Shown: one piece after another, positions 1 through 64,000 of the stretch
Numbering within the stretch: the first letter of the stretch is position 1
Layout: each line of letters starts with the position of its first letter
NCBI GenBank assembly: GCA_036504215.1
Contig: DASXVO010000028.1
Coordinates: forward strand, 62,001 to 126,000
Direction of reading: 5' to 3'
Origin: Vicinamibacterales bacterium
GTDB lineage: Bacteria; Acidobacteriota; Vicinamibacteria; Vicinamibacterales; Fen-181
DNA: 64,000 nt
Position numbers and translations under genes: made by a program
Notes under the pieces: model-generated
What the model saw: the letters and a program-made list of their open reading frames with translations, nothing else
Databases searched by the model: none
Told to the model about the DNA's origin: nothing

Positions 1-59
1 ATCTCGTCGATCGTCCGGCGATCCGCGTCACGCATCTGGTCCGCGTTCAGGATTCTCAT
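1..59 (-). CDS. nnr: NAD(P)H-hydrate epimerase/dehydratase, N-terminal fragment (runs off window)
   Basis: Only the first 19 codons are inside the window, reading leftward from an ATG at 59 (MRILNADQMRDADRRTIDEI begins the protein). The pattern of a short beta strand followed by A-x-QM-R-x-AD-R-x-TI is the characteristic start of the YjeF/NnrE domain, which epimerises damaged NAD(P)H hydrates and is often fused to the NnrD dehydratase. The remainder, and whether the dehydratase half is present, cannot be seen. A TTGACA at 91-96 (minus strand), 18 bases from a weak GAAGAT box, would place transcription start at or next to the ATG. Confidence 0.7.
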   Translation of the reverse strand, partial: MRILNADQMRDADRRTIDE

Positions 60-447
60 CGCGAGGATCTTCGTCCCGGGTTCGAACCTTTGTCAACCGA
101 GGTTCGACGGTTGACCGCCGTACGAACGCAGCCGCACGAAGGCTTGCGCCTCCCCATCGTCGCGAAGTACGCTAGTCTCGCGTCGGTCGCGGTCAGCCTT
201 CGTGGTCCCGCGGCCGTGTGCCGCCACCGCCGCACGCAGCCCCTCGCGACGAGGTTCTCGTGTCCCCAATCGTCTCGTGAGCATCAGTGGCCACACGTCG
301 GCTGGCGTCTGAAACCTGAGCTCACTTGTGTTGGCCATGCTTCGCGCCCTGCGCACCCTATGAAACGGGCGCTCCCTGCGCGAGACGTTGGTCAACACGA
401 CTGAGTCGAAGGGTAGCTGCAGGAAACTCATCGCCGGGAGGGCCTGA
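60..447. other. Divergent intergenic region between nnr and the transaminase gene
   Basis: This 388-base spacer has no convincing gene; open frames in it are short and have no recognisable protein pattern. It holds two palindromic elements near nnr (79-88 and 92-115). At its right end is a clear GGGAGG ribosome binding site just before the ATG at 448. A T-loop-like GGTTCGAACC is present but no tRNA can be folded around it. Confidence 0.6.
79..115. promoter_or_regulatory. Palindrome pair upstream of nnr, possible operator
   Basis: GGTTCGAACC at 79-88 is a perfect 10-base palindrome. Next to it GTCAACCG (92-99) and CGGTTGAC (108-115) form an inverted repeat around an 8-base loop that again contains GGTTCGA. 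The minus-strand TTGACA (96 to 91) lies inside the inverted repeat, so a protein bound here would cover the putative nnr -35 box. The role is inferred; a simple hairpin is the alternative. Confidence 0.35.
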
Positions 448-1332
448 ATGGCAGCCATCATCAATGTGAACGGACGAATCACCACGGATCAGGACGCGGT
501 CGTCTCGGTGCTCGACCACGGGTTCCTGTACGGAGAGGGCGTGTACGAGGTGGTCCGCACCTACGGACGAAAGCCGTTTCTCTTCGATCGCCACCTGGAC
601 CGGCTGCGGCGGTCGGCAGCCTTCCTCTCCCTGGCACTCCCGTTCACCGACGTCGAGTTCGAGGCGCGCGTGCGGCAGACGACCGATGCGTTCTTCGCGC
701 AGCCTGATGCGACCGACGACGTGTACGTGCGGTTCATGGTGACCCGTGGCGTCGGAGAGATGAACTACAACCCCGCGGCGTGCTTGTCGCCGACGGTGGT
801 GGTCATCGCCAAGCCGTTCACGGCGCTCGCACCCGAGGTGTATGCGCAGGGCGTGCGTGCGGCGCTCGTGCCCGTGCTCCGGAATCACCCGGGCTCGGTC
901 AGCCCGATGATCAAGTCCAACAACCTGCTCAACAACGCTCTGGCGGCACAGGAAGCGTACCGCCGCGGAGCCTTCGAGGGCATCATGCGGAACTACCGCA
1001 ACGAGATCTCCGAAGGGTCGATCTCGAACATCTTCGTCGTGAAGGGTGGCATCGTCTCGACGCCGCCGCTCGACGCCGGACTCCTCGCCGGCATCACACG
1101 GGCCTTCGTGCTCGAGATCGCCCCGGCTGCCGCAGTCACGATTCGTGAGACCACCATCCACGACAGCGATCTCCTGGACGCGGACGAGTGCTTCCTGACC
1201 AGTTCCACGCAGGAGATCGTGCCGATCGTGAAGGTGGACGACCGGGTCATTGGCGATGGACGCCCGGGGCGCGTGACCAGGCAGCTTCACGCTCAGTACC
1301 AACGCCGTCTTCGCGAGATGCTCTCCGTATGA
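448..1332 (+). CDS. Class IV PLP aminotransferase (branched-chain or D-amino acid type)
   Basis: The 294-residue protein belongs to fold-type IV PLP transaminases, which move an amino group from branched-chain L-amino acids or D-amino acids to a 2-oxo acid. Visible hallmarks are the N-terminal DHGFLYGEGVYEVVRTYG (residues 23-40), the RGVGE segment near 100, the likely PLP lysine K156 in MIKSNNLLNNAL, and EISEGSISNIF before the conserved PLP-phosphate region. The GEGVYEVVRTY stretch is close to D-amino-acid transaminases, but motif reading alone does not separate these from IlvE. A GGGAGG site precedes the ATG. The stop overlaps the next start (ATGA), so it is translationally coupled to a racemase-family gene. 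Confidence 0.85.
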   Translation: MAAIINVNGRITTDQDAVVSVLDHGFLYGEGVYEVVRTYGRKPFLFDRHLDRLRRSAAFLSLALPFTDVEFEARVRQTTDAFFAQPDATDDVYVRFMVTRGVGEMNYNPAACLSPTVVVIAKPFTALAPEVYAQGVRAALVPVLRNHPGSVSPMIKSNNLLNNALAAQEAYRRGAFEGIMRNYRNEISEGSISNIFVVKGGIVSTPPLDAGLLAGITRAFVLEIAPAAAVTIRETTIHDSDLLDADECFLTSSTQEIVPIVKVDDRVIGDGRPGRVTRQLHAQYQRRLREMLSV

Positions 1333-2153
1333 CCGAGCCCGGAACGCGGAATGCCGCAGCCCCATCGAACCGGTTCCTGGCGGACGGTCAGTGCTGTCTG
1401 CCCGGGATCTACGGAGGCGTGGGACCACTCTCGCACACACAGTTCGAGCAGCAGTTGTTGGCGGCCCGGCATCGACGTGGAGCACGGACCGACCAGGACC
1501 ATCCCGTCTGGCTGCTGGTCAGTGCGTCGTCCACGCCGAATCGGATGGCGAGTCTGGCGGGGACCGGAGAGAACGCTGAACCGTACATCCGGCACTATGC
1601 GCAGGTCATCGAGAAGGCCGGCGCTGACGTGCTATTTGTCATCTGCAATACGGCGCATGCCTATCATTCGGCGGTGCAACGCACGCTGCGGATTCCCTGG
1701 GTCCACCTGATGGACATCACCGTCGGGCATATCCGGGACACCTGGCCTTCGCTTCGGGCGGTCGGTGTTCTTGGAACGGACGGCACGCTGAACACACAGC
1801 TGTACCATCGCGCGCTCCAGAAGCGCGGCCTCGTGGCGATTGCCCCAGGCGTGAGCACGGAGCCCCAGCGGCTGGTCATGGACGCGATCTTCGAACCGAC
1901 GTGGGGCATCAAGGCGACAGGCGCCAACATCTCGGACCGCGCCCGCCGCGGCCTGGCGACGGCTGCTGAGTGGTGCGCCGGGCAGGGCGCGCAGGTGGTG
2001 GTGGCGGCCTGCACGGAAGTGTCGGTCGGGCTCACGCCCGATCAGTTCTCCACCGTGCCGCTCGTCGATCCGCTGGCAGTGGCGGCGGAGGTCCTGCTCG
2101 ACCTGGCGTACGGTATTCGCGATCCCGGGGAGTTTCTGGTCAGGGACGTCTAG
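1329..2153 (+). CDS. Aspartate/glutamate racemase family protein
   Basis: This 274-residue enzyme has the two cysteine motifs of cofactor-independent Asp/Glu racemases: VICNTAH and, near the C-terminus, VAACTEVSV. The opening GIYGGVGPLS is the usual first beta-loop of the family. It would interconvert L- and D-Asp or -Glu by two-base chemistry in the cytoplasm. The ATG overlaps the stop of the upstream transaminase by four bases, which chose this start over a longer in-frame reading. A racemase followed by a class IV transaminase suggests D-amino acid turnover, but other members of the superfamily (hydantoin racemase, maleate isomerase) remain possible. Confidence 0.8.
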   Translation: MTEPGTRNAAAPSNRFLADGQCCLPGIYGGVGPLSHTQFEQQLLAARHRRGARTDQDHPVWLLVSASSTPNRMASLAGTGENAEPYIRHYAQVIEKAGADVLFVICNTAHAYHSAVQRTLRIPWVHLMDITVGHIRDTWPSLRAVGVLGTDGTLNTQLYHRALQKRGLVAIAPGVSTEPQRLVMDAIFEPTWGIKATGANISDRARRGLATAAEWCAGQGAQVVVAACTEVSVGLTPDQFSTVPLVDPLAVAAEVLLDLAYGIRDPGEFLVRDV

Positions 2154-2182
2154 GCGGCCTGGGCGACGCGGCCGAAGTCCAA

Positions 2183-2209
2183 GGGGCGCACCGGTGCGGC
2201 GTGCGCCCC
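2183..2209. terminator. Stem-loop between convergent genes
   Basis: GGGGCGCAC (2183-2191) pairs perfectly with GTGCGCCCC (2201-2209) across a 9-base loop. It lies between the ends of the rightward racemase gene and the leftward gcvPB gene, where it could serve both directions. No U-tract follows on either side, so it is a hairpin terminator candidate rather than a classical one. Confidence 0.5.
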
Positions 2210-2244
2210 TCTCGCTGTCCGGTCAGCGTGCCAAATCGGCCGGA

Positions 2245-3714
2245 CTAGAGACCGGCCTTCCACCGCAACACGGGCTTGCGCGCGGCCGTGGCCTCGTCGA
2301 AGCGGCTCCGCCGCGTCGTGACCGGCGCCTTCTTCAGCATCTCCGGCTGGGTCTTCGCCTCTTCCGCAATCTGCTGCATGGCCTCCACGAACCGGTTCAT
2401 CTCGGCAAGGCCCTCGCTCTCGGTCGGTTCGACCATCAGCGCTCCGTGCACGATCAGCGGGAAGTAGATGGTGGGCGGATGGAAGCCGAGATCGATCAAC
2501 CGCTTCGCGATGTCGAGGGTGGTGATGCCGTATTCGTTCTGCTTGTGGTCCGAAAAGATCACCTCGTGCATGTTGAGGCGGTCGTACGGAATCTCGTAGG
2601 TGCCCCGCAGCCTGGCGCGCACGTAGTTCGCGTTCAAGACCGCGTTCTCAGCCGTCTTCCGGATGCCTTCCGCCCCGAGCGATCGGATGTAGGCGTACGC
2701 ACGGACGAGCATCCCGAAATTACCGTGGAATGCCTTGACCCGCCCGACCGAGAGCGGCCGCTCGTAGTCGAGATGCATACCGTCGCGCGTTGCCACGACG
2801 ACCGGCGTCGGCAGGTATGGCTCCATCTCCTTGACCGCCACGACCGGGCCGGAACCCGGGCCTCCCCCTCCATGAGGCGTGGAGAACGTCTTGTGGAGGT
2901 TGAGGTGCATGATGTCCATGCCGAAGTCGCCCGGCCTGGCCCTGCCGATGAGCGCGTTCATGTTCGCGCCATCGCAATACACGAGACCGCCCTTCGCATG
3001 GACGATCTGCGCGGCTTCGCAAATCTCGTCCTCGAACATTCCGAGCGTGTTCGGGTTCGTCAGCATCAGCGCGGCGACGTCGGGCGTCATCGCCTCTGCC
3101 AGCGCCGACACCGACAGGTTACCCCGGGCGCACGACGTGATCTGGCGCACCTCGTAGCCGCAGAAATGCGCACTCGCCGGGTTCGTGCCGTGGGCCGAGT
3201 CGGGGATGAGCACGACCTTCCGCGGATTGCCGTCGCGCGTGGTGAGGTGCTTCCGGATCATCATCATCCCGGTCAGCTCACCGTGCGCGCCGGCCGCCGG
3301 CTGCAGCGTCACCGCCGGCAGTCCGGTGATTTCCCCCAGCATCTGCACCAGGGCGTGCATGAGGGCGAGCGCCCCCTGGGCGACGTCGTCGGGCGCCAGC
3401 GGGTGCAACTCGGCAAAGCCGCGTATCCGTGCAGCCGCCTCGTTCACCTTGGGGTTGTACTTCATCGTGCAGGACCCGAGCGGATACATCCCCGTATCCA
3501 CCCCGTAGTTCCAGGTGGAAAGACGAGTGAAGTGCCGCACGAGCCCAACCTCGGTCACCTCGGGAAACCCCGAGACCTCCCGGCGCACCAGCCCCTCGGG
3601 AATCGCCCCTTCGAGCGGCGCCGACGGCACGTCCTGTGCGGGAAGCGAGTAGCCTCGCTGCCCTGGAGTGCCCTGTTCGAAGATCAATTGATCGCGGTGA
3701 TCAGCTGTGGTCAT
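2245..3714 (-). CDS. gcvPB: Glycine dehydrogenase (decarboxylating) subunit 2
   Basis: This is the C-terminal, PLP-carrying half of a split P-protein. It decarboxylates glycine and passes the aminomethyl group to the lipoyl arm of GcvH. The PLP lysine motif HLNLHKTFSTPHGGGGPG is intact. The chosen ATG at 3714 (MTTADHRDQ) is preceded by AGGAAG and leaves a 28-base gap after gcvPA; a longer frame would overlap gcvPA by more than 40 bases. The resulting length of 489 residues fits the two-subunit type found in many bacteria. It is last in the gcvT-gcvH-gcvPA-gcvPB operon and converges on a hairpin at 2183-2209. Confidence 0.95.
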   Translation of the reverse strand: MTTADHRDQLIFEQGTPGQRGYSLPAQDVPSAPLEGAIPEGLVRREVSGFPEVTEVGLVRHFTRLSTWNYGVDTGMYPLGSCTMKYNPKVNEAAARIRGFAELHPLAPDDVAQGALALMHALVQMLGEITGLPAVTLQPAAGAHGELTGMMMIRKHLTTRDGNPRKVVLIPDSAHGTNPASAHFCGYEVRQITSCARGNLSVSALAEAMTPDVAALMLTNPNTLGMFEDEICEAAQIVHAKGGLVYCDGANMNALIGRARPGDFGMDIMHLNLHKTFSTPHGGGGPGSGPVVAVKEMEPYLPTPVVVATRDGMHLDYERPLSVGRVKAFHGNFGMLVRAYAYIRSLGAEGIRKTAENAVLNANYVRARLRGTYEIPYDRLNMHEVIFSDHKQNEYGITTLDIAKRLIDLGFHPPTIYFPLIVHGALMVEPTESEGLAEMNRFVEAMQQIAEEAKTQPEMLKKAPVTTRRSRFDEATAARKPVLRWKAGL

Positions 3715-3742
3715 GGCTTCCTGTTTCCGGCCGGTTGGCAGG

Positions 3743-5095
3743 TCATCCTGCGAGTGCCGCGGCCAGTCGATCGATGTCCTCGACACCGTTGAGCTCGGTC
3801 ACGCACACGAGCAGCGAGTCCTGGAGTTCAGGGTAGTACCGCCCGAGCGGCAGCCCGGCCACGAGCCCGGAACCCAGCAACCGTTTTTGCGCGGCCGAGG
3901 CATCCCCCAGGCCGCCGACCACGAACTCGTTGAAGAACGGTCCAGCAAAGCGCGCGGTCACTCCCGCCTTCCCGCCGGCCCTGACGATGGCCTCCCGGGC
4001 GTAGTGCGCCTTGTCGAAATTCAGCCGCGCCAACGCGGGCAGCCCTTGCTTCCCATACGCCGCCATGAACATCGTCGCAGCCAGGGCCATGAGGCCCGAG
4101 TTGGTACAGATGTTCGACGTCGCCTTCTCGCGCCGGATGTGCTGTTCACGTGTCGCCAGCGTGAGAACGTAGCCCTTCCGGCCCTCGGTGTCGGTGGCCT
4201 CGCCCACGAAGCGCCCCGGCATCTGCCGCATGCACTTCTCGGAAGCCGCCATCACGCCACAGTACGGCCCACCGAACCCGACCGGCGCGCCGAACGCCTG
4301 CATCTCGCCCGCGACGATGTCGATTCCGAGGCTGCCTGGCGGGACGAGGAGGCCCATGGCCACCGGCTCGGTGACAACGGCGACGCTCAGTGCCCCGGCG
4401 GCTTTCGCAATTTCCACCGCCTCGCGCGGGTCCTCGATGACGCCAAAGAAGTTCGGGTACTGCAGGATCACCGCCGCCGCACCTCTCGCCGCGTCGGCCA
4501 GCGCGGCACGGTCGATCGTTCCATCGGCCTCGAATCCGGCCTCGACGATCGTGAGGCCGAGGTTCTTCGCGTACGTGTCCAGCACTTCGCGATAGTGGGG
4601 GTGGACCGTCCGTGCCACGACAACGCGGTCCCGCTTCGTCATGCGGCAGGCCATCATCGCCGCTTCCGTCATGGCGGTGCTGCCGTCGTACATCGAGGCG
4701 TTGGCGATGTCGGTGCCCATCAACTGGCACACCAGCGTCTGGAACTCGAAGATTGCCTGCAGCGTCCCTTGCGCAATCTCCGGCTGGTACGGCGTGTAGG
4801 CCGTGTAGAACTCCGACCGTAGCAGCAACTGGTCGATGAAGCAGGGCGCGAAGTGGCGATAGGCGCCCGCGCCTAGAAACGTCGCGACCTTCGAGGAATC
4901 GGCGTTCTGAGCCGCGAGCGCACCCAGGTGCGCCAGCAGGTCCGGCTCGGAGAGCGCCGGCGGCAGATCGAGCTCGCGGTGGAGTCGAACGGCCGCGGGA
5001 ATCGGCTCGAACAGCGCGTCGATGCTCGGGACCCCGATGGCCTCGAGCATCAGCCGCGCGTCCTGATCTGTGTTGGGGATGTATGGATGCGTCAC
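3743..5095 (-). CDS. gcvPA: Glycine dehydrogenase (decarboxylating) subunit 1
   Basis: This 450-residue protein is the N-terminal half of the split P-protein of the glycine cleavage complex. It shows the usual MTHPYIPNT start, GAGAYRHFAP near residue 97, and the YTPYQPEIAQGTLQ segment that is nearly invariant in GcvPA. It partners with gcvPB immediately downstream to form the P-protein. The ATG overlaps the gcvH stop (ATGA), so the two are probably co-translated. There are no frameshifts or missing segments relative to the usual length of about 445-450. Confidence 0.95.
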   Translation of the reverse strand: MTHPYIPNTDQDARLMLEAIGVPSIDALFEPIPAAVRLHRELDLPPALSEPDLLAHLGALAAQNADSSKVATFLGAGAYRHFAPCFIDQLLLRSEFYTAYTPYQPEIAQGTLQAIFEFQTLVCQLMGTDIANASMYDGSTAMTEAAMMACRMTKRDRVVVARTVHPHYREVLDTYAKNLGLTIVEAGFEADGTIDRAALADAARGAAAVILQYPNFFGVIEDPREAVEIAKAAGALSVAVVTEPVAMGLLVPPGSLGIDIVAGEMQAFGAPVGFGGPYCGVMAASEKCMRQMPGRFVGEATDTEGRKGYVLTLATREQHIRREKATSNICTNSGLMALAATMFMAAYGKQGLPALARLNFDKAHYAREAIVRAGGKAGVTARFAGPFFNEFVVGGLGDASAAQKRLLGSGLVAGLPLGRYYPELQDSLLVCVTELNGVEDIDRLAAALAG

Positions 5096-5457
5096 TTGAT
5101 CAACTCTGCGTACTTCGCGGCATCGAGCAGGTCCTGCGCCTCAGCCGGGTCGCTCGTCTTGATGGCGACCATCCAGCTGCCGTGAGCGTCATGGTTGATG
5201 GCTTCCGGCTTTTCCGCCAGGGCCGCGTTGACCTCGGTCACCGTCCCGGACATCGGCGCGAAGACCTCGGAAACGGCCTTCACCGACTCGACAGACCCCA
5301 CCTGGTCGCCCTTCTTCACCGTCTTACCCACTTCAGGCAGTTCCAGGAAGACGATGTCGCCCAGCTGCTTCTGCGCGTAATCGGTCACGCCCATCCGGCC
5401 GGTGGCCAGATCAATCCACTCGTGGTCGTTGGTGTACTTGTAGGTTTCCGGATACAT
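5092..5457 (-). CDS. gcvH: Glycine cleavage system H protein
   Basis: This 121-residue lipoyl carrier shuttles the aminomethyl intermediate among the P, T and L proteins. The lipoylation lysine sits in GSVESVKAVSE, within the standard biotinyl/lipoyl hairpin. The N-terminal YTNDHEWIDL and the YAQKQLGDIVFLELP segment are typical. It starts 3 bases after the gcvT stop and overlaps gcvPA by four bases. No lipoate ligase or L-protein (lpd) gene is in the window. Confidence 0.96.
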   Translation of the reverse strand: MYPETYKYTNDHEWIDLATGRMGVTDYAQKQLGDIVFLELPEVGKTVKKGDQVGSVESVKAVSEVFAPMSGTVTEVNAALAEKPEAINHDAHGSWMVAIKTSDPAEAQDLLDAAKYAELIK

Positions 5458-5460
5458 CAG

Positions 5461-6576
5461 TCACCCCTTCGGACGTTGGTAGAACGGCAGCGGCACCACA
5501 CGGGCCTTCAGGCGACGGCCCCGCGAATCCACCTCGAACCCGGTGCCTGGCTCGGTGTCGGCCATTGACACGTACGCCATGCCAATCGCCTTCTTCAGGA
5601 ATGGGGTCTGGGCACCGCTCGTCACGGTTCCCACCTTCCGATCACCGACGAACGCTTCGTCGCCACGGCAGGCAATTCCGCGGTCGGTCATTTCGAAACC
5701 CACGAGCCGCCGGGAGAGGCCACGGGCCTTCTGCCCGGCCAGCGCGGCGCGGCCGTTGAAGTCCCCCTTCTGCCAGCTGACGATCGACTCGAGATCGGCC
5801 TCGAGGACGCTCGTCGTCTCGTCGATATCGTTCCCGTGGAGTCGTACCGCCGCTTCCAGGCGCAGCGTGTCACGCGCGCCGAGACCAACGGGAACGACCT
5901 CCGCGCTCTTGCCGGCCTGCAGGATGGCGTCCCACACCTTCACCGCGGACTGCGGCGGGGTGAACACCTCGTACGCGCTCTCGCCAGTGTACCCCGTGCG
6001 AGAGATCGTCGCGCGAACGCCAGCCACTTCCCCATGCGCAAAACCATGGGGCTCAACCGCATCAAGCTCGGTGTCGGTCAGCGCCTGGAGCACCTCCGCC
6101 GCCGCCGGGCCCTCGAGCGCCATGAGCGCGTATCGCGAACTCGTATTCACCGCCGACACGTCGCCAAACGGCTCGACCTGCCCGGTGATCCAGGCGAAGT
6201 CCTTGTCCACGTTGGCCGCGTTGACAACGAACAGGAAATGACCGCTCCCGAACCGGTACACCAGTACATCGTCCACGAATGTCCCGGATGGTGTGGTCAG
6301 CGCGGAATACTGAGCCTGTCCGACAACGAGCCCGCTCGCGTCGTTGCTCGTCATGTGCTGAACGGCGGCGAGGGCGTCCTTGCCAGCCAACTCGACCTGT
6401 CCCATGTGTGTCAGGTCGAAGAGCCCCGCCCGCGTTCGGACGGCCAGATGTTCCTCGGTCACCCCGGAGTACTCGACCGGCAGCTCCCACCCGGCAAATG
6501 CCACCATCTGACCGCCGTGGGCGCGATGCCAGGCATCGAGCGGCGTTTTCCGGGGTGGTCGTGCAGAGTGCGACAT
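5461..6576 (-). CDS. gcvT: Glycine cleavage system aminomethyltransferase (T protein)
   Basis: GcvT transfers the aminomethyl carbon from GcvH to tetrahydrofolate, releasing ammonia. The N-terminal KTPLDAWHRAHGGQMVAFAGWELPVEYSG region (given here as its parts KTPLDAWH, MVAFAGWELPVEY) and the THMGQVELAG segment are family hallmarks. The ATG at 6576 (MSHSARPP) gives 371 residues and matches where homologues begin. A GTG at 6606 would add ten residues and lies about 7 bases from the predicted transcription start, so it cannot be excluded. It is first in the operon. The 120-base leader shows no glycine-riboswitch core that I can recognise. Confidence 0.94.
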   Translation of the reverse strand: MSHSARPPRKTPLDAWHRAHGGQMVAFAGWELPVEYSGVTEEHLAVRTRAGLFDLTHMGQVELAGKDALAAVQHMTSNDASGLVVGQAQYSALTTPSGTFVDDVLVYRFGSGHFLFVVNAANVDKDFAWITGQVEPFGDVSAVNTSSRYALMALEGPAAAEVLQALTDTELDAVEPHGFAHGEVAGVRATISRTGYTGESAYEVFTPPQSAVKVWDAILQAGKSAEVVPVGLGARDTLRLEAAVRLHGNDIDETTSVLEADLESIVSWQKGDFNGRAALAGQKARGLSRRLVGFEMTDRGIACRGDEAFVGDRKVGTVTSGAQTPFLKKAIGMAYVSMADTEPGTGFEVDSRGRRLKARVVPLPFYQRPKG

Positions 6577-6619
6577 CGCCTGGCCAGGAAAGAAGGGGCG
6601 GACCACTGACAGACAAGTA

Positions 6620-6649
6620 ACACTACTATGCAGCCGCGCGCGTGGTCAA
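6620..6649 (-). promoter_or_regulatory. Candidate promoter of the gcv operon
   Basis: On the minus strand TTGACC (6649 to 6644) is followed after 18 bases by TAGTGT (6625 to 6620). This is the best sigma-70-like pair in the spacer upstream of gcvT. Transcription start would be near 6613, leaving a very short leader. Confidence 0.4.
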
Positions 6650-6695
6650 GGCGCGGCGAGAGGACGGCGCGAGACAGAACGCCGTACGCACAAAG

Positions 6696-6720
6696 AGGGT
6701 CCGGGACGCACCCGGACCCT
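6696..6720 (-). terminator. Rho-independent terminator downstream of the small membrane gene
   Basis: AGGGTCCGGG (6696-6705) pairs perfectly with CCCGGACCCT (6711-6720) over a 5-base loop. Reading leftward it is followed by CTTTGTG, a short T-rich tail. It lies just past the stop of the leftward gene at 6730 and insulates it from the gcv promoter. Confidence 0.7.
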
Positions 6721-6729
6721 GCCTGACAA

Positions 6730-6921
6730 CTACGGTTTCTTGAACAATCGCCAGTCGATCAACACGACGGCCGCGACGCAGAGCATCGTCACGCCAAGGG
6801 CGACCGCCGGGCCAATGGACGCAGGGTTCACCGGCACCGTTACGCCGACAACGATGCCCGCCAGGAGCAGACCGAAGACGACGTCGATGAGTACGCGGAA
6901 CGCCGAGGATGCCTGGCCCAC
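6730..6921 (-). CDS. Small two-helix membrane protein
   Basis: The protein has 63 residues starting at GTG 6921 (VGQASSAFRV), chosen because a strong GAGGAGG site lies about 6 bases upstream. It has two hydrophobic helices, roughly residues 8-24 and 37-54, and ends with a basic RLFKKP tail, which predicts an inner-membrane hairpin with the C-terminus in the cytoplasm. I recognise no family. It follows the secreted protein gene 6939-7733 by 17 bases and is closed by the terminator at 6696-6720, so the two are probably one transcript. Confidence 0.6.
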   Translation of the reverse strand: MGQASSAFRVLIDVVFGLLLAGIVVGVTVPVNPASIGPAVALGVTMLCVAAVVLIDWRLFKKP

Positions 6922-6938
6922 GCTTGTCCTCCTCTCAC

Positions 6939-7733
6939 CTACTGACCTGGGAAACCGCCCGAGCACGCGATCACCCAGAACCAGTTGAGTTCCGCGCGAA
7001 TGATGAACTCCGCGCCACAGGCCGACTGCCATATCGGGTTCCAGCGCTGACGGCCGGCGCAGTCAGCCGTGTCCTCCGCGATCCGGAGCGCCTCCCACCT
7101 GTACGACTCCCAGCAGTCACGGGCAGTCCGCTGGAGCACGACCTGGCGCAGACGCGCACCATGTTTGCGCAGGATGCGCTGGACCATCCGATTCGGGGCC
7201 CCGACGTCGCCGTCGAGCAGGCCCACCATGGCCGCCGTCACTGACGTCGACTCGGCCGCAGGCGAGTCGTCGTCTTCCAGTTCCCCTGCCAGCAACCTGA
7301 ACGCCGCCACGACGTCAGAGCCGGCCAGCAGGTTTCTGACCTGCAACAAGTCGCGCTTGGTGAGCTTGGTGGCCGACAAGGCTCGCGTCCGCCCGTCGCG
7401 CGTTACCGAGAGCGAGCCGCTCGCATCCGCACGCAGAACGACGCGTTCGTTCTCCGCAGCCAACACGACCTCGAGATGGTCCGAGTAGACCGTCTTCTCG
7501 TACCGCACTCCCGGGCTTTCCGCCAGGAGTTGTGTCCCGCCATCAACGGTCATCCGGGTCTCGAAGAGCACGCCATGCCCCGCCTGGCCGGCGCTCGCAG
7601 CCGGTCGGACCGTTGGCGCTGCCTGGCTTCTGGGCCGCCCGGTCGGCGGCGAGCCGAGTGCCGCGGTCGATCCCACGAGAATCCCTGCCGCGGCCAGCAG
7701 CAGTACTGCGTGAATCCACGACTGACGCTCCAT
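6939..7733 (-). CDS. Secreted protein of unknown function
   Basis: The 264-residue protein has a signal peptide (WIHAVLLLAAAGILVGSTAALG) followed by a Pro/Ala-rich linker and then a mixed alpha/beta domain. The C-terminal third contains several cysteines (RDCWESYR, DTADCAGRQRW, SACGAEF, IACSGG), which could form disulphides in the periplasm. A GGAGG site sits just before the ATG. I do not recognise a family. It follows the sigma-54-type regulator gene in the same direction and precedes a small membrane gene. Confidence 0.55.
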   Translation of the reverse strand: MERQSWIHAVLLLAAAGILVGSTAALGSPPTGRPRSQAAPTVRPAASAGQAGHGVLFETRMTVDGGTQLLAESPGVRYEKTVYSDHLEVVLAAENERVVLRADASGSLSVTRDGRTRALSATKLTKRDLLQVRNLLAGSDVVAAFRLLAGELEDDDSPAAESTSVTAAMVGLLDGDVGAPNRMVQRILRKHGARLRQVVLQRTARDCWESYRWEALRIAEDTADCAGRQRWNPIWQSACGAEFIIRAELNWFWVIACSGGFPGQ

Positions 7734-7750
7734 CCCACACCTCCGGATCG

Positions 7751-7775
7751 CCGGGTCGAGTCGTTGTCGACCCGG
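7751..7775. repeat. Perfect inverted repeat in the leader of the secreted protein gene
   Basis: CCGGGTCGA (7751-7759) pairs with TCGACCCGG (7767-7775) across GTCGTTG. It ends only about 18 bases upstream of the ATG at 7733 and directly abuts the ribosome binding site region. It could be an operator, an attenuating hairpin, or a terminator of the upstream regulator gene; no U-tract follows. Confidence 0.5.
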
Positions 7776-7937
7776 AGCCAGTGTGCGACCTCCTGGATGG
7801 CCCAGCCCGCCTCACTGGCCGTGTTGCCGGAGGCACCCGGCACTGCGCGGCACGCCCCGCGCTGGCCGACCTCGCTGTCGTTCCGTGTCCAACCCCGGAG
7901 TCCGGTTGCCTGCACGGCCCATCCGGGATTTGGCCCG

Positions 7938-9413
7938 CTACCCTCCTGTCACAATGAGCTCTGCCGCAGCCGGGCGAGGATCCGCAGGGGTCGGCGGAGC
8001 CTGCCACGCGGTCAACGCGTCAACCCCCGTCCCCTCGTGCGGACGGCGACGCAGATAGGCTTGAAGCGTGTGGTAGCTGATCCCGAGGATTCGACACGCG
8101 TGCCGCTTGTTCTGGCCGCACCGTTCGAGCACCAGTTGGGCATAGCGCGTCGCCCATGCCCGCATCGTGTCGTCACGCATCAACGACGGGAGCAGGATTT
8201 CCGCGCAGTCGCCGCGTAACGCTGGCGGCAGATCGTCGATGGTGATCCACTCTGAACGCGCCAGCGCCACTGCCCCTTCGATCACCCTCTCGAGCTCCCG
8301 GACATTGCCGTGCCAATCGTAGATCGCCAGGGCCTCGGCGGCCGACGTCGTCAACGTGAGCGGACGCGGCGTTTGGTAGCGAGAGAGGAAGTGCTCGCTG
8401 AGCGCGGCGATGTCCTCGCGCCGATCGCGAAGCGGCGGAACGTGCAACTCGACGCCCGAAAGGCGATAGTACAGATCCTCGCGGAAAGCCCCTCGCGCCG
8501 CCAACTCTCGAAGGCTCCGGTTGGTCGCCACAACAATGCGTGCGTCGACTTTTCGGCTGCAGTGACCGCCAACCCGTTCGACCGTCAGCTCCTGGATGGC
8601 CCTCAGCAGTTTGGCCTGGGCGGCTGGCGCCAGATCGGACACCTCGTCGAGGAAGAGCGTGCCGCCATCCGCGTGCTCGAACTTTCCACGCCGCCCCCGG
8701 ACGCCCGTGGCCGTCCGGTCTTCGATCCCGAACAACTCCGCCTCGAGCAGCGACTCGACGATAGCTGCGCAGTTGACGGCGACAAACGGCCCGTGCCGCC
8801 GCCAGGACGAGTCGTGGATCAACCGGGCGACCAGTTCCTTGCCCGTGCCGCTCTCACCCTGGATGAGCACCGTGAAGTCCGTAGCGGCAACGCGCGCGAT
8901 GTGTTCCCGGAGGGTACACATGACCTCGCTCGTACCGACCAGTTGCGAGACCGCCGGGGCGGCGCGCCGGGTCGTCGGCGCCGTCTTGGTCGACACCTCC
9001 GTCAAACGCCAGTCAATCTCCACGACCAGCGCCGCGACGTCGCACGCCAGGCGCAGCAACTGATACCCCCATTCGTCGAGCCGCGGCTCAGCCGCCAGAG
9101 CCACTTCCATCACGACCGTAGGCTGTCCCTGGCGGGTCGGCACATCGAGGCGAACGGCGCCGGGCGGGGACGGTGGTGTGCCATCCCCGCCCGACGGCCG
9201 GTCGCGGAGCCTGACGGACTGGGCCTTCAACAAGTCCCGCAGTGCCAGCTCGAGGCGCGGACGCAGAAGGAATGGCTCGCCGCCGCCGCGGACTTGGTGG
9301 GCGAGCGAGCTGAGGATGAGGGCCATCCCTCGCCGTCGGTCCCGGCTTCGCATCCAGCGACGTGGTGCCCTCCTGCCCCCCTGAATCACTGGGCGTTCGT
9401 CGGCGCTGATCAT
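7938..9413 (-). CDS. Sigma-54-type AAA+ transcriptional regulator lacking the GAFTGA loop
   Basis: The start ATG at 9413 (MISADERPV) has GGAGGG six bases upstream and gives 491 residues. An N-terminal sensory-type region (about 1-155) precedes an AAA+ domain with Walker A GESGTGKE, the GTLFLDEVSD Walker B, sensor-like VVATNRSL, and YDWHGNVREL. A C-terminal Fis-type helix-turn-helix follows (RHACRILGISYHTLQAYLRRR). Where sigma-54 activators have GAFTGA, this one reads IEDRTATGVRGRRG. Because GAFTGA contacts sigma-54, this protein may activate by another route or repress. It lies upstream of a secreted-protein gene and next to PilZ and pseudopilin genes. Confidence 0.88.
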   Translation of the reverse strand: MISADERPVIQGGRRAPRRWMRSRDRRRGMALILSSLAHQVRGGGEPFLLRPRLELALRDLLKAQSVRLRDRPSGGDGTPPSPPGAVRLDVPTRQGQPTVVMEVALAAEPRLDEWGYQLLRLACDVAALVVEIDWRLTEVSTKTAPTTRRAAPAVSQLVGTSEVMCTLREHIARVAATDFTVLIQGESGTGKELVARLIHDSSWRRHGPFVAVNCAAIVESLLEAELFGIEDRTATGVRGRRGKFEHADGGTLFLDEVSDLAPAAQAKLLRAIQELTVERVGGHCSRKVDARIVVATNRSLRELAARGAFREDLYYRLSGVELHVPPLRDRREDIAALSEHFLSRYQTPRPLTLTTSAAEALAIYDWHGNVRELERVIEGAVALARSEWITIDDLPPALRGDCAEILLPSLMRDDTMRAWATRYAQLVLERCGQNKRHACRILGISYHTLQAYLRRRPHEGTGVDALTAWQAPPTPADPRPAAAELIVTGG

Positions 9414-9509
9414 CGTGCCCTCCGGAGCAGACGACACTATCACTGCCGATTCCAGCTTCAAGCGTGGTGCCAAGCCGAGTCTGGTCGTCAGGCGGTCGAA
9501 TGGCTCCTG

Positions 9510-9983
9510 TCACGGAACGCCGTCGGCGAACGCGGTCGCCGGCGGGTAGTCGTTACCCATCCGCGCTGACGCATCGTGCTCGCGTCTGGGCACCGCATAC
9601 CCTGCCGGCGCTCTGGTGTCAAACCGGTATGCAAGGTGCCGCTCGCGGGGCGCTGCCTCCAGTCGGTCAAGTGCTCGCTCGAACATGAGCGCGGCCTTGT
9701 AGCGAACGCCCTGGTCCGGAACGAGGGCCGAGACACGGCAGCGAAGAACCCGTGCCGTGACCGTCCAGCGCCAGCCGGGCGCCGCCAACTGGAGTTCCAC
9801 GCAGGTGCCGGGGAGCAGACGGGTGGGAGCCTCGATGAGAGCGCCTCCTGCCGAGAGGTCGAGCAGGCCGATCTCCCGACCTGGACGCACCCTGGCGCTC
9901 GTGATCCATCCGCAAGCCTGATCGCTCACCCGCTGGCAACGGCGACGATCGGGCGTCGGGCAGCCCGTCACCGTGGTTCCCAC
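9510..9983 (-). CDS. PilZ domain protein
   Basis: The 157-residue protein has the c-di-GMP-binding signature of PilZ: an arginine-rich RRRCQR near the N-terminus and DLSAGGALIEA (the D/NxSxxG motif) about 20 residues later, followed by beta strands typical of the barrel (GTCVELQLAAPG, WTVTARVLRC). It probably binds cyclic di-GMP. Its first five codons overlap the end of the upstream pseudopilin gene, suggesting co-translation and a link to pilus or surface behaviour. The C-terminal 40 residues are low-complexity and poorly conserved-looking. Confidence 0.8.
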   Translation of the reverse strand: MGTTVTGCPTPDRRRCQRVSDQACGWITSARVRPGREIGLLDLSAGGALIEAPTRLLPGTCVELQLAAPGWRWTVTARVLRCRVSALVPDQGVRYKAALMFERALDRLEAAPRERHLAYRFDTRAPAGYAVPRREHDASARMGNDYPPATAFADGVP

Positions 9984-10549
9984 GACCCTGATGAAAAATT
10001 GAACGTGAGGGCTCGGATGCGTCCGGTGGCCCCGAGCACGCGCACGGCCAGCTGATGCGGTCCTTGTCCGCCAATGTAGACAGTGCCTGAACTCGACGTC
10101 CCTGTGGGACTGAAGGAGATCATCCGGCTGCGACCGACCCGGATCGGGTCCGCCTGGTCGGCGCCGTCGGCTCCATCGATTGGCTCGGCCAGGTCGAGGA
10201 TGCGGAAGCCGACGCCAGGAAAGTGGTCGGATAGCCGCTCGTGCGCCCGGATGAGGGGATCGATACCCGCGGCGATCTCGGCCGTGCGAACGCCGTTCCC
10301 GTTGCCGTCAGCGTACATCGCCCACCGGAAGTCGCCGGCTTCCGCCTCGAAGCGGACGGCGACGTTTGCGCGGCGCTTCAACGCCTCGAGTCGGGCGACG
10401 TGCAGCCGCGATGCGACATAGTCCGCGGCGCCGACGGCTCGTACCCCGGCGCGGGCGATCAGCCAGGCCGGTGTCGCAACACCGACGAGCACCAGCATCA
10501 GTGCCACACAAACGACAAGTTCGATGAGCGAATACCCTCGGCGCGACAT
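9968..10549 (-). CDS. GspH/FimT-type pseudopilin
   Basis: The prepilin signal RRGYSLIELVVCVALMLVLV at the N-terminus has the Gly-Tyr cleavage site, Glu at +5 position of the mature protein, and a hydrophobic helix. The 193-residue length and globular part (DFRWAMYADGNGNG, ISFSPTGTSSSGTVYI near the C-terminus) match the GspH/FimT minor pseudopilin family. It would be processed by PilD at the inner membrane and join a type II secretion or type IV pilus pseudopilus. No other core pilus genes are nearby; comEA-like and PilZ genes flank it. Confidence 0.85.
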   Translation of the reverse strand: MSRRGYSLIELVVCVALMLVLVGVATPAWLIARAGVRAVGAADYVASRLHVARLEALKRRANVAVRFEAEAGDFRWAMYADGNGNGVRTAEIAAGIDPLIRAHERLSDHFPGVGFRILDLAEPIDGADGADQADPIRVGRSRMISFSPTGTSSSGTVYIGGQGPHQLAVRVLGATGRIRALTFNFSSGSWEPR

Positions 10550-10679
10550 TGGGGTTCTCCATCAGCGGCGGGCACCCGGAGGGACGGCCGACGGGCGATA
10601 CAGCGCAGGTCCGGCCCGAGTGGGCGGCGTCCATGCAGCGACCAGCCCTCCGGCGATGCCCGTCGTTCGGCCCTGACGC

Positions 10680-11024
10680 CTATTGGGGCTGCCCGCTGGC
10701 CGCGACGGGCTTTGGCTGGCCGATCGTGATCAGGGGTTTCAGCTTGAGGAAGTTCTTCTCTCCGATCCCCTTGACGTTCATCAGGTCCTCGAGCTTCTTG
10801 AAACTGCCGTTCTTCTGACGGTAGTCTACGATGCGGGCCGCCATCTTCGCCCCGATGCCCGGCAACGCGTCGAACTGGTCGGCGGTGGCCGTGTTGATGT
10901 TGACGACGGTCCCGGCCGGGACCTTCGAGGTTCTGGCCGGCGCTGCTGTCTGCGCAGCCACCACGAGATGGCCGACGACCAGCGCGATGAGACACAGAGC
11001 CGCCACGGTACTGACTCGGCGCAT
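10680..11024 (-). CDS. ComEA-like secreted helix-hairpin-helix protein
   Basis: The ATG at 11024 (MRRVSTVAAL) is preceded by AAAGGGAGGAG, giving 114 residues. A signal peptide is followed by a short Ala/Pro linker and a tandem helix-hairpin-helix unit: VNINTATADQFDALPGIG and the NVKGIGEKNFLKLKPLI repeat. This is the DNA-binding module of ComEA, which captures incoming DNA in the periplasm during natural transformation. The domain also occurs in other small secreted proteins, so a competence role is inferred. It lies upstream of a pseudopilin gene in the same direction, which supports a DNA-uptake context. Confidence 0.8.
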   Translation of the reverse strand: MRRVSTVAALCLIALVVGHLVVAAQTAAPARTSKVPAGTVVNINTATADQFDALPGIGAKMAARIVDYRQKNGSFKKLEDLMNVKGIGEKNFLKLKPLITIGQPKPVAASGQPQ

Positions 11025-11406
11025 GACTCCTCCCTTTTTGTGTGCGATCGACCTCGGCGATGTGCGCGTTATCCACTCACCTGCAACGGCCCCCGGCAGG
11101 CCGCCCAGCATCGGTTCGAGGTCGGGCACCGCCACCGCGACGGCCAACCGGGGTCACCCCCCCTCGAGGCAAGCGCGCTGCCGGTATTCGCTCTACGGGT
11201 TCGTCAGTCCAAACAACTGTGCTTCAGACGTGTTAGCGTTACAGCGGATGGGAGCGCGCTGGTGGCAGTGCCGGCGCGCAGCGCCAGCGACCACCGCGGT
11301 TGTCACTCTGACCAAGACGACACTCAGAAGGGCCGGAAACTGGGGCCAGAACGGGCAACTGCAGTTCTCTGGAGGGCGCCACAGTTGCGGGAACGGCTGC
11401 TGATCG
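11025..11406. other. Divergent spacer between comEA-like and AlgE-like genes
   Basis: This 382-base region contains no convincing gene. A minus-strand sigma-54-like element lies at 11169-11183. AACTGCAGTT, a perfect 10-base palindrome, is located near 11357-11366. No clear sigma-70 promoter for the rightward gene was seen. Confidence 0.5.
11169..11183 (-). promoter_or_regulatory. Candidate sigma-54 promoter upstream of comEA-like gene
   Basis: Reading leftward, CGGCAGCGCGCTTGC keeps GGCA at -24 and TTGC at -12 with the correct 14-base frame, but not the C-G at positions 6-7 of the consensus. Transcription would start near 11157, about 130 bases before the ATG. Confidence 0.3.
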
Positions 11407-12774
11407 ATGCGATGTGAATGCCGCCGGCGGCAGAAGAGGGTCGCCGTGTTCGGCGCGCTCGTCGTGGCGCTCACGGCGTCGCCAAGGCCGACGCTCGGTC
11501 AAACCCCGGCGCCCCCTGTTCGGTCGACCTCTGGATCGAACGTGCAGATCGGTTTCGAAGAGCGGTTCCGGACGGAGCACTGGAACGACATCGTCGATCA
11601 CACCTCGGCGGCTGCCGACGCGCGACGCCAGTACCGGTTCCGCACCCGGGTCTGGACCAAGGTGTCGTTCGGCTCCCGGTGGTCGTTCTTCGTCGGTCTC
11701 AACAACGAGTCCAAGGCGCAGACCGAGCCGAGCCTGCCGCTGACACTCGACGAGACGATCATCGAGAACCTGTACGTGGACCTCAGACCGACCGAAGCGC
11801 TGGCGATTCGTGTCGGCCGCCAGAATCTCGCGAGAGGTGACGGATTCATCCTCTCCGACGGAACGACGGGCGACGGGTCGCGGAGCTTCTACACCAACGG
11901 GGTGACGCTCGCGTGGACCCCGAGGCCTCAGGCCAGACTCGAACTCATCGCGCTATCCGACCCGCATCGGGACATCTACTTGCCGGTCATCCGCGACAAG
12001 AAGAAGAGCCTCACCGAATGGAACGAGCGGTTGCTCGGCGCCTACTACACCGACACGCGCGCTGCCGGCACCGATGTGCAGATCTACTGCCTTTGGAAGG
12101 ACGAACGCGGCGACTCCCGGCCGCCCGGCCATCCGCAGCTCCAGCCGAATCGTGCGGTGAACACCCTGGGTACCCGCGTTGCGCGCGGAGTTGGTGGCGC
12201 GTGGACGGTGACGGGTGAGTTCGCGGGGCAGTGGGGCACGCAGGCTCCCTCGACGTCGATTCGGGCGTGGGGCGGCTACTTGAATGTCCGGCGAGCCTTC
12301 GCGCGCGCATGGAAGCCGACGCTGCTGGTGGGTTATACGGCGATGTCCGGTGATGATCCTGCAACGGCGAAAAGCGAGCGGTGGGATCCCGTGTTGAGCC
12401 GATGGCCGAAGTGGAGCGAGCTCTACATCTACTCGCTCGGACCAGAAGTGGGCGCTTCCTACTGGACGAACACCGCGCTGTGGCAGGCGGAGGCCACGTT
12501 CGTCCCCCACCGCTCGTTGAGTGTGAGGGGGACGTACTACTACCTCACGGCCTTCCACCCGTTCGCCGGCAGCCCAGACACATTCGCCAGCGGCACCTCG
12601 CGGGGACACCTCGTACAGGCGCGCGCCGATCTTCTGCTGAGCCCAACGCTGAAGGGCCACGTCCTCTACGAATACCTGGTCCCGGGGACGTTCTACTCGC
12701 ACACCGCATCGGGGTACTTCTTCCGCGCCGAACTGGTCTGGGCGCTGCAGAAGACCTGGACGTTGGGAGGCTAG
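11407..12774 (+). CDS. Alginate-export-family outer-membrane beta-barrel
   Basis: The 455-residue protein has a basic N-terminus and hydrophobic signal peptide (VAVFGALVVALTASP) ending at a plausible cleavage before QTPAPP. The mature part alternates aromatic and charged strands typical of an outer-membrane barrel. The segment RVGRQNLARGDGFILSDG followed by DGSRSFYTNGVTLAW is the signature of the AlgE-like alginate-export domain (exopolysaccharide or small-molecule porin). The substrate cannot be told from sequence. No alginate synthesis genes are nearby, although a sugar-nucleotide epimerase gene converges with it 4 bases away. Confidence 0.78.
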   Translation: MRCECRRRQKRVAVFGALVVALTASPRPTLGQTPAPPVRSTSGSNVQIGFEERFRTEHWNDIVDHTSAAADARRQYRFRTRVWTKVSFGSRWSFFVGLNNESKAQTEPSLPLTLDETIIENLYVDLRPTEALAIRVGRQNLARGDGFILSDGTTGDGSRSFYTNGVTLAWTPRPQARLELIALSDPHRDIYLPVIRDKKKSLTEWNERLLGAYYTDTRAAGTDVQIYCLWKDERGDSRPPGHPQLQPNRAVNTLGTRVARGVGGAWTVTGEFAGQWGTQAPSTSIRAWGGYLNVRRAFARAWKPTLLVGYTAMSGDDPATAKSERWDPVLSRWPKWSELYIYSLGPEVGASYWTNTALWQAEATFVPHRSLSVRGTYYYLTAFHPFAGSPDTFASGTSRGHLVQARADLLLSPTLKGHVLYEYLVPGTFYSHTASGYFFRAELVWALQKTWTLGG

Positions 12775-12778
12775 CGCG

Positions 12779-13717
12779 TCAGGCGACATCCGCCTGCCGA
12801 TACCACGCCAGCGTGCGCTCGAGGCCCTGACGGAGGTCGACGGTGGGCTCGTACCCCAGGAGCCGTCTTGCCCGCGTGATGTCGGCCTGGGAGTCGCGCA
12901 CGTCCCCGGCGCGCGCGTCGGAGTACACCGCTTCCATCCGCACCCCGAGCAGGTCGCACAGCGTGGTGAGCAGATCGTTCAGGCTGATGCGTCCGCCGGT
13001 GGCCACGTTCATCATCTGACCGGCAACGCCCGGGGCGTGGCACGCGCGGAGCACGCCGTCAACGACATTTGCGACGTACGTGAAGTCGCGCGTCTGCCCG
13101 CCATCGCCGTAGATCATCGGCCGCTGGCCGTGCAGGAGCGCCGTGATGAACAGCGAGATGACACCGGAATAGGGCGATGAAGGATCCTGGCGCGGGCCAA
13201 AGACGTTGAAGTACCGGATGGTGACGGTATCGAGGCCATACAGCGTCGTGAACATTGCCAGGTATTGCTCGCCGACGAGCTTCTGCAGGGCGTACGGCGA
13301 CAGCGGCTTGGTCGGCATCTCCTCGTGCTTCGGCAGCGTGGGCGTGTCGCCGTACGCCGAAGACGATCCGGCGTAGACCAGACGCTTGACGCCGGCGTCG
13401 CGGGCAGCCACCAGGACGTTCAATGTCGCGTCGATGTTCGCGCGGTTGGACGTCACCGGGTCCTTGACGGACCTCGGCACCGACGGGATGGCCGCCTGGT
13501 GAAGCACGTAGTCCACGCCGTCGACGGCGTGCCGGGCGACATCGCCGTCAGCCAGGTCGCCCTGACGGAACTCGACTTGCGGCACGTGCGCGAGGTTTTC
13601 ACGCTTGCCGGTGATCAGGCTGTCCACGACGCGAACCCGCTCGCCGCGGCGAACGAGTTCTTCCGCGAGATGCGATCCGATGAATCCGGCGCCGCCGGTC
13701 ACGAGATACAAGGACAT
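12779..13717 (-). CDS. NAD-dependent nucleotide-sugar 4-epimerase (extended SDR)
   Basis: This 312-residue extended short-chain dehydrogenase has the NAD motif GGAGFIGSHL at residues 8-17, AGSSSAYGD with the catalytic Ser, and the SPYALQK motif that holds Tyr and Lys. The IPSVPRSVKDP and RYFNVFGPRQDP segments are typical of UDP-N-acetylglucosamine/UDP-glucose 4-epimerases of the WbpP/GalE group. It would supply activated galactose-type or GalNAc-type sugars for surface glycans in the cytoplasm. It stands alone next to the RNase P RNA gene. Confidence 0.85.
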   Translation of the reverse strand: MSLYLVTGGAGFIGSHLAEELVRRGERVRVVDSLITGKRENLAHVPQVEFRQGDLADGDVARHAVDGVDYVLHQAAIPSVPRSVKDPVTSNRANIDATLNVLVAARDAGVKRLVYAGSSSAYGDTPTLPKHEEMPTKPLSPYALQKLVGEQYLAMFTTLYGLDTVTIRYFNVFGPRQDPSSPYSGVISLFITALLHGQRPMIYGDGGQTRDFTYVANVVDGVLRACHAPGVAGQMMNVATGGRISLNDLLTTLCDLLGVRMEAVYSDARAGDVRDSQADITRARRLLGYEPTVDLRQGLERTLAWYRQADVA

Positions 13718-13723
13718 AAGCGC

Positions 13724-13760
13724 AGTGATTGGTGGCCAATGGCCAATAGCCGGTGGTTAG
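13724..13760. repeat. Degenerate GGCCAAT/AGCC repeat
   Basis: The spacer between the epimerase start and rnpB contains GATTGGTGGCCAATGGCCAA followed by TAGCCGGTGGTTAGTG. The word TGGCCAAT repeats and the whole is partly self-complementary. It looks like a decayed intergenic microsatellite. Confidence 0.45.
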
Positions 13761-13794
13761 TGTTACTCGCAGTGGGCCGAGCGTAGAGAGAGCG

Positions 13795-14321
13795 CCGCAG
13801 AGAAGCCGTAAGCCGAATTCTGTCCGCCTCCGCCCGCCTTCGCGCGCCTCTCGGCGCACTTTGGCAGGCTTCGGCGGGACGATCATTCCTCTAGTCCCGC
13901 CATCACTGGCGGGCTCCAGCGACCTACCCGGAGGCCTCGGACGGGCCGTCCTATGGCGCCTCCCTATTTGGTCTTGCTCCGTGCGGGGTTTTGCCTGCCA
14001 CCGGCGTTGCCGTCGGCGCGGTGCGCTCTTACCGCACCTTTTCACCCTTACTCGCCTCCGCCCTCCGGGCGACGGCGCAGCAAGCCATGTGCTCACCACG
14101 CCGCGCTCCGCAAGGCAGGCCACGAGGGCCTGCCCCGACGAAGCGCCGAAGGCGCAAAGTCGGGCGGTATATTTTCTGTGCCACTTTCCTTCAGGTCACC
14201 CTGACCGGGCGTTACCCGGCGCACTGCCCTGCGGAGTTCGGACTTTCCTCTCCCCACCGGCGTCTCCCGTCACGCGGACGTGGCGGGACGATCGGCGAGC
14301 AGCGATCGTCTGGCTTCCTGC
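13795..14321 (-). ncRNA. rnpB: RNase P RNA, bacterial type A with enlarged P12 and P19
   Basis: This is the catalytic RNA that trims 5' leaders from pre-tRNA. Read leftward, it contains GAGGAAAGTCCGAACTCCGC followed by the GGTAACGCC hairpin segment, the GGCACAGAAAATATACCGCC segment, AAGGGTGAAAAGGTGCGGTA, AGAGCGCACCGC, and the 3' core GACAGAATTCGGCTTACGG. All are universal type A landmarks. GCAGGAAGCC at the 5' end pairs with GGCTTCTCTGC at the 3' end to make P1, which sets the borders. At about 527 nt it is much longer than the 377 nt of Escherichia coli. The extra length sits mainly in P12 (about 14051-14165) and in an added P19 arm (about 13824-13877). Confidence 0.95.
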
Positions 14322-14346
14322 GGCAAATTGTCAAAGAACGCGGAGA

Positions 14347-15720
14347 CTACCCGTCGGTCTCCTGGCTGATCCTGTAGAACTCCAGCTTCTTGTACAGATT
14401 GCTGCGCGGCGTTCCGATCACCTCTGCGGTGCGCGAGATGTTCCATCCGTTGTCACGCAGTTTCTGCACGAGGAAGCTGCGCTCGGAGGTTTCCTTGAAC
14501 TCGCGTAGCGTCGCCGCGGCCCGCGACTCCCCCCCATTATCCGTGGGAGCCGGACGAGCGTCAAACCGCAGCGCCTCGGGAAGGTCATCGGTGTCGACCG
14601 TGTCTCCCGGAGACATGATGATCATCCGCTCGACGGTGTTCCTCAATTCCCGGATGTTGCCTTTCCACCGATAGCGTCGCAGCGCCTCCATCGCCTGCGG
14701 CGTCACCCGCCGACGGCGGAAGTTGTTCTCGCGCGCGAGGGCATCGAGAAAGTGCTGAACCAACAGAGGGATGTCTTCCGCGCGTTCCCGGAGCGGCGGC
14801 ACGAAGACAGGAATGACGCTGAGCCGGAAAAACAGGTCCTCGCGGAACGTCCCCTTCTCGATCTCGCGCTCCAGGTCCTTGTTGGTGGCGGCGATGACCC
14901 TGACATCGACTCGGATTGTCCGCGACGACCCGACGCGCTCCACCTCTCCTTCCTGGAGCACGCGCAGCACCTTCGCCTGGGTCTTCAGGCTCATGTCGCC
15001 GACTTCGTCGAGGAAGATGGTTCCCCGGTCGGCCTGCTCGAACTTCCCAATCTGCTTCTCGGTCGCTCCAGTGAAGGACCCCTTTTCGTGACCGAACAGC
15101 TCGGACTCGATCAGTTCCTCGGGAATGGCGGCGCAATTCACCTGGACGAAGCGCTCGCGACTTCGGAGACTGTTGCGGTGGATGGCACGAGCCACCAGTT
15201 CCTTGCCAACACCGCTCTCACCCTGGATCAGCACGGTTGCGTTGGTCGGCGCCGCACGCCGCACGGCTTCCATCACCTGACGGATCTGCGGAGAACTGCC
15301 GACCATCTCGTGCTTCGACTCGACCGCGCGCCTCAGGTCCTTCACCTCGTCCTTCATGCGGCGCTGTTCGGTCGCGTTGCGAATGGTGACGAGGATTCGA
15401 TCGGTGGCCAGCGGTTTGTCGATGAAGTCGAAGGCACCCCGCCTGATCGCGTCGGCCCCTGTGGCACCGGTCCCATGGCCCGAGATCATCACGATCGGCA
15501 CGTCGGTCATCGCCTTGACCCGGTCGAGCACTTCGAGGCCGTCCATTCCTGGCATCTTGATGTCGAGGAACACGAGGTCCGGTGACTCACGCTCGACCAC
15601 CGTAATGCCGTCCGGCCCGGAAGACGCCCCGATGAACTCGTAGCCTTCGTACTCGAGAATCATCCGCATCGATTCGCGGACAGCCGCATCGTCGTCGATC
15701 ACCAGAATGCGAGATTTCAT
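14347..15720 (-). CDS. NtrC-family sigma-54 response regulator
   Basis: The 457-residue protein has a receiver domain with DD at 10-11, phospho-acceptor D53 and K102. An AAA+ sigma-54 interaction domain follows with Walker A GESGVGKE (167-174), GSFTGA (214-219) and the TIFLDEVGD Walker B. The C-terminus has a Fis-type helix-turn-helix (NISRTAEVIGTPRSNLYKKL). GSFTGA instead of GAFTGA is a known active variant, for example in NtrX-like proteins. It should activate sigma-54 promoters when phosphorylated. Its ATG overlaps the stop of the upstream htrA-like gene (ATGA), an arrangement suggesting envelope-stress control. No partner histidine kinase is adjacent. Confidence 0.92.
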   Translation of the reverse strand: MKSRILVIDDDAAVRESMRMILEYEGYEFIGASSGPDGITVVERESPDLVFLDIKMPGMDGLEVLDRVKAMTDVPIVMISGHGTGATGADAIRRGAFDFIDKPLATDRILVTIRNATEQRRMKDEVKDLRRAVESKHEMVGSSPQIRQVMEAVRRAAPTNATVLIQGESGVGKELVARAIHRNSLRSRERFVQVNCAAIPEELIESELFGHEKGSFTGATEKQIGKFEQADRGTIFLDEVGDMSLKTQAKVLRVLQEGEVERVGSSRTIRVDVRVIAATNKDLEREIEKGTFREDLFFRLSVIPVFVPPLRERAEDIPLLVQHFLDALARENNFRRRRVTPQAMEALRRYRWKGNIRELRNTVERMIIMSPGDTVDTDDLPEALRFDARPAPTDNGGESRAAATLREFKETSERSFLVQKLRDNGWNISRTAEVIGTPRSNLYKKLEFYRISQETDG

Positions 15721-17228
15721 GGCGTGCTTTCGACGCGCACTGTGCGCAGCGCGTGTTGCCCACCGGGCATCAAGACGAACAAGGCCAGCACCTGGCCGGG
15801 TTTCGCCGCCGCCGTCAGACGACGGTAGTCGGCTGCCGACGACACCGGTTGGCGGTTGACTTCGAGGATGACGTCGCCTCGTTCGATCTCGGCATCGTAC
15901 GCAGGACTCAGCGGCTCGACCTTTGAGACGATCGCGCCGCGCACGCCGCTCGGGAGCCGCAGGTGTCTCACGATCTTCTTGCTCAGATCCGCCACCGTCA
16001 GACCAATCCCTCCGCCAGAATTCGAGCGGTCGATGTCCGACGGCGCCGGGCCAGACCCGGCCGGCTCGCCGTCTGCCTCGCGGCCCGGCCGCTCGGCGAG
16101 CGTCACCGTCACGTCCTGCGCGTGCCCGTTCCGCACCAGCCGGATTCTCACGCCCGTCCCCGGGTCGCGCGCAGAGACGGTCTTGATGAGATCATCATCG
16201 CTGTTCACGGCATGGCCGTCCACGGAAACAATGAGGTCGTAGGTCCTCACGCCCGCGCGTTCGGCGGGCGAGGCAGGCGAGACGTCTTCGACCAGGGCGC
16301 CATCCCCGTCCTTCAGCCTGAGCGACTCCCGCAGGTCGGGGTCGACCTCTCGCAGCGACACGCCGAGGTAGCCACGGACGACGCGCCCGCGCGCCTTGAG
16401 CTGCGCGAGGCTCCCCGTGGCGATGTCGATAGGCACGGCGAAGCCGATACTGCTCGAGTGCGAGCTGATGGCCGTGTTGATCCCGATCACTTCGCCGCGT
16501 GCGTTCAGGAGGGGGCCGCCGCTGTTGCCGAAGTTGATCGCGGCGTCGGTCTGAATGTAGTTGTCCAGGCTCCGATCGAACAACTTGCGCCCCAGGTAGC
16601 TGACAACGCCCACCGTCAGCGTGTGCTCGTAGCCGAGCGGATTGCCAATCGCGCACACCCACTCCCCGACGCGTAGTTGCGACGAGTCGCCAAGCGGAGC
16701 GGTGGGCAAGGGCGCGTCCGCATCAATCTTGAGCAGGGCGATGTCGGTGTCGGGATCGGCTCCGATCAGCCGCGCTCGCAGGCTCCGCCCATCCGCCAGC
16801 TTCACCGTCAGGCGGTCGGCCCGGTCGATGACGTGCTGGTTCGTGAGGACGTAGCCGGCCGGATCGATGATGAAGCCGCTCCCTTCTCCACGACGCGGCG
16901 CATCACTGCCGTCGGGGGATGGGGTCTCGTCGGACGGATCGTCCAGCGGATCGACGAACTCACGGTCCGGCCTTCCGCCGTGACGCCGACCATGCGAGGT
17001 GGCGTCGACGTTGACAACCGCCGGATTGATCCGCGCCGCGACGTCAGCGAAATTGACCGCGCCAGCCGGAGTAGGCTCCGTCGGACGGCGGCTCGGTGTG
17101 GCACCCGGGCGCGTCTGGACGACCGCGCCGGCCGAGAGGGGCTGGAGCGACCCGGCGACCGTGAACCCGGTGAAGAACGCAACCGCGCCGGTGAGCGCAA
17201 TCGCCACGAGTGCAAAGCGCAGGTTCAT
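15717..17228 (-). CDS. HtrA/DegP-type periplasmic serine protease with two PDZ domains
   Basis: A signal anchor (residues 5-27) is followed by a trypsin-like domain with catalytic H132 (TNQHVID), D162 (DPDTDIALLKID) and S236 (NFGNSGGPLL). Two PDZ domains follow, beginning near GYLGVSLREVDP and GGIGLTVADLSKKI. The 503-residue length matches DegP/DegQ. It would degrade or refold damaged envelope proteins in the periplasm. Residues 80-115 form a charged, Asp/Pro/Gly-rich insertion before the protease core. The ATG lies six bases after a TATAAT, leaving no room for a ribosome binding site. The stop overlaps the response-regulator gene. Confidence 0.94.
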   Translation of the reverse strand: MNLRFALVAIALTGAVAFFTGFTVAGSLQPLSAGAVVQTRPGATPSRRPTEPTPAGAVNFADVAARINPAVVNVDATSHGRRHGGRPDREFVDPLDDPSDETPSPDGSDAPRRGEGSGFIIDPAGYVLTNQHVIDRADRLTVKLADGRSLRARLIGADPDTDIALLKIDADAPLPTAPLGDSSQLRVGEWVCAIGNPLGYEHTLTVGVVSYLGRKLFDRSLDNYIQTDAAINFGNSGGPLLNARGEVIGINTAISSHSSSIGFAVPIDIATGSLAQLKARGRVVRGYLGVSLREVDPDLRESLRLKDGDGALVEDVSPASPAERAGVRTYDLIVSVDGHAVNSDDDLIKTVSARDPGTGVRIRLVRNGHAQDVTVTLAERPGREADGEPAGSGPAPSDIDRSNSGGGIGLTVADLSKKIVRHLRLPSGVRGAIVSKVEPLSPAYDAEIERGDVILEVNRQPVSSAADYRRLTAAAKPGQVLALFVLMPGGQHALRTVRVESTP

Positions 17229-17234
17229 TTAGTT

Positions 17235-20314
<3,080 letters not shown>

Positions 20315-20410
20315 AGCGTGCTGAGTCTGATGATCACACCATAGTTGCGCGGGGAGTGTCAACGCACGGGAAGGCGCGCGCGACCCGTTCGGGGCGGTTC
20401 GAGACACCCG

Positions 20411-21190
20411 TTACTGGGCGAAGACCTGCTTGAAGTTGCGTCCCACCGCCGCGTCGAGCTCCGCCAGCGCCATCCCACGGTGTTCTGCAATGACGGCAGC
20501 CGTCCGGACGACCCAGGCCGGCTCGTTCCGCTTGCCGCGCAGGGGCACCGGTGCAAGATACGGACAATCGGTCTCGACCAGGAGTCGGTCAGCCGGCGTG
20601 CGTGCCGCGATCGTCCGGAGGTTCCCGGCTCTGGGAAAGGTCACGATTCCCGAGAACGAGAGCATTAAGCCGAGGGCAAGGGCACGATCCGCCAGCGCGT
20701 CCGTCCCTGAGAAGCAGTGAAACACCCCTCGCACGTCGCCCCGCCCTTCCTCCTCCAGAATCGACACGGTGTCTTCATCTGCCTCCCGCGTGTGGATGAT
20801 GACCGGCCGGCGCAGCTCGCGCGCAAGACGCACCTGCACTCTGAATACGTCCCGCTGCACCTCCCGCGGAGAGAAATCGTAGTGGTAGTCGAGGCCAATC
20901 TCGCCAATGGCGCAGGCTCCAGGTGTCCGCGCATGGGCCGCTCGCACCCTCTCGGCGACCTCGTCCAGGCATGAGGAAAAGTCGTGTGCCTGATGGGGAT
21001 GCGCCCCGATCGCGACGCGCAGATCCGGCCACGCCTGCAGGACGCGCGGCAATCGGCTCGCCTCGGCCTCGTCGCCGAGCGAGAGTATGCACACGCCGTC
21101 AGAAACGCCCGCCTCACGCGCCCGCCCGACAACCGCCTCGAGATCGCCCGCGAATGCCTCATCAGCCAGATGACAATGGCTATCGATCAC
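20411..21190 (-). CDS. TatD-family metal-dependent DNase
   Basis: The 259-residue protein is a TIM-barrel hydrolase with the metal ligands expected for TatD: MIDSHCHL at the start, EIGLDYHYD, VIIHTREAD, GVFHCFSG, and LLVETDCPYLAP. These enzymes act as 3'-5' exonucleases or general metal-dependent hydrolases; the physiological substrate is uncertain. The ATG lies 6 bases after the metG stop, the metG-tatD pairing seen in many bacteria (inference of co-transcription from spacing). No odd features are evident. Confidence 0.92.
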   Translation of the reverse strand: MIDSHCHLADEAFAGDLEAVVGRAREAGVSDGVCILSLGDEAEASRLPRVLQAWPDLRVAIGAHPHQAHDFSSCLDEVAERVRAAHARTPGACAIGEIGLDYHYDFSPREVQRDVFRVQVRLARELRRPVIIHTREADEDTVSILEEEGRGDVRGVFHCFSGTDALADRALALGLMLSFSGIVTFPRAGNLRTIAARTPADRLLVETDCPYLAPVPLRGKRNEPAWVVRTAAVIAEHRGMALAELDAAVGRNFKQVFAQ

Positions 21191-21196
21191 GTGCGC

Positions 21197-23218
21197 CTAC
21201 TTGATCCTGCTACCGGGCGGCGGCGGATTCTCGAAGCCAAGCAGCGCCGGAAGGCCGCCCTCTGGACTCGCCGCCAGCACCATCCCGTTCGACTCGATCC
21301 CCATCAACTTGGCCGGCTTCAGGTTCGCCACGACCACGATCGACCGGCCGACGAGCGCGTCGGCCTCGTACGCCTCGGCGATGCCCGCGACGATGGTGCG
21401 CTGCTCGGTGCCGAGGTCGATCTGCATCTTGATCAGCTTGCGCGAGCCCTTCACCTTCTCGGCGGCGAGGATCTTCGCGACCCGCAAGTCCACCTTTGCA
21501 AAATCCTCGATCGGGATCTTCTCGGCCGCGGCCGGCATCGACGTCGTCGCACCTGGCCCGGCCGGCACGCTCGGTGGAGTGACTGCCACCGGCGGATTTG
21601 CGGGCTCCGCTGGCGGGCTGGCCTGCTCGGGTGCTTTCCCTGTCGGCTCCTGACTCATCACGTTCTCCTGCTCCCGTTGGTTGGTTACCTGAACGGCTGG
21701 AACCGGGGAATCGATGCGCGGCCACAGCGGGTCGGCCCTGGCCACCACCCGTTCGCACAAGCCTCCCCACGCCGCGTCGAGGTCCAAACGCAGAGTCTCC
21801 GGCCCACGCGTTTCACCCATGCGCCGCAAGATCTCCGCACACGAGCCGGGCATCACCGGCATCAGCAAGATGGCCGAGATGCGGACCGCCTCGACGACGT
21901 CGGAGAGCACCTGCGTCAGCCGGTCCTCCTTCGCCTGCCGTGCCAGCGTCCAGGGCTCCGTTTCGGCGATGTACTCGTTGGCGGCGTCCACCAACGCGAA
22001 GGCGGCAAACGCGGCCTCGTGCAGCGCGTAGCGCTCCATGGCGGCCCGGTATCGCTGTACGGCGCTCGCCGCGACGTCTGCCAGTCGGCCCGGAGCGCCG
22101 GGCGCGGCGGGCAACCGGCCGCCCCGGTACTTGTCGGTCATCACGGCGAGGCGGTTGACCAGGTTTCCGAGGTTGTTGGCGAGGTCGACGTTGTAACGCT
22201 CCTCGAATCGCTCCCATGAAAAGTCCCCGTCCTGGCCGTACGGGATCTCCTTCACGAGGTACAGCCGCAGCGGATCGGGGCCAAACCGAGCGGCGGCATC
22301 GAGCGGATCGAGCACGGTGCCGAGCGTCTTGCTCATCCGCTGTCCTTTGTACTGCACGAACCCGTGGCCGAAGACCTGTCGCGGCAACGGCAGGCCGGCG
22401 CTCATCAGCATGGCCGGCCAGATCACGCAGTGGAACCGCGTGATGTCCTTTCCGACGATGTGGAGGTCGGCTGGCCACCACTGCTCGAACCCGTCGCCGT
22501 CGCGGCCGTAGCCAATCGCCGAAATGTAGTTGATGAGCGCGTCGAACCAGACGTACACGACGCTCGTCGAATCGAACGGAACCGGGATCCCCCAGAGCTG
22601 CCCGGCGCGGCTGATCGAAATATCCTCCAGGCCGCCCTCGAGCAATCTCAAGATCTCGTTCCGCCGAACGTCGGGTTGCAGGAACTCCGGGTGCTCGTCG
22701 TAGTGCGCGAGCAGCGCCTCACGATACCGTGACAGCCTGAAGAAGTGGTTCTTCTCGCGGATCCACTCGGGTTTGACGCCGTGAACGGGACAGAGCCCGT
22801 CGACCAGGTCCTTCTCGGGCTTGAAGGCCTCGCAGGACACGCAGTACGGCCCCTCGTAGAAGCCGTCGTAGAGATCGCCCGTTTCGGCGATCTTCTGCAC
22901 CATCGCGCTCACGCCGACCCGATGACGCGGCTCCGTCGTGCGGATGAAGTCGTCGAACGAGATCTCGAGGCGCGCCCACGTGTCGCGAAATTCCCGCTCC
23001 ATCTGGTCGCAGTACGCCAGCGGGTCGAGACCCCGTTCGATCGCACGTCGGTAGACGTTCTGCGAGTGCTCGTCGTTCCCCATGAGAAAGTGCGTACGCA
23101 CGCCACACAAGCGCTTGTATCGCGCGATGACGTCGGCCGAGATCTTCTCGTACGCCGTACCGAGGTGCGGCCGGCTGTTCACGTAGTCGATTGCCGTGGT
23201 GAGGAAGAAGCGTGACAT
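21197..23218 (-). CDS. metG: Methionyl-tRNA synthetase with C-terminal tRNA-binding domain
   Basis: The 673-residue class I synthetase has the HIGH-type motif RPHLGTAY, the KMSKS-type GQRMSKTLG, and a zinc knuckle of reduced form (CVSCEAF and CPVHG). The C-terminal 110 residues are a Trbp111-like oligomer/tRNA-binding fold (EDFAKVDLRVAKILAAEKVK, GIESNGMVLAAS), joined by a Pro/Ala-rich linker at about 535-565. It charges tRNA-Met in the cytoplasm. No ribosome binding site is evident before the ATG, although 33 bases separate it from larC. It heads the metG-tatD-polyprenyl synthase run. Confidence 0.96.
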   Translation of the reverse strand: MSRFFLTTAIDYVNSRPHLGTAYEKISADVIARYKRLCGVRTHFLMGNDEHSQNVYRRAIERGLDPLAYCDQMEREFRDTWARLEISFDDFIRTTEPRHRVGVSAMVQKIAETGDLYDGFYEGPYCVSCEAFKPEKDLVDGLCPVHGVKPEWIREKNHFFRLSRYREALLAHYDEHPEFLQPDVRRNEILRLLEGGLEDISISRAGQLWGIPVPFDSTSVVYVWFDALINYISAIGYGRDGDGFEQWWPADLHIVGKDITRFHCVIWPAMLMSAGLPLPRQVFGHGFVQYKGQRMSKTLGTVLDPLDAAARFGPDPLRLYLVKEIPYGQDGDFSWERFEERYNVDLANNLGNLVNRLAVMTDKYRGGRLPAAPGAPGRLADVAASAVQRYRAAMERYALHEAAFAAFALVDAANEYIAETEPWTLARQAKEDRLTQVLSDVVEAVRISAILLMPVMPGSCAEILRRMGETRGPETLRLDLDAAWGGLCERVVARADPLWPRIDSPVPAVQVTNQREQENVMSQEPTGKAPEQASPPAEPANPPVAVTPPSVPAGPGATTSMPAAAEKIPIEDFAKVDLRVAKILAAEKVKGSRKLIKMQIDLGTEQRTIVAGIAEAYEADALVGRSIVVVANLKPAKLMGIESNGMVLAASPEGGLPALLGFENPPPPGSRIK

Positions 23219-23251
23219 ATCAGTTCGGTACCCAGTAGCCGGCAGTGACTG

Positions 23252-24541
23252 CTATCGGCGCGTTTGCCAGTATGCCTCGACGGCCAACGCCTGCACCTGC
23301 TTGACGGGCAGGCCCTTTTCCGTCGCGAGACGCACGCACTCATCGAACTCCGGCGCCGCGTTCACGACTTCGCCCCCACGGCAGGCCAGCTTGACCCGCA
23401 CGGGCCCAATCGGCGTCTCGACGACCACGAATTCGCGATCCAGACACAGCCGGTTCAGTTCCTGATAGCGTAGCCCAATCGTCGTCGTTTCGCGAAAGAC
23501 GATCGCGGCCAGCCCGTCGCGCAGGGCCGGGGCCGCAATCACCGTGAGCAGCGTTCCTGGCCTGTTCTTCTTCATCTGAACTGGCGTGTAGAACACTTCG
23601 AGAGCGCCGGCGGCGTACAGACGGTCGAGTACGACACCGAAGATCTGCGGGTTCATGTCGTCGATTTCGCACTCGAGCACGACCACGCGCTCCGCCTGCG
23701 CCGACTGGTCATCCTGCCCGATCAGGATCCGAAGGACGTTTGGCGTGCCCGCCACGTCGCGATCGCCGGCGCCGTACCCGACCCGGTCCACGCGCATGGC
23801 CGGCACAGGCCCGAACGAGGTCGCGTACCCCGAGACGAGCAGCGCACCGGTCGGCGTCACGGTTTCCATTTGCACGCCCGACGAGTAGACCGGGATGCCC
23901 TGGAGCAGCCGCAGGGTCGCCGGGGCCGGCACGGGGAAGATGCCGTGCGCGGACCGGACCATGCCGCCGCCCACGTTCAGGGGCGAGGCGACGATGCGAT
24001 CGGCAGCCATCCACTCCAGACCGAACACGGCCCCGACGATATCGACGATCGAGTCGAGCGCGCCGACCTCGTGAAGGTGGACACGTTCGACCGGCATCTG
24101 GTGGATCTCCGCCTCTGCCTCGGCCAGCCGTCGAAACAGCTCCGCCGCCCTCGCCCTGGCCCGCTCCGACAATGCCGACCGCTCGATGAGCGCGATGATC
24201 TCCGCCAGGCTCCGGTGGCCGTGCGAGGTCGGGCTGATGTGTTCGCCCGGTGCATGATGGTGGTGCTCGCCGGCTCCGTGGTCGTGGGCGTGGTCGTGGT
24301 CGTGCGCATGGTCGTGAGCGTGCTCCTCGTGGGCAGGCTCGCCACCCTCGTGGAGATGGAACTTCGTGGCCGACAGACCGGACCGAAGCACGCGCTCGGC
24401 CGTGAGCCGGTAACCCGGGATCATCAGACTGCCCAGCGCGGCCTCGAGCTCGGCCAGCGGCAGCCCGGCATCGAGGAGCGCACCGAGCACCATGTCTCCC
24501 GAGGCCCCTGCGAAACAATCGAAGTAGAGTATTGTCGACAT
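23252..24541 (-). CDS. larC: LarC-type nickel insertion protein (nickel-pincer cofactor synthesis)
   Basis: LarC inserts nickel into the pincer nucleotide cofactor used by lactate racemase and related enzymes. The N-terminal YFDCFAGASGDMVLGALLDAG is the family signature, VERVHLHEVGALDSIVDIVG lies in the middle, and ECEIDDMNPQIFG in the C-terminal half. A linker around residues 70-105 is very rich in His, Asp and Glu and could bind nickel. The two halves that some species join by a programmed frameshift are in one frame here. The ATG at 24541 is used; 24550 is possible. No larA, larB or larE lies in the window. Confidence 0.9.
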   Translation of the reverse strand: MSTILYFDCFAGASGDMVLGALLDAGLPLAELEAALGSLMIPGYRLTAERVLRSGLSATKFHLHEGGEPAHEEHAHDHAHDHDHAHDHGAGEHHHHAPGEHISPTSHGHRSLAEIIALIERSALSERARARAAELFRRLAEAEAEIHQMPVERVHLHEVGALDSIVDIVGAVFGLEWMAADRIVASPLNVGGGMVRSAHGIFPVPAPATLRLLQGIPVYSSGVQMETVTPTGALLVSGYATSFGPVPAMRVDRVGYGAGDRDVAGTPNVLRILIGQDDQSAQAERVVVLECEIDDMNPQIFGVVLDRLYAAGALEVFYTPVQMKKNRPGTLLTVIAAPALRDGLAAIVFRETTTIGLRYQELNRLCLDREFVVVETPIGPVRVKLACRGGEVVNAAPEFDECVRLATEKGLPVKQVQALAVEAYWQTRR

Positions 24542-24553
24542 AGCCGTCAACCG

Positions 24554-25231
24554 TCAGAGAAAGCCCGCTTCTTTCAGGCTGCAGTATCGTCCGTCGCCGA
24601 GCACCACGTGATCGATCACCTGGATCCCCATCAACTGCCCGACCGCCACCATCCGCCGCGTCACCTGCACATCGTCCGGGCTCGGATGCGGATCCCCGGA
24701 TGGGTGGTTGTGGAACAGCACCACCGCCGCTGCCGATGCGAGCAGGGCCTGGCGAAAGACCTCTCGCGGCTGAGCGGTGGTCGCGTCGAGCGACCCGACC
24801 GCAAGCAGGTTCGTCCGGAGCACCCGATGCCTGGCATCGAGGAGCACGACCCCGAACTGCTCCACCGGCCTGGCACTGTACTCCGGCATCAGATGCTCGG
24901 CCGCATCGCGCGGAGAGGTGATTTGAGGACGATCGGCCGGCCGCCTCGTGAGAACACGCCGCCCGATTTCCACCGCCGCCAGCATCTGCGCCGCCCGTGC
25001 CTGGCCCAGCCCCTTGATCACCAACAGTTCTTCAGCGTTTGTCTTGAGCAGTCCCTGCAGACCACCTGCGACATCGAGTACGGCGTTCGCCAACGCGAGC
25101 GCGCCGGCCTCCGCGGTTCCCGTGCCGAGCACGATCGCCAGCAGTTCGTTGTCGCCCAGCCCGGCGGTCCCAAGCCTGGCGAGCTTCTCGCGGGGCCGGT
25201 CGTCGGGGTGCACGTCTTTCACCGCCGCCAC
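24554..25231 (-). CDS. radC: RadC-family JAMM/MPN domain protein
   Basis: The 225-residue protein has an N-terminal helix-hairpin-helix region (REKLARLGTAGLGDNELLAI) and a C-terminal metalloprotease-like JAMM fold with the zinc motif HNHPSGDPHPSPDD. RadC proteins are widespread, but their molecular role is not settled; a recombination-repair role is doubtful. The start is a GTG at 25231, with CTGGAG nearby and a TATAAC box ending 8 bases upstream. It is divergent from a lipoprotein gene with only 21 bases between, and precedes larC by 12 bases. Confidence 0.92.
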   Translation of the reverse strand: MAAVKDVHPDDRPREKLARLGTAGLGDNELLAIVLGTGTAEAGALALANAVLDVAGGLQGLLKTNAEELLVIKGLGQARAAQMLAAVEIGRRVLTRRPADRPQITSPRDAAEHLMPEYSARPVEQFGVVLLDARHRVLRTNLLAVGSLDATTAQPREVFRQALLASAAAVVLFHNHPSGDPHPSPDDVQVTRRMVAVGQLMGIQVIDHVVLGDGRYCSLKEAGFL

Positions 25232-25247
25232 TCCAGTTAGTTATACT
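25218..25247 (+). promoter_or_regulatory. Promoter of the lipoprotein gene, overlapping the radC -10 box
   Basis: TTCACC (25218-25223) and TATACT (25242-25247) are separated by 18 bases and point rightward; the ATG follows 5 bases later. On the opposite strand TATAAC (25245 to 25240) can serve radC, whose GTG begins 8 bases further on. Both transcripts would be leaderless or nearly so and would share one AT-rich box. Confidence 0.5.
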
Positions 25248-25252
25248 GCAAG

Positions 25253-25855
25253 ATGATGCACCGTCGGACTTCGTGTTTCGTGCTGCTGGTCGGCTTGCTC
25301 TCGATTGCCGCGTGCGACTCGCCGCCAATCAAAGAGATGAGCGAGGCGAAGGCCGCCGTTGAGCGCGCCCGCACGGCGGGCGCGGAGCGCTACGCGTCGA
25401 CCGAGTACCAGGCGGCGCAGGCGGCCCTTCGCCGATCCAACGAGTCCGTCTCCCAACGCGATTACCGGCAGGCGCTCGCCTTCGCCCTCGACAGCCGCGA
25501 ACTGGCACAGACCGCCCTCCACGTGGCCGGCGAACAGAAGGCGGTGGCGCGTGACACTACGATGCGAGCGATTCGGACGCTCGAGCAGTCGATTGCCGGC
25601 GCAAGGCAGCAGATCGAGGCTGTCCAGGTGCCTGCACGCGCGCCGAAGACGCGCGCAGACCGGTTGCACGTGTCGGACCTGCGAAGGGCGATTGTCGTCG
25701 CGAATGTCGCGCTGCAAAAAGCGCGCGCGGCGGTTGCGGAGGACGACTACCCGGGGGCCAACCAGGCGTTGGCGGGGGCTGCAGAGCGTTTGAGGGCCGT
25801 TGTCGAAACAAAGACGGCGGACTCAGGGGCCGCCGCCCCGGCGGCAACGCGGTGA
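25253..25855 (+). CDS. Lipoprotein with DUF4398-like helical domain
   Basis: The 200-residue protein starts with a lipoprotein signal peptide whose lipobox is SIAAC, so it is probably diacylated at the Cys and envelope-anchored. The mature part is helical, Ala/Arg-rich, with repeated AxYxxAQxALxRS and YRQALxFAxDSRELAQTA patterns that resemble the DUF4398 family often found beside OmpA-like proteins. The C-terminal 15 residues are Ala-rich and disordered. Two tandem ATG codons open the frame, and no ribosome binding site fits between them and the -10 box. Confidence 0.75.
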   Translation: MMHRRTSCFVLLVGLLSIAACDSPPIKEMSEAKAAVERARTAGAERYASTEYQAAQAALRRSNESVSQRDYRQALAFALDSRELAQTALHVAGEQKAVARDTTMRAIRTLEQSIAGARQQIEAVQVPARAPKTRADRLHVSDLRRAIVVANVALQKARAAVAEDDYPGANQALAGAAERLRAVVETKTADSGAAAPAATR

Positions 25856-25931
25856 TCCCGGCCCGGTTCGGGATCCGTGGCGAATCACCGGGCAGGAATT
25901 GCGTCGTGCGATCGCCCGCACGCGTGAGAAG

Positions 25932-26726
25932 TTACAATGCCCACTCCCCGCGCATGACGACCTCGGCCCAGCCCGTGAGATAGAGACCGTCCTCGAGCCA
26001 CTCCACGCGCTGGGTGCCGCCCGGTGAGACCACCTGGACATCCCGGTTCGCGCCGCCGAACGCCGCCGACGCCACGGCCGCCGCGCACGCGCCGGTCCCA
26101 GACGCCATCGTCGGCCCCACGCCGCGTTCCCATATCAGGATTCGAACCTGGTCCGGGTTCTCGACGTGCGCGAACTCCACGTTCGTGCCTTCTGGAAATG
26201 CTTCGTGGTGCTCGAGGGCTCCACCGAGGCGGTGCATGCGCTCTTCACTGAGCGAGGTCTCCAGACGCACGCACTGAGGGTTCCCGACGCGAAGCGTGAC
26301 CACGCGGAGCGGCGCACCCAGGACGTCGAGCGTCGTTTCGACGGGGGTCGTGGGGCGCCCCATCGCCGCACGGAACACCCAGTGCGCACCATCGCGACGA
26401 AGCAACTTCAGGCGCTTTTCGCCCGCATCGGTGTCGATGATGACCGCGTCGTCCGCCAGCAGGAAACCATGGACGTCGAGCAGCACGGCCGCCAGGCCCC
26501 GGACGCCGTTGCCAGACACCTCCGAGTAGCTCCCGTCGGCGTTCAGCAACTGCATCGAGGCGCCGCGCTGAGTACGGCGATACAGGATCAGCCCGTCGGC
26601 GCCGATGCCCGTATGTCGCGCGCACATGGTGCGGGCCACCGCCACACGGTCACGCCCATCGATCTGCGTGTCTTCGACGTAGAGGAAATCGTTGCCGTAT
26701 GCGTGGGCCTTGACGACTGGGACCAT
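25932..26726 (-). CDS. DapF-family epimerase homologue with Ser in both catalytic positions
   Basis: The 264-residue protein aligns by motif with diaminopimelate epimerase, which converts LL- to meso-diaminopimelate for lysine and peptidoglycan. The fold signatures AHAYGNDFLYVE, NADGSYSEVSGNG, GNPQCV, FPEGTNVEFA and ERGVGPTMASGTGACA are all present. In proven DapF enzymes the two acid/base residues are cysteines (QCGNG and ACGSG/ACGTG). Here both are serine, S71 and S209, read directly from TCT codons. The His of GNPH is Gln. The ATG at 26726 has GGAGG upstream and lies 4 bases after the methyltransferase stop. It may be a divergent active subfamily or have another substrate. Confidence 0.8.
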   Translation of the reverse strand: MVPVVKAHAYGNDFLYVEDTQIDGRDRVAVARTMCARHTGIGADGLILYRRTQRGASMQLLNADGSYSEVSGNGVRGLAAVLLDVHGFLLADDAVIIDTDAGEKRLKLLRRDGAHWVFRAAMGRPTTPVETTLDVLGAPLRVVTLRVGNPQCVRLETSLSEERMHRLGGALEHHEAFPEGTNVEFAHVENPDQVRILIWERGVGPTMASGTGACAAAVASAAFGGANRDVQVVSPGGTQRVEWLEDGLYLTGWAEVVMRGEWAL

Positions 26727-26730
26727 CGGG

Positions 26731-27507
26731 TTACCTCCGGCAGAACGCGAGCAGGTGCCAGCCATATCGGCGCACGAGCGCCCGCGGCATGGCGTTGAAC
26801 GTGCCGACGAAGAACGTGTTGTAGAGCGTCCCCTTCCACCCCTTGTGGAGGCGCGATTTGACCGGAAACCGCTCGGGCACCAGTTGTACGTCGCTGAACC
26901 CGGTCAGCAGGGCGCGGAACTCCGCCGCGCTGTACTTCCGCAGGACCGGAGCATCCTCGTGCTCGAGGTCGACTTTCATCAGCTTCGAGAGCAGGTTCAG
27001 CCACGAAATCCGGTTGTAGACCTGGAAGATCGCCTGGCCGCCAGGCTTCAACACCCGGCGGCACTCGTTCACCAACGCCTGGGCGTTGGACGTGTACTGC
27101 ACCACGCCGTGCGCGAAGACGAGGTCGAAGGCGGCGTCGGGCAGCGGCAGATGCTCCCCGTCGGCCACCACCAGCGCCGCGGACAGCTTCCGCTGCTCGA
27201 AGTTCAGGCGAGCCAGGTCGATTGCGGACGGCGCGATATCCACGCCCGTCGCGATGGCGCCGGCCTGCGCGAACCGCACCAGGTCCACGCCCGTGCCGCA
27301 GCCCACGTCGAGCACATTCTTCCCGCGCTGGCCGTCGAAATCCACGAGCCGCAGCAGGTGATGGAGCTTGTCGAAGTGGTATTCGTCCAGGTCCGCGAAG
27401 AAACCGGGCGACCCTGGCGGGTTGCGACTGATGTCGAGGTCGTGGATCCGACTGTTCCAGTAGGTTCGCACGAGGTCGTTCGAGTCGAGAGCTTCAGATG
27501 TCATCAC
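26731..27507 (-). CDS. Class I SAM-dependent methyltransferase
   Basis: The 258-residue enzyme has the SAM-binding motif NVLDVGCGTGVDLV, an acidic residue after strand 2 (GVDIAPSAID), VADGEHLPLPDAAFDLVFA and HGVVQYTSN, all typical of the UbiE/Methyltransf_11 group. The substrate is not evident; the C-terminal half contains hydrophobic helices and basic patches that could bind a lipid-like substrate (inference). The frame begins GTG-ATG at 27507/27504, 8 bases after a TATAGT. It is followed by the DapF homologue 4 bases later. Confidence 0.82.
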   Translation of the reverse strand: MMTSEALDSNDLVRTYWNSRIHDLDISRNPPGSPGFFADLDEYHFDKLHHLLRLVDFDGQRGKNVLDVGCGTGVDLVRFAQAGAIATGVDIAPSAIDLARLNFEQRKLSAALVVADGEHLPLPDAAFDLVFAHGVVQYTSNAQALVNECRRVLKPGGQAIFQVYNRISWLNLLSKLMKVDLEHEDAPVLRKYSAAEFRALLTGFSDVQLVPERFPVKSRLHKGWKGTLYNTFFVGTFNAMPRALVRRYGWHLLAFCRR

Positions 27508-27515
27508 GGCCGAAT

Positions 27516-27544
27516 ACTATAGAATATCGGGTGGCGTTCGTCAT
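27516..27544 (-). promoter_or_regulatory. Promoter of the methyltransferase gene, near-leaderless
   Basis: Leftward ATGACG (27544 to 27539) and TATAGT (27521 to 27516) are separated by 17 bases. Transcription would begin near 27509, two bases before the GTG at 27507 and five before the ATG at 27504. Confidence 0.5.
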
Positions 27545-27586
27545 TGGACTTCGTATCGTTCATCCTCGACTGCGTGTGCGGCATAC

Positions 27587-29212
27587 ATGAATCGTGATCT
27601 TACACGTCTCGCGGAGCGCTCGTTCGACCTCCTGGTGATCGGCGGTGGCATCCACGGGCTGGCGGCTGCCTACGATGCGGCGCAGCGAGGGCTGGCGGTG
27701 GCGCTCGTCGAGCGCGACGACTTCGGCTCGGCGGCGAGTTCCAACCATCTCAAGACGGTGCATGGCGGCCTGCGTTATCTGCAGACCGCCGACCTCAAGC
27801 GGATGCGCGAGTCGATTCTCGAGCGGCGGACCGTGGCGCGCCTCGCCCCACACCTGCTGACGCCGCTCCCCTTCCTGATGCCGACGTACTGGAAGCTGAC
27901 GCGCAGCCGTCTCGCGATGCGAGTGGCATTCCTGGCCGACGCGGTGATCGGGCGCGATCGGAACGACGGCGTTGCCGCGAGACTTCGCCTGCCGGCGGGT
28001 CGGATCATCTCGCGAGCCGAGTGCCTGCGGCTGTTTCCTGACGTGCGCGCCAAGGGCCTGACGGGGGGCGCTACCTGGTTCGACTACCAGATGCGCAATA
28101 CCGACAGGCTGACCTTCGCCTTCGCACTCGCGGCCGCTCGGGAGGGCGCGTGCCTGGCGAACCACCTGGAGGCCCAGCGCGCGCTCACCGAGGGCAAGCG
28201 GGTGGTTGGAGCCCGCGTCCGCGACGTGCTGACGGGCGACGAGTTCGATGTGCGAGCCCGGGTCACGCTGAACGCGGCTGGCGCCGGGGCGGGCCGGCTC
28301 ATGTCGGCCTTCGGCGTCGCACAGTCGTTCCCGCTCCTCAAGGCGATGAACCTCGTGACGCGGCGGCCGATGTCGGGGCCCGCACTCGCCTCGTCCACCG
28401 ACGACGGGCGCATGCTGTTCGTTGTCCCCTGGAACGGCCTTGCCGTCGCTGGCACGTCCCACTCGCAGGAGATGTGCGACGTCGACGCCTCGGCGGTCAG
28501 CACGCAGGAACTCCAAAAGTTCATCGACGAGGTGAACCAGGCGTTCCCCGCCCTCCGTCTGACGCCCGACGACGTCACGCTCGTGCACCGCGGCATCGTG
28601 CCCGCCTCGAAGTCGAGGAGAGGCGAAATCGGACTCGAGGGGCACTACGGAATCCGCGACCATGCTCGCGAGGGAGTGGAAGGGGCGGTCTCGCTCATTG
28701 GTGTGAAATACACAACGGCGCGCGGCGTCGCGGCCGAGGCCGTCAATCTGGTGGTCCGGAAGGCCGGACGCATTGCCGCCTGCCGCACGGCGGACGTTCC
28801 GCTGCCCGGGGGAGACGGGGGCGACCTCGACGTGCTCGTCGCCGGGGCTCGGCGGCAGGCGCCCGAACAGGTCGACGACGAGTCGCTTCGGCAGATCGTG
28901 GAAACGTACGGCAGCGGTACGGACGAGGTGTTCGCGCTGGCGCGCTCGCAGCGAGCACTCGCCGGTCGGGTCTCGCCGGACGCGCCAGTGATCCGCGCGC
29001 AGGTTGTGCACGCGATCCGGTCGGAAATGGCGTGCAGCCTCGTCGATGTGGTGACGCGCCGGCTGCCGCTCGGGGCAGGCCGCCACCCCGGGCAGGGCGT
29101 GGCAGAAGGCTGCGTGGCCGTCATGGCCGGCGAGTTGATCTGGAGTCAGTCCCGGGTCGAGCAGGAGCTGCTCGCGCTCGAGCAGTTCTACGCGCCCGTC
29201 CGCTTGCTGTAG
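27587..29212 (+). CDS. glpD: Glycerol-3-phosphate dehydrogenase (FAD-dependent)
   Basis: The 541-residue flavoenzyme oxidises sn-glycerol 3-phosphate to dihydroxyacetone phosphate and passes electrons to quinone at the inner membrane. The FAD-binding motif GGGIHGLAAAYDAAQRG lies at residues 18-34 and is followed by FGSAASSNHLKTVHGGLRYL, a nearly invariant GlpD stretch. The C-terminal region carries the expected VVDVVTRRLPLG-type segment (SLVDVVTRRLPLGAG). The gene is alone, with no glpK, glpF or repressor gene nearby. It converges with an outer-membrane protein gene. Confidence 0.93.
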   Translation: MNRDLTRLAERSFDLLVIGGGIHGLAAAYDAAQRGLAVALVERDDFGSAASSNHLKTVHGGLRYLQTADLKRMRESILERRTVARLAPHLLTPLPFLMPTYWKLTRSRLAMRVAFLADAVIGRDRNDGVAARLRLPAGRIISRAECLRLFPDVRAKGLTGGATWFDYQMRNTDRLTFAFALAAAREGACLANHLEAQRALTEGKRVVGARVRDVLTGDEFDVRARVTLNAAGAGAGRLMSAFGVAQSFPLLKAMNLVTRRPMSGPALASSTDDGRMLFVVPWNGLAVAGTSHSQEMCDVDASAVSTQELQKFIDEVNQAFPALRLTPDDVTLVHRGIVPASKSRRGEIGLEGHYGIRDHAREGVEGAVSLIGVKYTTARGVAAEAVNLVVRKAGRIAACRTADVPLPGGDGGDLDVLVAGARRQAPEQVDDESLRQIVETYGSGTDEVFALARSQRALAGRVSPDAPVIRAQVVHAIRSEMACSLVDVVTRRLPLGAGRHPGQGVAEGCVAVMAGELIWSQSRVEQELLALEQFYAPVRLL

Positions 29213-29232
29213 CGCGCATCCTCCGAGCCGCG

Positions 29233-30114
29233 TCACCCTTTGGGCGTGAACGCTTTGAACATGTAGGTCACGCCCGCCGTGAAACCGAAGCTGGGGTCGC
29301 GGGTCGTCAGACCGAGCAGCAGTCCGGCATCGACGCGCGCGGCCCCGTACGTGTACCGCGCTCCGGCTCGAATCATACTTCGGCTCTCCGTGCCGATCGG
29401 CGCCTCGCCCGACCGCAGGCTCGCCCGGCCATTCAACTCACCCACGACGTCGATCTTGTCCGTAACGGCGCGCGCGATCGATCCGCCGTAGGTCAGCACG
29501 TCGTTCTGGCTCCGCCCGGCGACAGGGTCCGGCAGGATGCCCAGCCCGAGATTTCCCACGAAGCGGATCGACTGGATGGTCTTACCGAACGACAGGGACG
29601 TGTAGAAATCGATCGTGTTCAGCCCGATCCCGTTCGGGTGCTTCGAGTTCGGGAGCTTCGTCGCAAAGGCGAAGGCCACAGCCGGCCGTGACGACGACTC
29701 CGACAGCAGCCGAACCTTGGCGCCAATCACCATGTCCACGACATCGGTCGTCCGGTCGCCGTTCATGACGACCTGATCGGCGAGCGGCGCCAGCGAGCGT
29801 GATCCGACGCTCAGCCGCTGATAGGGCCCGCCGGTCAGCTGGATCTCCGCGATGTCACTCACACCGACGACGAGGCCCAGCATGGGGAGACGCAGCAGAT
29901 TCCCATGCAGACCCGAGGCGGGAAAGAACAGGTCGATGCCGTAGTCGAATCCAGCCTCGACGAGGACGTGCCCCGCGCCAACCGACTCCGGGTCCTGCGT
30001 CACCAGCGGCCGCTGTTGAGCAAGAGCAGGCCCGGCGGCGAGACAGAACAGCCCGACGAGCAGCATGAGCCCCGGCAGGACCCTGCCGGCCACGCGAACG
30101 GTGTGAGAAGTCAT
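29233..30114 (-). CDS. Putative outer-membrane beta-barrel protein
   Basis: The ATG at 30114 (MTSHTVRVAG) gives 293 residues with a signal peptide (VLPGLMLLVGLFCLAAGPALAQ). The mature part alternates hydrophobic and polar residues with many Gly turns (VLVEAGFDYGIDLFFP, AGARYTYGAARVDAGLLLGL). It contains DIAEIQLTGGPYQ and ends in a strand with an aromatic residue near the C-terminus (AGVTYMFKAFTPKG). This is a general outer-membrane barrel pattern; the substrate is unknown. An ATG three codons upstream (30123) is an alternative. Confidence 0.65.
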   Translation of the reverse strand: MTSHTVRVAGRVLPGLMLLVGLFCLAAGPALAQQRPLVTQDPESVGAGHVLVEAGFDYGIDLFFPASGLHGNLLRLPMLGLVVGVSDIAEIQLTGGPYQRLSVGSRSLAPLADQVVMNGDRTTDVVDMVIGAKVRLLSESSSRPAVAFAFATKLPNSKHPNGIGLNTIDFYTSLSFGKTIQSIRFVGNLGLGILPDPVAGRSQNDVLTYGGSIARAVTDKIDVVGELNGRASLRSGEAPIGTESRSMIRAGARYTYGAARVDAGLLLGLTTRDPSFGFTAGVTYMFKAFTPKG

Positions 30115-30154
30115 GCCCGACATTTTGCCACGATTCGGCGGAGTCTCGCAGCGG

Positions 30155-30601
30155 CTACACGTGCTCGGTATCGAGGAGGATCGTGACGGGACCGTCGTTG
30201 ACGAGCTCCACCTGCATGTGCGCCTGGAAGACGCCCGTGGCCACCGGAACGCCTGATTCGCGGAGCAGGCCGACGAAATCCTCGTACAACGCTTTGGCGT
30301 GGGCAGGAGGCGCAGCGCCATCGAACGACGGCCGCCGGCCCTTCCGACAGTCGCCGTAGAGCGTGAACTGAGACACAGCGAGAATCGAGCCGCCCACGTC
30401 CACGACCGAGCGGTTCATCTTGCCCTCATCGTCCCCAAAGATTCGGAGGCCGACGACCTTCCCGGCGAGGTATCGGGCTTGCTCGATCGTATCGCTCAGC
30501 GTGACGCCGAGCAGCACCAGCAGCCCTGGCCCGATCCCACCAACGGCCTGACCCTCAACGGTGACCCGCGACGAGCTGACGCGCTGAATCACGGCTCGCA
30601 T
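30155..30601 (-). CDS. dtd: D-aminoacyl-tRNA deacylase
   Basis: Dtd hydrolyses D-amino acids from mischarged tRNA, protecting translation. The 148-residue length is standard, and both active-site signatures are present: [17 protein letters not shown] and NDGPVTI near the C-terminus. It is last in a leftward run, 6 bases after the ttcA stop. The run otherwise consists of glycan-assembly genes, so the tRNA quality genes may simply be co-transcribed. Confidence 0.95.
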
Positions 30602-30607
30602 GCGCCC

Positions 30608-31429
30608 TCATCGACTTCCGGGGTCTTTCGGATCGTGGGCTGACGGCAGCCGCGTCCGCGCACGTAGAGCCGCCGGCGGGTTGAGCCGGGAATCGAGCAA
30701 GTGTGTCGGTGCGACGTTCCGCAGCGCACCCAGCATCGAGTTCTTCACGCCAGGGTGCTCACGTTCCAGGTCGAGCAGCAAGCGCTTGACCCGCTGGCGC
30801 TGCAGGCTCAGGTCGCCGCACGCGGGACAGCAGCAGCCCACGATCGGCAGCCCGCACTCCTTCGCGTAGGCGCGGGCCTCGGACTCGAACACGTAGACCA
30901 GCGGTCTGATCACGACGTGGGCGCCGTTGTCCGAGACGAGCCGCGCCGGCATCGCCTTCAGGTTTCCCTCGAAGAAGAGGTTCAGCAGCAGCGTTTCGAT
31001 GCAGTCGTCGGCATGATGACCGAGCGCGATCTTGGTCGCGCCGATCTCCGAAGCCAGCCGGTACAGCACGCCGCGCCGCAGACGGCCGCAGAGCGAACAC
31101 GGCGTGTCGCCGGTATCGAGCAGATCCTCCATCACCTCGCCGATCGTCGTGTGCTCGATCCAACACTCCCACCCGTGCTCGGCACACGTCCGCGAAATCG
31201 TCGCGTGGTCGTACTCGGCGTAGCCCGAGTCCACGTTGACGCCAATCAGCGAGAAGTTGATCTTGGCGCGCCGACGCAGGACATCGAGGATCTGGAGCAG
31301 CGCCCAGCTGTCCTTTCCCCCCGACAGGCCGACGAGGATGCGGTCCCCCTCTTCGATCATCTGGAAGTCGGAGATCGCCTGGGTCGTTTTCTTCGCAATC
31401 CGCGTTTCGAGGGGAGACCGATAGGGCAT
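30608..31429 (-). CDS. TtcA-like tRNA 2-thiocytidine biosynthesis protein
   Basis: This PP-loop ATPase has SGGKDS (residues 36-41), the two-cysteine motif CSLCGRLRRG (about 111-120) and the later CCCPACGD (199-206). This matches TtcA, an iron-sulfur enzyme that thiolates cytidine 32 of some tRNAs. The chosen ATG at 31429 (MPYRSPLETR) overlaps the stop of the upstream glycosyltransferase by one base (TGATG) and gives 273 residues. A longer frame would lie inside the glycosyltransferase. The nucleotide target in this organism is inferred from family. Confidence 0.88.
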   Translation of the reverse strand: MPYRSPLETRIAKKTTQAISDFQMIEEGDRILVGLSGGKDSWALLQILDVLRRRAKINFSLIGVNVDSGYAEYDHATISRTCAEHGWECWIEHTTIGEVMEDLLDTGDTPCSLCGRLRRGVLYRLASEIGATKIALGHHADDCIETLLLNLFFEGNLKAMPARLVSDNGAHVVIRPLVYVFESEARAYAKECGLPIVGCCCPACGDLSLQRQRVKRLLLDLEREHPGVKNSMLGALRNVAPTHLLDSRLNPPAALRARTRLPSAHDPKDPGSR

Positions 31430-32472
31430 CAGACCATCACCAACCGTTCGACGACGCGTGGCCACGTCAGCGTGGCCAGGGTGTCGGCACCTGCCGCGCC
31501 CAGGCGGGCAGCCAGCGTCTCGTCGGCGGCGAGCCGCGCCAGCGCAGAAGCGAGGGCCTCCGGAGCAGGCGCCGTCACGAATCCCTCGACGCCGTCGTGC
31601 ACGAGTTCGGCCGGGCCGCCACTGTCCGTGCACGTGACCACCGGCTTCCGCGCGGCGAATGCCTCGACCGTCACGAACCCGAAATCCTCGGCTTTGGCCG
31701 GAAAACACACTGCGCGGCAGCGCGCCAGATGCTCGACCAGTTGGCCGGCATCGACAGCACCCGCGAGCGTAACGCGGCGCTCGAGCCCGAGCGTCGTCAC
31801 GAGCTGCCGCAGGTCTCCGCGCATCTCGCCGTCGCCGGCGATCACGCACCGTACGGCCGCGGCTTCCGGCCTCGCCAGCGCCCTCACGAGCAGGTCGAGG
31901 CGCTTGAGCGGCGTGAGCCGGGACACGGCGAAGATGTAGTCGCCGTATCCGTCGCACCGGTACGGCCGCGGAGGGGGCGGGGGATACAGGACGTCAGCCC
32001 GAATCCCACCCATCCGCTGGAGCCGCTCCTGAATGGTCCTCGACTGCGCGAACAGCCGTCTCACGTTGTGGCGCAGCAGGTAACCGTCGGCGGCATGAAT
32101 GAGGCGTCGGCGAATCGCCTCCTTCACGCGCTGGAGCGGAGTGAGCGTGGCCCGGAGCGCCGGCCACAGGTCGTAGTACTCGCGCATCCGGTGATTCAGC
32201 CAGCACACGTGCGCATCGTGACGCACCGCATAACTCGGGTACCGGAAGCTGATCACTTGATCGATCGGCCTGCCGTCCTGCGCCATCCCGAGGTCGGTGA
32301 ACCACGCGGCCCCGTAGGCGCCGGCCTGGCGTCCGAACCGATTCTGGGGTGTGGTCACGGCCTCCGCCTCGTGCCCTGCCTCGCGCAGCGCCTGCACGAG
32401 GGACTGGACGATGACCAGGTGGCCTCCCCCCCCGAACGGCTGCCCCGACGTGACAACGGCAATACGGCTCAT
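31429..32472 (-). CDS. GT4-like glycosyltransferase
   Basis: The 347-residue protein begins SRIAVVTSGQPFGGGGHLVI, the N-terminal Rossmann strand and glycine-rich loop of GT-B enzymes. The C-terminal half contains FAVSRLTPLKRLDLLVRAL and EDFGFVTVEAFAARKPVV, the E-x7-E-type nucleotide-sugar site of family GT4. It would transfer a hexose to a lipid-linked or surface glycan on the cytoplasmic face. The ATG at 32472 is 10 bases after the stop of the acyltransferase gene. It sits fifth in the leftward glycan run. Confidence 0.85.
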   Translation of the reverse strand: MSRIAVVTSGQPFGGGGHLVIVQSLVQALREAGHEAEAVTTPQNRFGRQAGAYGAAWFTDLGMAQDGRPIDQVISFRYPSYAVRHDAHVCWLNHRMREYYDLWPALRATLTPLQRVKEAIRRRLIHAADGYLLRHNVRRLFAQSRTIQERLQRMGGIRADVLYPPPPPRPYRCDGYGDYIFAVSRLTPLKRLDLLVRALARPEAAAVRCVIAGDGEMRGDLRQLVTTLGLERRVTLAGAVDAGQLVEHLARCRAVCFPAKAEDFGFVTVEAFAARKPVVTCTDSGGPAELVHDGVEGFVTAPAPEALASALARLAADETLAARLGAAGADTLATLTWPRVVERLVMV

Positions 32473-32482
32473 GGCGCCGCTC

Positions 32483-33223
32483 TCACACCTGCATCTCGCG
32501 GGTACCGACGATGCGCGCGGGAATGCCCACGGCGACCGACCGCTCGGGGACATCGCTCTTGACCACCGCCCCGGCGCCGATGATCGCATCGGCGCCAATC
32601 GCCACGCCGTCCATCACTTTCACGCCGGCGCCCATCCAGACTCCGGTTCCAATGCTGACCCCGGCGGATGTCCGTCGCTGGAGCGTGACCGGCAGCGAGG
32701 CGTCCGTCCGATCGTGATCGCCGCCGATGACATAGCAGTAGGCGGCAAACAGCGCATTCGCGCCGATGGTGACGCGGCTGGCCGAGAACACCTCGCAGTT
32801 GAAACCGAGATTCGTCCCGTCGCCGAGTTCGATGTCGCCGTTCTTGCAGGAGAGGATCGTGTTGCGGCCCAGGAAGACGCCGTTGCCGAGCGTGATCCCG
32901 GAGTTGTCATCCCCCTTCGCGTCGATCAGGCAGTTGTCGTCAATCACCACATCGCTGCCCAGGCGGATCTTGTGCGGGTGCCTCAGCACGACGTTGTGGC
33001 CGAAGACCACGTTCCGTCCGCATGCGCCGAGCAACCGCCGATAGAAGACCTTCCGCAGCGCGAGGCCGAGCGCGCCGGGCACGGCCTGTGATGCGAGCAC
33101 CGTCAACTCGTACTGAAGCAGTGCGCCGAGACCGGGACGGCCGATCACCAACCGCGCGTACTTCTCGCGGGCGGAGAGGCGACGGTCCGACAGTTGGTCC
33201 TGAACGCGCGGGATGTCAGCCAT
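32483..33223 (-). CDS. Left-handed beta-helix acyltransferase
   Basis: The 246-residue protein contains many hexapeptide repeats of the LbH type (IELGDGTNLGFNCEVF, VTIGANALFAAYCYVIG, GVWMGAGVKVMDGVAIGADA), the fold of sugar O- or N-acetyltransferases. HDR follows within GGDHDRTD, which resembles the catalytic His region of the maltose O-acetyltransferase group. An N-terminal 50-residue helical segment precedes the repeats. It probably acetylates a glycan precursor in the cytoplasm, inferred from its place between two glycan genes with no gap to the upstream epimerase. Confidence 0.82.
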   Translation of the reverse strand: MADIPRVQDQLSDRRLSAREKYARLVIGRPGLGALLQYELTVLASQAVPGALGLALRKVFYRRLLGACGRNVVFGHNVVLRHPHKIRLGSDVVIDDNCLIDAKGDDNSGITLGNGVFLGRNTILSCKNGDIELGDGTNLGFNCEVFSASRVTIGANALFAAYCYVIGGDHDRTDASLPVTLQRRTSAGVSIGTGVWMGAGVKVMDGVAIGADAIIGAGAVVKSDVPERSVAVGIPARIVGTREMQV

Positions 33224-34213
33224 CTACAACCACCCCTTCGCCCGATACCACCCGAGAGTTCGCCGGATGCCGTCGCGCAGGCCCACCTGGGGCGCGTATC
33301 CGAGCTCACGCCGAGCACGACCGATGTCGAACGCGCGGCTCTTCGTGAAGAAGTCCACGCGGCGGCGGTAGATCGGCGGTTCGATCCGAAACGGCACACA
33401 AACCGCCTCGCACAGCGCTCCAGCGGCCCAGAACGGCCAGACCGGCAACCGGAGCGCCGGAGGCTTCACCTCCGCCTCCTCCGCGATGAGACCGACCAGG
33501 GCCCGCAGCGTTCCGACTTCCGCTCCGGCGAGGATGTAGGTGCGGCCTGCCGCTCCTGCGACTGTGCCGCACAAATGAAAACCCTCGACCAGGTCGTCGA
33601 TGTAGGTCAGATGGTAATAGATGTCGCCCCGCCCGAGGATCACAAAACGGCGTCTGGCTACTCCCCGGAAGAGCTTGAGGAGGCGACGGTCGCCCGGTCC
33701 GTAAATGCCGCTCGGCCGCGCGATGACCAGTTCCATCCCGGTCTCCTGCGCCGCGGTCCGGGCCATCCGCTCGCCGTCGAGTTTCGTGTCCTGGTAGACG
33801 TCGCCGGGGCGCAGCGGTGCGTCCTCGTTGCCCGGCGGATGCTCGACGTCCCCATGCACGCCGACGGTACTGCAGTGGACGAGGCGGCGGACCCCGGCGT
33901 GGGCGGCGGTGCGGACCAGGGCCTCGATGCCTGCGGCATTCACCGCGCGATACTCGGCGGCAGGCACGCCCGCCTGTCGGTAGATCGCCGCGATGTTGTA
34001 CACGGTCGTCATGCCCTCGACGGCCCTTGCGAGCGACTGGACGTCCTTGAGATCGCCCGGGACCACCTCGAGGCCGCCTGACGACAGGTCAGCGCAGCGC
34101 GAGGGATCCCTCGCGATCACGCGGACCGCGTAACCCTTCGCTTGCAGCGCGCGAGCCAGATGACCACCGGTGAAGCCGGTTGCGCCGGTCACGAGGACGC
34201 GGTCCGAGCTCAT
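33224..34213 (-). CDS. NAD-dependent epimerase/dehydratase (extended SDR)
   Basis: The 329-residue protein starts MSSDRVLVTGATGFTGGHLA, with the extended-SDR NAD motif TGATGFTGGHL. STVGVHGD and VYQDTKLDGE carry the Ser and the Y-x3-K catalytic pair. The arrangement resembles HpnA-like or dihydroflavonol-4-reductase-like sugar/lipid dehydrogenases. Its ATG at 34213 overlaps the stop of the methyltransferase (ATGA), and its stop abuts the acyltransferase ATG, so the three are tightly coupled. The substrate is unknown. Confidence 0.83.
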   Translation of the reverse strand: MSSDRVLVTGATGFTGGHLARALQAKGYAVRVIARDPSRCADLSSGGLEVVPGDLKDVQSLARAVEGMTTVYNIAAIYRQAGVPAAEYRAVNAAGIEALVRTAAHAGVRRLVHCSTVGVHGDVEHPPGNEDAPLRPGDVYQDTKLDGERMARTAAQETGMELVIARPSGIYGPGDRRLLKLFRGVARRRFVILGRGDIYYHLTYIDDLVEGFHLCGTVAGAAGRTYILAGAEVGTLRALVGLIAEEAEVKPPALRLPVWPFWAAGALCEAVCVPFRIEPPIYRRRVDFFTKSRAFDIGRARRELGYAPQVGLRDGIRRTLGWYRAKGWL

Positions 34214-34992
34214 CGTGATCGTCCTTCCCCTCGGATCGCAACAACCGTCACGGGCGACCCGAACAGGCGCAGCAGGCCGAGCCGCGCGAGCAGACCCTCG
34301 CTGGCCGCCGTGAACGCGCGGGCTCCGATCGCCTTGTGCAGGGCAATCGGCAGCACGAACTGTCGGTGGCACCGCGCGATCCGGAAGCCGTGACTCGCCA
34401 GCTCCGCTCGAATCGCGCCACTGCGAAAGACCCGGTACGCCTCCGTCCGGCTGCCCAACGCCGCCGCCAGATGTCTGCCTGCCGCCTGGAGGGCGGCCGC
34501 GCTGGCCAGCGCCGGATAGTCGAAGACCACCCGCTCCCGGGCCACCCGGCACAACTCGCCGAGGCACCTGCGCCAGTCGGGTGTGTGCATCAACACGCGC
34601 AGGCTCACAGCCGTGTCGAACGTCGCGTCGCCGAAGCCGATGGCGTGGGCGTCCCCCTCCTGGAAGTCGACCGACAGCCCCTCGGCCCGCGCACGTGCCC
34701 GGGCAACGTCGAGCATCTGCGCGGATGCGTCGATACCGGTCACCTGGGCGCCGCGTCGCGCGAGCGCGAGTGCCGCCCGCCCGGTTCCTGTGCCGACGTC
34801 GAGCACGGTCCGACGAGCCAGTTCAGGGAGGAAATCGACGAGCACCTGTTCCTGAGTGTCCGCGAGGAGTGTTCCGATGGGACCGCTGAATCGAAGTCGA
34901 TCGAATCGGCCTGCATGAGCCGGATCGGCGTAGACAGCGTAGCTGTAGTGATCTGATGGCGGCACGGGCGGCCGTCCGTTCGGTTCGGTCAA
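34210..34992 (-). CDS. Class I SAM-dependent methyltransferase
   Basis: The 260-residue protein has TVLDVGTGTGRAALALARRG as its SAM motif, VTGIDASAQMLDVA after strand 2, and FQEGDAHAIGFGDATFDTAVSL with the usual acidic residues. It belongs to the Methyltransf_11 group. A C-terminal region with RRRHLA and basic helices is less typical. ATGA overlaps couple it to the upstream glycosyltransferase and to the downstream epimerase, so it probably methylates the same glycan or lipid intermediate. Confidence 0.83.
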   Translation of the reverse strand: MTEPNGRPPVPPSDHYSYAVYADPAHAGRFDRLRFSGPIGTLLADTQEQVLVDFLPELARRTVLDVGTGTGRAALALARRGAQVTGIDASAQMLDVARARARAEGLSVDFQEGDAHAIGFGDATFDTAVSLRVLMHTPDWRRCLGELCRVARERVVFDYPALASAAALQAAGRHLAAALGSRTEAYRVFRSGAIRAELASHGFRIARCHRQFVLPIALHKAIGARAFTAASEGLLARLGLLRLFGSPVTVVAIRGEGRSR

Positions 34993-36188
34993 CGGACTCC
35001 TCCTGCGCCCGCGGGAAGGGGCTCTCCGGTCAGTTGCGCCACCGCCTGCCGGGTGCGGCCGACGTATGCCTCGTAGCTGTATTTCGTCTCGGCGAGCGTG
35101 CTGGCCCGACGCCCCAGTTCGAGCGCCGCCGCCGGGTCGGCCAACGCTTGCATGATCCCCTGCGCAAGACCTTCAGCGCTCGGTTCGGTCAGAATCGAGA
35201 TGTCGTCGGTCAGCACCTGGGTGTGTGTCAGCAGCCGCGTGGCGACAATCGGCCGGCCTGCCCTCAGGTACTGATAGATCTTCAGGGGCGTATTCGTCCC
35301 CGTACTCCGAGGGGACACCAGCACGTCGGCGGCGTCCAGGAACTGGGGGATCTCCTCCGCCGGGCGCTCGCCGGTGAAGACCGTTACCGCGCCAATTCCC
35401 GCGCGGTGGGCCTGCTCGCGTGCGCGCTCGACCTGCTCGGGACGTCCTCCGGCCAGCAGCAACCGGGCGTCAGGCCGCTGCCCGGTCACGACGGCCATGG
35501 CCGAGAACAGGAGGTCGAGTCCCTGATAGGCCTCGAAGGTGCCGGTGTAGACCACCAGTGGCGTGGACGCCGACAGGCCGAACTCCTGCCGGGTCCGGAG
35601 GCCCTGCCCGGCCACCGGCGCTCCCCCCGAGCCCGGGGCGTTCTCGATCAGCACCGGCGTCGCGTCCGGAGCCACCTGCCTCACCGTCTCCGCCAGTTGC
35701 GGGCAGATGACGATGATGGCCTGCGAACGGGTGATGAACAGCCGCTCCATCCATCGGAAAACCGCCAGCAGGACGCGCGAGCGGCTGAACGAGAAGTTGC
35801 TCAACTGCTGCGGCAGGCTCGAGTGCATGTCGTACAAGTGAGGTCGCCGGAACAGCGCCGCCAGAACGATCCCGATCAGCGCCCCTTCCTCGTGCGAGTG
35901 AATCGCATCGTACCGTTCCGCAAGCGCCCGCCGGAAGGCCGTGAGCGACAGCGCGAGGTCGAGCGGGATCTTGGCCATTGACGGCCCGATCTTGATACGC
36001 GTCACGAACGGCGGCCGGAGGCACCTGAAGACCCGCAGGCCCGGCAGCGGCATGTCGCGGCCAAACGGGTAGGTCACGAGGTCGACCGTATGTCCGAGGT
36101 CCGTGAGGGCCCGAATCCGGTGGTACTCGCTGAACGGCGTGCCGCGAGGCTCGAAGAACGGCTCCGGGGCGATCATCAGTATCCGCAT
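34989..36188 (-). CDS. GT4-like glycosyltransferase, first gene of the glycan run
   Basis: The chosen ATG at 36188 gives 399 residues starting MRILMIAPEPFFEPRGTPF, the typical GT-B N-terminal motif with Pro-Phe-Ser after the glycine loop. YDAIHSHEEGALIG and VYTGTFEAYQGLDLLFSA follow, and SPRSTGTNTPLKIYQYLRAG forms the GT4 nucleotide-sugar site. The protein contains a hydrophobic patch that suggests membrane association. It starts the leftward run 36.2 to 30.2 kb; each following gene overlaps or nearly touches the next. Confidence 0.86.
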   Translation of the reverse strand: MRILMIAPEPFFEPRGTPFSEYHRIRALTDLGHTVDLVTYPFGRDMPLPGLRVFRCLRPPFVTRIKIGPSMAKIPLDLALSLTAFRRALAERYDAIHSHEEGALIGIVLAALFRRPHLYDMHSSLPQQLSNFSFSRSRVLLAVFRWMERLFITRSQAIIVICPQLAETVRQVAPDATPVLIENAPGSGGAPVAGQGLRTRQEFGLSASTPLVVYTGTFEAYQGLDLLFSAMAVVTGQRPDARLLLAGGRPEQVERAREQAHRAGIGAVTVFTGERPAEEIPQFLDAADVLVSPRSTGTNTPLKIYQYLRAGRPIVATRLLTHTQVLTDDISILTEPSAEGLAQGIMQALADPAAALELGRRASTLAETKYSYEAYVGRTRQAVAQLTGEPLPAGAGGVR

Positions 36189-36409
36189 GGGTTGAGCGCA
36201 CCCGACGCCAGAGGAGACGGGAGTGAAGAATCTGGTGCCTGAAACCCACCGATTATATGGGGTCAGCCGGCGAAAGATCAACGTAACCGCAAGCCCGCCC
36301 CGCGGCGCCGCTCGTCGTCTCTCCGCACTGGATGTCGCTCCTCCGACACCCAGCCACGGACTGCTGCCGCAGAACCCGGCCTTTTTCCGGACGATCGACG
36401 CTCTCGGCC

Positions 36410-36424
36410 GGGCACGTGACTTGC
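36410..36424 (+). promoter_or_regulatory. Near-consensus sigma-54 promoter of the EF-hand gene
   Basis: GGGCACGTGACTTGC has GG at 36411-36412 and GC at 36423-36424, the exact -24/-12 spacing, with GGCACG and TTGC both matching. Transcription would start near 36436, just before an AGGAGG site and an ATG at 36451. The only deviation is G in place of T at the first base. Confidence 0.65.
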
Positions 36425-36450
36425 CTCCACTGAGCGAGACAGGAGGTCCG

Positions 36451-36978
36451 ATGTCCATCAGCTCAGTCCAGGCTTCCGGCGCCAACGCCATCCAAGACCT
36501 GGCACGCACCATCATGCAGGAGTTCGACAAGAACCAGGACGGCCAGTTCTCATACGACGAGTTTGCCAACTTCCTGGACTCCTTCGTGCAGAATCTCGGT
36601 ATCAAGCCCTCGCGCGCAGCCAGTGCGTCGTCGAGCACCGCCGGCAAGGTCGCCACCGCGTCGCAGCCCTTCGTCACCTCGCTCGACGCCAGCACACTGC
36701 CACCGTGCCCACCCGGCTGGAATGGGGCGAAGTGGACTGATCTCGGCCACACCACCCCCAAGTACGTCGTTGGGAGGATCCTGGCCCGGTACAGCCCCAG
36801 CGACTGGCTCGACACGGCCAAGCGCGACACGATTCTCGGCGACCTGAAGGCGGCCGGATTCAACGTCACGGCGGTCGGCAAGGACAAGGTCGACTTCGGT
36901 TCGGAATTGGGCAAGATCGACATCGTGCAGGGCGCGAGCAGCGGCGGTCAGGCGTGGCAGTGGCTGCCGGTGAGCTAG
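36451..36978 (+). CDS. EF-hand protein of unknown role
   Basis: The 175-residue protein contains one EF-hand loop, DKNQDGQFSYDE (residues 26-37), with Asp-x-Asn-x-Asp-Gly and a final Glu that would bind calcium. No signal peptide is present. A Ser/Ala-rich linker at 55-80 separates the EF-hand from a C-terminal domain, PPCPPGWNGAKWTDLGHTTP onward, that I do not recognise and that ends in a run of Gly, Gln and Trp. Calcium sensing is inferred. A strong AGGAGG precedes the ATG, and a sigma-54-like promoter lies 26 bases upstream. Confidence 0.75.
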   Translation: MSISSVQASGANAIQDLARTIMQEFDKNQDGQFSYDEFANFLDSFVQNLGIKPSRAASASSSTAGKVATASQPFVTSLDASTLPPCPPGWNGAKWTDLGHTTPKYVVGRILARYSPSDWLDTAKRDTILGDLKAAGFNVTAVGKDKVDFGSELGKIDIVQGASSGGQAWQWLPVS

Positions 36979-37012
36979 GCTGATCCCCTCGCGTTCCGTT
37001 CTGGAAATCTCC

Positions 37013-37039
37013 GGGGGAGGCGCGGCCGGCGCCTCCCCC
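37013..37039 (+). terminator. Strong hairpin after the EF-hand gene
   Basis: GGGGGAGGCGC (37013-37023) pairs perfectly with GCGCCTCCCCC (37029-37039) over a 5-base loop. It is 35 bases past the stop. There is no clear T-run, but the stem is very stable. Confidence 0.6.
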
Positions 37040-37205
37040 GCCCTCTCCCCGTCACCACCTCGACCGTACGCCGAGCTGTCCGACCGAACCGAGGTTGGAC
37101 TTTGCCACGCGGGGCGTGCTACCCTTCGCACTTTGCCGACTCTTGCCGCCGGAGGGCCCCGAAGGGCTGTGTCCCATTGGGTAGCCGTCCGCATTTCCGT
37201 CAGCT

Positions 37206-38210
37206 ATGCAGCTTCCAGACGCCGCACCTGCGACGCCCTCCCGTGCGCGCCAGATCCTCGTTGGCCTCGCCAAGCTGATCATCAGCGCGGGCCTGCTGAC
37301 GGTGCTGTTCTCCCGCACTGACCTTGGCGGTCTCTGGGCCCACATCCGCGGCGCGTCCATCCCGTGGCTGGCGTTCGGTCTTCTTTTGTACCTGGTCTCC
37401 CTCATCGTGGCGACCTGGAGATGGGAGGGCCTGCTCGCGGCCCAGCACATCGATGTGACGGGCCGTTCCCTGTTCGGCTCGTATCTCGTTGCGACTTTTT
37501 TCAACAATTTCCTTCCCAGCAACATCGGCGGCGATGTGGTGAGGATCCGCGACACCGTCCGCCCGGCCGGCTCGAAGACGCTGGCGGCCACCGTCGTGCT
37601 CATCGACCGGGCGATCGGCCTAGCTGGCTTGGTACTGGTCGCCGCCGTCGGGGCGACCGTGGCGGGAGGTGGCGCGACCGCCACGATGATGCCGGTCGTG
37701 CCGGCGTGGTTGTGGGCGGGTCTGCTGCTGGCTACGCTGGTCTCGGCACCGGCCGTCATTGCTCCGGCGGGCGTCGGCCGGATGCTTCAGCCGCTGCGGG
37801 TGATCCATCCCGAGTGGGTGGACGGGCGCATCGCGACGATCACTGAGATGCTTGGACGCTTCCGGGAACGGCCCCAGTCGCTGTTTCGCGGATTCGCGGG
37901 GGCCGTCGGCGTTCAGGTGCTCCAGGTCTTCTTCTTCTCGGCTGTGGCCCACAGCCTGAACATTCCCATCACGACCTGGCATCTCGCGTTCGTGGTGCCT
38001 GCCTCGTTCGTGGTGCAGATGCTGCCGGTCTCGGTCAACGGCTTCGGTGTCCGCGAGGCGACATTCTCGTTCTACTTCAACCGCCTCGGCCTCCCGATCG
38101 AATCGGCGATGGCGCTGTCGCTCGGCGCCACGGGACTCATCATGCTGTTCTCGCTGTCGGGTGCAGGCGCCTGGTTCCTCCGCGCGCACCGGCCCGAACC
38201 CACAGCCTGA
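37206..38210 (+). CDS. YbhN-like flippase-type integral membrane protein
   Basis: The 334-residue protein has 7-8 predicted transmembrane helices and the conserved pattern of the lysylphosphatidylglycerol-synthase/YbhN transmembrane family (FLPSNIGGDVVRIRDTV, VDRAIGLAGLVLV-like IDRAIGLAGLVL, LPVSVNGFGVREATF). Members move lipid or aminolipid across the membrane, but the substrate here is unknown. The gene stands before a second YbhN family gene at 41420, separated by a PMT-like gene and a radical SAM gene. It has no Lys-transfer catalytic domain. Confidence 0.8.
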   Translation: MQLPDAAPATPSRARQILVGLAKLIISAGLLTVLFSRTDLGGLWAHIRGASIPWLAFGLLLYLVSLIVATWRWEGLLAAQHIDVTGRSLFGSYLVATFFNNFLPSNIGGDVVRIRDTVRPAGSKTLAATVVLIDRAIGLAGLVLVAAVGATVAGGGATATMMPVVPAWLWAGLLLATLVSAPAVIAPAGVGRMLQPLRVIHPEWVDGRIATITEMLGRFRERPQSLFRGFAGAVGVQVLQVFFFSAVAHSLNIPITTWHLAFVVPASFVVQMLPVSVNGFGVREATFSFYFNRLGLPIESAMALSLGATGLIMLFSLSGAGAWFLRAHRPEPTA

Positions 38211-38218
38211 CTGCCACG

Positions 38219-40162
38219 CTACTTCTTCTTCTCGGCCGTCGCCTGCAGTCGAAGCATCGCGCCCAGGAACCGCCGGTCATTTGTCGTCGAGTCCCTCAGC
38301 TTCGGAACGAAGCCCCGATCGGCCTCCACGGACAGCACGAATCCGAACCCGTGGTTCGAGTAGACGCCTCTCCCGCGGGTATCGACGGTCATGTCGATCG
38401 CCTCGTCAGGCTTCAAATCGATCGTCCGGCCGCGGCCGTCGAACGACAGCCAGACCCGGTTCGGGATCGGTGACGACACTGTAATCCGCATGCTCGCGAT
38501 CGGCTCCGTGGTCCGCACGATCACGTCCCCTCGGCGCCCGCCCGAAAACCAGATCCCGGCCGGCTCCGGGTCGTACACGTTCTCGTCGAGGAGATAGAGC
38601 GAGAGCTGCGGATCGTTGCCGTAGGGCAGGCGCGACCGGAAGCGATCGAGCATGATGGGCAGATCGTTCACCATCGTGAGCTCGATCGGCAGGAAACGAA
38701 CCGCGCCATGGTTCAGGTTCTGGTATGGAAACCTGGCTGTGAAGTACGGGTTCAGAACCAACTGCGCGGTGAAGACGGCCCCGACCATCCACATGATCAA
38801 CGGCAGCAGGGCGGAGTCGAGCGCCGGCAGCAGGAAGAACATCAGCGGATACAGACCCATGAAGTAGCGGTTGCCCGGCGGACCTCCCCCTCCCGACCAG
38901 GTGTACGGCAGGATGACGAGGATCGTGGCCACCGAGGCGAGGAGCGCCAGCACCAGGAGGATCTGCCAGCCTCGAATCTGCCTGAACCGCCACAGCCACA
39001 GTCCGAATGCCGCCACGCCCGGGAAGAAGAACGGCACGAGACCCGAATGCCGGCCAACCAGAAAGTACCCGACGTTTGCGGCAAACCGGCGCACGTAGAA
39101 CCGGGAATCGTAGACCGCATCCGCGTAGAGCTCGTTCGTGCTGTTGGAGTAGCCCACGGTATCGAACGTCATCTCAGGCCGCTGGGTCGGAAACCAGGTG
39201 TAGAAGACCTTCCGGTTTCCGCCCTGGTAGTTCCACTCCCCGGACACGTAGCTGTTGAATCCGAACAGCCCTGCGAGCACGGCGCAGAAAACTATCCCCA
39301 CCAGCAGACCGTGAACGAACCGCCGTCGCACCCAGGGCCACAGCACGACCGGAACGATGAGCAGCGCGTAGAGCGGCTTGGAGAAGGTCATCATCCCCAG
39401 CAGCACGGCGGCGAGGACGTCGCTCCACGGGCCGCGAACCCAGCGCGACACCCGGCCGGCGCCTGCAGGCACCGGCGATACCTCCTTGTAGAGCCACAGG
39501 AAGTATGCAAAGAACGCGAGCGAGAAATTGAACACTTCGGCCGTCATCCAGACGCCGAATACCGGCACCACCGTGGCCACGAGGAACGCCGTCGTGAAGA
39601 TCATCGCCGGCGCGCGAGCGGATCGCGCCCGTACGAAGCGATAGCCACAAAGGCCGACACCGGTCAGGAGCAAGGCATGGAAGACCAGCATGCCGCGCAG
39701 GCCAAACAGCCAGACGAACGGCGACGCCATCAGAGGGTAGATATAGGCTTTGCCGAAGTAGAGATGATCGACCGGACCATCGCCCCACACGATCCGGCGG
39801 ATGAACGGTGGCCCCCAGACGAATTTGATCCGGGCCAACTTTCCGCGCTTCAGGAAGATACCGTCGGGGCCGCATCGATAGACGGCCCAGTAGCGCTCCA
39901 GGTCCTGACGTTCGAACGCCAGGTCGCGGTCGTAGGCCGCGCTGAGCGCCATGGCCGTGTACGTGGCCTCGTCGCCTTTCAGGCCGTACCCGTTGGCGAC
40001 CGGGTCGACCGTCAAGACAAAGGACAGGACCAGCGCGACCAAGAGGGCGGGTACGAGGAACTCGGCGCGTTGCCACCAGGCTGGAGACGGTTCGGCAATC
40101 GTGGCGGCATCAGCGCCCGGAGGGATGGAATCGGAATTCTGCACGGCGAGATAGTATGCCAT
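38219..40162 (-). CDS. PMT-like polytopic membrane protein
   Basis: The 647-residue protein has about ten or more hydrophobic helices. Early helices carry the Asp-rich loop typical of GT-C glycosyltransferases (LKGDEATYTAMALSAAYDRD), and FEQLERY-like motif FERQDLERYWAVY follows. It resembles dolichyl-phosphate-mannose-type or related membrane glycosyltransferases, where the lumenal loop binds an acceptor. The C-terminal domain (residues about 540-647) looks beta-rich and periplasmic. ATG at 40162 is used; 40171 is possible. It converges on the YbhN gene at 38210. Confidence 0.65.
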   Translation of the reverse strand: MAYYLAVQNSDSIPPGADAATIAEPSPAWWQRAEFLVPALLVALVLSFVLTVDPVANGYGLKGDEATYTAMALSAAYDRDLAFERQDLERYWAVYRCGPDGIFLKRGKLARIKFVWGPPFIRRIVWGDGPVDHLYFGKAYIYPLMASPFVWLFGLRGMLVFHALLLTGVGLCGYRFVRARSARAPAMIFTTAFLVATVVPVFGVWMTAEVFNFSLAFFAYFLWLYKEVSPVPAGAGRVSRWVRGPWSDVLAAVLLGMMTFSKPLYALLIVPVVLWPWVRRRFVHGLLVGIVFCAVLAGLFGFNSYVSGEWNYQGGNRKVFYTWFPTQRPEMTFDTVGYSNSTNELYADAVYDSRFYVRRFAANVGYFLVGRHSGLVPFFFPGVAAFGLWLWRFRQIRGWQILLVLALLASVATILVILPYTWSGGGGPPGNRYFMGLYPLMFFLLPALDSALLPLIMWMVGAVFTAQLVLNPYFTARFPYQNLNHGAVRFLPIELTMVNDLPIMLDRFRSRLPYGNDPQLSLYLLDENVYDPEPAGIWFSGGRRGDVIVRTTEPIASMRITVSSPIPNRVWLSFDGRGRTIDLKPDEAIDMTVDTRGRGVYSNHGFGFVLSVEADRGFVPKLRDSTTNDRRFLGAMLRLQATAEKKK

Positions 40163-40224
40163 GACGGTCATTCGGCGAGAAGGCGCGTTCGTCCAACCGC
40201 CACATCGACGGACCGATGGCCAAA

Positions 40225-40253
40225 TTGACGGCATCACGAGGCCGGGATACCAT
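40225..40253 (+). promoter_or_regulatory. Promoter of the radical SAM gene
   Basis: TTGACG (40225-40230) and TACCAT (40248-40253) are separated by 17 bases. Start would fall near 40260, six bases before the ATG, so no ribosome binding site fits. Confidence 0.55.
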
Positions 40254-40265
40254 GGACCCACTCAC

Positions 40266-41423
40266 ATGTCATCAAGGACTTTTGCCCTGAGATATATCGG
40301 GAAGGCCGCGCTGGGCGTGCCCCGCGACCTGGCGAAGACCGTCGTGGCCGCCGTCAAACCCATCCGTCCGACGGTGCTCATCTACAACTGCACGTTCGTG
40401 TGCGATGCCCGCTGTCAGATGTGCAGCAACTGGAAACGGGGGGACCGGAAGGCCGAGCTCAGCTTCGCCCGCCTCGAACAGGCGATGGACCATCCGTTCT
40501 GGCACGCCGTCGAGAACCTCAACATCTCGGGCGGCGAACCGACGACGCGAAACGACCTTCCGGAGTTGGTCGAGATGTTCGTCGGGCGCTTTCCCCGGCT
40601 GCGCAAGGTTGGCATCAACACGACTGGCCTGACGCCGCACCGCGCGATCCCGCAACTCACGCGGATCGTGCGGCACTGCGCCGAGCGCAACATCCTGATC
40701 AGCGCTCGCGTGTCGCTCGACGGTATCGGCGAGATCCACGACCAGGTGCGTCAGGTGAAGCGGGGTTTCGACAAGGCATCGGAGACGATCGCCGCCATGA
40801 CCGCGCTGGCGGAGGAAGTGCCGCAGTTCCAGTTTGGCGTGGCGTCCACGATCTTCGCAACCAACATGAAGGACGCCGGGAACTTGTTGACGTGGGCGCG
40901 CGCGAAGAAGCTGGACATCGTCTTCAACATGCTCCGCTTCACCGATGCGATGCTCGGCAACAGCGACCTCGAGGAACGGATCGGACTTGGGGCGGACGAA
41001 GAAGAGTTCATGCGCCAGTTCTTCCTGGAGCGGGTGCAGGAGGAGTCGGTGTTCAGCGGCCAGGCGTTCATGTACTTGCACTACGCCGACATGATCGCGA
41101 ACGGCTACAAGCGGACCATGCCCTGCCCGTTCCAGACGCAGGGCCTGCTGCTCAACCCGAACGGGGAACTGTTCTACTGCGAGAACTCGAAGGTCATCGG
41201 CAACCTGGCCGATGAGGACCCTGCTGCCGTGTACTTCCGGGCCGAGAACGTTGCCTACAGGAAGACGTTCCAGGAGACCATCTGCGCGAACTGCCTGAGC
41301 CCGTGCCAGGTGAACGTGGGGGCGATGAAGCAGTTCGCCCCCTACGTCAAGTTCCTGTTGCGTGCCTACCGCATCAAGCACCACCCCGAACAGCACCTCA
41401 GGACGCTGCCGAACGTCCCGTGA
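40266..41423 (+). CDS. Radical SAM protein with extra C-terminal cysteine cluster
   Basis: The 385-residue protein has the radical SAM cluster motif CDARCQMC (C46, C50, C53), the LNISGGEPTTR glycine-rich SAM site, and a C-terminal block of cysteines (MPCPF, FYCENS, CANCLSPCQ) that could hold a second iron-sulfur cluster as in SPASM or twitch proteins. The reaction is unknown; the family includes glycan, lipid and peptide modifying enzymes. A predicted promoter lies 13 bases upstream. Its stop overlaps the GTG of a YbhN-like gene by four bases (GTGA). Confidence 0.85.
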   Translation: MSSRTFALRYIGKAALGVPRDLAKTVVAAVKPIRPTVLIYNCTFVCDARCQMCSNWKRGDRKAELSFARLEQAMDHPFWHAVENLNISGGEPTTRNDLPELVEMFVGRFPRLRKVGINTTGLTPHRAIPQLTRIVRHCAERNILISARVSLDGIGEIHDQVRQVKRGFDKASETIAAMTALAEEVPQFQFGVASTIFATNMKDAGNLLTWARAKKLDIVFNMLRFTDAMLGNSDLEERIGLGADEEEFMRQFFLERVQEESVFSGQAFMYLHYADMIANGYKRTMPCPFQTQGLLLNPNGELFYCENSKVIGNLADEDPAAVYFRAENVAYRKTFQETICANCLSPCQVNVGAMKQFAPYVKFLLRAYRIKHHPEQHLRTLPNVP

Positions 41424-42406
41424 AGCGCCCGACTCTCGGCACGCTCCTGCGGGTGGCCGTCGCGGTGATCCTGACGGGCCTGCTGCTCTGGAAGGCCGAC
41501 CCGGCCCGAGTCTGGCAGGCATCGGTCCGCGCAGACCCGTCTGACATCGCAATCGCCATGGCGCTGACGCTGCTCGACCGATCGCTGATGGCGTATCGAT
41601 GGCTCGTACTGCTCCGCCCTCTCGCCTCCGCCTCGCACGTGTCGCTCGGCCCCATCATGCGGATCTTCTTCGTCAGCACGTTCGTGGGCACCTTCCTGCC
41701 CGCGAGCATCGGTGGCGACGCGGTTCGGGCCTACAGTCTCGCCCGGCACGACGTCCCGGCCTCGGCGGCCGTGGCGTCGGTGTTCATGGATCGCATGCTC
41801 GGTGTGCTGTCGGTCCTGCTGCTCGGCGTTGCAGGGCTCTTCTTTGCACGGGATCTCGCCACGCACCCGGCCGTGCTGACCGCCTTGTGCGTGACCCTCG
41901 GGGTCTGCGTCGCCACGGGGGTCGTCGTCTTCAGCCGAGGCATGGCAGACCTCGCACGTAGCCTGCTTCGCTTCGTACCGTACGTCGCGCTCCGCCGGAC
42001 AGGCGACTCGTTACTCGGAGCGATTCAGAGCTACGCGACGTCGCACCGCGAGCTCTTGAACGTCCTCGCCGGATCACTCGGCGTGCAGGTCCTGCGCGTC
42101 GTCCAGGCGTATTTCCTCGGACGCGCACTTGGCATCGAGGCACCGCTCCAGGTCTACTTCGCGTTCATTCCGTTGATCCTCCTGGTCATGCTCCTGCCGG
42201 TCACCGTCAACGGCTTCGGCACGAGCCAGGCTGCCTTCGTCTGGCTCTTCGCGCGAGCGGGCGTCAGCAGCGCACAGTCGTTCGCACTGTCCGTGTTGTT
42301 CGTGGCGTTGGGAGTCGTGGGCAACCTGCCGGGCGCGGTGCTGTATATCCGCGGCGGACTGGATCCCACTCGAGCCGCTGCCGGCACCGTCGTTCCGCAC
42401 GAGTGA
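41420..42406 (+). CDS. YbhN-like flippase-type membrane protein coupled to the radical SAM gene
   Basis: The 328-residue protein begins at GTG 41420 (VKRPTLGTLL), a start chosen because it overlaps the radical SAM stop. It has seven or eight hydrophobic helices. The sequence carries FLPASIGGDAVRAYSLAR and LPVTVNGFGTSQAAFVWL, the same landmarks as the protein at 37206, so the two genes are paralogues. Lipid or polyprenyl-sugar flipping is inferred from the family; a phosphate export role is the alternative. Confidence 0.8.
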   Translation: MKRPTLGTLLRVAVAVILTGLLLWKADPARVWQASVRADPSDIAIAMALTLLDRSLMAYRWLVLLRPLASASHVSLGPIMRIFFVSTFVGTFLPASIGGDAVRAYSLARHDVPASAAVASVFMDRMLGVLSVLLLGVAGLFFARDLATHPAVLTALCVTLGVCVATGVVVFSRGMADLARSLLRFVPYVALRRTGDSLLGAIQSYATSHRELLNVLAGSLGVQVLRVVQAYFLGRALGIEAPLQVYFAFIPLILLVMLLPVTVNGFGTSQAAFVWLFARAGVSSAQSFALSVLFVALGVVGNLPGAVLYIRGGLDPTRAAAGTVVPHE

Positions 42407-42431
42407 GGATGGGCGACTGGCGATGGTGTCG

Positions 42432-43400
42432 TCAGGCCTCGACGTCCGGCTGTTCCGCTTCCCGGACTTCCCGAACCGTGTAGGTCGGCTTGTTCTGCGA
42501 TTCGTGGTAGGTGCGGGCCTGGAGCTCCGCCAGCAGACCGAGCGTGATCAGTTGGACGCCGGTGAAGATCAGCAGGATCCCGAACAGCAGCAGCGGTCGA
42601 TTGCCGATCGATTCGTATCCGAACAGCCGCTGCGCCGCAAGCCAGCCCGTCACGGCCGCGCCGGCCAGTCCCATCACCATCCCGACCAGGCCGAAAATCT
42701 GGAGGGGCCGGGTCGAATACGACAGCAGGAACTTGACGGTAAGCAGGTCCAGAACCACCCGAAACGTCCGCGAGATCCCGTAGTTCGACCGGCCGTGGGT
42801 TCGCGCCCTGTGGTTGACCACCACCTCGTCGATCCGGACGCCCATCTCGCTGGCAATGGCCGGCAGGAAGCGATGCATCTCACCGTAGAGTTTCAGCGGC
42901 TTCACCACCTCGGCGCGGAAAACCTTGAGCGAGCATCCGTAGTCGTGCAGCGCCACCCCCGTCGCCACCGAGATCAGCTTGTTCGCGAGGATTGACGGCA
43001 GCCGGCGCGAGATGAACGGATCCTTTCGAACCTTCCGCCACCCGCAGACGATGTCGAAGCCCTGCTCGAGCCGATCGACGAGGCCCGGGATGTCCGCCGG
43101 GTCGTTCTGCAGATCGCCGTCAGACGTGATGATGTAGCGCCCGCGGGCGCGGGCAAACCCGGCCGAGAAGGCGGCGGTCTGGCCGAAGTTGCGACGGAAG
43201 CGGATGACACGCAGCCGCGAGTCCTTCGCCTGAAGGCCTGCGAGCCGCTCGAAGCTGTCATCCGTGCTGCCGTCCTCGATGAACAGCAGTTCGTAGCTTC
43301 GCCCACACGGTTCGAGAGCATCGGTCAGCTCTCGGTACAGGCGCGGAATGTTCTCCGACTCATTCTTGATCGGGATGACGATTGAAAGCTCAGGTGACAT
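42432..43400 (-). CDS. GT2 glycosyltransferase with C-terminal membrane anchor (DPM1/ArnC-like)
   Basis: The 322-residue protein begins ELSIVIPIKNESENIPRLY, the GT-A family 2 N-terminal motif. The nucleotide-binding TSDGDLQND and GWRKVRKDPFISRRLPS (QxxRW-type neighbour) are present. Two hydrophobic helices at about residues 230-255 and 265-290 anchor the C-terminus, as in polyisoprenyl-phosphate glycosyltransferases such as ArnC. It would charge a polyprenyl phosphate with a sugar. Its neighbourhood of PMT-like proteins that use such donors supports this. Confidence 0.87.
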   Translation of the reverse strand: MSPELSIVIPIKNESENIPRLYRELTDALEPCGRSYELLFIEDGSTDDSFERLAGLQAKDSRLRVIRFRRNFGQTAAFSAGFARARGRYIITSDGDLQNDPADIPGLVDRLEQGFDIVCGWRKVRKDPFISRRLPSILANKLISVATGVALHDYGCSLKVFRAEVVKPLKLYGEMHRFLPAIASEMGVRIDEVVVNHRARTHGRSNYGISRTFRVVLDLLTVKFLLSYSTRPLQIFGLVGMVMGLAGAAVTGWLAAQRLFGYESIGNRPLLLFGILLIFTGVQLITLGLLAELQARTYHESQNKPTYTVREVREAEQPDVEA

Positions 43401-43418
43401 CCGGCTGGCGATTATACC

Positions 43419-44015
43419 TTACGAGGGCGTTGGCGACCGGCGCCGCCACCAGACATAGACCAGCCCTGCAGCGAGAACCACGAGTGCCGTGGCCAGCGCC
43501 ACCTGGTCCCCGTGAGTCTGGATGTAGTCCATTGCGGCATCGCCGTACCAGACCGCCAGCAATCCCTCGCCGAAGTAGCGGACGCCGCGTCCAAGGAGAA
43601 TCGCCGCAAGAAAGGCGGCCGGCTTCACGCCGGCGAGGCCTGCCAGCAGCACGAAGACCTTGAAAGGGGCCGGCGGCGGCAGAATCGAAGGCACGAGCAG
43701 CGCCAGCAGGCCGTACCGCTGAAAGGCGTCGAGGCCCTTCTTGATGCCCCCTTCGCTGAACCGCGTTCGCAGAAACGCTTCCCCGCCCTTCCGCGCCAGC
43801 CAGTACAGGACGTAGCAGCCCGCCACCGACCCGAGCGTCGCCATCGTCGCGTAGTACGGGAAGCGATCCTTGTGCTGGGTGACCATCCAGACGACGAGGA
43901 TGTCGTTGATCTCGGGCAGCGAGAGAAACGACGCGTCGAGAAACGCCACGACGAAGAGCCCGGGACCGCCGAAGGTCAGGACCAGCCCGCTCGCCCAGGT
44001 CACCAGGCTCTTCAT
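43419..44015 (-). CDS. DedA/VTT-family membrane protein
   Basis: The 198-residue protein has four to five hydrophobic helices and the family landmarks FGGPGLFVVAFLDASF, LGSVAGCYVLYWLARKGG, and RYGLLALLVPSILPPPAPFK near the middle. DedA/YqaA members are thought to translocate or scramble lipids such as undecaprenyl phosphate. It follows the GT2 gene 18 bases away, in the same direction, so lipid-carrier recycling is a reasonable reading. Not all family members have a proven function. Confidence 0.85.
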   Translation of the reverse strand: MKSLVTWASGLVLTFGGPGLFVVAFLDASFLSLPEINDILVVWMVTQHKDRFPYYATMATLGSVAGCYVLYWLARKGGEAFLRTRFSEGGIKKGLDAFQRYGLLALLVPSILPPPAPFKVFVLLAGLAGVKPAAFLAAILLGRGVRYFGEGLLAVWYGDAAMDYIQTHGDQVALATALVVLAAGLVYVWWRRRSPTPS

Positions 44016-44116
44016 GCGGCCGCGCCTGTCGAGCGGCGGGCGGCAGACCGCCGGCGGCTGGCAGCCGGCGAGAGCGCGCGAAGTACGCTAGAGTTGAGCG
44101 ACGGAATCATCGAGCC

Positions 44117-45691
44117 TTGATTATAGCTGACGTACCCGCCCGCTCCGCCAGCCAACGCGTGCGAACCGCTTCCCTTGTCGCGGCTGGTGCGATCATCCTT
44201 GGCAGCGTGGCCGTCTGGGTGTATCACGCGGCCGGCCTGACGCTCAGTCACTACGACGCCAAAGCGCATCTTGTCGTCGCGCGAAGAGTCCTCGACAGCC
44301 TGACGCCCGGGTGGAGGCAACTCGGAGCAGTCTGGCTGCCGCTTCCCCACCTCCTGAACCTCTTACCCGTTCAGATCGACACCTTCTACCGAACCGGCGC
44401 TTCGGGCGTCGCCATCTCAGTACTCTCGTTCGGTCTCCTCGCGTATGCCTGCGCGCGTGTGATTCTTCGACTCACGGACTCCTCGCCGGCCGCAGTGGCT
44501 GGCACGCTCATCGTGGTGCTCAACCCGGACCTGCTGTACCTGCAGGCGACGCCGATGACCGAGCCCCTGCTGCTCGCCCTGACCATGCTGGCTGTGGCAC
44601 TGCTCGTGGAGTGGGTGGACGACCAGACGCGATCCACCCGCCGAAACACGGGGCTGGCCTTTGCCGCCGCATGCCTGACGCGATACGAGGCGTGGCCGGT
44701 GACCGCGGCGGCGCTCGTCATCGCGACACTGGCGCTATGGCGAAAGGGCCTCGCCCCGCACGTCGCGGTGCGTCGGGTGGCAGTCCTGGCGGCTTACCCC
44801 CTGGTTGCGGTACTGGCGTTCCTCGTCCAGAGCCGGCTGACGGTAGGACACTGGTTCGTGACCGGGGGCTTCTACGTGGTGGACAACCCCGACATGGGGC
44901 GGCCCTTGAAGACGATTGGGTCGATCTGGTGGGCCAGCCACCACCTGAACGGCTACGGCGTGCTATTGACCGCGGTCGCGGGAGCGGCGGTAATCGCCGT
45001 CACGGGCCTGATGATTCCCGCGCGCGCCGCGACTCTCATCGTGCTGGCCCTTGGCGCCACGGCGGCGTTGCCATGGTATGCATTCGTCATCGGACACCCG
45101 TTCCGCATCCGGTACATGATCCCACTCGTACCTGCCGTTGCGGTCTGGGCCGGCGTCGCGGCGGGACGGATGGGGCGCTACCGGACTGTCGCAGCCGTAG
45201 CCCTGGTCGCACTCGTGCTCATCGAAACACGCCCGTTCGATCCGGCGGCTCCCATGATCGCCGAGGCTCAACTCGACCGCGAGCACGGTCGCGAGCGCGA
45301 AGCCGTGACCGAGTATCTGGCGCGTCACCGCCACGGCGAGAAGCTCCTCGTCAGCCTCGGCTCGCTGTCCCACTACGTTCAGGAGTTGTCGAGCGCGGGC
45401 CTGCGGATTCGCGACGTGATCCACGAAGGGAACGGCGACCTCTGGGCAGCGGCGCTCCGGCACCCGGAGACGCATGTCGGCTGGATTCTGGTCGAGGAAC
45501 TCTCCGAGGGCGGCGACCAACTCTCGAAGCGTGCGAAAGCGGACCCGAGTTTTCTCACCGGATTCGCGCGCGTGGCCGAGGGCGGCGGGGTGGGGCTCTA
45601 CAGGAGACAGGAACCAGAGTTCAGAAGCGAGACCCGGGAATCGAGAATTCAGAACCGACAGCCGGGAGGCGAGCAACGAACCCTCCGCTGA
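44117..45691 (+). CDS. GT-C (PMT-like) membrane glycosyltransferase
   Basis: The 524-residue protein has about nine hydrophobic helices and a loop LTLSHYDAKAHLVVARRV after the first helix, matching the Asp-containing extracytoplasmic loop of GT39-like transferases. A large C-terminal soluble region follows helix 9. The start is uncertain: TTG at 44117 is the first, while GTG at 44159 would place the first helix closer to the N-terminus. The last 25 residues (from about EFRSETRESRIQNR) are read from degenerate repeats and are probably an extension rather than functional sequence. Confidence 0.7.
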   Translation: MIIADVPARSASQRVRTASLVAAGAIILGSVAVWVYHAAGLTLSHYDAKAHLVVARRVLDSLTPGWRQLGAVWLPLPHLLNLLPVQIDTFYRTGASGVAISVLSFGLLAYACARVILRLTDSSPAAVAGTLIVVLNPDLLYLQATPMTEPLLLALTMLAVALLVEWVDDQTRSTRRNTGLAFAAACLTRYEAWPVTAAALVIATLALWRKGLAPHVAVRRVAVLAAYPLVAVLAFLVQSRLTVGHWFVTGGFYVVDNPDMGRPLKTIGSIWWASHHLNGYGVLLTAVAGAAVIAVTGLMIPARAATLIVLALGATAALPWYAFVIGHPFRIRYMIPLVPAVAVWAGVAAGRMGRYRTVAAVALVALVLIETRPFDPAAPMIAEAQLDREHGREREAVTEYLARHRHGEKLLVSLGSLSHYVQELSSAGLRIRDVIHEGNGDLWAAALRHPETHVGWILVEELSEGGDQLSKRAKADPSFLTGFARVAEGGGVGLYRRQEPEFRSETRESRIQNRQPGGEQRTLR

Positions 45692-45745
45692 CTTCCCGGC
45701 TGCATTCTCACTTCGCACTTCCTGTCTGTCGCTTCCCGGTTCCCT
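45618..45745. repeat. Degenerate GAATTCAGAA/CTTCCCGG repeats
   Basis: The region alternates CAGAGTTCAGAAGCG, GAGAATTCAGAACCG and GCCGGGAGGCGAGC with CTTCCCGGCTGCATTC, CTCACTTCGCACTTCC and CGCTTCCCGGTTCCC. It is an intergenic-type minisatellite that extends the reading frame of the upstream gene. No mobile element features are present. Confidence 0.5.
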
Positions 45746-45752
45746 CGTCCGG

Positions 45753-46463
45753 CTAGAACCGCAGAATGAAGTTCGCCGAGTAGTTCATCCCACCAAGGTC
45801 CACGCGGCTACCCAGAAAGTCCTTGCTCAGCGGCGCGTCGGCCTTCTGGTAGCGGAGTTCGCCACCGAACGCGAAGTTGTGTCCCAGCGGGAACCGGATC
45901 CCGGCGACGACGACGGGGCCGACTGCCGTGCCGGAATCGACGTAGTTCGCCCGGAAGATGTTCGAGGCGCTGTCCACGAACTCACCCGTCTCGCTGTATC
46001 TCCAACTGAGCACACCCACACCGATGCCAACATACGGCTGGACAGGCGCCCGGCGCCCCGTCGGAAGGAACCTGAGCGTCGCCGACACCGGAATGATCCG
46101 AAGGCGGAGATCCTGCTGGATCTCCGAACCGTCGCTGTTGGTGACGTCTCGGTACACGCTCGGCGCCGTGCTCGCGTAGTAGCCCGCTCCGACGCCGACC
46201 TCGAGGAACGTGCCCATCGACACCAGCCACTCCGCGCCGATCGTTGCGTTGTTGAAGTCCTTGATATTGAACATCAGCGCGTCGCCGTAAAGGGCCCCCA
46301 GGTCCGAGACGAGCACGTCGCCCGATACACGGCCGGTCTCACTCCGGGGCGTGAAATAGCCCAGATTGACGGACAACGACTGGTGCTGTGCCGCAGCCAG
46401 TCCGGGCACGAGCAGGATGGTGGCCGTCACGAGCAGGCTCGTCAGCGCTTTGCTCCTGAACAT
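45753..46463 (-). CDS. Outer-membrane beta-barrel protein
   Basis: The 236-residue protein has a signal peptide (TSLLVTATILLVPGLAAA) cleaved before QHQSLSVNLG. The mature part alternates aromatic and polar residues in short strands and ends in phenylalanine (SANFILRF), the classical outer-membrane C-terminal signature. It resembles small OmpW/OmpA-like barrels, but no specific family is certain. An apparent sigma-54 promoter lies 85 bases upstream, and GAGGAGA precedes the ATG. Confidence 0.75.
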   Translation of the reverse strand: MFRSKALTSLLVTATILLVPGLAAAQHQSLSVNLGYFTPRSETGRVSGDVLVSDLGALYGDALMFNIKDFNNATIGAEWLVSMGTFLEVGVGAGYYASTAPSVYRDVTNSDGSEIQQDLRLRIIPVSATLRFLPTGRRAPVQPYVGIGVGVLSWRYSETGEFVDSASNIFRANYVDSGTAVGPVVVAGIRFPLGHNFAFGGELRYQKADAPLSKDFLGSRVDLGGMNYSANFILRF

Positions 46464-46546
46464 GAGAGCGTCTCCTCGGTGTCGAGCGGTCGCGCGCCCA
46501 GAGGCCGATTCCCCCGGCTCACGCCGCGTCTGGTATGGAACTACAG

Positions 46547-46561
46547 CAGGAACAGTGCCAA
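46547..46561 (-). promoter_or_regulatory. Sigma-54-like promoter of the barrel gene
   Basis: Read leftward, TGGCACTGTTCCTGC has TGGCAC at -24 and TGC at -12 with 14-base spacing. The first T before TGC is C. Transcription would start near 46535, giving a leader of about 72 bases. Confidence 0.5.
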
Positions 46562-46623
46562 TCTCGCGAGGGCGAATAGGCCGGTTTCAGCCGCCACGAT
46601 GGGCTGGGTGTCCGCTACAGATG

Positions 46624-47439
46624 TCAGTGGGAGGCCCCCGAACGCGCCGCCTGCCAGGCCTGAATCGTTCCAAGCATGGCCTCGTGCACCGGGCCATTTG
46701 ACGCAACCACATGGCCGAGCCAGGGGTCGAAGGGCGTTCCGTCGAATCCCGTCACCCGCCCGCCTGCTTCCTGCACGATCAGCGCGCCAGCCGCGGTGTC
46801 CCACGGTTTCAGTCGTTGTTCCCAGAACCCTTCGAATCGTCCCGCTGCCACATAGCAGAGGTCGAGTGCGGCCGATCCGAGGCGCCTGACGGCCTGCGCA
46901 CGCCCAAGGAACGCAGCAAACAGGCTCACCAGCAACTCGCCCTCACCCGGTTCGTGCACGGCGTACGAGAAACCGGTAACGAGCAGCGCATCGACCATCG
47001 AGTCGATGCTCGACACGAGCATCGGCTGGCCGTTGAGGAGCGCCCCGCCGCCGCGAGTCGCCGTGAACAGTTCTCGCCGCGTCGGATCGTACACCGCCGC
47101 CACTTCGGTCACACCGTCCACCTGCAGCGCGAGCGAGCTACAGAAGATCGGGAGGCCATGCGCGTAGTTGCTGGTCCCATCGAGCGGGTCGAACACCCAA
47201 CAGTGACGGGCGCGCACGGGTTCCTTGCCGCCGAGTTCCTCCGCCACCACCTGGTGATCGGGAAATCGCTCCGAGATCATCGACCGGAACATCCGCTCGA
47301 CGGCCACGTCGACCTCGGTGACGAGATCGATACGTCCCTTCTTCTTCGTCTTGAGATCGGTGCCGAGGCGGGCCATCTGGAGGTCGCCCGCGCGCAGGAC
47401 GGCCTCGACGGCAGTGGCAAGGAAGATGGGGTGGGTCAC
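46624..47439 (-). CDS. suhB: Inositol-1-monophosphatase family protein
   Basis: The 271-residue protein contains the metal-binding sequence WVFDPLDGTSNYAHG, the N-terminal LVTEVDVAVERMF segment with Asp for metal, and DLCYVAAGRFEGFWE with the last acidic ligand. The family dephosphorylates myo-inositol phosphates or related sugar phosphates; SuhB also works in ribosome biogenesis in some bacteria. Its ATG overlaps the stop of an RsbW-like kinase gene by four bases. Confidence 0.9.
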   Translation of the reverse strand: MTHPIFLATAVEAVLRAGDLQMARLGTDLKTKKKGRIDLVTEVDVAVERMFRSMISERFPDHQVVAEELGGKEPVRARHCWVFDPLDGTSNYAHGLPIFCSSLALQVDGVTEVAAVYDPTRRELFTATRGGGALLNGQPMLVSSIDSMVDALLVTGFSYAVHEPGEGELLVSLFAAFLGRAQAVRRLGSAALDLCYVAAGRFEGFWEQRLKPWDTAAGALIVQEAGGRVTGFDGTPFDPWLGHVVASNGPVHEAMLGTIQAWQAARSGASH

Positions 47440-47876
47440 GATCGTTTGAAGCGCTTCAGCATCCGAACCTCCATACCACCGCCGGCCGCCCGTTCGATGC
47501 TGACGTCGTCCATGAAGTTGCGCATGAAGAAGATGCCGCGCCCGCTGGCCTTCAGCAGGTTCTCCGGCGCGAGGGGGTCGGGAAGCGCCTTCGGCTCGAA
47601 GCCCTCACCGTGGTCGCGCACGCGCACCAGCAATTCGGTCGGCGCCACGCTCGGCGTCATCGTGAAGGAGATCTCGACGATCTTGGCGGGATCGTGACGA
47701 TTCCCGTGCTTGATCGCGTTGATCACCGATTCCCGCACTGCCACGCCGACCCAGTGGAGCGAGTCGTCGTCGAGACCGAGCACGCGGCCGAGTTGATCGC
47801 TGACGGCCTGCGCGAGATCGATCATCTCGAACAGGCTCGGAAGCTCGAGGCGAACGGTGTGACCAGTATCGGACAT
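47436..47876 (-). CDS. RsbW-like serine kinase/anti-sigma factor (HATPase)
   Basis: The 146-residue protein starts at ATG 47876 (MSDTGHTVRL) and has the GHKL ATP-binding boxes: AVRESVINAIKHGN (N-box with Asn), VRDHGEGF (G1-box), and ASGRGIFFMRNFMD (G2-box). This is the anti-sigma factor/serine kinase group, which phosphorylates anti-anti-sigma factors. A partner sigma factor or RsbV-like antagonist is not in the window. The overlap with suhB suggests co-translation. Confidence 0.85.
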   Translation of the reverse strand: MSDTGHTVRLELPSLFEMIDLAQAVSDQLGRVLGLDDDSLHWVGVAVRESVINAIKHGNRHDPAKIVEISFTMTPSVAPTELLVRVRDHGEGFEPKALPDPLAPENLLKASGRGIFFMRNFMDDVSIERAAGGGMEVRMLKRFKRS

Positions 47877-47985
47877 GCAGGAGATGATCCGCGGCACCGA
47901 ACGATGGTCCGCACAAAGTAACACAGGCAACGGAACACGGTCCAGCCCCCAGAGCGGGCCTCGTGGATGGGCGCGACGCCTCTGA

Positions 47986-47994
47986 TGCTATAGT
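47986..47994 (+). promoter_or_regulatory. Extended -10 promoter giving an apparently leaderless aroA transcript
   Basis: TGCTATAGT is an extended -10 (TGN followed by TATAGT at 47989-47994). Six bases follow, then the ATG at 48001, so transcription would start on the A of the start codon. The -35 region is weak, as expected for extended -10 promoters. Confidence 0.6.
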
Positions 47995-48000
47995 GCCCGG

Positions 48001-49287
48001 ATGACAGTGCGAGGCTCGTTTGTCGTCCAGCCCGCGAACGGCGTGCGGGGAGTCGTTCGCGTCCCGGGTGACAAGTCGATCGCTCATCGATACGCCCTGC
48101 TGGCGGCCTTGTCACCAGGTCGATCCGTGTTGCGCGGCTACGCCCCCGGTGCGGACTGCCGCGCAACCCTTGCGTGCATCGAGGCACTCGGTGCCGCCGT
48201 CGTGCGCGCGGAAGCCACTGTCACTGTTATCGGACGTGGCGTGGGCCGTTTGAGTTCCCCGGCAGGGATCCTCGACGCGCTCAACTCGGGAACGACGACC
48301 CGCCTGCTGACAGGGGTCCTGGCCGGCCACCCCTTCACCGCGACGATCACGGGCGACGATTCCCTTCGCCGGCGCCCCATGCGCCGGGTCATCGTTCCGC
48401 TGACGCTCATGGGTGCCAGGATCGGGTCGACGAACGGATGCCTGCCGATGACGATCGAGGGTGGTCCACTGCGCGGAATTGACTACCACACCGAGGTTCC
48501 GAGCGCGCAGGTGAAGAGCGCGATCCTGCTGGCAGGCCTCCACGCGAGCGGCGTCACACGGGTGACCGAGAGCGCTCCCACACGGAACCACACGGAGGTC
48601 GCGCTTTCCCGCTTCGGCGCCGACGTGACGGTGACGGGCTCCGTTGTCGAACTGCGAGGTGGCCAGACCCTGCACGCCGTCGATCTCGAGATCCCCGGGG
48701 ATCTCTCCTCGGCGGCCTTCTGGGCCGTCGCGGCGGCAGCGATGCCTGGTTCGTCGGTGGAACTCCCACAGGTCGGCCTGAATCCCACTCGTCGCGTCGT
48801 CCTCGACGTCCTGCAACGCGCGGGCGCAGAGATCGAGGTCGACGAATCCTCATCGGACGGAGGCGAGCCGGTCGGATGCGTGCGCGTGCGCCACGCCGGC
48901 GTCCGCCCCATCACGGTCTCGCCCGGCGACGTGCCCGGGCTCATCGACGAGCTGCCGGCGCTGGCGGCGCTCGCCACCCATGGCGGCGAGATCACGGTGA
49001 CCGGAGCGGCCGAACTCAGGGTGAAGGAAAGCGATCGGATCTCGGCCCTCGTCGCCGGTCTCAGGGCGCTCGGCGCCGATGCGGACGAATTGCCGGACGG
49101 GTTCCACGTGAACGGTTCGCGACGGCTCGCGGGCGGCGTGGCGGACGCGGTGGGCGACCACCGCCTCGCGATGTCGTTCGCCATCGCGGCCCTCGGCGCG
49201 AGGGGTCCGTCCACGATCCTGGGTGCGGAATCGGTCGACGTCTCCTACCCGGGGTTCTTCGGCGTGCTCTCGTCACTCACGATATGA
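48001..49287 (+). CDS. aroA: 3-phosphoshikimate 1-carboxyvinyltransferase (EPSP synthase)
   Basis: The 428-residue enzyme joins shikimate 3-phosphate and phosphoenolpyruvate in the sixth step of the shikimate pathway. VPGDKSIAHRYALLAA, LNSGTTTRLLTGVLAG and RRRPMRRVIVPL (PEP- and S3P-binding loops), the KSAILLAGLHASG segment and VKESDRISAL are all present, as is SFAIAALGARG near the C-terminus. The NSGTTTR loop contrasts with the NAGTxxR consensus and may affect glyphosate sensitivity (inference from family). The stop overlaps the aroK start (ATGA). Confidence 0.95.
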   Translation: MTVRGSFVVQPANGVRGVVRVPGDKSIAHRYALLAALSPGRSVLRGYAPGADCRATLACIEALGAAVVRAEATVTVIGRGVGRLSSPAGILDALNSGTTTRLLTGVLAGHPFTATITGDDSLRRRPMRRVIVPLTLMGARIGSTNGCLPMTIEGGPLRGIDYHTEVPSAQVKSAILLAGLHASGVTRVTESAPTRNHTEVALSRFGADVTVTGSVVELRGGQTLHAVDLEIPGDLSSAAFWAVAAAAMPGSSVELPQVGLNPTRRVVLDVLQRAGAEIEVDESSSDGGEPVGCVRVRHAGVRPITVSPGDVPGLIDELPALAALATHGGEITVTGAAELRVKESDRISALVAGLRALGADADELPDGFHVNGSRRLAGGVADAVGDHRLAMSFAIAALGARGPSTILGAESVDVSYPGFFGVLSSLTI

Positions 49288-49781
49288 ACACCGACAAGAT
49301 CTACCTGGTCGGCTTCATGGGCGCGGGCAAGACGACGGTCGCGCGCGCGCTCGGGAAGCGGCTCGGCTGGCGGGTCGAGGACATCGACGAACTCATCGAA
49401 GCGCGCGAGCGGAAGACCGTGGCTGATGTGTTCGCGACGCTTGGCGAGCCCTACTTCAGGGCGGCGGAACGCGATGTCCTTCGGCGTCTGTTGCCCCTGC
49501 GCCACGTCATCATCGCCACCGGAGGCGGCACGTTTGCCGACGCGGACAACCGAACGCTCATCAACGAGGATGGCGTGTCCGTGTGGCTCGATCTTCCCCT
49601 CTCCTCCGCGCTCGACCGCGTCCCCCCGGACGGCCGCCGGCCGCTGGCTGCAGACCGGCGCCAGTTCGAAGCGCTCTATCAGGTCCGCCGCGCGGCGTAC
49701 CAGTTGGCGCACGTCCGCATGGACGCCACCGTCCAACTCGAAGAACTGGTTGAACGGATCCTCGATTGGCTGGGATACTAG
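49284..49781 (+). CDS. aroK: Shikimate kinase
   Basis: The 165-residue protein has the Walker A motif GFMGAGKTTVARAL (residues 10-23), the shikimate-binding DIDELIEARERKTVADVF and the FRAAERDVL region, and IATGGGTFADADNR with the Asp/Gly-rich loop. It phosphorylates shikimate to shikimate 3-phosphate just before AroA acts. It starts by overlapping aroA by four bases, so aroA and aroK are translationally coupled and will be made together. Confidence 0.95.
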   Translation: MNTDKIYLVGFMGAGKTTVARALGKRLGWRVEDIDELIEARERKTVADVFATLGEPYFRAAERDVLRRLLPLRHVIIATGGGTFADADNRTLINEDGVSVWLDLPLSSALDRVPPDGRRPLAADRRQFEALYQVRRAAYQLAHVRMDATVQLEELVERILDWLGY

Positions 49782-49784
49782 GCC

Positions 49785-50531
49785 GTGCGATACCTGGTGC
49801 TCAGTGACATCCACGCAAATATCGACGCGCTCGAGGCGGTGCTGACCACCGCCACGCCGGAGACGTACGACGGCGTGCTCCTGCTGGGCGACCTCGTCGG
49901 CTACGGAGCGGAACCGAATCTGGTCGTGGACCGCATGTCGGCGCTGTCACCTCTCGCGGCGATCCGCGGCAATCACGACAAGGTGGCCACAGGGCTCGAG
50001 AGCGCGGAAGGGTTCAACCCGGCGGCGGCCCGAGCCGCGCGGTGGACTCGCGACACGCTCACCGACCGCACGCGCGACTATCTCCGCGGACTCCAGAAAG
50101 GACCGCTCATCGTGGACGATCTCGTCGAGATCTGCCACGGTTCGCCGATCGACGAGGACGCGTATGTCTTCGGGGAGCTCGACGCCGCTGAAGCGCTCAA
50201 CGCCACGCGCCGTCCGGTGTGCCTGTTCGGCCACACGCACATTCCCATGGGCGCCACGCTGTCGCCGGTCGGGACGCTGGACATGATCTTTCACGGGGCG
50301 CACGGTGAGGGGCGGATTGAACTCGACCCCGGGCTTCGGTACCTGTTCAACCCCGGCTCGGTGGGGCAACCGCGTGATGGCGATCCGCGCGCCGCCTTCG
50401 CCCTGCTCGACACCGGTCTTCGAGCCATCGAGTTCCGACGGGTCGCGTACCCGGTCGAGCGCGCCCGCGATCGCATCATTGACGCCGGCCTGCCAAAGCC
50501 GCTGGGCTTGCGGCTGCTCCAGGGGCGCTAG
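49785..50531 (+). CDS. Metallophosphoesterase family protein
   Basis: The 248-residue protein has the calcineurin-like metal signature: LSDIHANIDALEAVL, LLGDLVGYGAEPN, GNHDKVATG, and FGHTHIPMG. These motifs bind two divalent metals and hydrolyse phosphoester bonds. The family includes YfcE-like phosphodiesterases; the true substrate is unknown. The GTG start is 3 bases after the aroK stop, so it is probably the last gene of the aroA-aroK transcript. It converges with the cytochrome c maturation operon. Confidence 0.88.
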   Translation: MRYLVLSDIHANIDALEAVLTTATPETYDGVLLLGDLVGYGAEPNLVVDRMSALSPLAAIRGNHDKVATGLESAEGFNPAAARAARWTRDTLTDRTRDYLRGLQKGPLIVDDLVEICHGSPIDEDAYVFGELDAAEALNATRRPVCLFGHTHIPMGATLSPVGTLDMIFHGAHGEGRIELDPGLRYLFNPGSVGQPRDGDPRAAFALLDTGLRAIEFRRVAYPVERARDRIIDAGLPKPLGLRLLQGR

Positions 50532-50535
50532 TCGC

Positions 50536-50703
50536 TCAGCGGTCCCGGGGCTCGCCGCGCCTCGCGGCCCGTTCCTCGCGGCGCTTCAGCTCCATGGCAT
50601 ACGCATCGCGCGCCGCCCGCGATCCGAGGATCCATCCGATGACGATGCCGATGAAGAGCATCGCCGGGATGTAGATGAAGTGTCCCGCGCCCATCTGGCC
50701 CAC
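50536..50703 (-). CDS. Short membrane peptide at the end of the ccm operon
   Basis: The GTG at 50703 (VGQMGAGHF) gives 55 residues; an ATG at 50694 gives 52. GGAGG lies about 6-8 bases upstream of the GTG. The sequence has one hydrophobic helix (YIPAMLFIGIVIGWILGS) and a basic C-terminal tail (LKRREERAARRGE), predicting a single-pass protein with the tail in the cytoplasm. It follows the CcmD-like gene by 17 bases and is the last gene of the run, so it probably belongs to the cytochrome c maturation apparatus. No family name is assigned. Confidence 0.6.
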   Translation of the reverse strand: MGQMGAGHFIYIPAMLFIGIVIGWILGSRAARDAYAMELKRREERAARRGEPRDR

Positions 50704-50720
50704 GTCGATACCTCCGCTGC

Positions 50721-51056
50721 TTACTGCCGCCCCACGCGATCAGCAATCCGCGTCGAGAGGGCGTGCATCTCGCCCTCGACCTTCATGAGCCGGCGCCAGA
50801 TCGTCCACAGGTACACCAGCAGTACGGCCCAGACGAATGCATACGCCGTCATCAGCAGAGGGGCCGCCGGCAACTGCTCCTGTTGGGGCAGCGCCTTCAC
50901 GGGCACGAACTCGTCCTGGGGCTGGCCGGCCGCCTGGCTCGCCGCCGGCTCGGCCGTTCGTCCCGCCTGGGTGGATGCCGCGACCTGGCCCACGAACACC
51001 AGCGACATCGCCACCAGCACCACAATCCGGGCTCCCGTCACGCCACAACACCTCAT
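50721..51056 (-). CDS. CcmD-like small membrane protein with signal peptide
   Basis: The ATG at 51056 (MRCCGVTGARI) follows ACGGAGA and yields 111 residues. A signal peptide (RIVVLVAMSLVFVGQVAA) is followed by a Pro/Gln-rich linker and then one hydrophobic helix (LLMTAYAFVWAVLLVYLWTI) ahead of a basic cytoplasmic tail (RRLMKVEGEMHALSTR). A helix plus a short coiled tail is the CcmD pattern. CcmD releases CcmE from CcmABC. The N-terminal extension is unlike proteobacterial CcmD, so the assignment rests on position after ccmC. Confidence 0.6.
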   Translation of the reverse strand: MRCCGVTGARIVVLVAMSLVFVGQVAASTQAGRTAEPAASQAAGQPQDEFVPVKALPQQEQLPAAPLLMTAYAFVWAVLLVYLWTIWRRLMKVEGEMHALSTRIADRVGRQ

Positions 51057-51113
51057 CGGAGATTCTCCGTTCTTCGATCGCATCCCTCGTTCCCCACGGT
51101 CACCCGCTCCCGC

Positions 51114-51785
51114 TCACTCCTCCTCGGCGAGGAGGTAGAGGTGTTCGACATCGGCGCGCCGGTGTTCGAGCCTCATGCGGGCCGCCAGGAGCAGACCGAA
51201 CAGGAGCACGAACGCCGCCACGCAGAACCAGAACGGCCCGCGCATGCCAGGTGACAGCGTCGGCACCACCCGGGTCGTCGGATGAATCGTGCGCCAGATA
51301 TTGACCGAGATGTAGACGAACGGCACGTTCGCCATCCCGAAGACGGCCATGGCCGCCGACAACTTCTCCGCCCCCGGCCCGCCGAACCGCCGCACGAGCA
51401 AGTACGCAAGAAAGATCATCCACATCAGCAGCGTGGAAGTCAGGCGCGCGTCCCATTGCCACCATACCCCCCACGCTTTGCGCGCCCAGAGCGGCCCCGT
51501 CACCAGCACGATCAGGCCGAACACCACCGTCAGTTCAGCCGCGGCGCTGGCCACGCGATCCGCCGCCGCGTGCCCTCTGAACAGGTACACCGCGCTCGCG
51601 ATACCGCAGACGAAGGCGGCCAGGAACATCACCATCGCCGACGGAACGTGGTAGTAGAAGATCTTCTGCACCAGCCCCATCGTGGACTCGTACGGCGCAT
51701 TCACGATCATCACCGGCGCCGCGGCGAACAGCACGAGGGCCAGCAGCACGAGGGCCGGGTATAGGTTCTTCATAGGCTCAATCAC
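51114..51785 (-). CDS. ccmC: Heme exporter protein C
   Basis: The 223-residue protein has six hydrophobic helices and the tryptophan-rich loop KAWGVWWQWDARLTSTLLMW, where heme is presented on the outer face; conserved histidines flank it (IFYYHVPSA and RTIHPTTR). CcmC loads heme onto CcmE in cooperation with CcmAB. GTG at 51785 or ATG four codons later are both possible starts. It follows ccmB by 30 bases in the same direction. Confidence 0.93.
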   Translation of the reverse strand: MIEPMKNLYPALVLLALVLFAAAPVMIVNAPYESTMGLVQKIFYYHVPSAMVMFLAAFVCGIASAVYLFRGHAAADRVASAAAELTVVFGLIVLVTGPLWARKAWGVWWQWDARLTSTLLMWMIFLAYLLVRRFGGPGAEKLSAAMAVFGMANVPFVYISVNIWRTIHPTTRVVPTLSPGMRGPFWFCVAAFVLLFGLLLAARMRLEHRRADVEHLYLLAEEE

Positions 51786-51815
51786 CGATCCACGCTCGAA
51801 GGTCCGGCGTCGGTC

Positions 51816-52496
51816 TCATTCCGTCATCAGTGGCTCGAAGGTCCAGAGTGAGAGCGTGACGAACACGATATCAAAGAACGCCAGGAGCGCAATCCACATC
51901 TGCGCCAGATCGTCGGCCGGCACGGGCTCGAACAGCGCGGCGGTCCCGCGCACCCCGGCGATGATGACTGGAATCGTGATCGGATACAGCAGGATTGGCA
52001 GGAGCACGTCGCGGCTGCGCGCGCGCACCAGCATCGCGGCGAACAGCGTCCCGACCGCGGAGAACCCGACCGTGCCGCAGACCAGGAGGGCCACGAGCAG
52101 CACGGGACGTGCACCCACGGGCGCGTGGAACAGCAGCGCGACGAGAGGCACGAGGATCGCCTCGACGATGAGGAGCAACAGGACGATCCCGAGGAGCTTG
52201 CCGACGTAGATGGCGGGCCTGCTCGCTGGCGCGAGCATCAGCGCACGCAGCGTTTCGGCGTGCCGCTCGCGCTCGAACGTGCGGCCGAGCGCCAGCGTGC
52301 CGGCAAAGGCAATCGAGATCCACATGATGCCGGCTGCCGCATCCTCGAGGGGCCGGCCCTCCTTGACGAGCGCGAACGCGAACACCAGCACACAGGCCAC
52401 GGCGAAAAACGCGGTCGTGTAGAGAATCTCCCGGCTCCGCACCTCGACGGTGAGGTCCTTCCGCATCACGAGCCACGCCACTCGCAGGAACATCAC
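51816..52496 (-). CDS. ccmB: Heme exporter protein B (CcmB)
   Basis: The 226-residue membrane protein has six hydrophobic helices and resembles the ABC-transporter permease CcmB. FERERHAETLRALMLAPASRPAIYVGKL (shown here as its part ETLRALMLAPASRPAIYVGK) is the characteristic inter-helix loop of CcmB. It assembles with CcmA and CcmC to release holo-CcmE. It starts 2 bases before the end of ccmA. A GTG or ATG at 52496/52493 are both usable. Confidence 0.92.
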   Translation of the reverse strand: MMFLRVAWLVMRKDLTVEVRSREILYTTAFFAVACVLVFAFALVKEGRPLEDAAAGIMWISIAFAGTLALGRTFERERHAETLRALMLAPASRPAIYVGKLLGIVLLLLIVEAILVPLVALLFHAPVGARPVLLVALLVCGTVGFSAVGTLFAAMLVRARSRDVLLPILLYPITIPVIIAGVRGTAALFEPVPADDLAQMWIALLAFFDIVFVTLSLWTFEPLMTE

Positions 52497-52498
52497 GG

Positions 52499-53209
52499 CT
52501 ACTCCGCTCCCGCCACATGCGCCCGGTAGTGCTCGCGAATCCGGCCGTGCGCCTCGTCCAGCGCAACCAGCCGACCCTCTTTCAGCACCGCAACCCGGTC
52601 GAGCAGCATCTCGGCCACATCGAGATCGTGAGTGACGACGACAATGATCCGACCGGCGGTCCGGAGTTCGCCGAGCCGCGCCACGAGCGCCGCGACTGAC
52701 GCGTCGTCCAGCCCGGTAAACGGCTCGTCGAGGAGCAACAGTCGCGGATCGTGCAGCAGCGCACGCTCGAGTGCGAGCCTCTGGCGCATTCCGCGAGAGA
52801 ACCCCGACACCACGTCATCGCGTCGGGTGGTCAGGCCCGCGCGCTCCAACGCATGTCCCACACGCCCGCTGACGTCCGGCAGATCATAGAGCCGCGCGAA
52901 GAACTCGAGGTTCTCGGCGGCGGTCAGTTCAGGATACAGGTGCAGGTCGTGCGACAGAAACCCCAAGCGGGCTCGAAGCGCCGGGCCGGCCTCGGCGGCG
53001 GTGAGCGGGCCATAGCGGACATCGCCCACTGACGGTGCCAGCAGTGTCGCGAGGATCGCGAGGAGCGTGGACTTGCCGGCGCCGTTCGGCCCGAGCAGAC
53101 CCAGGACCTCCCCGGAGCGGCACGCAAGCGAGACGCGCGCCAGCGCGCGCCGGCGGCCGTAGTGACGGGACACGTCACGGACGGCCACCTCGGTGAAGTC
53201 GAACGTCAC
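52499..53209 (-). CDS. ccmA: ABC transporter ATP-binding subunit CcmA
   Basis: The 236-residue protein has the Walker A motif GPNGAGKSTLL, the Q-loop region (LGFLSHDLHLY), the signature FSRGMRQRLALERAL, Walker B LLLLDEPFTGLDDAS, and the His switch VVVTHD. It is an ATPase that drives release of CcmE~heme from the CcmABCD complex. The ATG overlaps the stop of the 580-residue upstream gene (ATGA). The position before ccmB identifies it as CcmA rather than another ABC subunit. Confidence 0.92.
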   Translation of the reverse strand: MTFDFTEVAVRDVSRHYGRRRALARVSLACRSGEVLGLLGPNGAGKSTLLAILATLLAPSVGDVRYGPLTAAEAGPALRARLGFLSHDLHLYPELTAAENLEFFARLYDLPDVSGRVGHALERAGLTTRRDDVVSGFSRGMRQRLALERALLHDPRLLLLDEPFTGLDDASVAALVARLGELRTAGRIIVVVTHDLDVAEMLLDRVAVLKEGRLVALDEAHGRIREHYRAHVAGAE

Positions 53210-54948
53210 GCGGCAAGTCCCTGGTCGCCACGCGGACCGGTGGGCTCGGTGTCGAGTTCGCCGTAGATCCGTTCGAGCTCGCCGACGAGTTCGTCGCGCC
53301 GCACCGCGAATGCTTCATCGCTGCCCGGCCCTGCCGTGTGCTTCTCCTCGAGCGCCAGCAGGTCCCGAAAGACCCGTTCGCGCCGCGTTTCGAGTTGCTG
53401 GCGGACAGCGGCCTCGGCCGACCGCCCCCGCGTGCGGAGCGCGCCCCAGGCACCGCCCGCCACGAGCAGCGCGGCGAGCGTCAGCGCCACGTTCCGGGGC
53501 CACGTCGGGTGATGCGGCAATCCGGCCAGATCCAGCGCCAGCACGTCGCCAGCCTTCAGGGCCGGCCCCATCCCGATCAACGTCGGTTTTCCGGTGTCGG
53601 TCACCTCGCGAACGTTCGTGAGCTGTGGCGAGGACAGCGTCATCGCACCGGTTCTCTCCGCGATGAGCGTGACTTGATCGAAGGCGACCGGAAGCGGCTG
53701 CCGGATCGCCACGCGGGCCGAAGGCTGCAGCGAATAGGCGATCTGGACGGACGTGACGCCGGGTCGGAATGGCCCCGTCACCGTGACGTGCGGACCGTTG
53801 GCCTTGGCCAGCGGGGACGACCCCTCGAGGACCGTCGTGTTCTGCGCACCCGCGGGCAGGTCGAAGACGACTGGCGACGCGGTCTTCACGGGAGCCCCCG
53901 GGTTCTTGTTCACCAAGTCGAACAGGTAATAGACCTGCAGCACCTCGTCTTCGAACTGCAGGATGACCCGGGACTGGCCGCCGAGCGATACGGAGCCGGG
54001 CACGGCCTCCCTGGCGATCTGCAGTTCCGCCGACTTGTCGGCCGCGACCAGCATCAGCACGACGCCGCCTTGGGGCGGTATCTGGAATTCCTGCGACTCG
54101 AGGCGCTCGCCATCGACCGTCGTGACGGCCTGCACCGTGGTTCCCGGCGCCAGGCCGGTCAGCAACGCGTGGCCCGTCTGATCGCTCTTCACCGTCTGCT
54201 TCTTCCCGTTCACGGTGAAGTCCACCGAGTGGTCGATGATCAGGTTGGACAGCACGCCGCGGACCAGCCTCACCGAAACGGCACCAGCGGGCACGGTTTC
54301 CGACGGCCTTGGGATCCCGGACATGGCCTTCGCATCCGGCATGCCGGCCACGCCGCCCATGCCTCCCATCTGCGCCTGGACGGCCGATCCGACAAGCAGG
54401 CTACCGCCGACGACGAGCACGGCAACCACGTGCCGGGCGCGCTTCCCCACCGTGGCCTGACGCGCGGCGAGTTCCCTCTCGATCACCTCCCGGTATGCCG
54501 CGCTGCCGCTGTCCAGCTGGCGCATCACCCGCAGGGCCCTGGTGCGAAGGCGCCCCGTCATCTCCTGCCAATCAGCTTCGGACACCTTCCCCATCGCACG
54601 GTCGAACTCCAGTTCCTTGATCGCGCGAAGCGCCAGCGTCTTCTCGCGTTCGAGCGCAGCCCGCGTCCGTCCGCCCAACATCTCCGGCGTGTCCAGGGAG
54701 TCCGGCTGCGCAAGTGGCCAGAGCATGCGGAGCGCCGCGTAACCCGCCACACCAGCAGCCATGACGGTCAGACAGATGAAGATCACGTTGGCAGGACGCG
54801 TCCCGCGGACCGCGATCGCCGCGGCCGACGAGGCGATCAACGTCCCGATCACGAACAGGTGCCATGGCTGGAACCCGCTGACGACTGGGGTGGCTTCTGC
54901 GCCCGGTGGCGCTTGCGGTCGGCGTTTAGTCGAGGTCTCTGAGCTCAT
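53206..54948 (-). CDS. Large membrane protein of the ccm operon with two similar cytoplasmic helical modules
   Basis: The 580-residue protein has two hydrophobic helices near the N-terminus (about 28-45 and 51-75), then a helical region rich in Glu and Arg (EREKTLALRAIKELEFDRAM, about 95-115), a third helix at about 175-195, a periplasmic beta-rich region to about 505, a fourth helix (NVALTLAALLVAGGAWGAL) and a C-terminal helical region (RRERVFRDLLALEEKH). The N- and C-terminal helical regions share the same pattern and resemble the CcmI/CycH-type module. Its start overlaps the ccmF coding region by about 23 bases. The function is inferred from location. Confidence 0.6.
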   Translation of the reverse strand: MSSETSTKRRPQAPPGAEATPVVSGFQPWHLFVIGTLIASSAAAIAVRGTRPANVIFICLTVMAAGVAGYAALRMLWPLAQPDSLDTPEMLGGRTRAALEREKTLALRAIKELEFDRAMGKVSEADWQEMTGRLRTRALRVMRQLDSGSAAYREVIERELAARQATVGKRARHVVAVLVVGGSLLVGSAVQAQMGGMGGVAGMPDAKAMSGIPRPSETVPAGAVSVRLVRGVLSNLIIDHSVDFTVNGKKQTVKSDQTGHALLTGLAPGTTVQAVTTVDGERLESQEFQIPPQGGVVLMLVAADKSAELQIAREAVPGSVSLGGQSRVILQFEDEVLQVYYLFDLVNKNPGAPVKTASPVVFDLPAGAQNTTVLEGSSPLAKANGPHVTVTGPFRPGVTSVQIAYSLQPSARVAIRQPLPVAFDQVTLIAERTGAMTLSSPQLTNVREVTDTGKPTLIGMGPALKAGDVLALDLAGLPHHPTWPRNVALTLAALLVAGGAWGALRTRGRSAEAAVRQQLETRRERVFRDLLALEEKHTAGPGSDEAFAVRRDELVGELERIYGELDTEPTGPRGDQGLAA

Positions 54949-57409
54949 CGTCGAGCCGCGCCTCCAGTTCGGTGTCCACACGTTCCGCAGATGGCGTCGG
55001 GAGGGCCGGCGCAGGCTCGCCCTTGGCGGGCCTGCGGGACCACCTGATCGCCGCGATGCCGACGACGAGGAGACCACCTGCGCCGATGACGTAGGGAAAC
55101 AGCCACGCGAGCCGGTTGAATCCTTTGTCGATAGGCATCGCCAGCGGTTCCTGGCTCCCGTACTTCTTGATGTAGTACTGCAGGACCTGTTCGCGCGTGA
55201 GACCCATCTTGACCAGATTCCCAATCTCCGCGCGCATCTCCGCAGCATAGCCGCACGTGCACTCACCGACGAGCTGCCGGCCGCACGTGCCACACATGCA
55301 GATCAGGGACTTGTAGAGATCCCGCTCGAGGGCCGTCTTCGGCTCCACCGGCCTGAATGCCGGGCTCTCGACGTGCTGTGCGGCCACGGGCCCGCCCATC
55401 AGCAGCAGGACCAGCACGAGCATCGCGATCGTCGCCGGTGCGGGCACCTTCGATGTCGCGAACCCCAGCGCCTGCTCGGGCAACAGCGCCAGCATCGTTC
55501 CGAGTGCCAGGACGCCGAATCCGACCCAGATCCAGTCCACCAGAGGATTGATGACGACCTGCAGGCTGACCGACTGATCCTGCAACTCGAAGCCCGGCAT
55601 GACGATGTACAGGTCCTCGGCCACGCTTCGCCGAATCGCGACCTGTGACACCGGCTCCTGCTCGTGCCTGCGATAGAGCCATTTCCCGGGGAACGCCTTG
55701 TCGATTTCCTTGCCGTCTCGGAACACCGTCAGGTGCCCGGTGATCATCTGCTTCTGCCCGTCGTCGGTCACCCGCACACCGTCGTTGCGGATCACGTAGT
55801 GGCCGACCTGCGCCTGCTGGCCGGGCTTCAGCACCATCTGCTCGTCGATCTTGAACGCCTGGCCCGTGAACCCGAGGAACATCAACACGATGCCCAGGTG
55901 AACGATGTAGCCGCCGTAGCGGCGCTTCGATCGGGCCACGAGTCCAACCATCGCCGTGAGGTAGTCGGTACCCGAGGCCTGCCGGCGAACCGCTGCACCG
56001 CGGACGAACTCCTGAACGACCGTCACGCCGACGAATGCGCAGAGCGCGAAGCACAGTCCCGGCGGCCAGAAGGGAATTCCGGCAAGGGACAGTCCGACCG
56101 GCGTGAGCACGGCGACGATCGTCGCCCAGAGGAACTGTTCCCGGAGATTGGTCGGTGTAGACTTCCGCCACGCGAGCAGCGGGCCGACCCCGGTCAGGAA
56201 CAGCAGGATCAACCCGATCGGAAGCATCCACTTGTTGAAGAACGGCGGACCGACCGTCAGGCGCTCGCCGGTCAACGCCTCGCTGATCGTCGGGAACATC
56301 GTCGCGAACAGCACGAAGAGCGCGGCGAACAGCAGCACCCAGTTGTTCACGAGGAAGGCGGCCTCCCGCGACACCCACGAATCGAGTTCGTGGCGTGACC
56401 GCAGCAGCGGCAGGCGGTAGACGATGTAGCCGAAGCTCACCGTCAGGATGACGAGCATGAAGCCCGTGAACAGCCACGCGAGTTGGCGGTCCTCGCCGAA
56501 CGCGTGCACCGACTGGACGACGCCGGAGCGCGTCATGAACGTGCCGAAGATCGTCAGGAAGAACGTGACGACCACGAGCGTGACGTTCCAGACGCGCAGC
56601 ATGCCGCGGCGTTCCTGCACCATGACGCTGTGCAGGAAGGCGGTGCCGGTGAGCCAGGGCAACAGCCCCGCGTTCTCGACCGGGTCCCATCCCCAGTATC
56701 CGCCCCAGCCCAGCACTTCGTACGCCCAGATCATCCCGAGCGTCAGGCCGAACGAGAGGAACAGCCAGCTCACCATCGTCCAGCGCCGGACGGCGCGCAG
56801 CCAGGCGTCGTCGAGGTGCCCGGTGATTAGCGCCGCGAGGCCGAAGGCGAACGGGATCGTCATCCCGACGAACCCGACGTACAGCGACGGCGGATGGATC
56901 GCCATGTAGGCGTTCTGAAGGAGCGGATTGAGACCCTTCCCCTCCGTCGGCGCCACGAGCAGATACGTTTCGAACGGGTTCTTGTGGATGACCATCAAGA
57001 ACAGGAAGAACATCTGCACCACGGAGATGATCGCCACGACGTATGGCATCAGTTCGCGGTGGCGTTCCCGGTTCACGTGGACGGCAACCGAGCCGAAGAT
57101 CGCCAGCAGGAACACCCAGAACATGATCGAGCCGTCGAGGCCGCCCCAGTAGGAGGTCAGCTTGTAGATGAACGGCTGCACCGTGTCCGAGTAGTGCTGG
57201 ACGTATTTGATGCTGTAGTCGTCGGTGACGAAGGCGTGGATGATCACCGCGGTGCCGACCGTGAGCAGCGCGGCTACGAAATAGAATGCGCCGATTGCGC
57301 TGTCGATCAGACTGCGGGATCCACGCCGAGCACCGGTAACTGCCGCGGCCGCCGCGTAGGCGGAGACCACGAACGCCGCGAGGAGTGTGAAGGTGCCAAG
57401 GGAGGCCAT
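54926..57409 (-). CDS. ccmF: CcmF heme lyase fused to a CcmH-like thiol domain
   Basis: The 827-residue protein contains the full CcmF core with the tryptophan-rich loop WGGYWGWDPVENAGLLPWL and heme-binding histidines, about fifteen hydrophobic helices, and a periplasmic domain near 480-600. From about 665 onward it continues with a CcmH-like domain, cysteines at 704, 706, 709, 717 and 719 (CMCGTCGRQLVGECTC), the LTREQVLQYYIKKYGSQEPL helical repeat and one more transmembrane helix at about 770. This combines heme lyase and thiol-reducing roles. Proteobacterial CcmH has LRCLVCQ with two cysteines, so this is a distinct variant. Confidence 0.9.
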   Translation of the reverse strand: MASLGTFTLLAAFVVSAYAAAAAVTGARRGSRSLIDSAIGAFYFVAALLTVGTAVIIHAFVTDDYSIKYVQHYSDTVQPFIYKLTSYWGGLDGSIMFWVFLLAIFGSVAVHVNRERHRELMPYVVAIISVVQMFFLFLMVIHKNPFETYLLVAPTEGKGLNPLLQNAYMAIHPPSLYVGFVGMTIPFAFGLAALITGHLDDAWLRAVRRWTMVSWLFLSFGLTLGMIWAYEVLGWGGYWGWDPVENAGLLPWLTGTAFLHSVMVQERRGMLRVWNVTLVVVTFFLTIFGTFMTRSGVVQSVHAFGEDRQLAWLFTGFMLVILTVSFGYIVYRLPLLRSRHELDSWVSREAAFLVNNWVLLFAALFVLFATMFPTISEALTGERLTVGPPFFNKWMLPIGLILLFLTGVGPLLAWRKSTPTNLREQFLWATIVAVLTPVGLSLAGIPFWPPGLCFALCAFVGVTVVQEFVRGAAVRRQASGTDYLTAMVGLVARSKRRYGGYIVHLGIVLMFLGFTGQAFKIDEQMVLKPGQQAQVGHYVIRNDGVRVTDDGQKQMITGHLTVFRDGKEIDKAFPGKWLYRRHEQEPVSQVAIRRSVAEDLYIVMPGFELQDQSVSLQVVINPLVDWIWVGFGVLALGTMLALLPEQALGFATSKVPAPATIAMLVLVLLLMGGPVAAQHVESPAFRPVEPKTALERDLYKSLICMCGTCGRQLVGECTCGYAAEMRAEIGNLVKMGLTREQVLQYYIKKYGSQEPLAMPIDKGFNRLAWLFPYVIGAGGLLVVGIAAIRWSRRPAKGEPAPALPTPSAERVDTELEARLDDELRDLD

Positions 57410-57530
57410 GGGTTACTCGCTGACCGCGCGGACGTCCACCAGGAACCCGAGCGGGACGTGTTGACTCTCCGGTGTTCGTCCCGACCGAACCCCAATGACA
57501 GACGGCTGCGACAGGAATATGAGGTTTCGC

Positions 57531-57959
57531 CTACACGCCAGGTGCGGCGGCAACCTTCTTCGCTTCGTACTTGGAGGGACACTTCGCCATGACGCCGTTC
57601 GGCGAGACGTGGAAGCCGTCCGGCTCGAGCTTGCCCTTCAGTACAACCTCCGCGTCATCCGAAAACGTGTCCGGGACGATTCCGGTATAGTGGGCCGACA
57701 CGACACGGACGCCGTCGCCGACCTTGTTGGTGACCTTGAACTTGTAGTCGAGCGAATCACGCTTGCGCAGGATGGAGTCCCTGACGACGTAGCCGTGAAG
57801 CTGCAGGTTCTTGCCCTGCCACGCGGCGGGATTCACGAGCACCTCGTCGACGTGCTTGTAATACTCGGTGCCTTCGCGAAGCGTCGCGCGCAGGAGGCCG
57901 CCCAGAGCGAGAGCCAGCACGACCACCGTCAGTCCGATCTTGACGCCCTTGTTTGCCAT
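57531..57959 (-). CDS. ccmE: Cytochrome c maturation protein E, CxxxY type
   Basis: The 142-residue protein has an N-terminal membrane helix (VKIGLTVVVLALALGGLL) and the OB-like fold of CcmE (WQGKNLQLHGYVVRDSI, VRVVSAHYTGIVPDTF, DDAEVVLKGKL). Canonical CcmE binds heme through His in HxxxY near the C-terminus; here the site reads CPSKY (C127, Y131), a CxxxY variant known from Desulfovibrio, archaea and some other groups. It is the heme chaperone of the operon. An AAAGG site precedes the ATG at 57959, and the gene heads the ccm run. Confidence 0.9.
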   Translation of the reverse strand: MANKGVKIGLTVVVLALALGGLLRATLREGTEYYKHVDEVLVNPAAWQGKNLQLHGYVVRDSILRKRDSLDYKFKVTNKVGDGVRVVSAHYTGIVPDTFSDDAEVVLKGKLEPDGFHVSPNGVMAKCPSKYEAKKVAAAPGV

Positions 57960-58012
57960 AGTGCCTTTCGCTGGTTTTCCCCAAACCAGAATACCGTCTG
58001 GCGCCGAATGGG

Positions 58013-58594
58013 TCAATCGCCTGCCGATTCTCCGCCACCCTTGAACCCCATCTGCCGCATCATCTGCCAGACGCGCGCGACGGGCAGGCCCACCACGTTG
58101 GAGTACGAGCCGACGATTCGGTCGACGAATCGCGACGCCAGCCCTTGCACGGCGTAGGCGCCCGCCTTGTCCGCCGGTTCGCCCGAAGCGACGTACCAAC
58201 TGATCTCCCGGGAACTGAGAGGCAGGAATCGGACTCGGCTGGTGTCCACCGCCGACACCTCGTCCATCCCGTGCCTCAGCGCTACGCCTGTCAGCACCTC
58301 GTGCTCACGTGCGGACAGCAGATGCAGCATCCGGACCGCGTCCGCCTCATCCACGGGTTTCCCGAGGATGAGGCCATCCACGACCACCGCCGTGTCGGCC
58401 CCGAGCACGACGGCTTCGGGCGGCGCCTCAACCGTCCGCGCCTTGGCGACGGCCAGCCGTACGACATACTCCGCCGCGCATTCGCCATCGCGCGTTCGCT
58501 CGTCCACCTCCGCGGGGCGGACCTCGAACTCGAAGCCGGCGGCGGCCAGCAACTGAGCGCGACGTGGTGAGCCAGACGCAAGAATCAGACGCAC
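58013..58594 (-). CDS. maf: Maf-like nucleotide pyrophosphatase
   Basis: The 193-residue protein has [16 protein letters not shown] at the N-terminus and [17 protein letters not shown], the two motif regions of Maf/YhdE enzymes. These hydrolyse non-canonical or damaged nucleoside triphosphates such as dTTP, UTP or methylated derivatives, and are linked with septum formation. It is the first gene in the leftward run that continues into ccmE, with a 53-base gap containing a small hairpin, CTGGTTT with AAACCAG at 57971-57989. Confidence 0.92.
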
Positions 58595-58638
58595 GGAACG
58601 ATCTTACATGGTCCAATCAATGAGAGAATACGGACATC

Positions 58639-58932
58639 TTGGATTCACTGTCCTCGGTTCTCCCCAACGCGGTCCGCATACTCCTCCGACAGGGCCCGAT
58701 GTCGCCCGGCAAACTCCGGTTGGCCTGGCGCGTCGCTGTCGGTGCAGCCATCGACCGGGTCACCACGGTTTCGATGGACGACCACAAGGTCGTGCAGGTG
58801 GTGGCCCCTGACGCCACATGGCGTCGAGAGCTCAAACGCTCGCAAGCCCTCATCCTATCCAGGCTGCGGGACCTGGTGGGCGCCGACGAAGTGGCGAGTG
58901 TGAAGATCCTGGGCAAGAGCGGCAAGGAGTAA
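58639..58932 (+). CDS. DciA-like (DUF721) protein
   Basis: The 97-residue protein has the DUF721 pattern: SPGKLRLAWRVAVGAAIDRVT and VVAPDATWRRELKRSQALIL, matching the DnaA/DciA N-terminal-like domain of DciA, the ancestral loader of the replicative helicase. It lacks the usual N-terminal or C-terminal extension, and the start is a TTG at 58639. A DciA role is inferred; DUF721 proteins of this size are common and could be partial. It precedes a YdjM-like gene by 10 bases. Confidence 0.7.
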   Translation: MDSLSSVLPNAVRILLRQGPMSPGKLRLAWRVAVGAAIDRVTTVSMDDHKVVQVVAPDATWRRELKRSQALILSRLRDLVGADEVASVKILGKSGKE

Positions 58933-58942
58933 AGGAGCAGAC

Positions 58943-59725
58943 GTGGCGAGTCCCGTGGGACACGCGTTGGCCGGGATGGCGGTCGGGTGGGTGATCTCGG
59001 GTGCTGGAGGTGCCAGAGGTGCTGATGGTGCCGAAGGTGCTGGTGCTGGAGGTGCCAGAGGTGCTTATGGTGCTGAAGGTGCGGGTGCCAGAGGTGCTGA
59101 TGGTGCTGAAGGTGCGGGTGCCAGAGGTGCTGATGGTGCTGATGGTGCGGGTGCCGGGGGGGCGAGGACTCGGTGGCTCGAGCGGTGGGGCCCAACCCTC
59201 GCATTCGCGATCGCCGGGTGCGCCCCGGATCTGGACTTGCTGGTCGACCGCCATAGCCAGTACACCCACAGCCTCGGCGCGGCGCTGATCGTCCTCGCGG
59301 TCGGCTTCATCGTGGTGCGGCCGCGATCGAGAGTTGCCGCGGTGTTCGTCGTTGGCATCGCCGCCGCCTACGGTTCTCACGTGCTGGTCGACTGGCTGAC
59401 CGAAGACACGTCGCCGCCGATCGGCATCATGGCCCTGTGGCCGTTCAGTTCCGAGTACTACGTGTCGCCGGTCAGCGTCTTCGGAAGTCTCGCCCGACAC
59501 GTGTGGTTGAGAAGATACTGGTGGCTGAATACCACCTCCCTCCTTCGTGAGTGGGCGATTCTCGTTCCATTGGCGCTCCTGGCGTGGCGACTCCGGGGGC
59601 CGGGCCGGCTTCAAGCGCCGCCCCGCGGCAGTTCCTGCCACACGGCGCCGGCCGAGGCGACGAAATTCTCGCCGTCCCCACCGTCGCCGGTCGATGATGG
59701 CGAAAGTCCATACACCTCCAAATAA
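58943..59725 (+). CDS. YdjM-like membrane-associated metal-dependent hydrolase with collagen-like insertion
   Basis: The 260-residue protein starts at GTG 58943, with AAAGGAGC eight bases upstream. The family signature (VGHALAGMAVGWV, then APDLDLLVDRHSQYTHSL and AYGSHVLVDWLTEDT) is intact and includes the conserved Asp and His that could bind metal. Inserted after the first helix (residues 20-73) is a Gly-Ala-X run whose DNA is a tandem repeat. Four or five hydrophobic helices follow. The repeat lies in a predicted loop, so it may be tolerated without function. Members of this family are otherwise uncharacterised apart from YdjM's link with the SOS response. Confidence 0.72.
   Translation: MASPVGHALAGMAVGWVISGAGGARGADGAEGAGAGGARGAYGAEGAGARGADGAEGAGARGADGADGAGAGGARTRWLERWGPTLAFAIAGCAPDLDLLVDRHSQYTHSLGAALIVLAVGFIVVRPRSRVAAVFVVGIAAAYGSHVLVDWLTEDTSPPIGIMALWPFSSEYYVSPVSVFGSLARHVWLRRYWWLNTTSLLREWAILVPLALLAWRLRGPGRLQAPPRGSSCHTAPAEATKFSPSPPSPVDDGESPYTSK
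59000..59155 (+). repeat. In-frame minisatellite coding a Gly-Ala-X run
   Basis: GGTGCTGGA, GGTGCCAGA, GGTGCTGAT and GGTGCTGAA nonamers alternate, with hexamer GGTGCG breaks, forming 33-42 base units repeated four times. The codons are GGT and GCT-rich, unlike the GGC/GCC-rich surroundings, which points to replication slippage rather than selection for sequence. The frame is kept throughout. Confidence 0.85.
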
Positions 59726-59768
59726 CTATGTAATAGGTATTTATTCATCTCACGCAAGTCTCTTTCGC

Positions 59769-59798
59769 TTGACATTACAGCCGGCACGCCTCTAGAAT
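59769..59798 (+). promoter_or_regulatory. recA promoter
   Basis: TTGACA (59769-59774) and TAGAAT (59793-59798) are separated by 18 bases. This is the only close match to both boxes before recA and gives a leader of about 74 bases. A LexA operator was not recognised. Confidence 0.65.
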
Positions 59799-59825
59799 GC
59801 TGGGGCTGAGAAGGTCAGACGATGT

Positions 59826-59852
59826 GACCCCGTGGCGGTAAGCGCCGGGGTC
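59826..59852 (+). promoter_or_regulatory. Hairpin in the recA leader
   Basis: GACCCC and GGGGTC flank GGCG and CGCC around GTAAG, making a 10-base stem with a GT bulge. It lies 26 bases upstream of the recA ATG and just before the GAGGAG ribosome binding site. It might modulate translation or stabilise the mRNA. Confidence 0.45.
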
Positions 59853-59878
59853 GAACTGGAACCTGGAGAGGAGCGCCG

Positions 59879-60904
59879 ATGGCCGCCGACGATCGCAACG
59901 AACGCAGTAAGGCCCTGGATGTCGCCGTCAGTCAAATCGAGAAGCAGTTTGGCAAGGGGTCCATCATGCGGCTCGGCGTCAAGGGCGCGATCGCGCCGGT
60001 CGATGCCATTCCCACCGGATCGATCAGTCTCGACTTCGCACTGGGCATCGGCGGCGTGCCGCGTGGCCGCGTGGTCGAGATCTTCGGGCCCGAGTCGTCG
60101 GGCAAGACGACGCTCGCGCTCCAGGTGATCGCGCAGGCCCAGAAACTCGGCGGCATGGCGGCCTTCGTGGACGCGGAACATGCGCTCGACGCCACCTACG
60201 CCCGAAAGCTCGGTGTTGATCTCGACAACCTGCTGGTCTCACAGCCGGACAATGGCGAGCAGGCGCTCGAGATCGTCGAAGTCCTCGTCCGATCGGGCGG
60301 CGTGGACGTGGTCGTGGTGGACTCGGTCGCCGCGCTCGTGCCACGGGCGGAAATTGAAGGCGAGATGGGCGAAGCCCAAATGGGTCTCCAGGCCCGGCTC
60401 ATGTCACAGGCGCTTCGCAAGCTCACGGGCGTCGTCTCGAAGTCGAAGACCTGCCTCGTCTTCATCAACCAGTTGCGCGAGAAGATCGGCGTCATGTTCG
60501 GCAACCCCGAGACGACGACGGGCGGGCGCGCGCTCAAGTTCTACGCGTCGGTGCGCCTCGACATCCGGCGCATCGCGACCATCAAGGACGGCGATGTCAT
60601 CATCGGCGGCCGCACCCGCGTCAAGGTGGTGAAGAACAAGGTGGCGCCGCCATTTCGCGAGGCGGAGTTCGACATTCTCTACGGCGAGGGGATCTCGCGC
60701 GAGGGTGACCTCCTCGATTCGGCTGTCGAGCGGAAGATCGTGGACAAGAGCGGCACGTGGTTCGCCTACAGCGGCGATCGGCTCGGCCAGGGACGCGAGA
60801 ACGTCAAGCAGTACCTGCGCGACAACCCCGAGGTCACGCAGGCCATCGAGGATCGTCTCCGCAAGGAGATGGGGCTCACCCACGAAGAAGCGGCCGAAGC
60901 CTGA
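59879..60904 (+). CDS. recA: Recombinase A
   Basis: The 341-residue protein has the Walker A GPESSGKT at 70-77, the [18 protein letters not shown] loop and the L2 region ending in [20 protein letters not shown]. It forms filaments on single-stranded DNA for homologous recombination and for LexA cleavage. A GAGGAG site and a long leader with a hairpin precede the ATG. It is followed 4 bases later by a LOG-family gene, not by the frequent neighbour recX. Confidence 0.97.
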
Positions 60905-60908
60905 CGCG

Positions 60909-61466
60909 GTGCCACGTCCGAGGACCCTCACCCGCATCTGCGTCTTCTGCGCGTCGAGCGACGGAGTGCTTGGCGCGTACGGCGCGGCGGCCGTCTCGCT
61001 CGGCCGCGGGCTTGCCGCCCGCGGCCTCGGACTCGTCTACGGCGGCAGCAACATCGGCCTGATGCGGTTGCTGGCGGATGCCGCGATCGAAGGCGGCGGC
61101 GAAGTGATCGGCGTCATCCCTCAACAACTCGTCGACCGCGAGCGCGCACACCGCGGCCTCACCGACCTCCGCATCGTCCGCTCCATGCACGAGCGGAAGG
61201 CGCTGATGGCCGATCTGGCCGATGCGTTCGTCGCGCTGCCCGGCGGCTACGGCACGCTCGACGAGTTCTGCGAGGTGCTCACGTGGGCGCAGCTCGGCTT
61301 GCACAACAAACCCTGCGCGCTGTTGAACGTCGCCGGGTACTACGACGGCCTGCTTGCGCTCTTTGCGCGGGCGCGCCGCGAGGGATTCCTGTACAGCACG
61401 GGCCGCGACGTCATCGTGGAGGATGACGTGGAGCGACTGCTCGATCTGGTGATGAACCAGCCATGA
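60909..61466 (+). CDS. LOG-family protein (TIGR00730-like phosphoribohydrolase)
   Basis: The 185-residue protein has the LOG signature [12 protein letters not shown] and [20 protein letters not shown], with MHERKALM in between. Proteins of this family release cytokinin-like free bases from nucleoside monophosphates (LOG activity) or are lysine decarboxylase-like in older annotation. The GTG at 60909 follows recA by four bases. The stop overlaps the ATG of the aldehyde dehydrogenase (ATGA), so the three genes could be co-transcribed. Confidence 0.85.
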
Positions 61467-62986
61467 CGAATCGCCGTGATGCCGAGAGTGACTCCGGGTT
61501 GGCCGAATCCACACCGGAGGACGTGAGCCAAGCCGTGCGCGCCGCCCACGACGCGTTTCCCGCCCTCGCGTCCGCCGGGCCGGCGACTCGCGCGTCGCTC
61601 CTGCGGGGCATCGCGCGGGAGCTTCAGGCGCTCGGCGACGCGCTCCTCGACTCGGCCGCTGCCGAGACGGCCTTGCCGCTCCAGCGCCTGGTCGGCGAAC
61701 GAGCGCGAACCGTCGGGCAGTTGGAGATGTTCGCGGCCCTCGTGGAGGAAGGGTCCTGGGTGGACGCACGGATCGACACGGCCATTGCCGATCGACGTCC
61801 AACTCCAAAGCCCGATCTCCGCCGCCTGCTCGTGCCAATCGGCCCGGTGGCCGTCTTCGGCGCCAGCAACTTCCCTCTTGCTTTTTGCGCCGCGGGGGGA
61901 GATACCGCGTCGGCGCTCGCGTCGGGTTGTCCGGTCGTCATGAAGCCGCATCCCGCGCACGCCCGCACGGCGGACATGGCCGTCGCGGCCGTGTGCCGCG
62001 CAGTAGCGGCCGTAGGCCTGCCCCGCGGCGTCTTCACTGCCGTTCACGGCGAGAGCCATGAAGTCGGCCTGTCCCTGGTCAGGCACCCACTCGTTCGCGC
62101 CGTCGCATTCACCGGTTCGCTTCGTGGGGGGCGAGCACTGTTCGACCTGGCGGCATCACGTCCCGACCCTATCTCGGTCTTCGCCGAGATGGGCAGCCTG
62201 AACCCGGTGTTCCTGCTGGCTTCGGCGCTCGAAGGCCACGCCGAGGAACTGGCTGAGGCATTTGCCGCGTCCATGACACTCGGCGTCGGTCAATTCTGCA
62301 CGAAGCCCGGCGTTGTCGTTGCCGTGCGGGGCCCGGCGTTCGAGCGATTCGCGCAACGTCTCGCGGACGAGATCTCATCAGTGGCGCCCGGCCGGATGCT
62401 CTCCCCCGCCTTGGCCTCGAGCTATCGCGCGGCGGTCGACCGTGTGCGCGCGCGGTGCGACGTGCTGGTCGCCGGTCGGTCGAGTGGTACTGGCGCGACT
62501 TCCGAGGGCCACGCGGTTGTCCTCCGGACCACGATGACCCGGTTCGTCGAGGACGAGTGCTTGCGAAGCGAGATGTTCGGACCAGCGGCGCTCGTGGTCG
62601 AGGCGGAGGACGATGGAGAACTCGAAGAACTCGCGCTGGCGTTACCCGGGCAACTCACCGCGACAATCCACGCCAGCGATCAGGAACTGGCAGCCAAATC
62701 GGCGTTGGTGAGCACGCTCCAGCAGAAGGCTGGGCGCCTGGTGTTCAACGGTTTCCCAACCGGCCTCGAGGTGTGTCCATCGACAGAGCACGGGGGACCG
62801 TATCCTGCGACCACCGACGCGCGATCGACCTCGGTCGGCACCGACGCGATCCTCCGGTTCGCCCGGCCGGTCTGCTACCAGTCGTTCCCGCAAGCGGTGC
62901 TGCCGGTCGAACTGCGCGACAGGAACTACCGAGGGATTTGGCGGACCTTGAACGGCGCGCTGACGCGTGCCGACGTGGAGCGGTGA
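61463..62986 (+). CDS. Aldehyde dehydrogenase, 2-ketoglutarate-semialdehyde type
   Basis: The 507-residue NAD(P)-dependent dehydrogenase has catalytic Cys C279 in GVGQFCTKPG and Glu E242 in FAEMGSLNPVF, with GPVAVFGASNFPLAF, VVMKPHPAH and AFTGSLRGG around the cofactor site. This arrangement is typical of alpha-ketoglutaric-semialdehyde dehydrogenases, which act at the end of pentose or hydroxyproline catabolism. The other pathway genes are not nearby, so the substrate remains an inference. The start overlaps the LOG gene stop by four bases. Confidence 0.88.
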   Translation: MTNRRDAESDSGLAESTPEDVSQAVRAAHDAFPALASAGPATRASLLRGIARELQALGDALLDSAAAETALPLQRLVGERARTVGQLEMFAALVEEGSWVDARIDTAIADRRPTPKPDLRRLLVPIGPVAVFGASNFPLAFCAAGGDTASALASGCPVVMKPHPAHARTADMAVAAVCRAVAAVGLPRGVFTAVHGESHEVGLSLVRHPLVRAVAFTGSLRGGRALFDLAASRPDPISVFAEMGSLNPVFLLASALEGHAEELAEAFAASMTLGVGQFCTKPGVVVAVRGPAFERFAQRLADEISSVAPGRMLSPALASSYRAAVDRVRARCDVLVAGRSSGTGATSEGHAVVLRTTMTRFVEDECLRSEMFGPAALVVEAEDDGELEELALALPGQLTATIHASDQELAAKSALVSTLQQKAGRLVFNGFPTGLEVCPSTEHGGPYPATTDARSTSVGTDAILRFARPVCYQSFPQAVLPVELRDRNYRGIWRTLNGALTRADVER

Positions 62987-62996
62987 GCCAGGACGC

Positions 62997-63026
62997 TCGA
63001 CTTTGGACTCTCGAGTTCGGTATAAT
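62997..63026 (+). promoter_or_regulatory. tRNA-Phe promoter
   Basis: TATAAT (63021-63026) is a perfect -10 box. TCGACT (62997-63002) 18 bases upstream is the best -35. The -35 region lies in a CTCGACTTTGGACTCTCGAG microsatellite-like stretch. Transcription would begin near 63033, about 28 bases before the tRNA. Confidence 0.7.
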
Positions 63027-63060
63027 CTCGGTTCCGCTGAGCGTTGCTCTTCCTCTCCGT

Positions 63061-63136
63061 GGCGAGGTAGCTCAGTTGGTAGAGCATACGACTGAAAATC
63101 GTAGTGTCGCCAGTTCGATTCTGGCCCTCGCCACCA
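63061..63136 (+). tRNA. tRNA-Phe (GAA anticodon), CCA encoded
   Basis: GGCGAGG (63061-63067) pairs with CCTCGCC (63126-63132) for the acceptor stem. The D arm is GCTC with GAGC, the anticodon stem TACGA with TCGTA encloses CTGAAAA with anticodon GAA, and the T arm is GCCAG with CTGGC around TTCGATT. A73 and the genomic CCA complete the 76-base gene. It is a typical single-copy-looking phenylalanine tRNA with no intron. Confidence 0.97.
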
Positions 63137-63180
63137 CCTTCCTCCTTCCTCCTTCATCCTTCCTCCTTCATCCTTCGTAT
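63137..63180. repeat. Pyrimidine-rich CCTTC tandem repeat
   Basis: CTTCCTCCTTCCTCCTTCAT and CCTTCCTCCTTCATCCTTC follow the tRNA directly. It is a degenerate tandem repeat of CCTCCTTCAT-like units that provides the last three codons and stop of the leftward gene at 63168. Confidence 0.75.
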
Positions 63181-63998
63181 TTGGTGCTGCTCGGCGCCTG
63201 GTTCTCCCAGAGCGCGCGCCACAACGGGAGTAGACCCGTGATGACGCGGTCAATCGTGCGGACGAGCTCCACGGGATCGGCGAGGACAGCGGCATCCTCC
63301 GGTTGATCGGGCGTCAGCCACTTGCCAAAGAAGATCAACTCGCCACAGCCGGGGTCGGCATGCAGGAGCGCCTCGACTCCCTGCGGTACATCCTTGGGGT
63401 CTGGTCGCGGGCTGCCGTCGAGGCCCTGGAGACGGCCCTCCTCCTTGATCATCCAGCCGGAGTACAGGCTCCCACGGGGCGACGACAACAGCGATTGAAA
63501 ATGGCGGAAGTGCGCGCGCACGCGCACCAGACCTGCCGCGCGGTCGGCATCGTGGCCGCGGTCGTTCAGGTTGAAGCCAACGCCAACGCGAAGCCAATCA
63601 TCGCCGTGCCGGCTCCCGCCGAACATCCCGATATTGAACTGCGGCTCCCATCGTCCCCCATGGCTGAACGCGAACCAGTGGCCATGTTGCGCGTGCACAT
63701 CGCTGCGACTCACGCGGAACAACTGCTTGTGTCCCGCCTCGCGCACCGACGCCGCCTCGACGGCGGAGCCCAGGGTATTCACGCGTCGGAGCAGGTCCTG
63801 CACGCGAGGGCCGAAGCGCGCCGCGATGTCGCCCCGGGCGCAGAGGCACAACTCGGTGAAGGCTCGCTTCTCGAAGCCGGCGAAGCTCAGAGGAACTGGC
63901 TCGGCCGGCGCTGCCGCCGGGGCGGTCGCGGCTCGCACCGGCCGCGGCTCCGTGTCTTTAGCCACGCGCGGCGCACGCCGCACGCGCGTCGGCGTCAC
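63168..63998 (-). CDS. Unrecognised protein, possibly truncated by the window edge
   Basis: The 276-residue frame reads from GTG at 63998 and may begin further upstream outside the window. The N-terminal 35 residues are rich in Arg, Ala and Pro. The core contains LCLCARGDIAARFGPRVQDLL, HGHWFAFSHGGRWEPQFNIG and a C-terminal VRTIDRVITGLLPLWRALW segment. I recognise no family and no catalytic motif. The stop falls in the pyrimidine-rich repeat after tRNA-Phe, so the C-terminal residues may be a repeat-derived extension. Confidence 0.5.
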   Translation of the reverse strand: MTPTRVRRAPRVAKDTEPRPVRAATAPAAAPAEPVPLSFAGFEKRAFTELCLCARGDIAARFGPRVQDLLRRVNTLGSAVEAASVREAGHKQLFRVSRSDVHAQHGHWFAFSHGGRWEPQFNIGMFGGSRHGDDWLRVGVGFNLNDRGHDADRAAGLVRVRAHFRHFQSLLSSPRGSLYSGWMIKEEGRLQGLDGSPRPDPKDVPQGVEALLHADPGCGELIFFGKWLTPDQPEDAAVLADPVELVRTIDRVITGLLPLWRALWENQAPSSTKYEG

Positions 63999-64000
63999 CT

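What the first reader, a model, noticed from the sequence alone, without database searches (positions are those of the whole stretch)
25932..26726. DapF homologue with both catalytic cysteines replaced by serine
The two acid/base positions read SGNG (S71) and ASGTG (S209) instead of CGNG and ACGTG, each from TCT codons, and GNPH is GNPQ. Every other family landmark is kept. Two-cysteine chemistry is required in characterised DapF, so this enzyme should be inactive by that mechanism, use serines, or act on another substrate.
Basis: partly seen in the sequence, partly recalled or inferred. Interest (0 to 1): 0.6.

Follow-up and report, generated by a model that had tools for sequence, protein, structure and literature searches.

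The report
Cell-wall epimerase with serine-serine active site
This gene makes a cell-wall-building enzyme (diaminopimelate epimerase) in which the two cysteines thought to be essential are both serine; the same swap is fixed across a major soil phylum and recurs in other bacteria that have no other copy, so either the textbook mechanism is not universal or an unknown enzyme does the job.

Summary
Confirmed and much wider than reported. The ORF at 25932-26726 (-) is the only DapF in its genome (Acidobacteriota). It has Ser71 and Ser209 (both TCT) where DapF has its catalytic cysteines, and GNPQ for GNPH. It is not a one-off, a drifted paralogue or a pseudogene. All order relatives examined with both motifs readable are Ser/Ser, and so are most other Acidobacteriota sampled. 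A Ser/Ser clade in Thermoleophilia (Patulibacter, Conexibacter, Solirubrobacterales) sits in miaB-miaA-dapF-dapL-hflX, beside the gene that makes its substrate. Serine codons vary (TCN and AGY) while the residue stays. All 33 genomes re-searched have one DapF; no Ser/Ser genome tested has DAP dehydrogenase. MurE carries the meso-DAP signature, LysA is usually present, and Solirubrobacterales walls contain meso-DAP. Every other residue shown essential in C. glutamicum DapF is kept. Single-serine C/S and S/C forms also occur.

Best explanation: a working LL-DAP epimerase using serines, or at least not cysteine thiols, for 1,1-proton transfer. No activity was measured. A dead or repurposed protein plus an unknown epimerase is not excluded. 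New variant of a known kind; a single complementation assay would decide.

The parts
25932..26726 (-). dapF homologue, 264 aa, Ser/Ser variant. An in-frame ATG at 26765 gives a 277-aa reading, but relatives align from 26726.
   Evidence: TIGR00652 189 bits; AF2 model pLDDT 97.1, closest solved structure closed DapF 9mro, TM 0.92
26514..26516 (-). Codon TCT, Ser71, in place of catalytic Cys73 (H. influenzae numbering) / Cys83 (C. glutamicum); N-cap of helix 72-86
26100..26102 (-). Codon TCT, Ser209, in place of catalytic Cys217 / Cys221; N-cap of helix 210-223
26274..26276 (-). Codon CAG, Gln151, GNPQ in place of GNPH
   Evidence: In the survey GNPH->other occurs in 130 of 229 Ser/Ser rows but in only 4 of 150 rows with at least one Cys
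26731..27507 (-). SAM-dependent methyltransferase-like ORF ending 5 bp before the dapF start, probably co-transcribed; not known to be part of the function
   Evidence: ORF list; relatives of this ORF found in the flanks of 14 of 29 order loci

Best explanation
The gene encodes the organism's working LL-/meso-diaminopimelate epimerase, a Ser/Ser variant of DapF. LL-DAP is bound as in canonical DapF: the alpha-carboxylate at the N-termini of the two helices, and the distal L-centre by Asn62/Asn149/Asn182/Glu200/Arg201. The C-alpha proton is then exchanged between two faces flanked by Ser71 and Ser209 hydroxyls instead of a thiol/thiolate pair. Shown here: the residues, their ubiquity and conservation, single copy, pathway and operon context, and the predicted fold. 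Inferred: that the protein is active, that DAP is the substrate, and that the serines themselves carry the proton.
For: Ser/Ser is fixed through the order and most sampled Acidobacteriota, with synonymous Ser codons of both TCN and AGY type, so the residue itself is under selection. N12, N62, N73, N149, N182, E200, R201 and T/S211 are 99-100% kept in 203 Ser/Ser sequences. Their counterparts abolish activity when mutated in C. glutamicum DapF (PMC5296763) and bind DAP in Anabaena DapF (PMC12039745). It is the only DapF in its genome and in 33 other genomes. DAP dehydrogenase is over its cut-off in 0 of 38 Ser/Ser genomes. LysA is strong in the own genome and in Patulibacter. MurE has DNPR in 15 of 16 genomes, own included. 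In Thermoleophilia dapF(Ser/Ser) is followed directly by an LL-DAP aminotransferase (NF006756 over cut-off; adjacency) in miaB-miaA-dapF-...-hflX. The Cys/Cys relative L352 has the same order miaB-miaA-dapF-dapL. In Terriglobia it is followed by an LD-carboxypeptidase-like gene and Mpl, the meso-DAP tripeptide ligase. Solirubrobacterales have meso-DAP in the wall (PMC3035278). Precedent in the related proline racemase superfamily: a Ser/Cys 4-hydroxyproline epimerase is active (PMC4113996).
Against: No activity was measured. Cys-to-Ser mutants of DapF relatives are greatly slowed (HisR C67S and C209S, PMC11602996), and Cys-to-Ala abolishes C. glutamicum DapF. A serine hydroxyl is a far weaker acid than a thiol, no Ser/Ser racemase or epimerase of this fold is described in the papers I could search, and no new invariant base appears in the Ser/Ser set. 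The own genome lacks DapD and any DapL over cut-off, so its source of LL-DAP is unassigned. Wall chemistry of this order was not found in the library.
Confidence: 0.66

Rival explanations
1. Catalytically dead DapF: the protein still binds DAP (or a partner such as RppH) for regulation, and an unrecognised enzyme makes meso-DAP.
For: Cys-to-Ser and Cys-to-Ala mutants of characterised relatives are nearly inactive. E. coli DapF forms a complex with RppH (PDB 6d13). A pathway gap exists in the own genome.
Against: The whole set of substrate and catalytic-loop residues is kept at 99-100% in 203 sequences. The gene sits beside LL-DAP aminotransferase or Mpl. The unknown epimerase would have to have arisen in each Ser/Ser lineage.
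Confidence: 0.13
2. A DapF-fold enzyme for another substrate or reaction, such as racemisation of another amino acid or an elimination.
For: The fold has changed substrate before: histidine racemase, O-ureidoserine racemase, PhzF, and hydroxyproline epimerase/dehydratase with Ser/Cys or Ser/Thr pairs.
Against: The residues that read the distal L-amino acid of DAP (N62, N149, N182, E200, R201) are essentially invariant. All 48 aligned members score as DapF. The dapL neighbour and the lack of any other DapF in genomes with LysA and DNPR MurE point to DAP.
Confidence: 0.11
3. It is an active DAP epimerase, but the base and acid are not the serines: another thiol (C35 or C152), Glu200, or an ordered water relays the proton, and the serines are spacers.
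For: C35 is kept in 198 of 203 Ser/Ser sequences, C152 in 146 of 203, and E200 in all. A water touches the proximal amine and Glu208 in one H. influenzae structure (PMC12039745).
Against: C35 is equally kept in Cys/Cys forms, C152 is absent from a quarter of Ser/Ser forms, and three sequences lack both. The positions are held as serine, not as any small residue.
Confidence: 0.09
4. Artefact, pseudogene or relaxed paralogue.
For: None beyond the loss of the catalytic residues.
Against: Single copy, full-length in unrelated assemblies, deep conservation.
Confidence: 0.01

Closest known systems
Two-cysteine diaminopimelate epimerase DapF (EC 5.1.1.7), TIGR00652; solved for H. influenzae, Anabaena (9mro), A. 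thaliana (3ejx), C. glutamicum (5m47)
   Same: Score over the equivalog cut-off, fold (TM 0.92 to 9mro), all DAP-contacting and non-Cys essential residues, locus miaA-dapF-hflX in actinobacteria, pathway context
   Different: Both acid/base cysteines are serine; His of GNPH is often Gln, Asn or Val
4-hydroxyproline 2-epimerase with a Ser/Cys pair, B9JQV3 (proline racemase superfamily, eLife 2014, PMC4113996)
   Same: Related fold; a serine stands in one acid/base position and the enzyme is active in 1,1-proton transfer
   Different: Only one Cys is replaced; different substrate; distant in sequence (other 4-hydroxyproline epimerases of this fold 16-19% identical)
[quoted passage not shown]
   Same: No cysteine in either position, serine proposed as the base
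   Different: Does dehydration, not epimerisation; needs a beta-hydroxyl leaving group
Laboratory Cys-to-Ser mutants: DapF C73S/C217S (2q9h, 2q9j) and HisR C67S/C209S (9cr1, 9cr6)
   Same: Same substitution at the same helix N-caps
   Different: Engineered, one site at a time, strongly impaired (HisR, PMC11602996)
Histidine racemase (HisR/CntK), O-ureidoserine racemase, PhzF
   Same: DapF-like fold
   Different: Different substrate pockets; profile match to HisR and PhzF barely significant

Membership tests
DapF (diaminopimelate epimerase, TIGR00652) | Score over the curated equivalog cut-off | tested here: met
   189 bits vs 114.65; all 48 members of A2 match
DapF (diaminopimelate epimerase, TIGR00652) | Two catalytic cysteines, CGNG and (A/S)CG(T/S)G | tested here: not met
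   SGNG and ASGTG; Ser at both in 203 surveyed sequences
DapF (diaminopimelate epimerase, TIGR00652) | DAP-binding residues Asn/Asn/Asn/Asn/Asn/Glu/Arg/Thr (CgDapF N15 N74 N85 N159 N194 E212 R213 T223) | tested here: met
   N12 N62 N73 N149 N182 E200 R201 T211 in the window; 99-100% kept in Ser/Ser set, T211 as T or S (PMC5296763)
DapF (diaminopimelate epimerase, TIGR00652) | DapF fold with acid/base residues at two facing helix N-termini | tested here: met
   AF2 pLDDT 97.1, helices 72-86 and 210-223; 9mro TM 0.92
DapF (diaminopimelate epimerase, TIGR00652) | Genome needs the reaction and has no other DapF or DAP dehydrogenase | tested here: met
   LL-DAP-producing step unassigned in own genome
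DapF (diaminopimelate epimerase, TIGR00652) | LL-DAP/meso-DAP epimerase activity | not testable with these tools
   needs an enzyme assay or complementation
Bifunctional DapF/glutamate racemase (NF038284) | Score over cut-off 350 | tested here: not met
   65 bits
Histidine racemase (HisR/CntK) | Closer in sequence to HisR/CntK than to DapF | tested here: not met
   6jiw E 3e-4 and 9cr1 E 8e-4 against DapF 9mro E 3e-93
Proline racemase superfamily with Ser/Cys or Ser/Thr pair | Closer in fold and sequence to that superfamily than to DapF | tested here: not met
   Foldseek E about 1e-13, 13-19% identity, against 5e-30 for DapF

The most novel reading that the evidence does not exclude
A thiol-free, cofactor-free two-serine epimerase makes meso-DAP for cell wall and lysine in much of Acidobacteriota and in Thermoleophilia, reached more than once, with natural Cys/Ser and Ser/Cys forms as possible stepping stones. 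This would overturn the view that this chemistry needs a thiol/thiolate pair.
Probability: 0.5. Interest if true: 0.86.

Novelty: new variant of a known kind. Interest (0 to 1): 0.74.

Why it matters
DapF is a textbook enzyme: a thiolate of pKa about 8.5 removes a proton of pKa about 29, and both cysteines are called essential. If Ser/Ser DapF is active, nature has built the same catalysis with hydroxyls, probably more than once, and comparing native Ser/Ser, Ser/Cys, Cys/Ser and Cys/Cys orthologues makes the question 'why cysteine?' directly testable. It also means thiol-directed DapF inhibitors such as aziDAP may miss major soil phyla, and that automatic annotation (TIGR00652) does not see the difference. 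If it is not active, a widespread unknown route to meso-DAP awaits discovery.

Tried and rejected
(1) Second DapF in the genome: none. (2) DAP dehydrogenase bypass: none over cut-off in 38 Ser/Ser genomes; only two Cys/Cys genomes (G131, G219) have it. (3) Lys- or Orn-type wall making DAP dispensable: MurE carries DNPR in own genome and 14 others (that DNPR marks meso-DAP is my own knowledge), and Solirubrobacterales walls are meso-DAP. (4) A replacement cysteine: no invariant candidate. (5) Recoded codon: serine at these sites uses TCN and AGY codons. (6) One single origin of all Ser/Ser forms: 0% of bootstrap trees, AU p 0.047, which is marginal. However, in the broader quick tree holding Acidobacteriota and Thermoleophilia Ser/Ser together was not rejected, p 0.84, and the same test on the careful tree did not finish. 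Independence of those two clades is therefore likely but not proven. (7) A statistical phylogenetic test of coupling between the two sites lacked power, with under 6 informative pairs. (9) Viral contigs: no match to that pattern. (11) Papers: nothing on serine DapF in the held library; GapMind lists no DapF gap for this phylum.

Full report
OBSERVATION. Window 25932-26726 (-) encodes a 264-residue protein that scores 189 bits against the DapF equivalog model (cut-off 114.65). The positions of the two catalytic cysteines read S71 and S209, both TCT, and GNPH reads GNPQ. The alignment to solved DapFs is unambiguous: SGNG over CGNG and SGTG over CGTG. The genome, 5.9 Mb and estimated 100% complete, holds no other DapF. 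The phylum is Acidobacteriota: genome G190, 'same phylum', is a near twin in the DapF tree of a named Acidobacteriaceae isolate. From genome sizes of relatives I take the order to be Vicinamibacterales, but that is inference.

HOW WIDE IS IT. Every order relative of the first set whose motif matched the regular expression has serine in SGNG, with codons TCG, TCC, TCT and TCA; the alignment shows Ser at both sites in all loci L003-L032. Across other families of the phylum most loci are Ser/Ser; a minority carry Cys/Cys, nearly all of another DapF subtype with GVPH and ERGVEGET motifs. In total the non-pattern loci of this phylum (L004-L131) give 86 Ser/Ser, 39 Cys/Cys and 3 Cys/Ser. These were chosen by best score and by family, not at random.

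BEYOND THE PHYLUM. A degenerate DNA pattern for DG(S/T)EAxxSGNGxR with TCN serine matched 29 fetched loci, all with Ser at site 1 and none of the Cys/Cys loci. The records are Acidobacteriota (Terriglobia, Bryobacterales, Blastocatellia, Aminicenantes) and Actinomycetota of the class Thermoleophilia, including Patulibacter americanus DSM 16676 and a Conexibacter, plus one Chloroflexi record. The pattern selects only the first serine, yet 108 of the 111 hits covering both motifs also have the second. In a survey of 110 DapF loci from the phylum of Patulibacter (30 best-scoring plus 80 I picked lower in the ranking), 70 are Cys/Cys, 17 Cys/Ser, 15 Ser/Cys and 8 Ser/Ser. Serine at either catalytic position is therefore a recurrent natural state.

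EVOLUTION. On a careful maximum-likelihood tree of 75 sequences, built without the three diagnostic columns, the Acidobacteriota Ser/Ser proteins form one clade (99/99) and the Thermoleophilia ones another (100/100). The latter lies next to Cys/Cys rows. A third Ser/Ser clade (L392, L198, L394, L396) lies among mixed forms. Ser/Ser needs at least four changes (bootstrap range 4-5), none of 200 bootstrap trees has a single origin, and one clade of all Ser/Ser is marginally rejected (AU p 0.047). A broader quick tree did not reject an Acidobacteriota plus Thermoleophilia clade (p 0.84), so independence of those two is likely, not proven. Serine codons include AGY as well as TCN at both sites. 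The residue, not the codon, is being held.

WHAT ELSE CHANGED. Little. The eight non-cysteine residues whose alanine mutants are dead in C. glutamicum DapF (N15, N74, N85, N159, N194, E212, R213, T223; PMC5296763) correspond to N12, N62, N73, N149, N182, E200, R201 and T211. They are kept in 202-203 of 203 Ser/Ser sequences, T211 as T or S. The same Asn/Glu/Arg set binds the distal L-centre of DAP in Anabaena DapF (PMC12039745). The histidine of GNPH is lost (Q, N, V or F) in 130 of 229 Ser/Ser rows but in only 4 of 150 rows that keep at least one cysteine (some genomes occur twice in this count). No new invariant base appears, and no cysteine column is a good substitute: C35 is equally kept in Cys/Cys forms, C152 is missing in 57 of 203, and three sequences lack both. 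The AlphaFold2 model has mean pLDDT 97.1, with S71 and S209 directly before helices 72-86 and 210-223. Its best PDB match is the closed, inhibitor-bound Anabaena DapF, TM 0.92.

PATHWAY AND NEIGHBOURHOOD. The reaction should be needed. LysA is strong in the own genome and in Patulibacter, though some other Ser/Ser genomes lack a match. MurE carries DNPR, known to me as the meso-DAP signature, in 15 of 16 genomes tested, own included. DAP dehydrogenase, the one known route around DapF, is over cut-off in none of 38 Ser/Ser genomes. All 33 genomes re-searched through their loci have exactly one DapF, at the serine locus. All Solirubrobacterales are reported to have meso-DAP at position 3 of the peptidoglycan (PMC3035278). 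In Thermoleophilia the order is miaB-miaA-dapF-aminotransferase-...-hflX. The two aminotransferases tested pass the cut-off of the LL-DAP aminotransferase model NF006756, so the Ser/Ser gene sits beside the enzyme predicted to make its substrate. A Cys/Cys relative, L352, has the same miaB-miaA-dapF-dapL order, a natural side-by-side comparison. In Terriglobia dapF is followed by an LD-carboxypeptidase-like gene and by Mpl, the meso-DAP tripeptide ligase, over its cut-off. In the window itself dapF follows a methyltransferase-like ORF, an order-level arrangement with no obvious meaning.

MECHANISM. Characterised DapF uses a thiol/thiolate pair (PMC12039745). Cys-to-Ser mutants of the related histidine racemase are greatly slowed (PMC11602996), and Cys-to-Ala kills C. 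glutamicum DapF. There is precedent for serine in one position of a working enzyme: the 4-hydroxyproline epimerase B9JQV3 uses Ser93/Cys, and a Ser/Thr relative is a dehydratase (PMC4113996). The review PMC8142540 also describes racemases in which one Cys is replaced by Thr, or in which a serine is a base with PLP. I found no described Ser/Ser epimerase of this fold. I therefore propose, at about two in three, that the protein is the LL-DAP epimerase and that Ser71 and Ser209 replace the thiols. The helix dipoles and the five-donor carboxylate site, both kept, would lower the C-alpha pKa. The weakest link is how a serine alkoxide would be formed without a neighbouring base, and the frequent loss of the GNPH histidine makes that sharper. 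A possible advantage, inferred only, is resistance to the disulfide inactivation seen in C. glutamicum DapF (PMC5296763). It cannot be the whole story, because Aminicenantes, which I know as largely anaerobic, are Ser/Ser too.

RIVALS AND LIMITS. A dead DapF kept for another role, or a DapF-fold enzyme for another substrate, would each require an unknown epimerase in every Ser/Ser lineage. Nothing here measures activity. Two gaps remain for the own genome: no DapD, no DapL over cut-off and no DAP dehydrogenase were found, so its source of LL-DAP is unassigned, and wall chemistry for this order was not found in the library.

VERDICT. Real, conserved, widespread, apparently undescribed in the held literature, and decidable by one complementation and one NMR exchange experiment. 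It is DapF by fold, sequence and context, but fails the two-cysteine feature, so I file it as a new Ser/Ser variant rather than as a standard member.

Noticed in passing
Loci L346, L348, L349, L365, L369, L375-L378, L380, L382, L388, L389, L409, L411, L416, L422: DapF with Cys at site 1 and Ser at site 2 (17 of 110 Actinomycetota loci surveyed, many with motif IWERGAGETLASGSGSCA); also L072, L111, L115 in Acidobacteriota.
   Followed up: partly
Loci L317, L324, L356, L359, L362, L367, L379, L398, L399, L401, L402, L406-L408, L412; L133, L148, L240: DapF with Ser at site 1 and Cys at site 2 (15 of 110 Actinomycetota loci, plus a Chloroflexi record L240), echoing the active Ser/Cys hydroxyproline epimerases.
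   Followed up: partly
Own genome G000: No DapD, no LL-DAP aminotransferase over cut-off and no DAP dehydrogenase, although LysA, DNPR-type MurE and DapF are present: the step that makes LL-DAP is unassigned in this genus.
   Followed up: partly
G000:C39:63812-64960 (+): A second LysA-like ORF with an in-frame TAG: decayed or misassembled decarboxylase.
   Followed up: no
L110 (G060): A Ser/Ser DapF with GVPF that falls outside the main Ser/Ser clades, near the GVPH/ERGVE subtype: probably a further separate origin.
   Followed up: no
L148: Record titled Bifidobacterium breve MAG carries a Ser/Cys DapF that groups with a freshwater actinobacterium MAG, so the title is probably a misnamed record.
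   Followed up: no
window 26731-27507 (-): Methyltransferase-like ORF ending 5 bp before dapF, with relatives in the flanks of 14 of 29 order loci; no known link to DAP.
   Followed up: partly
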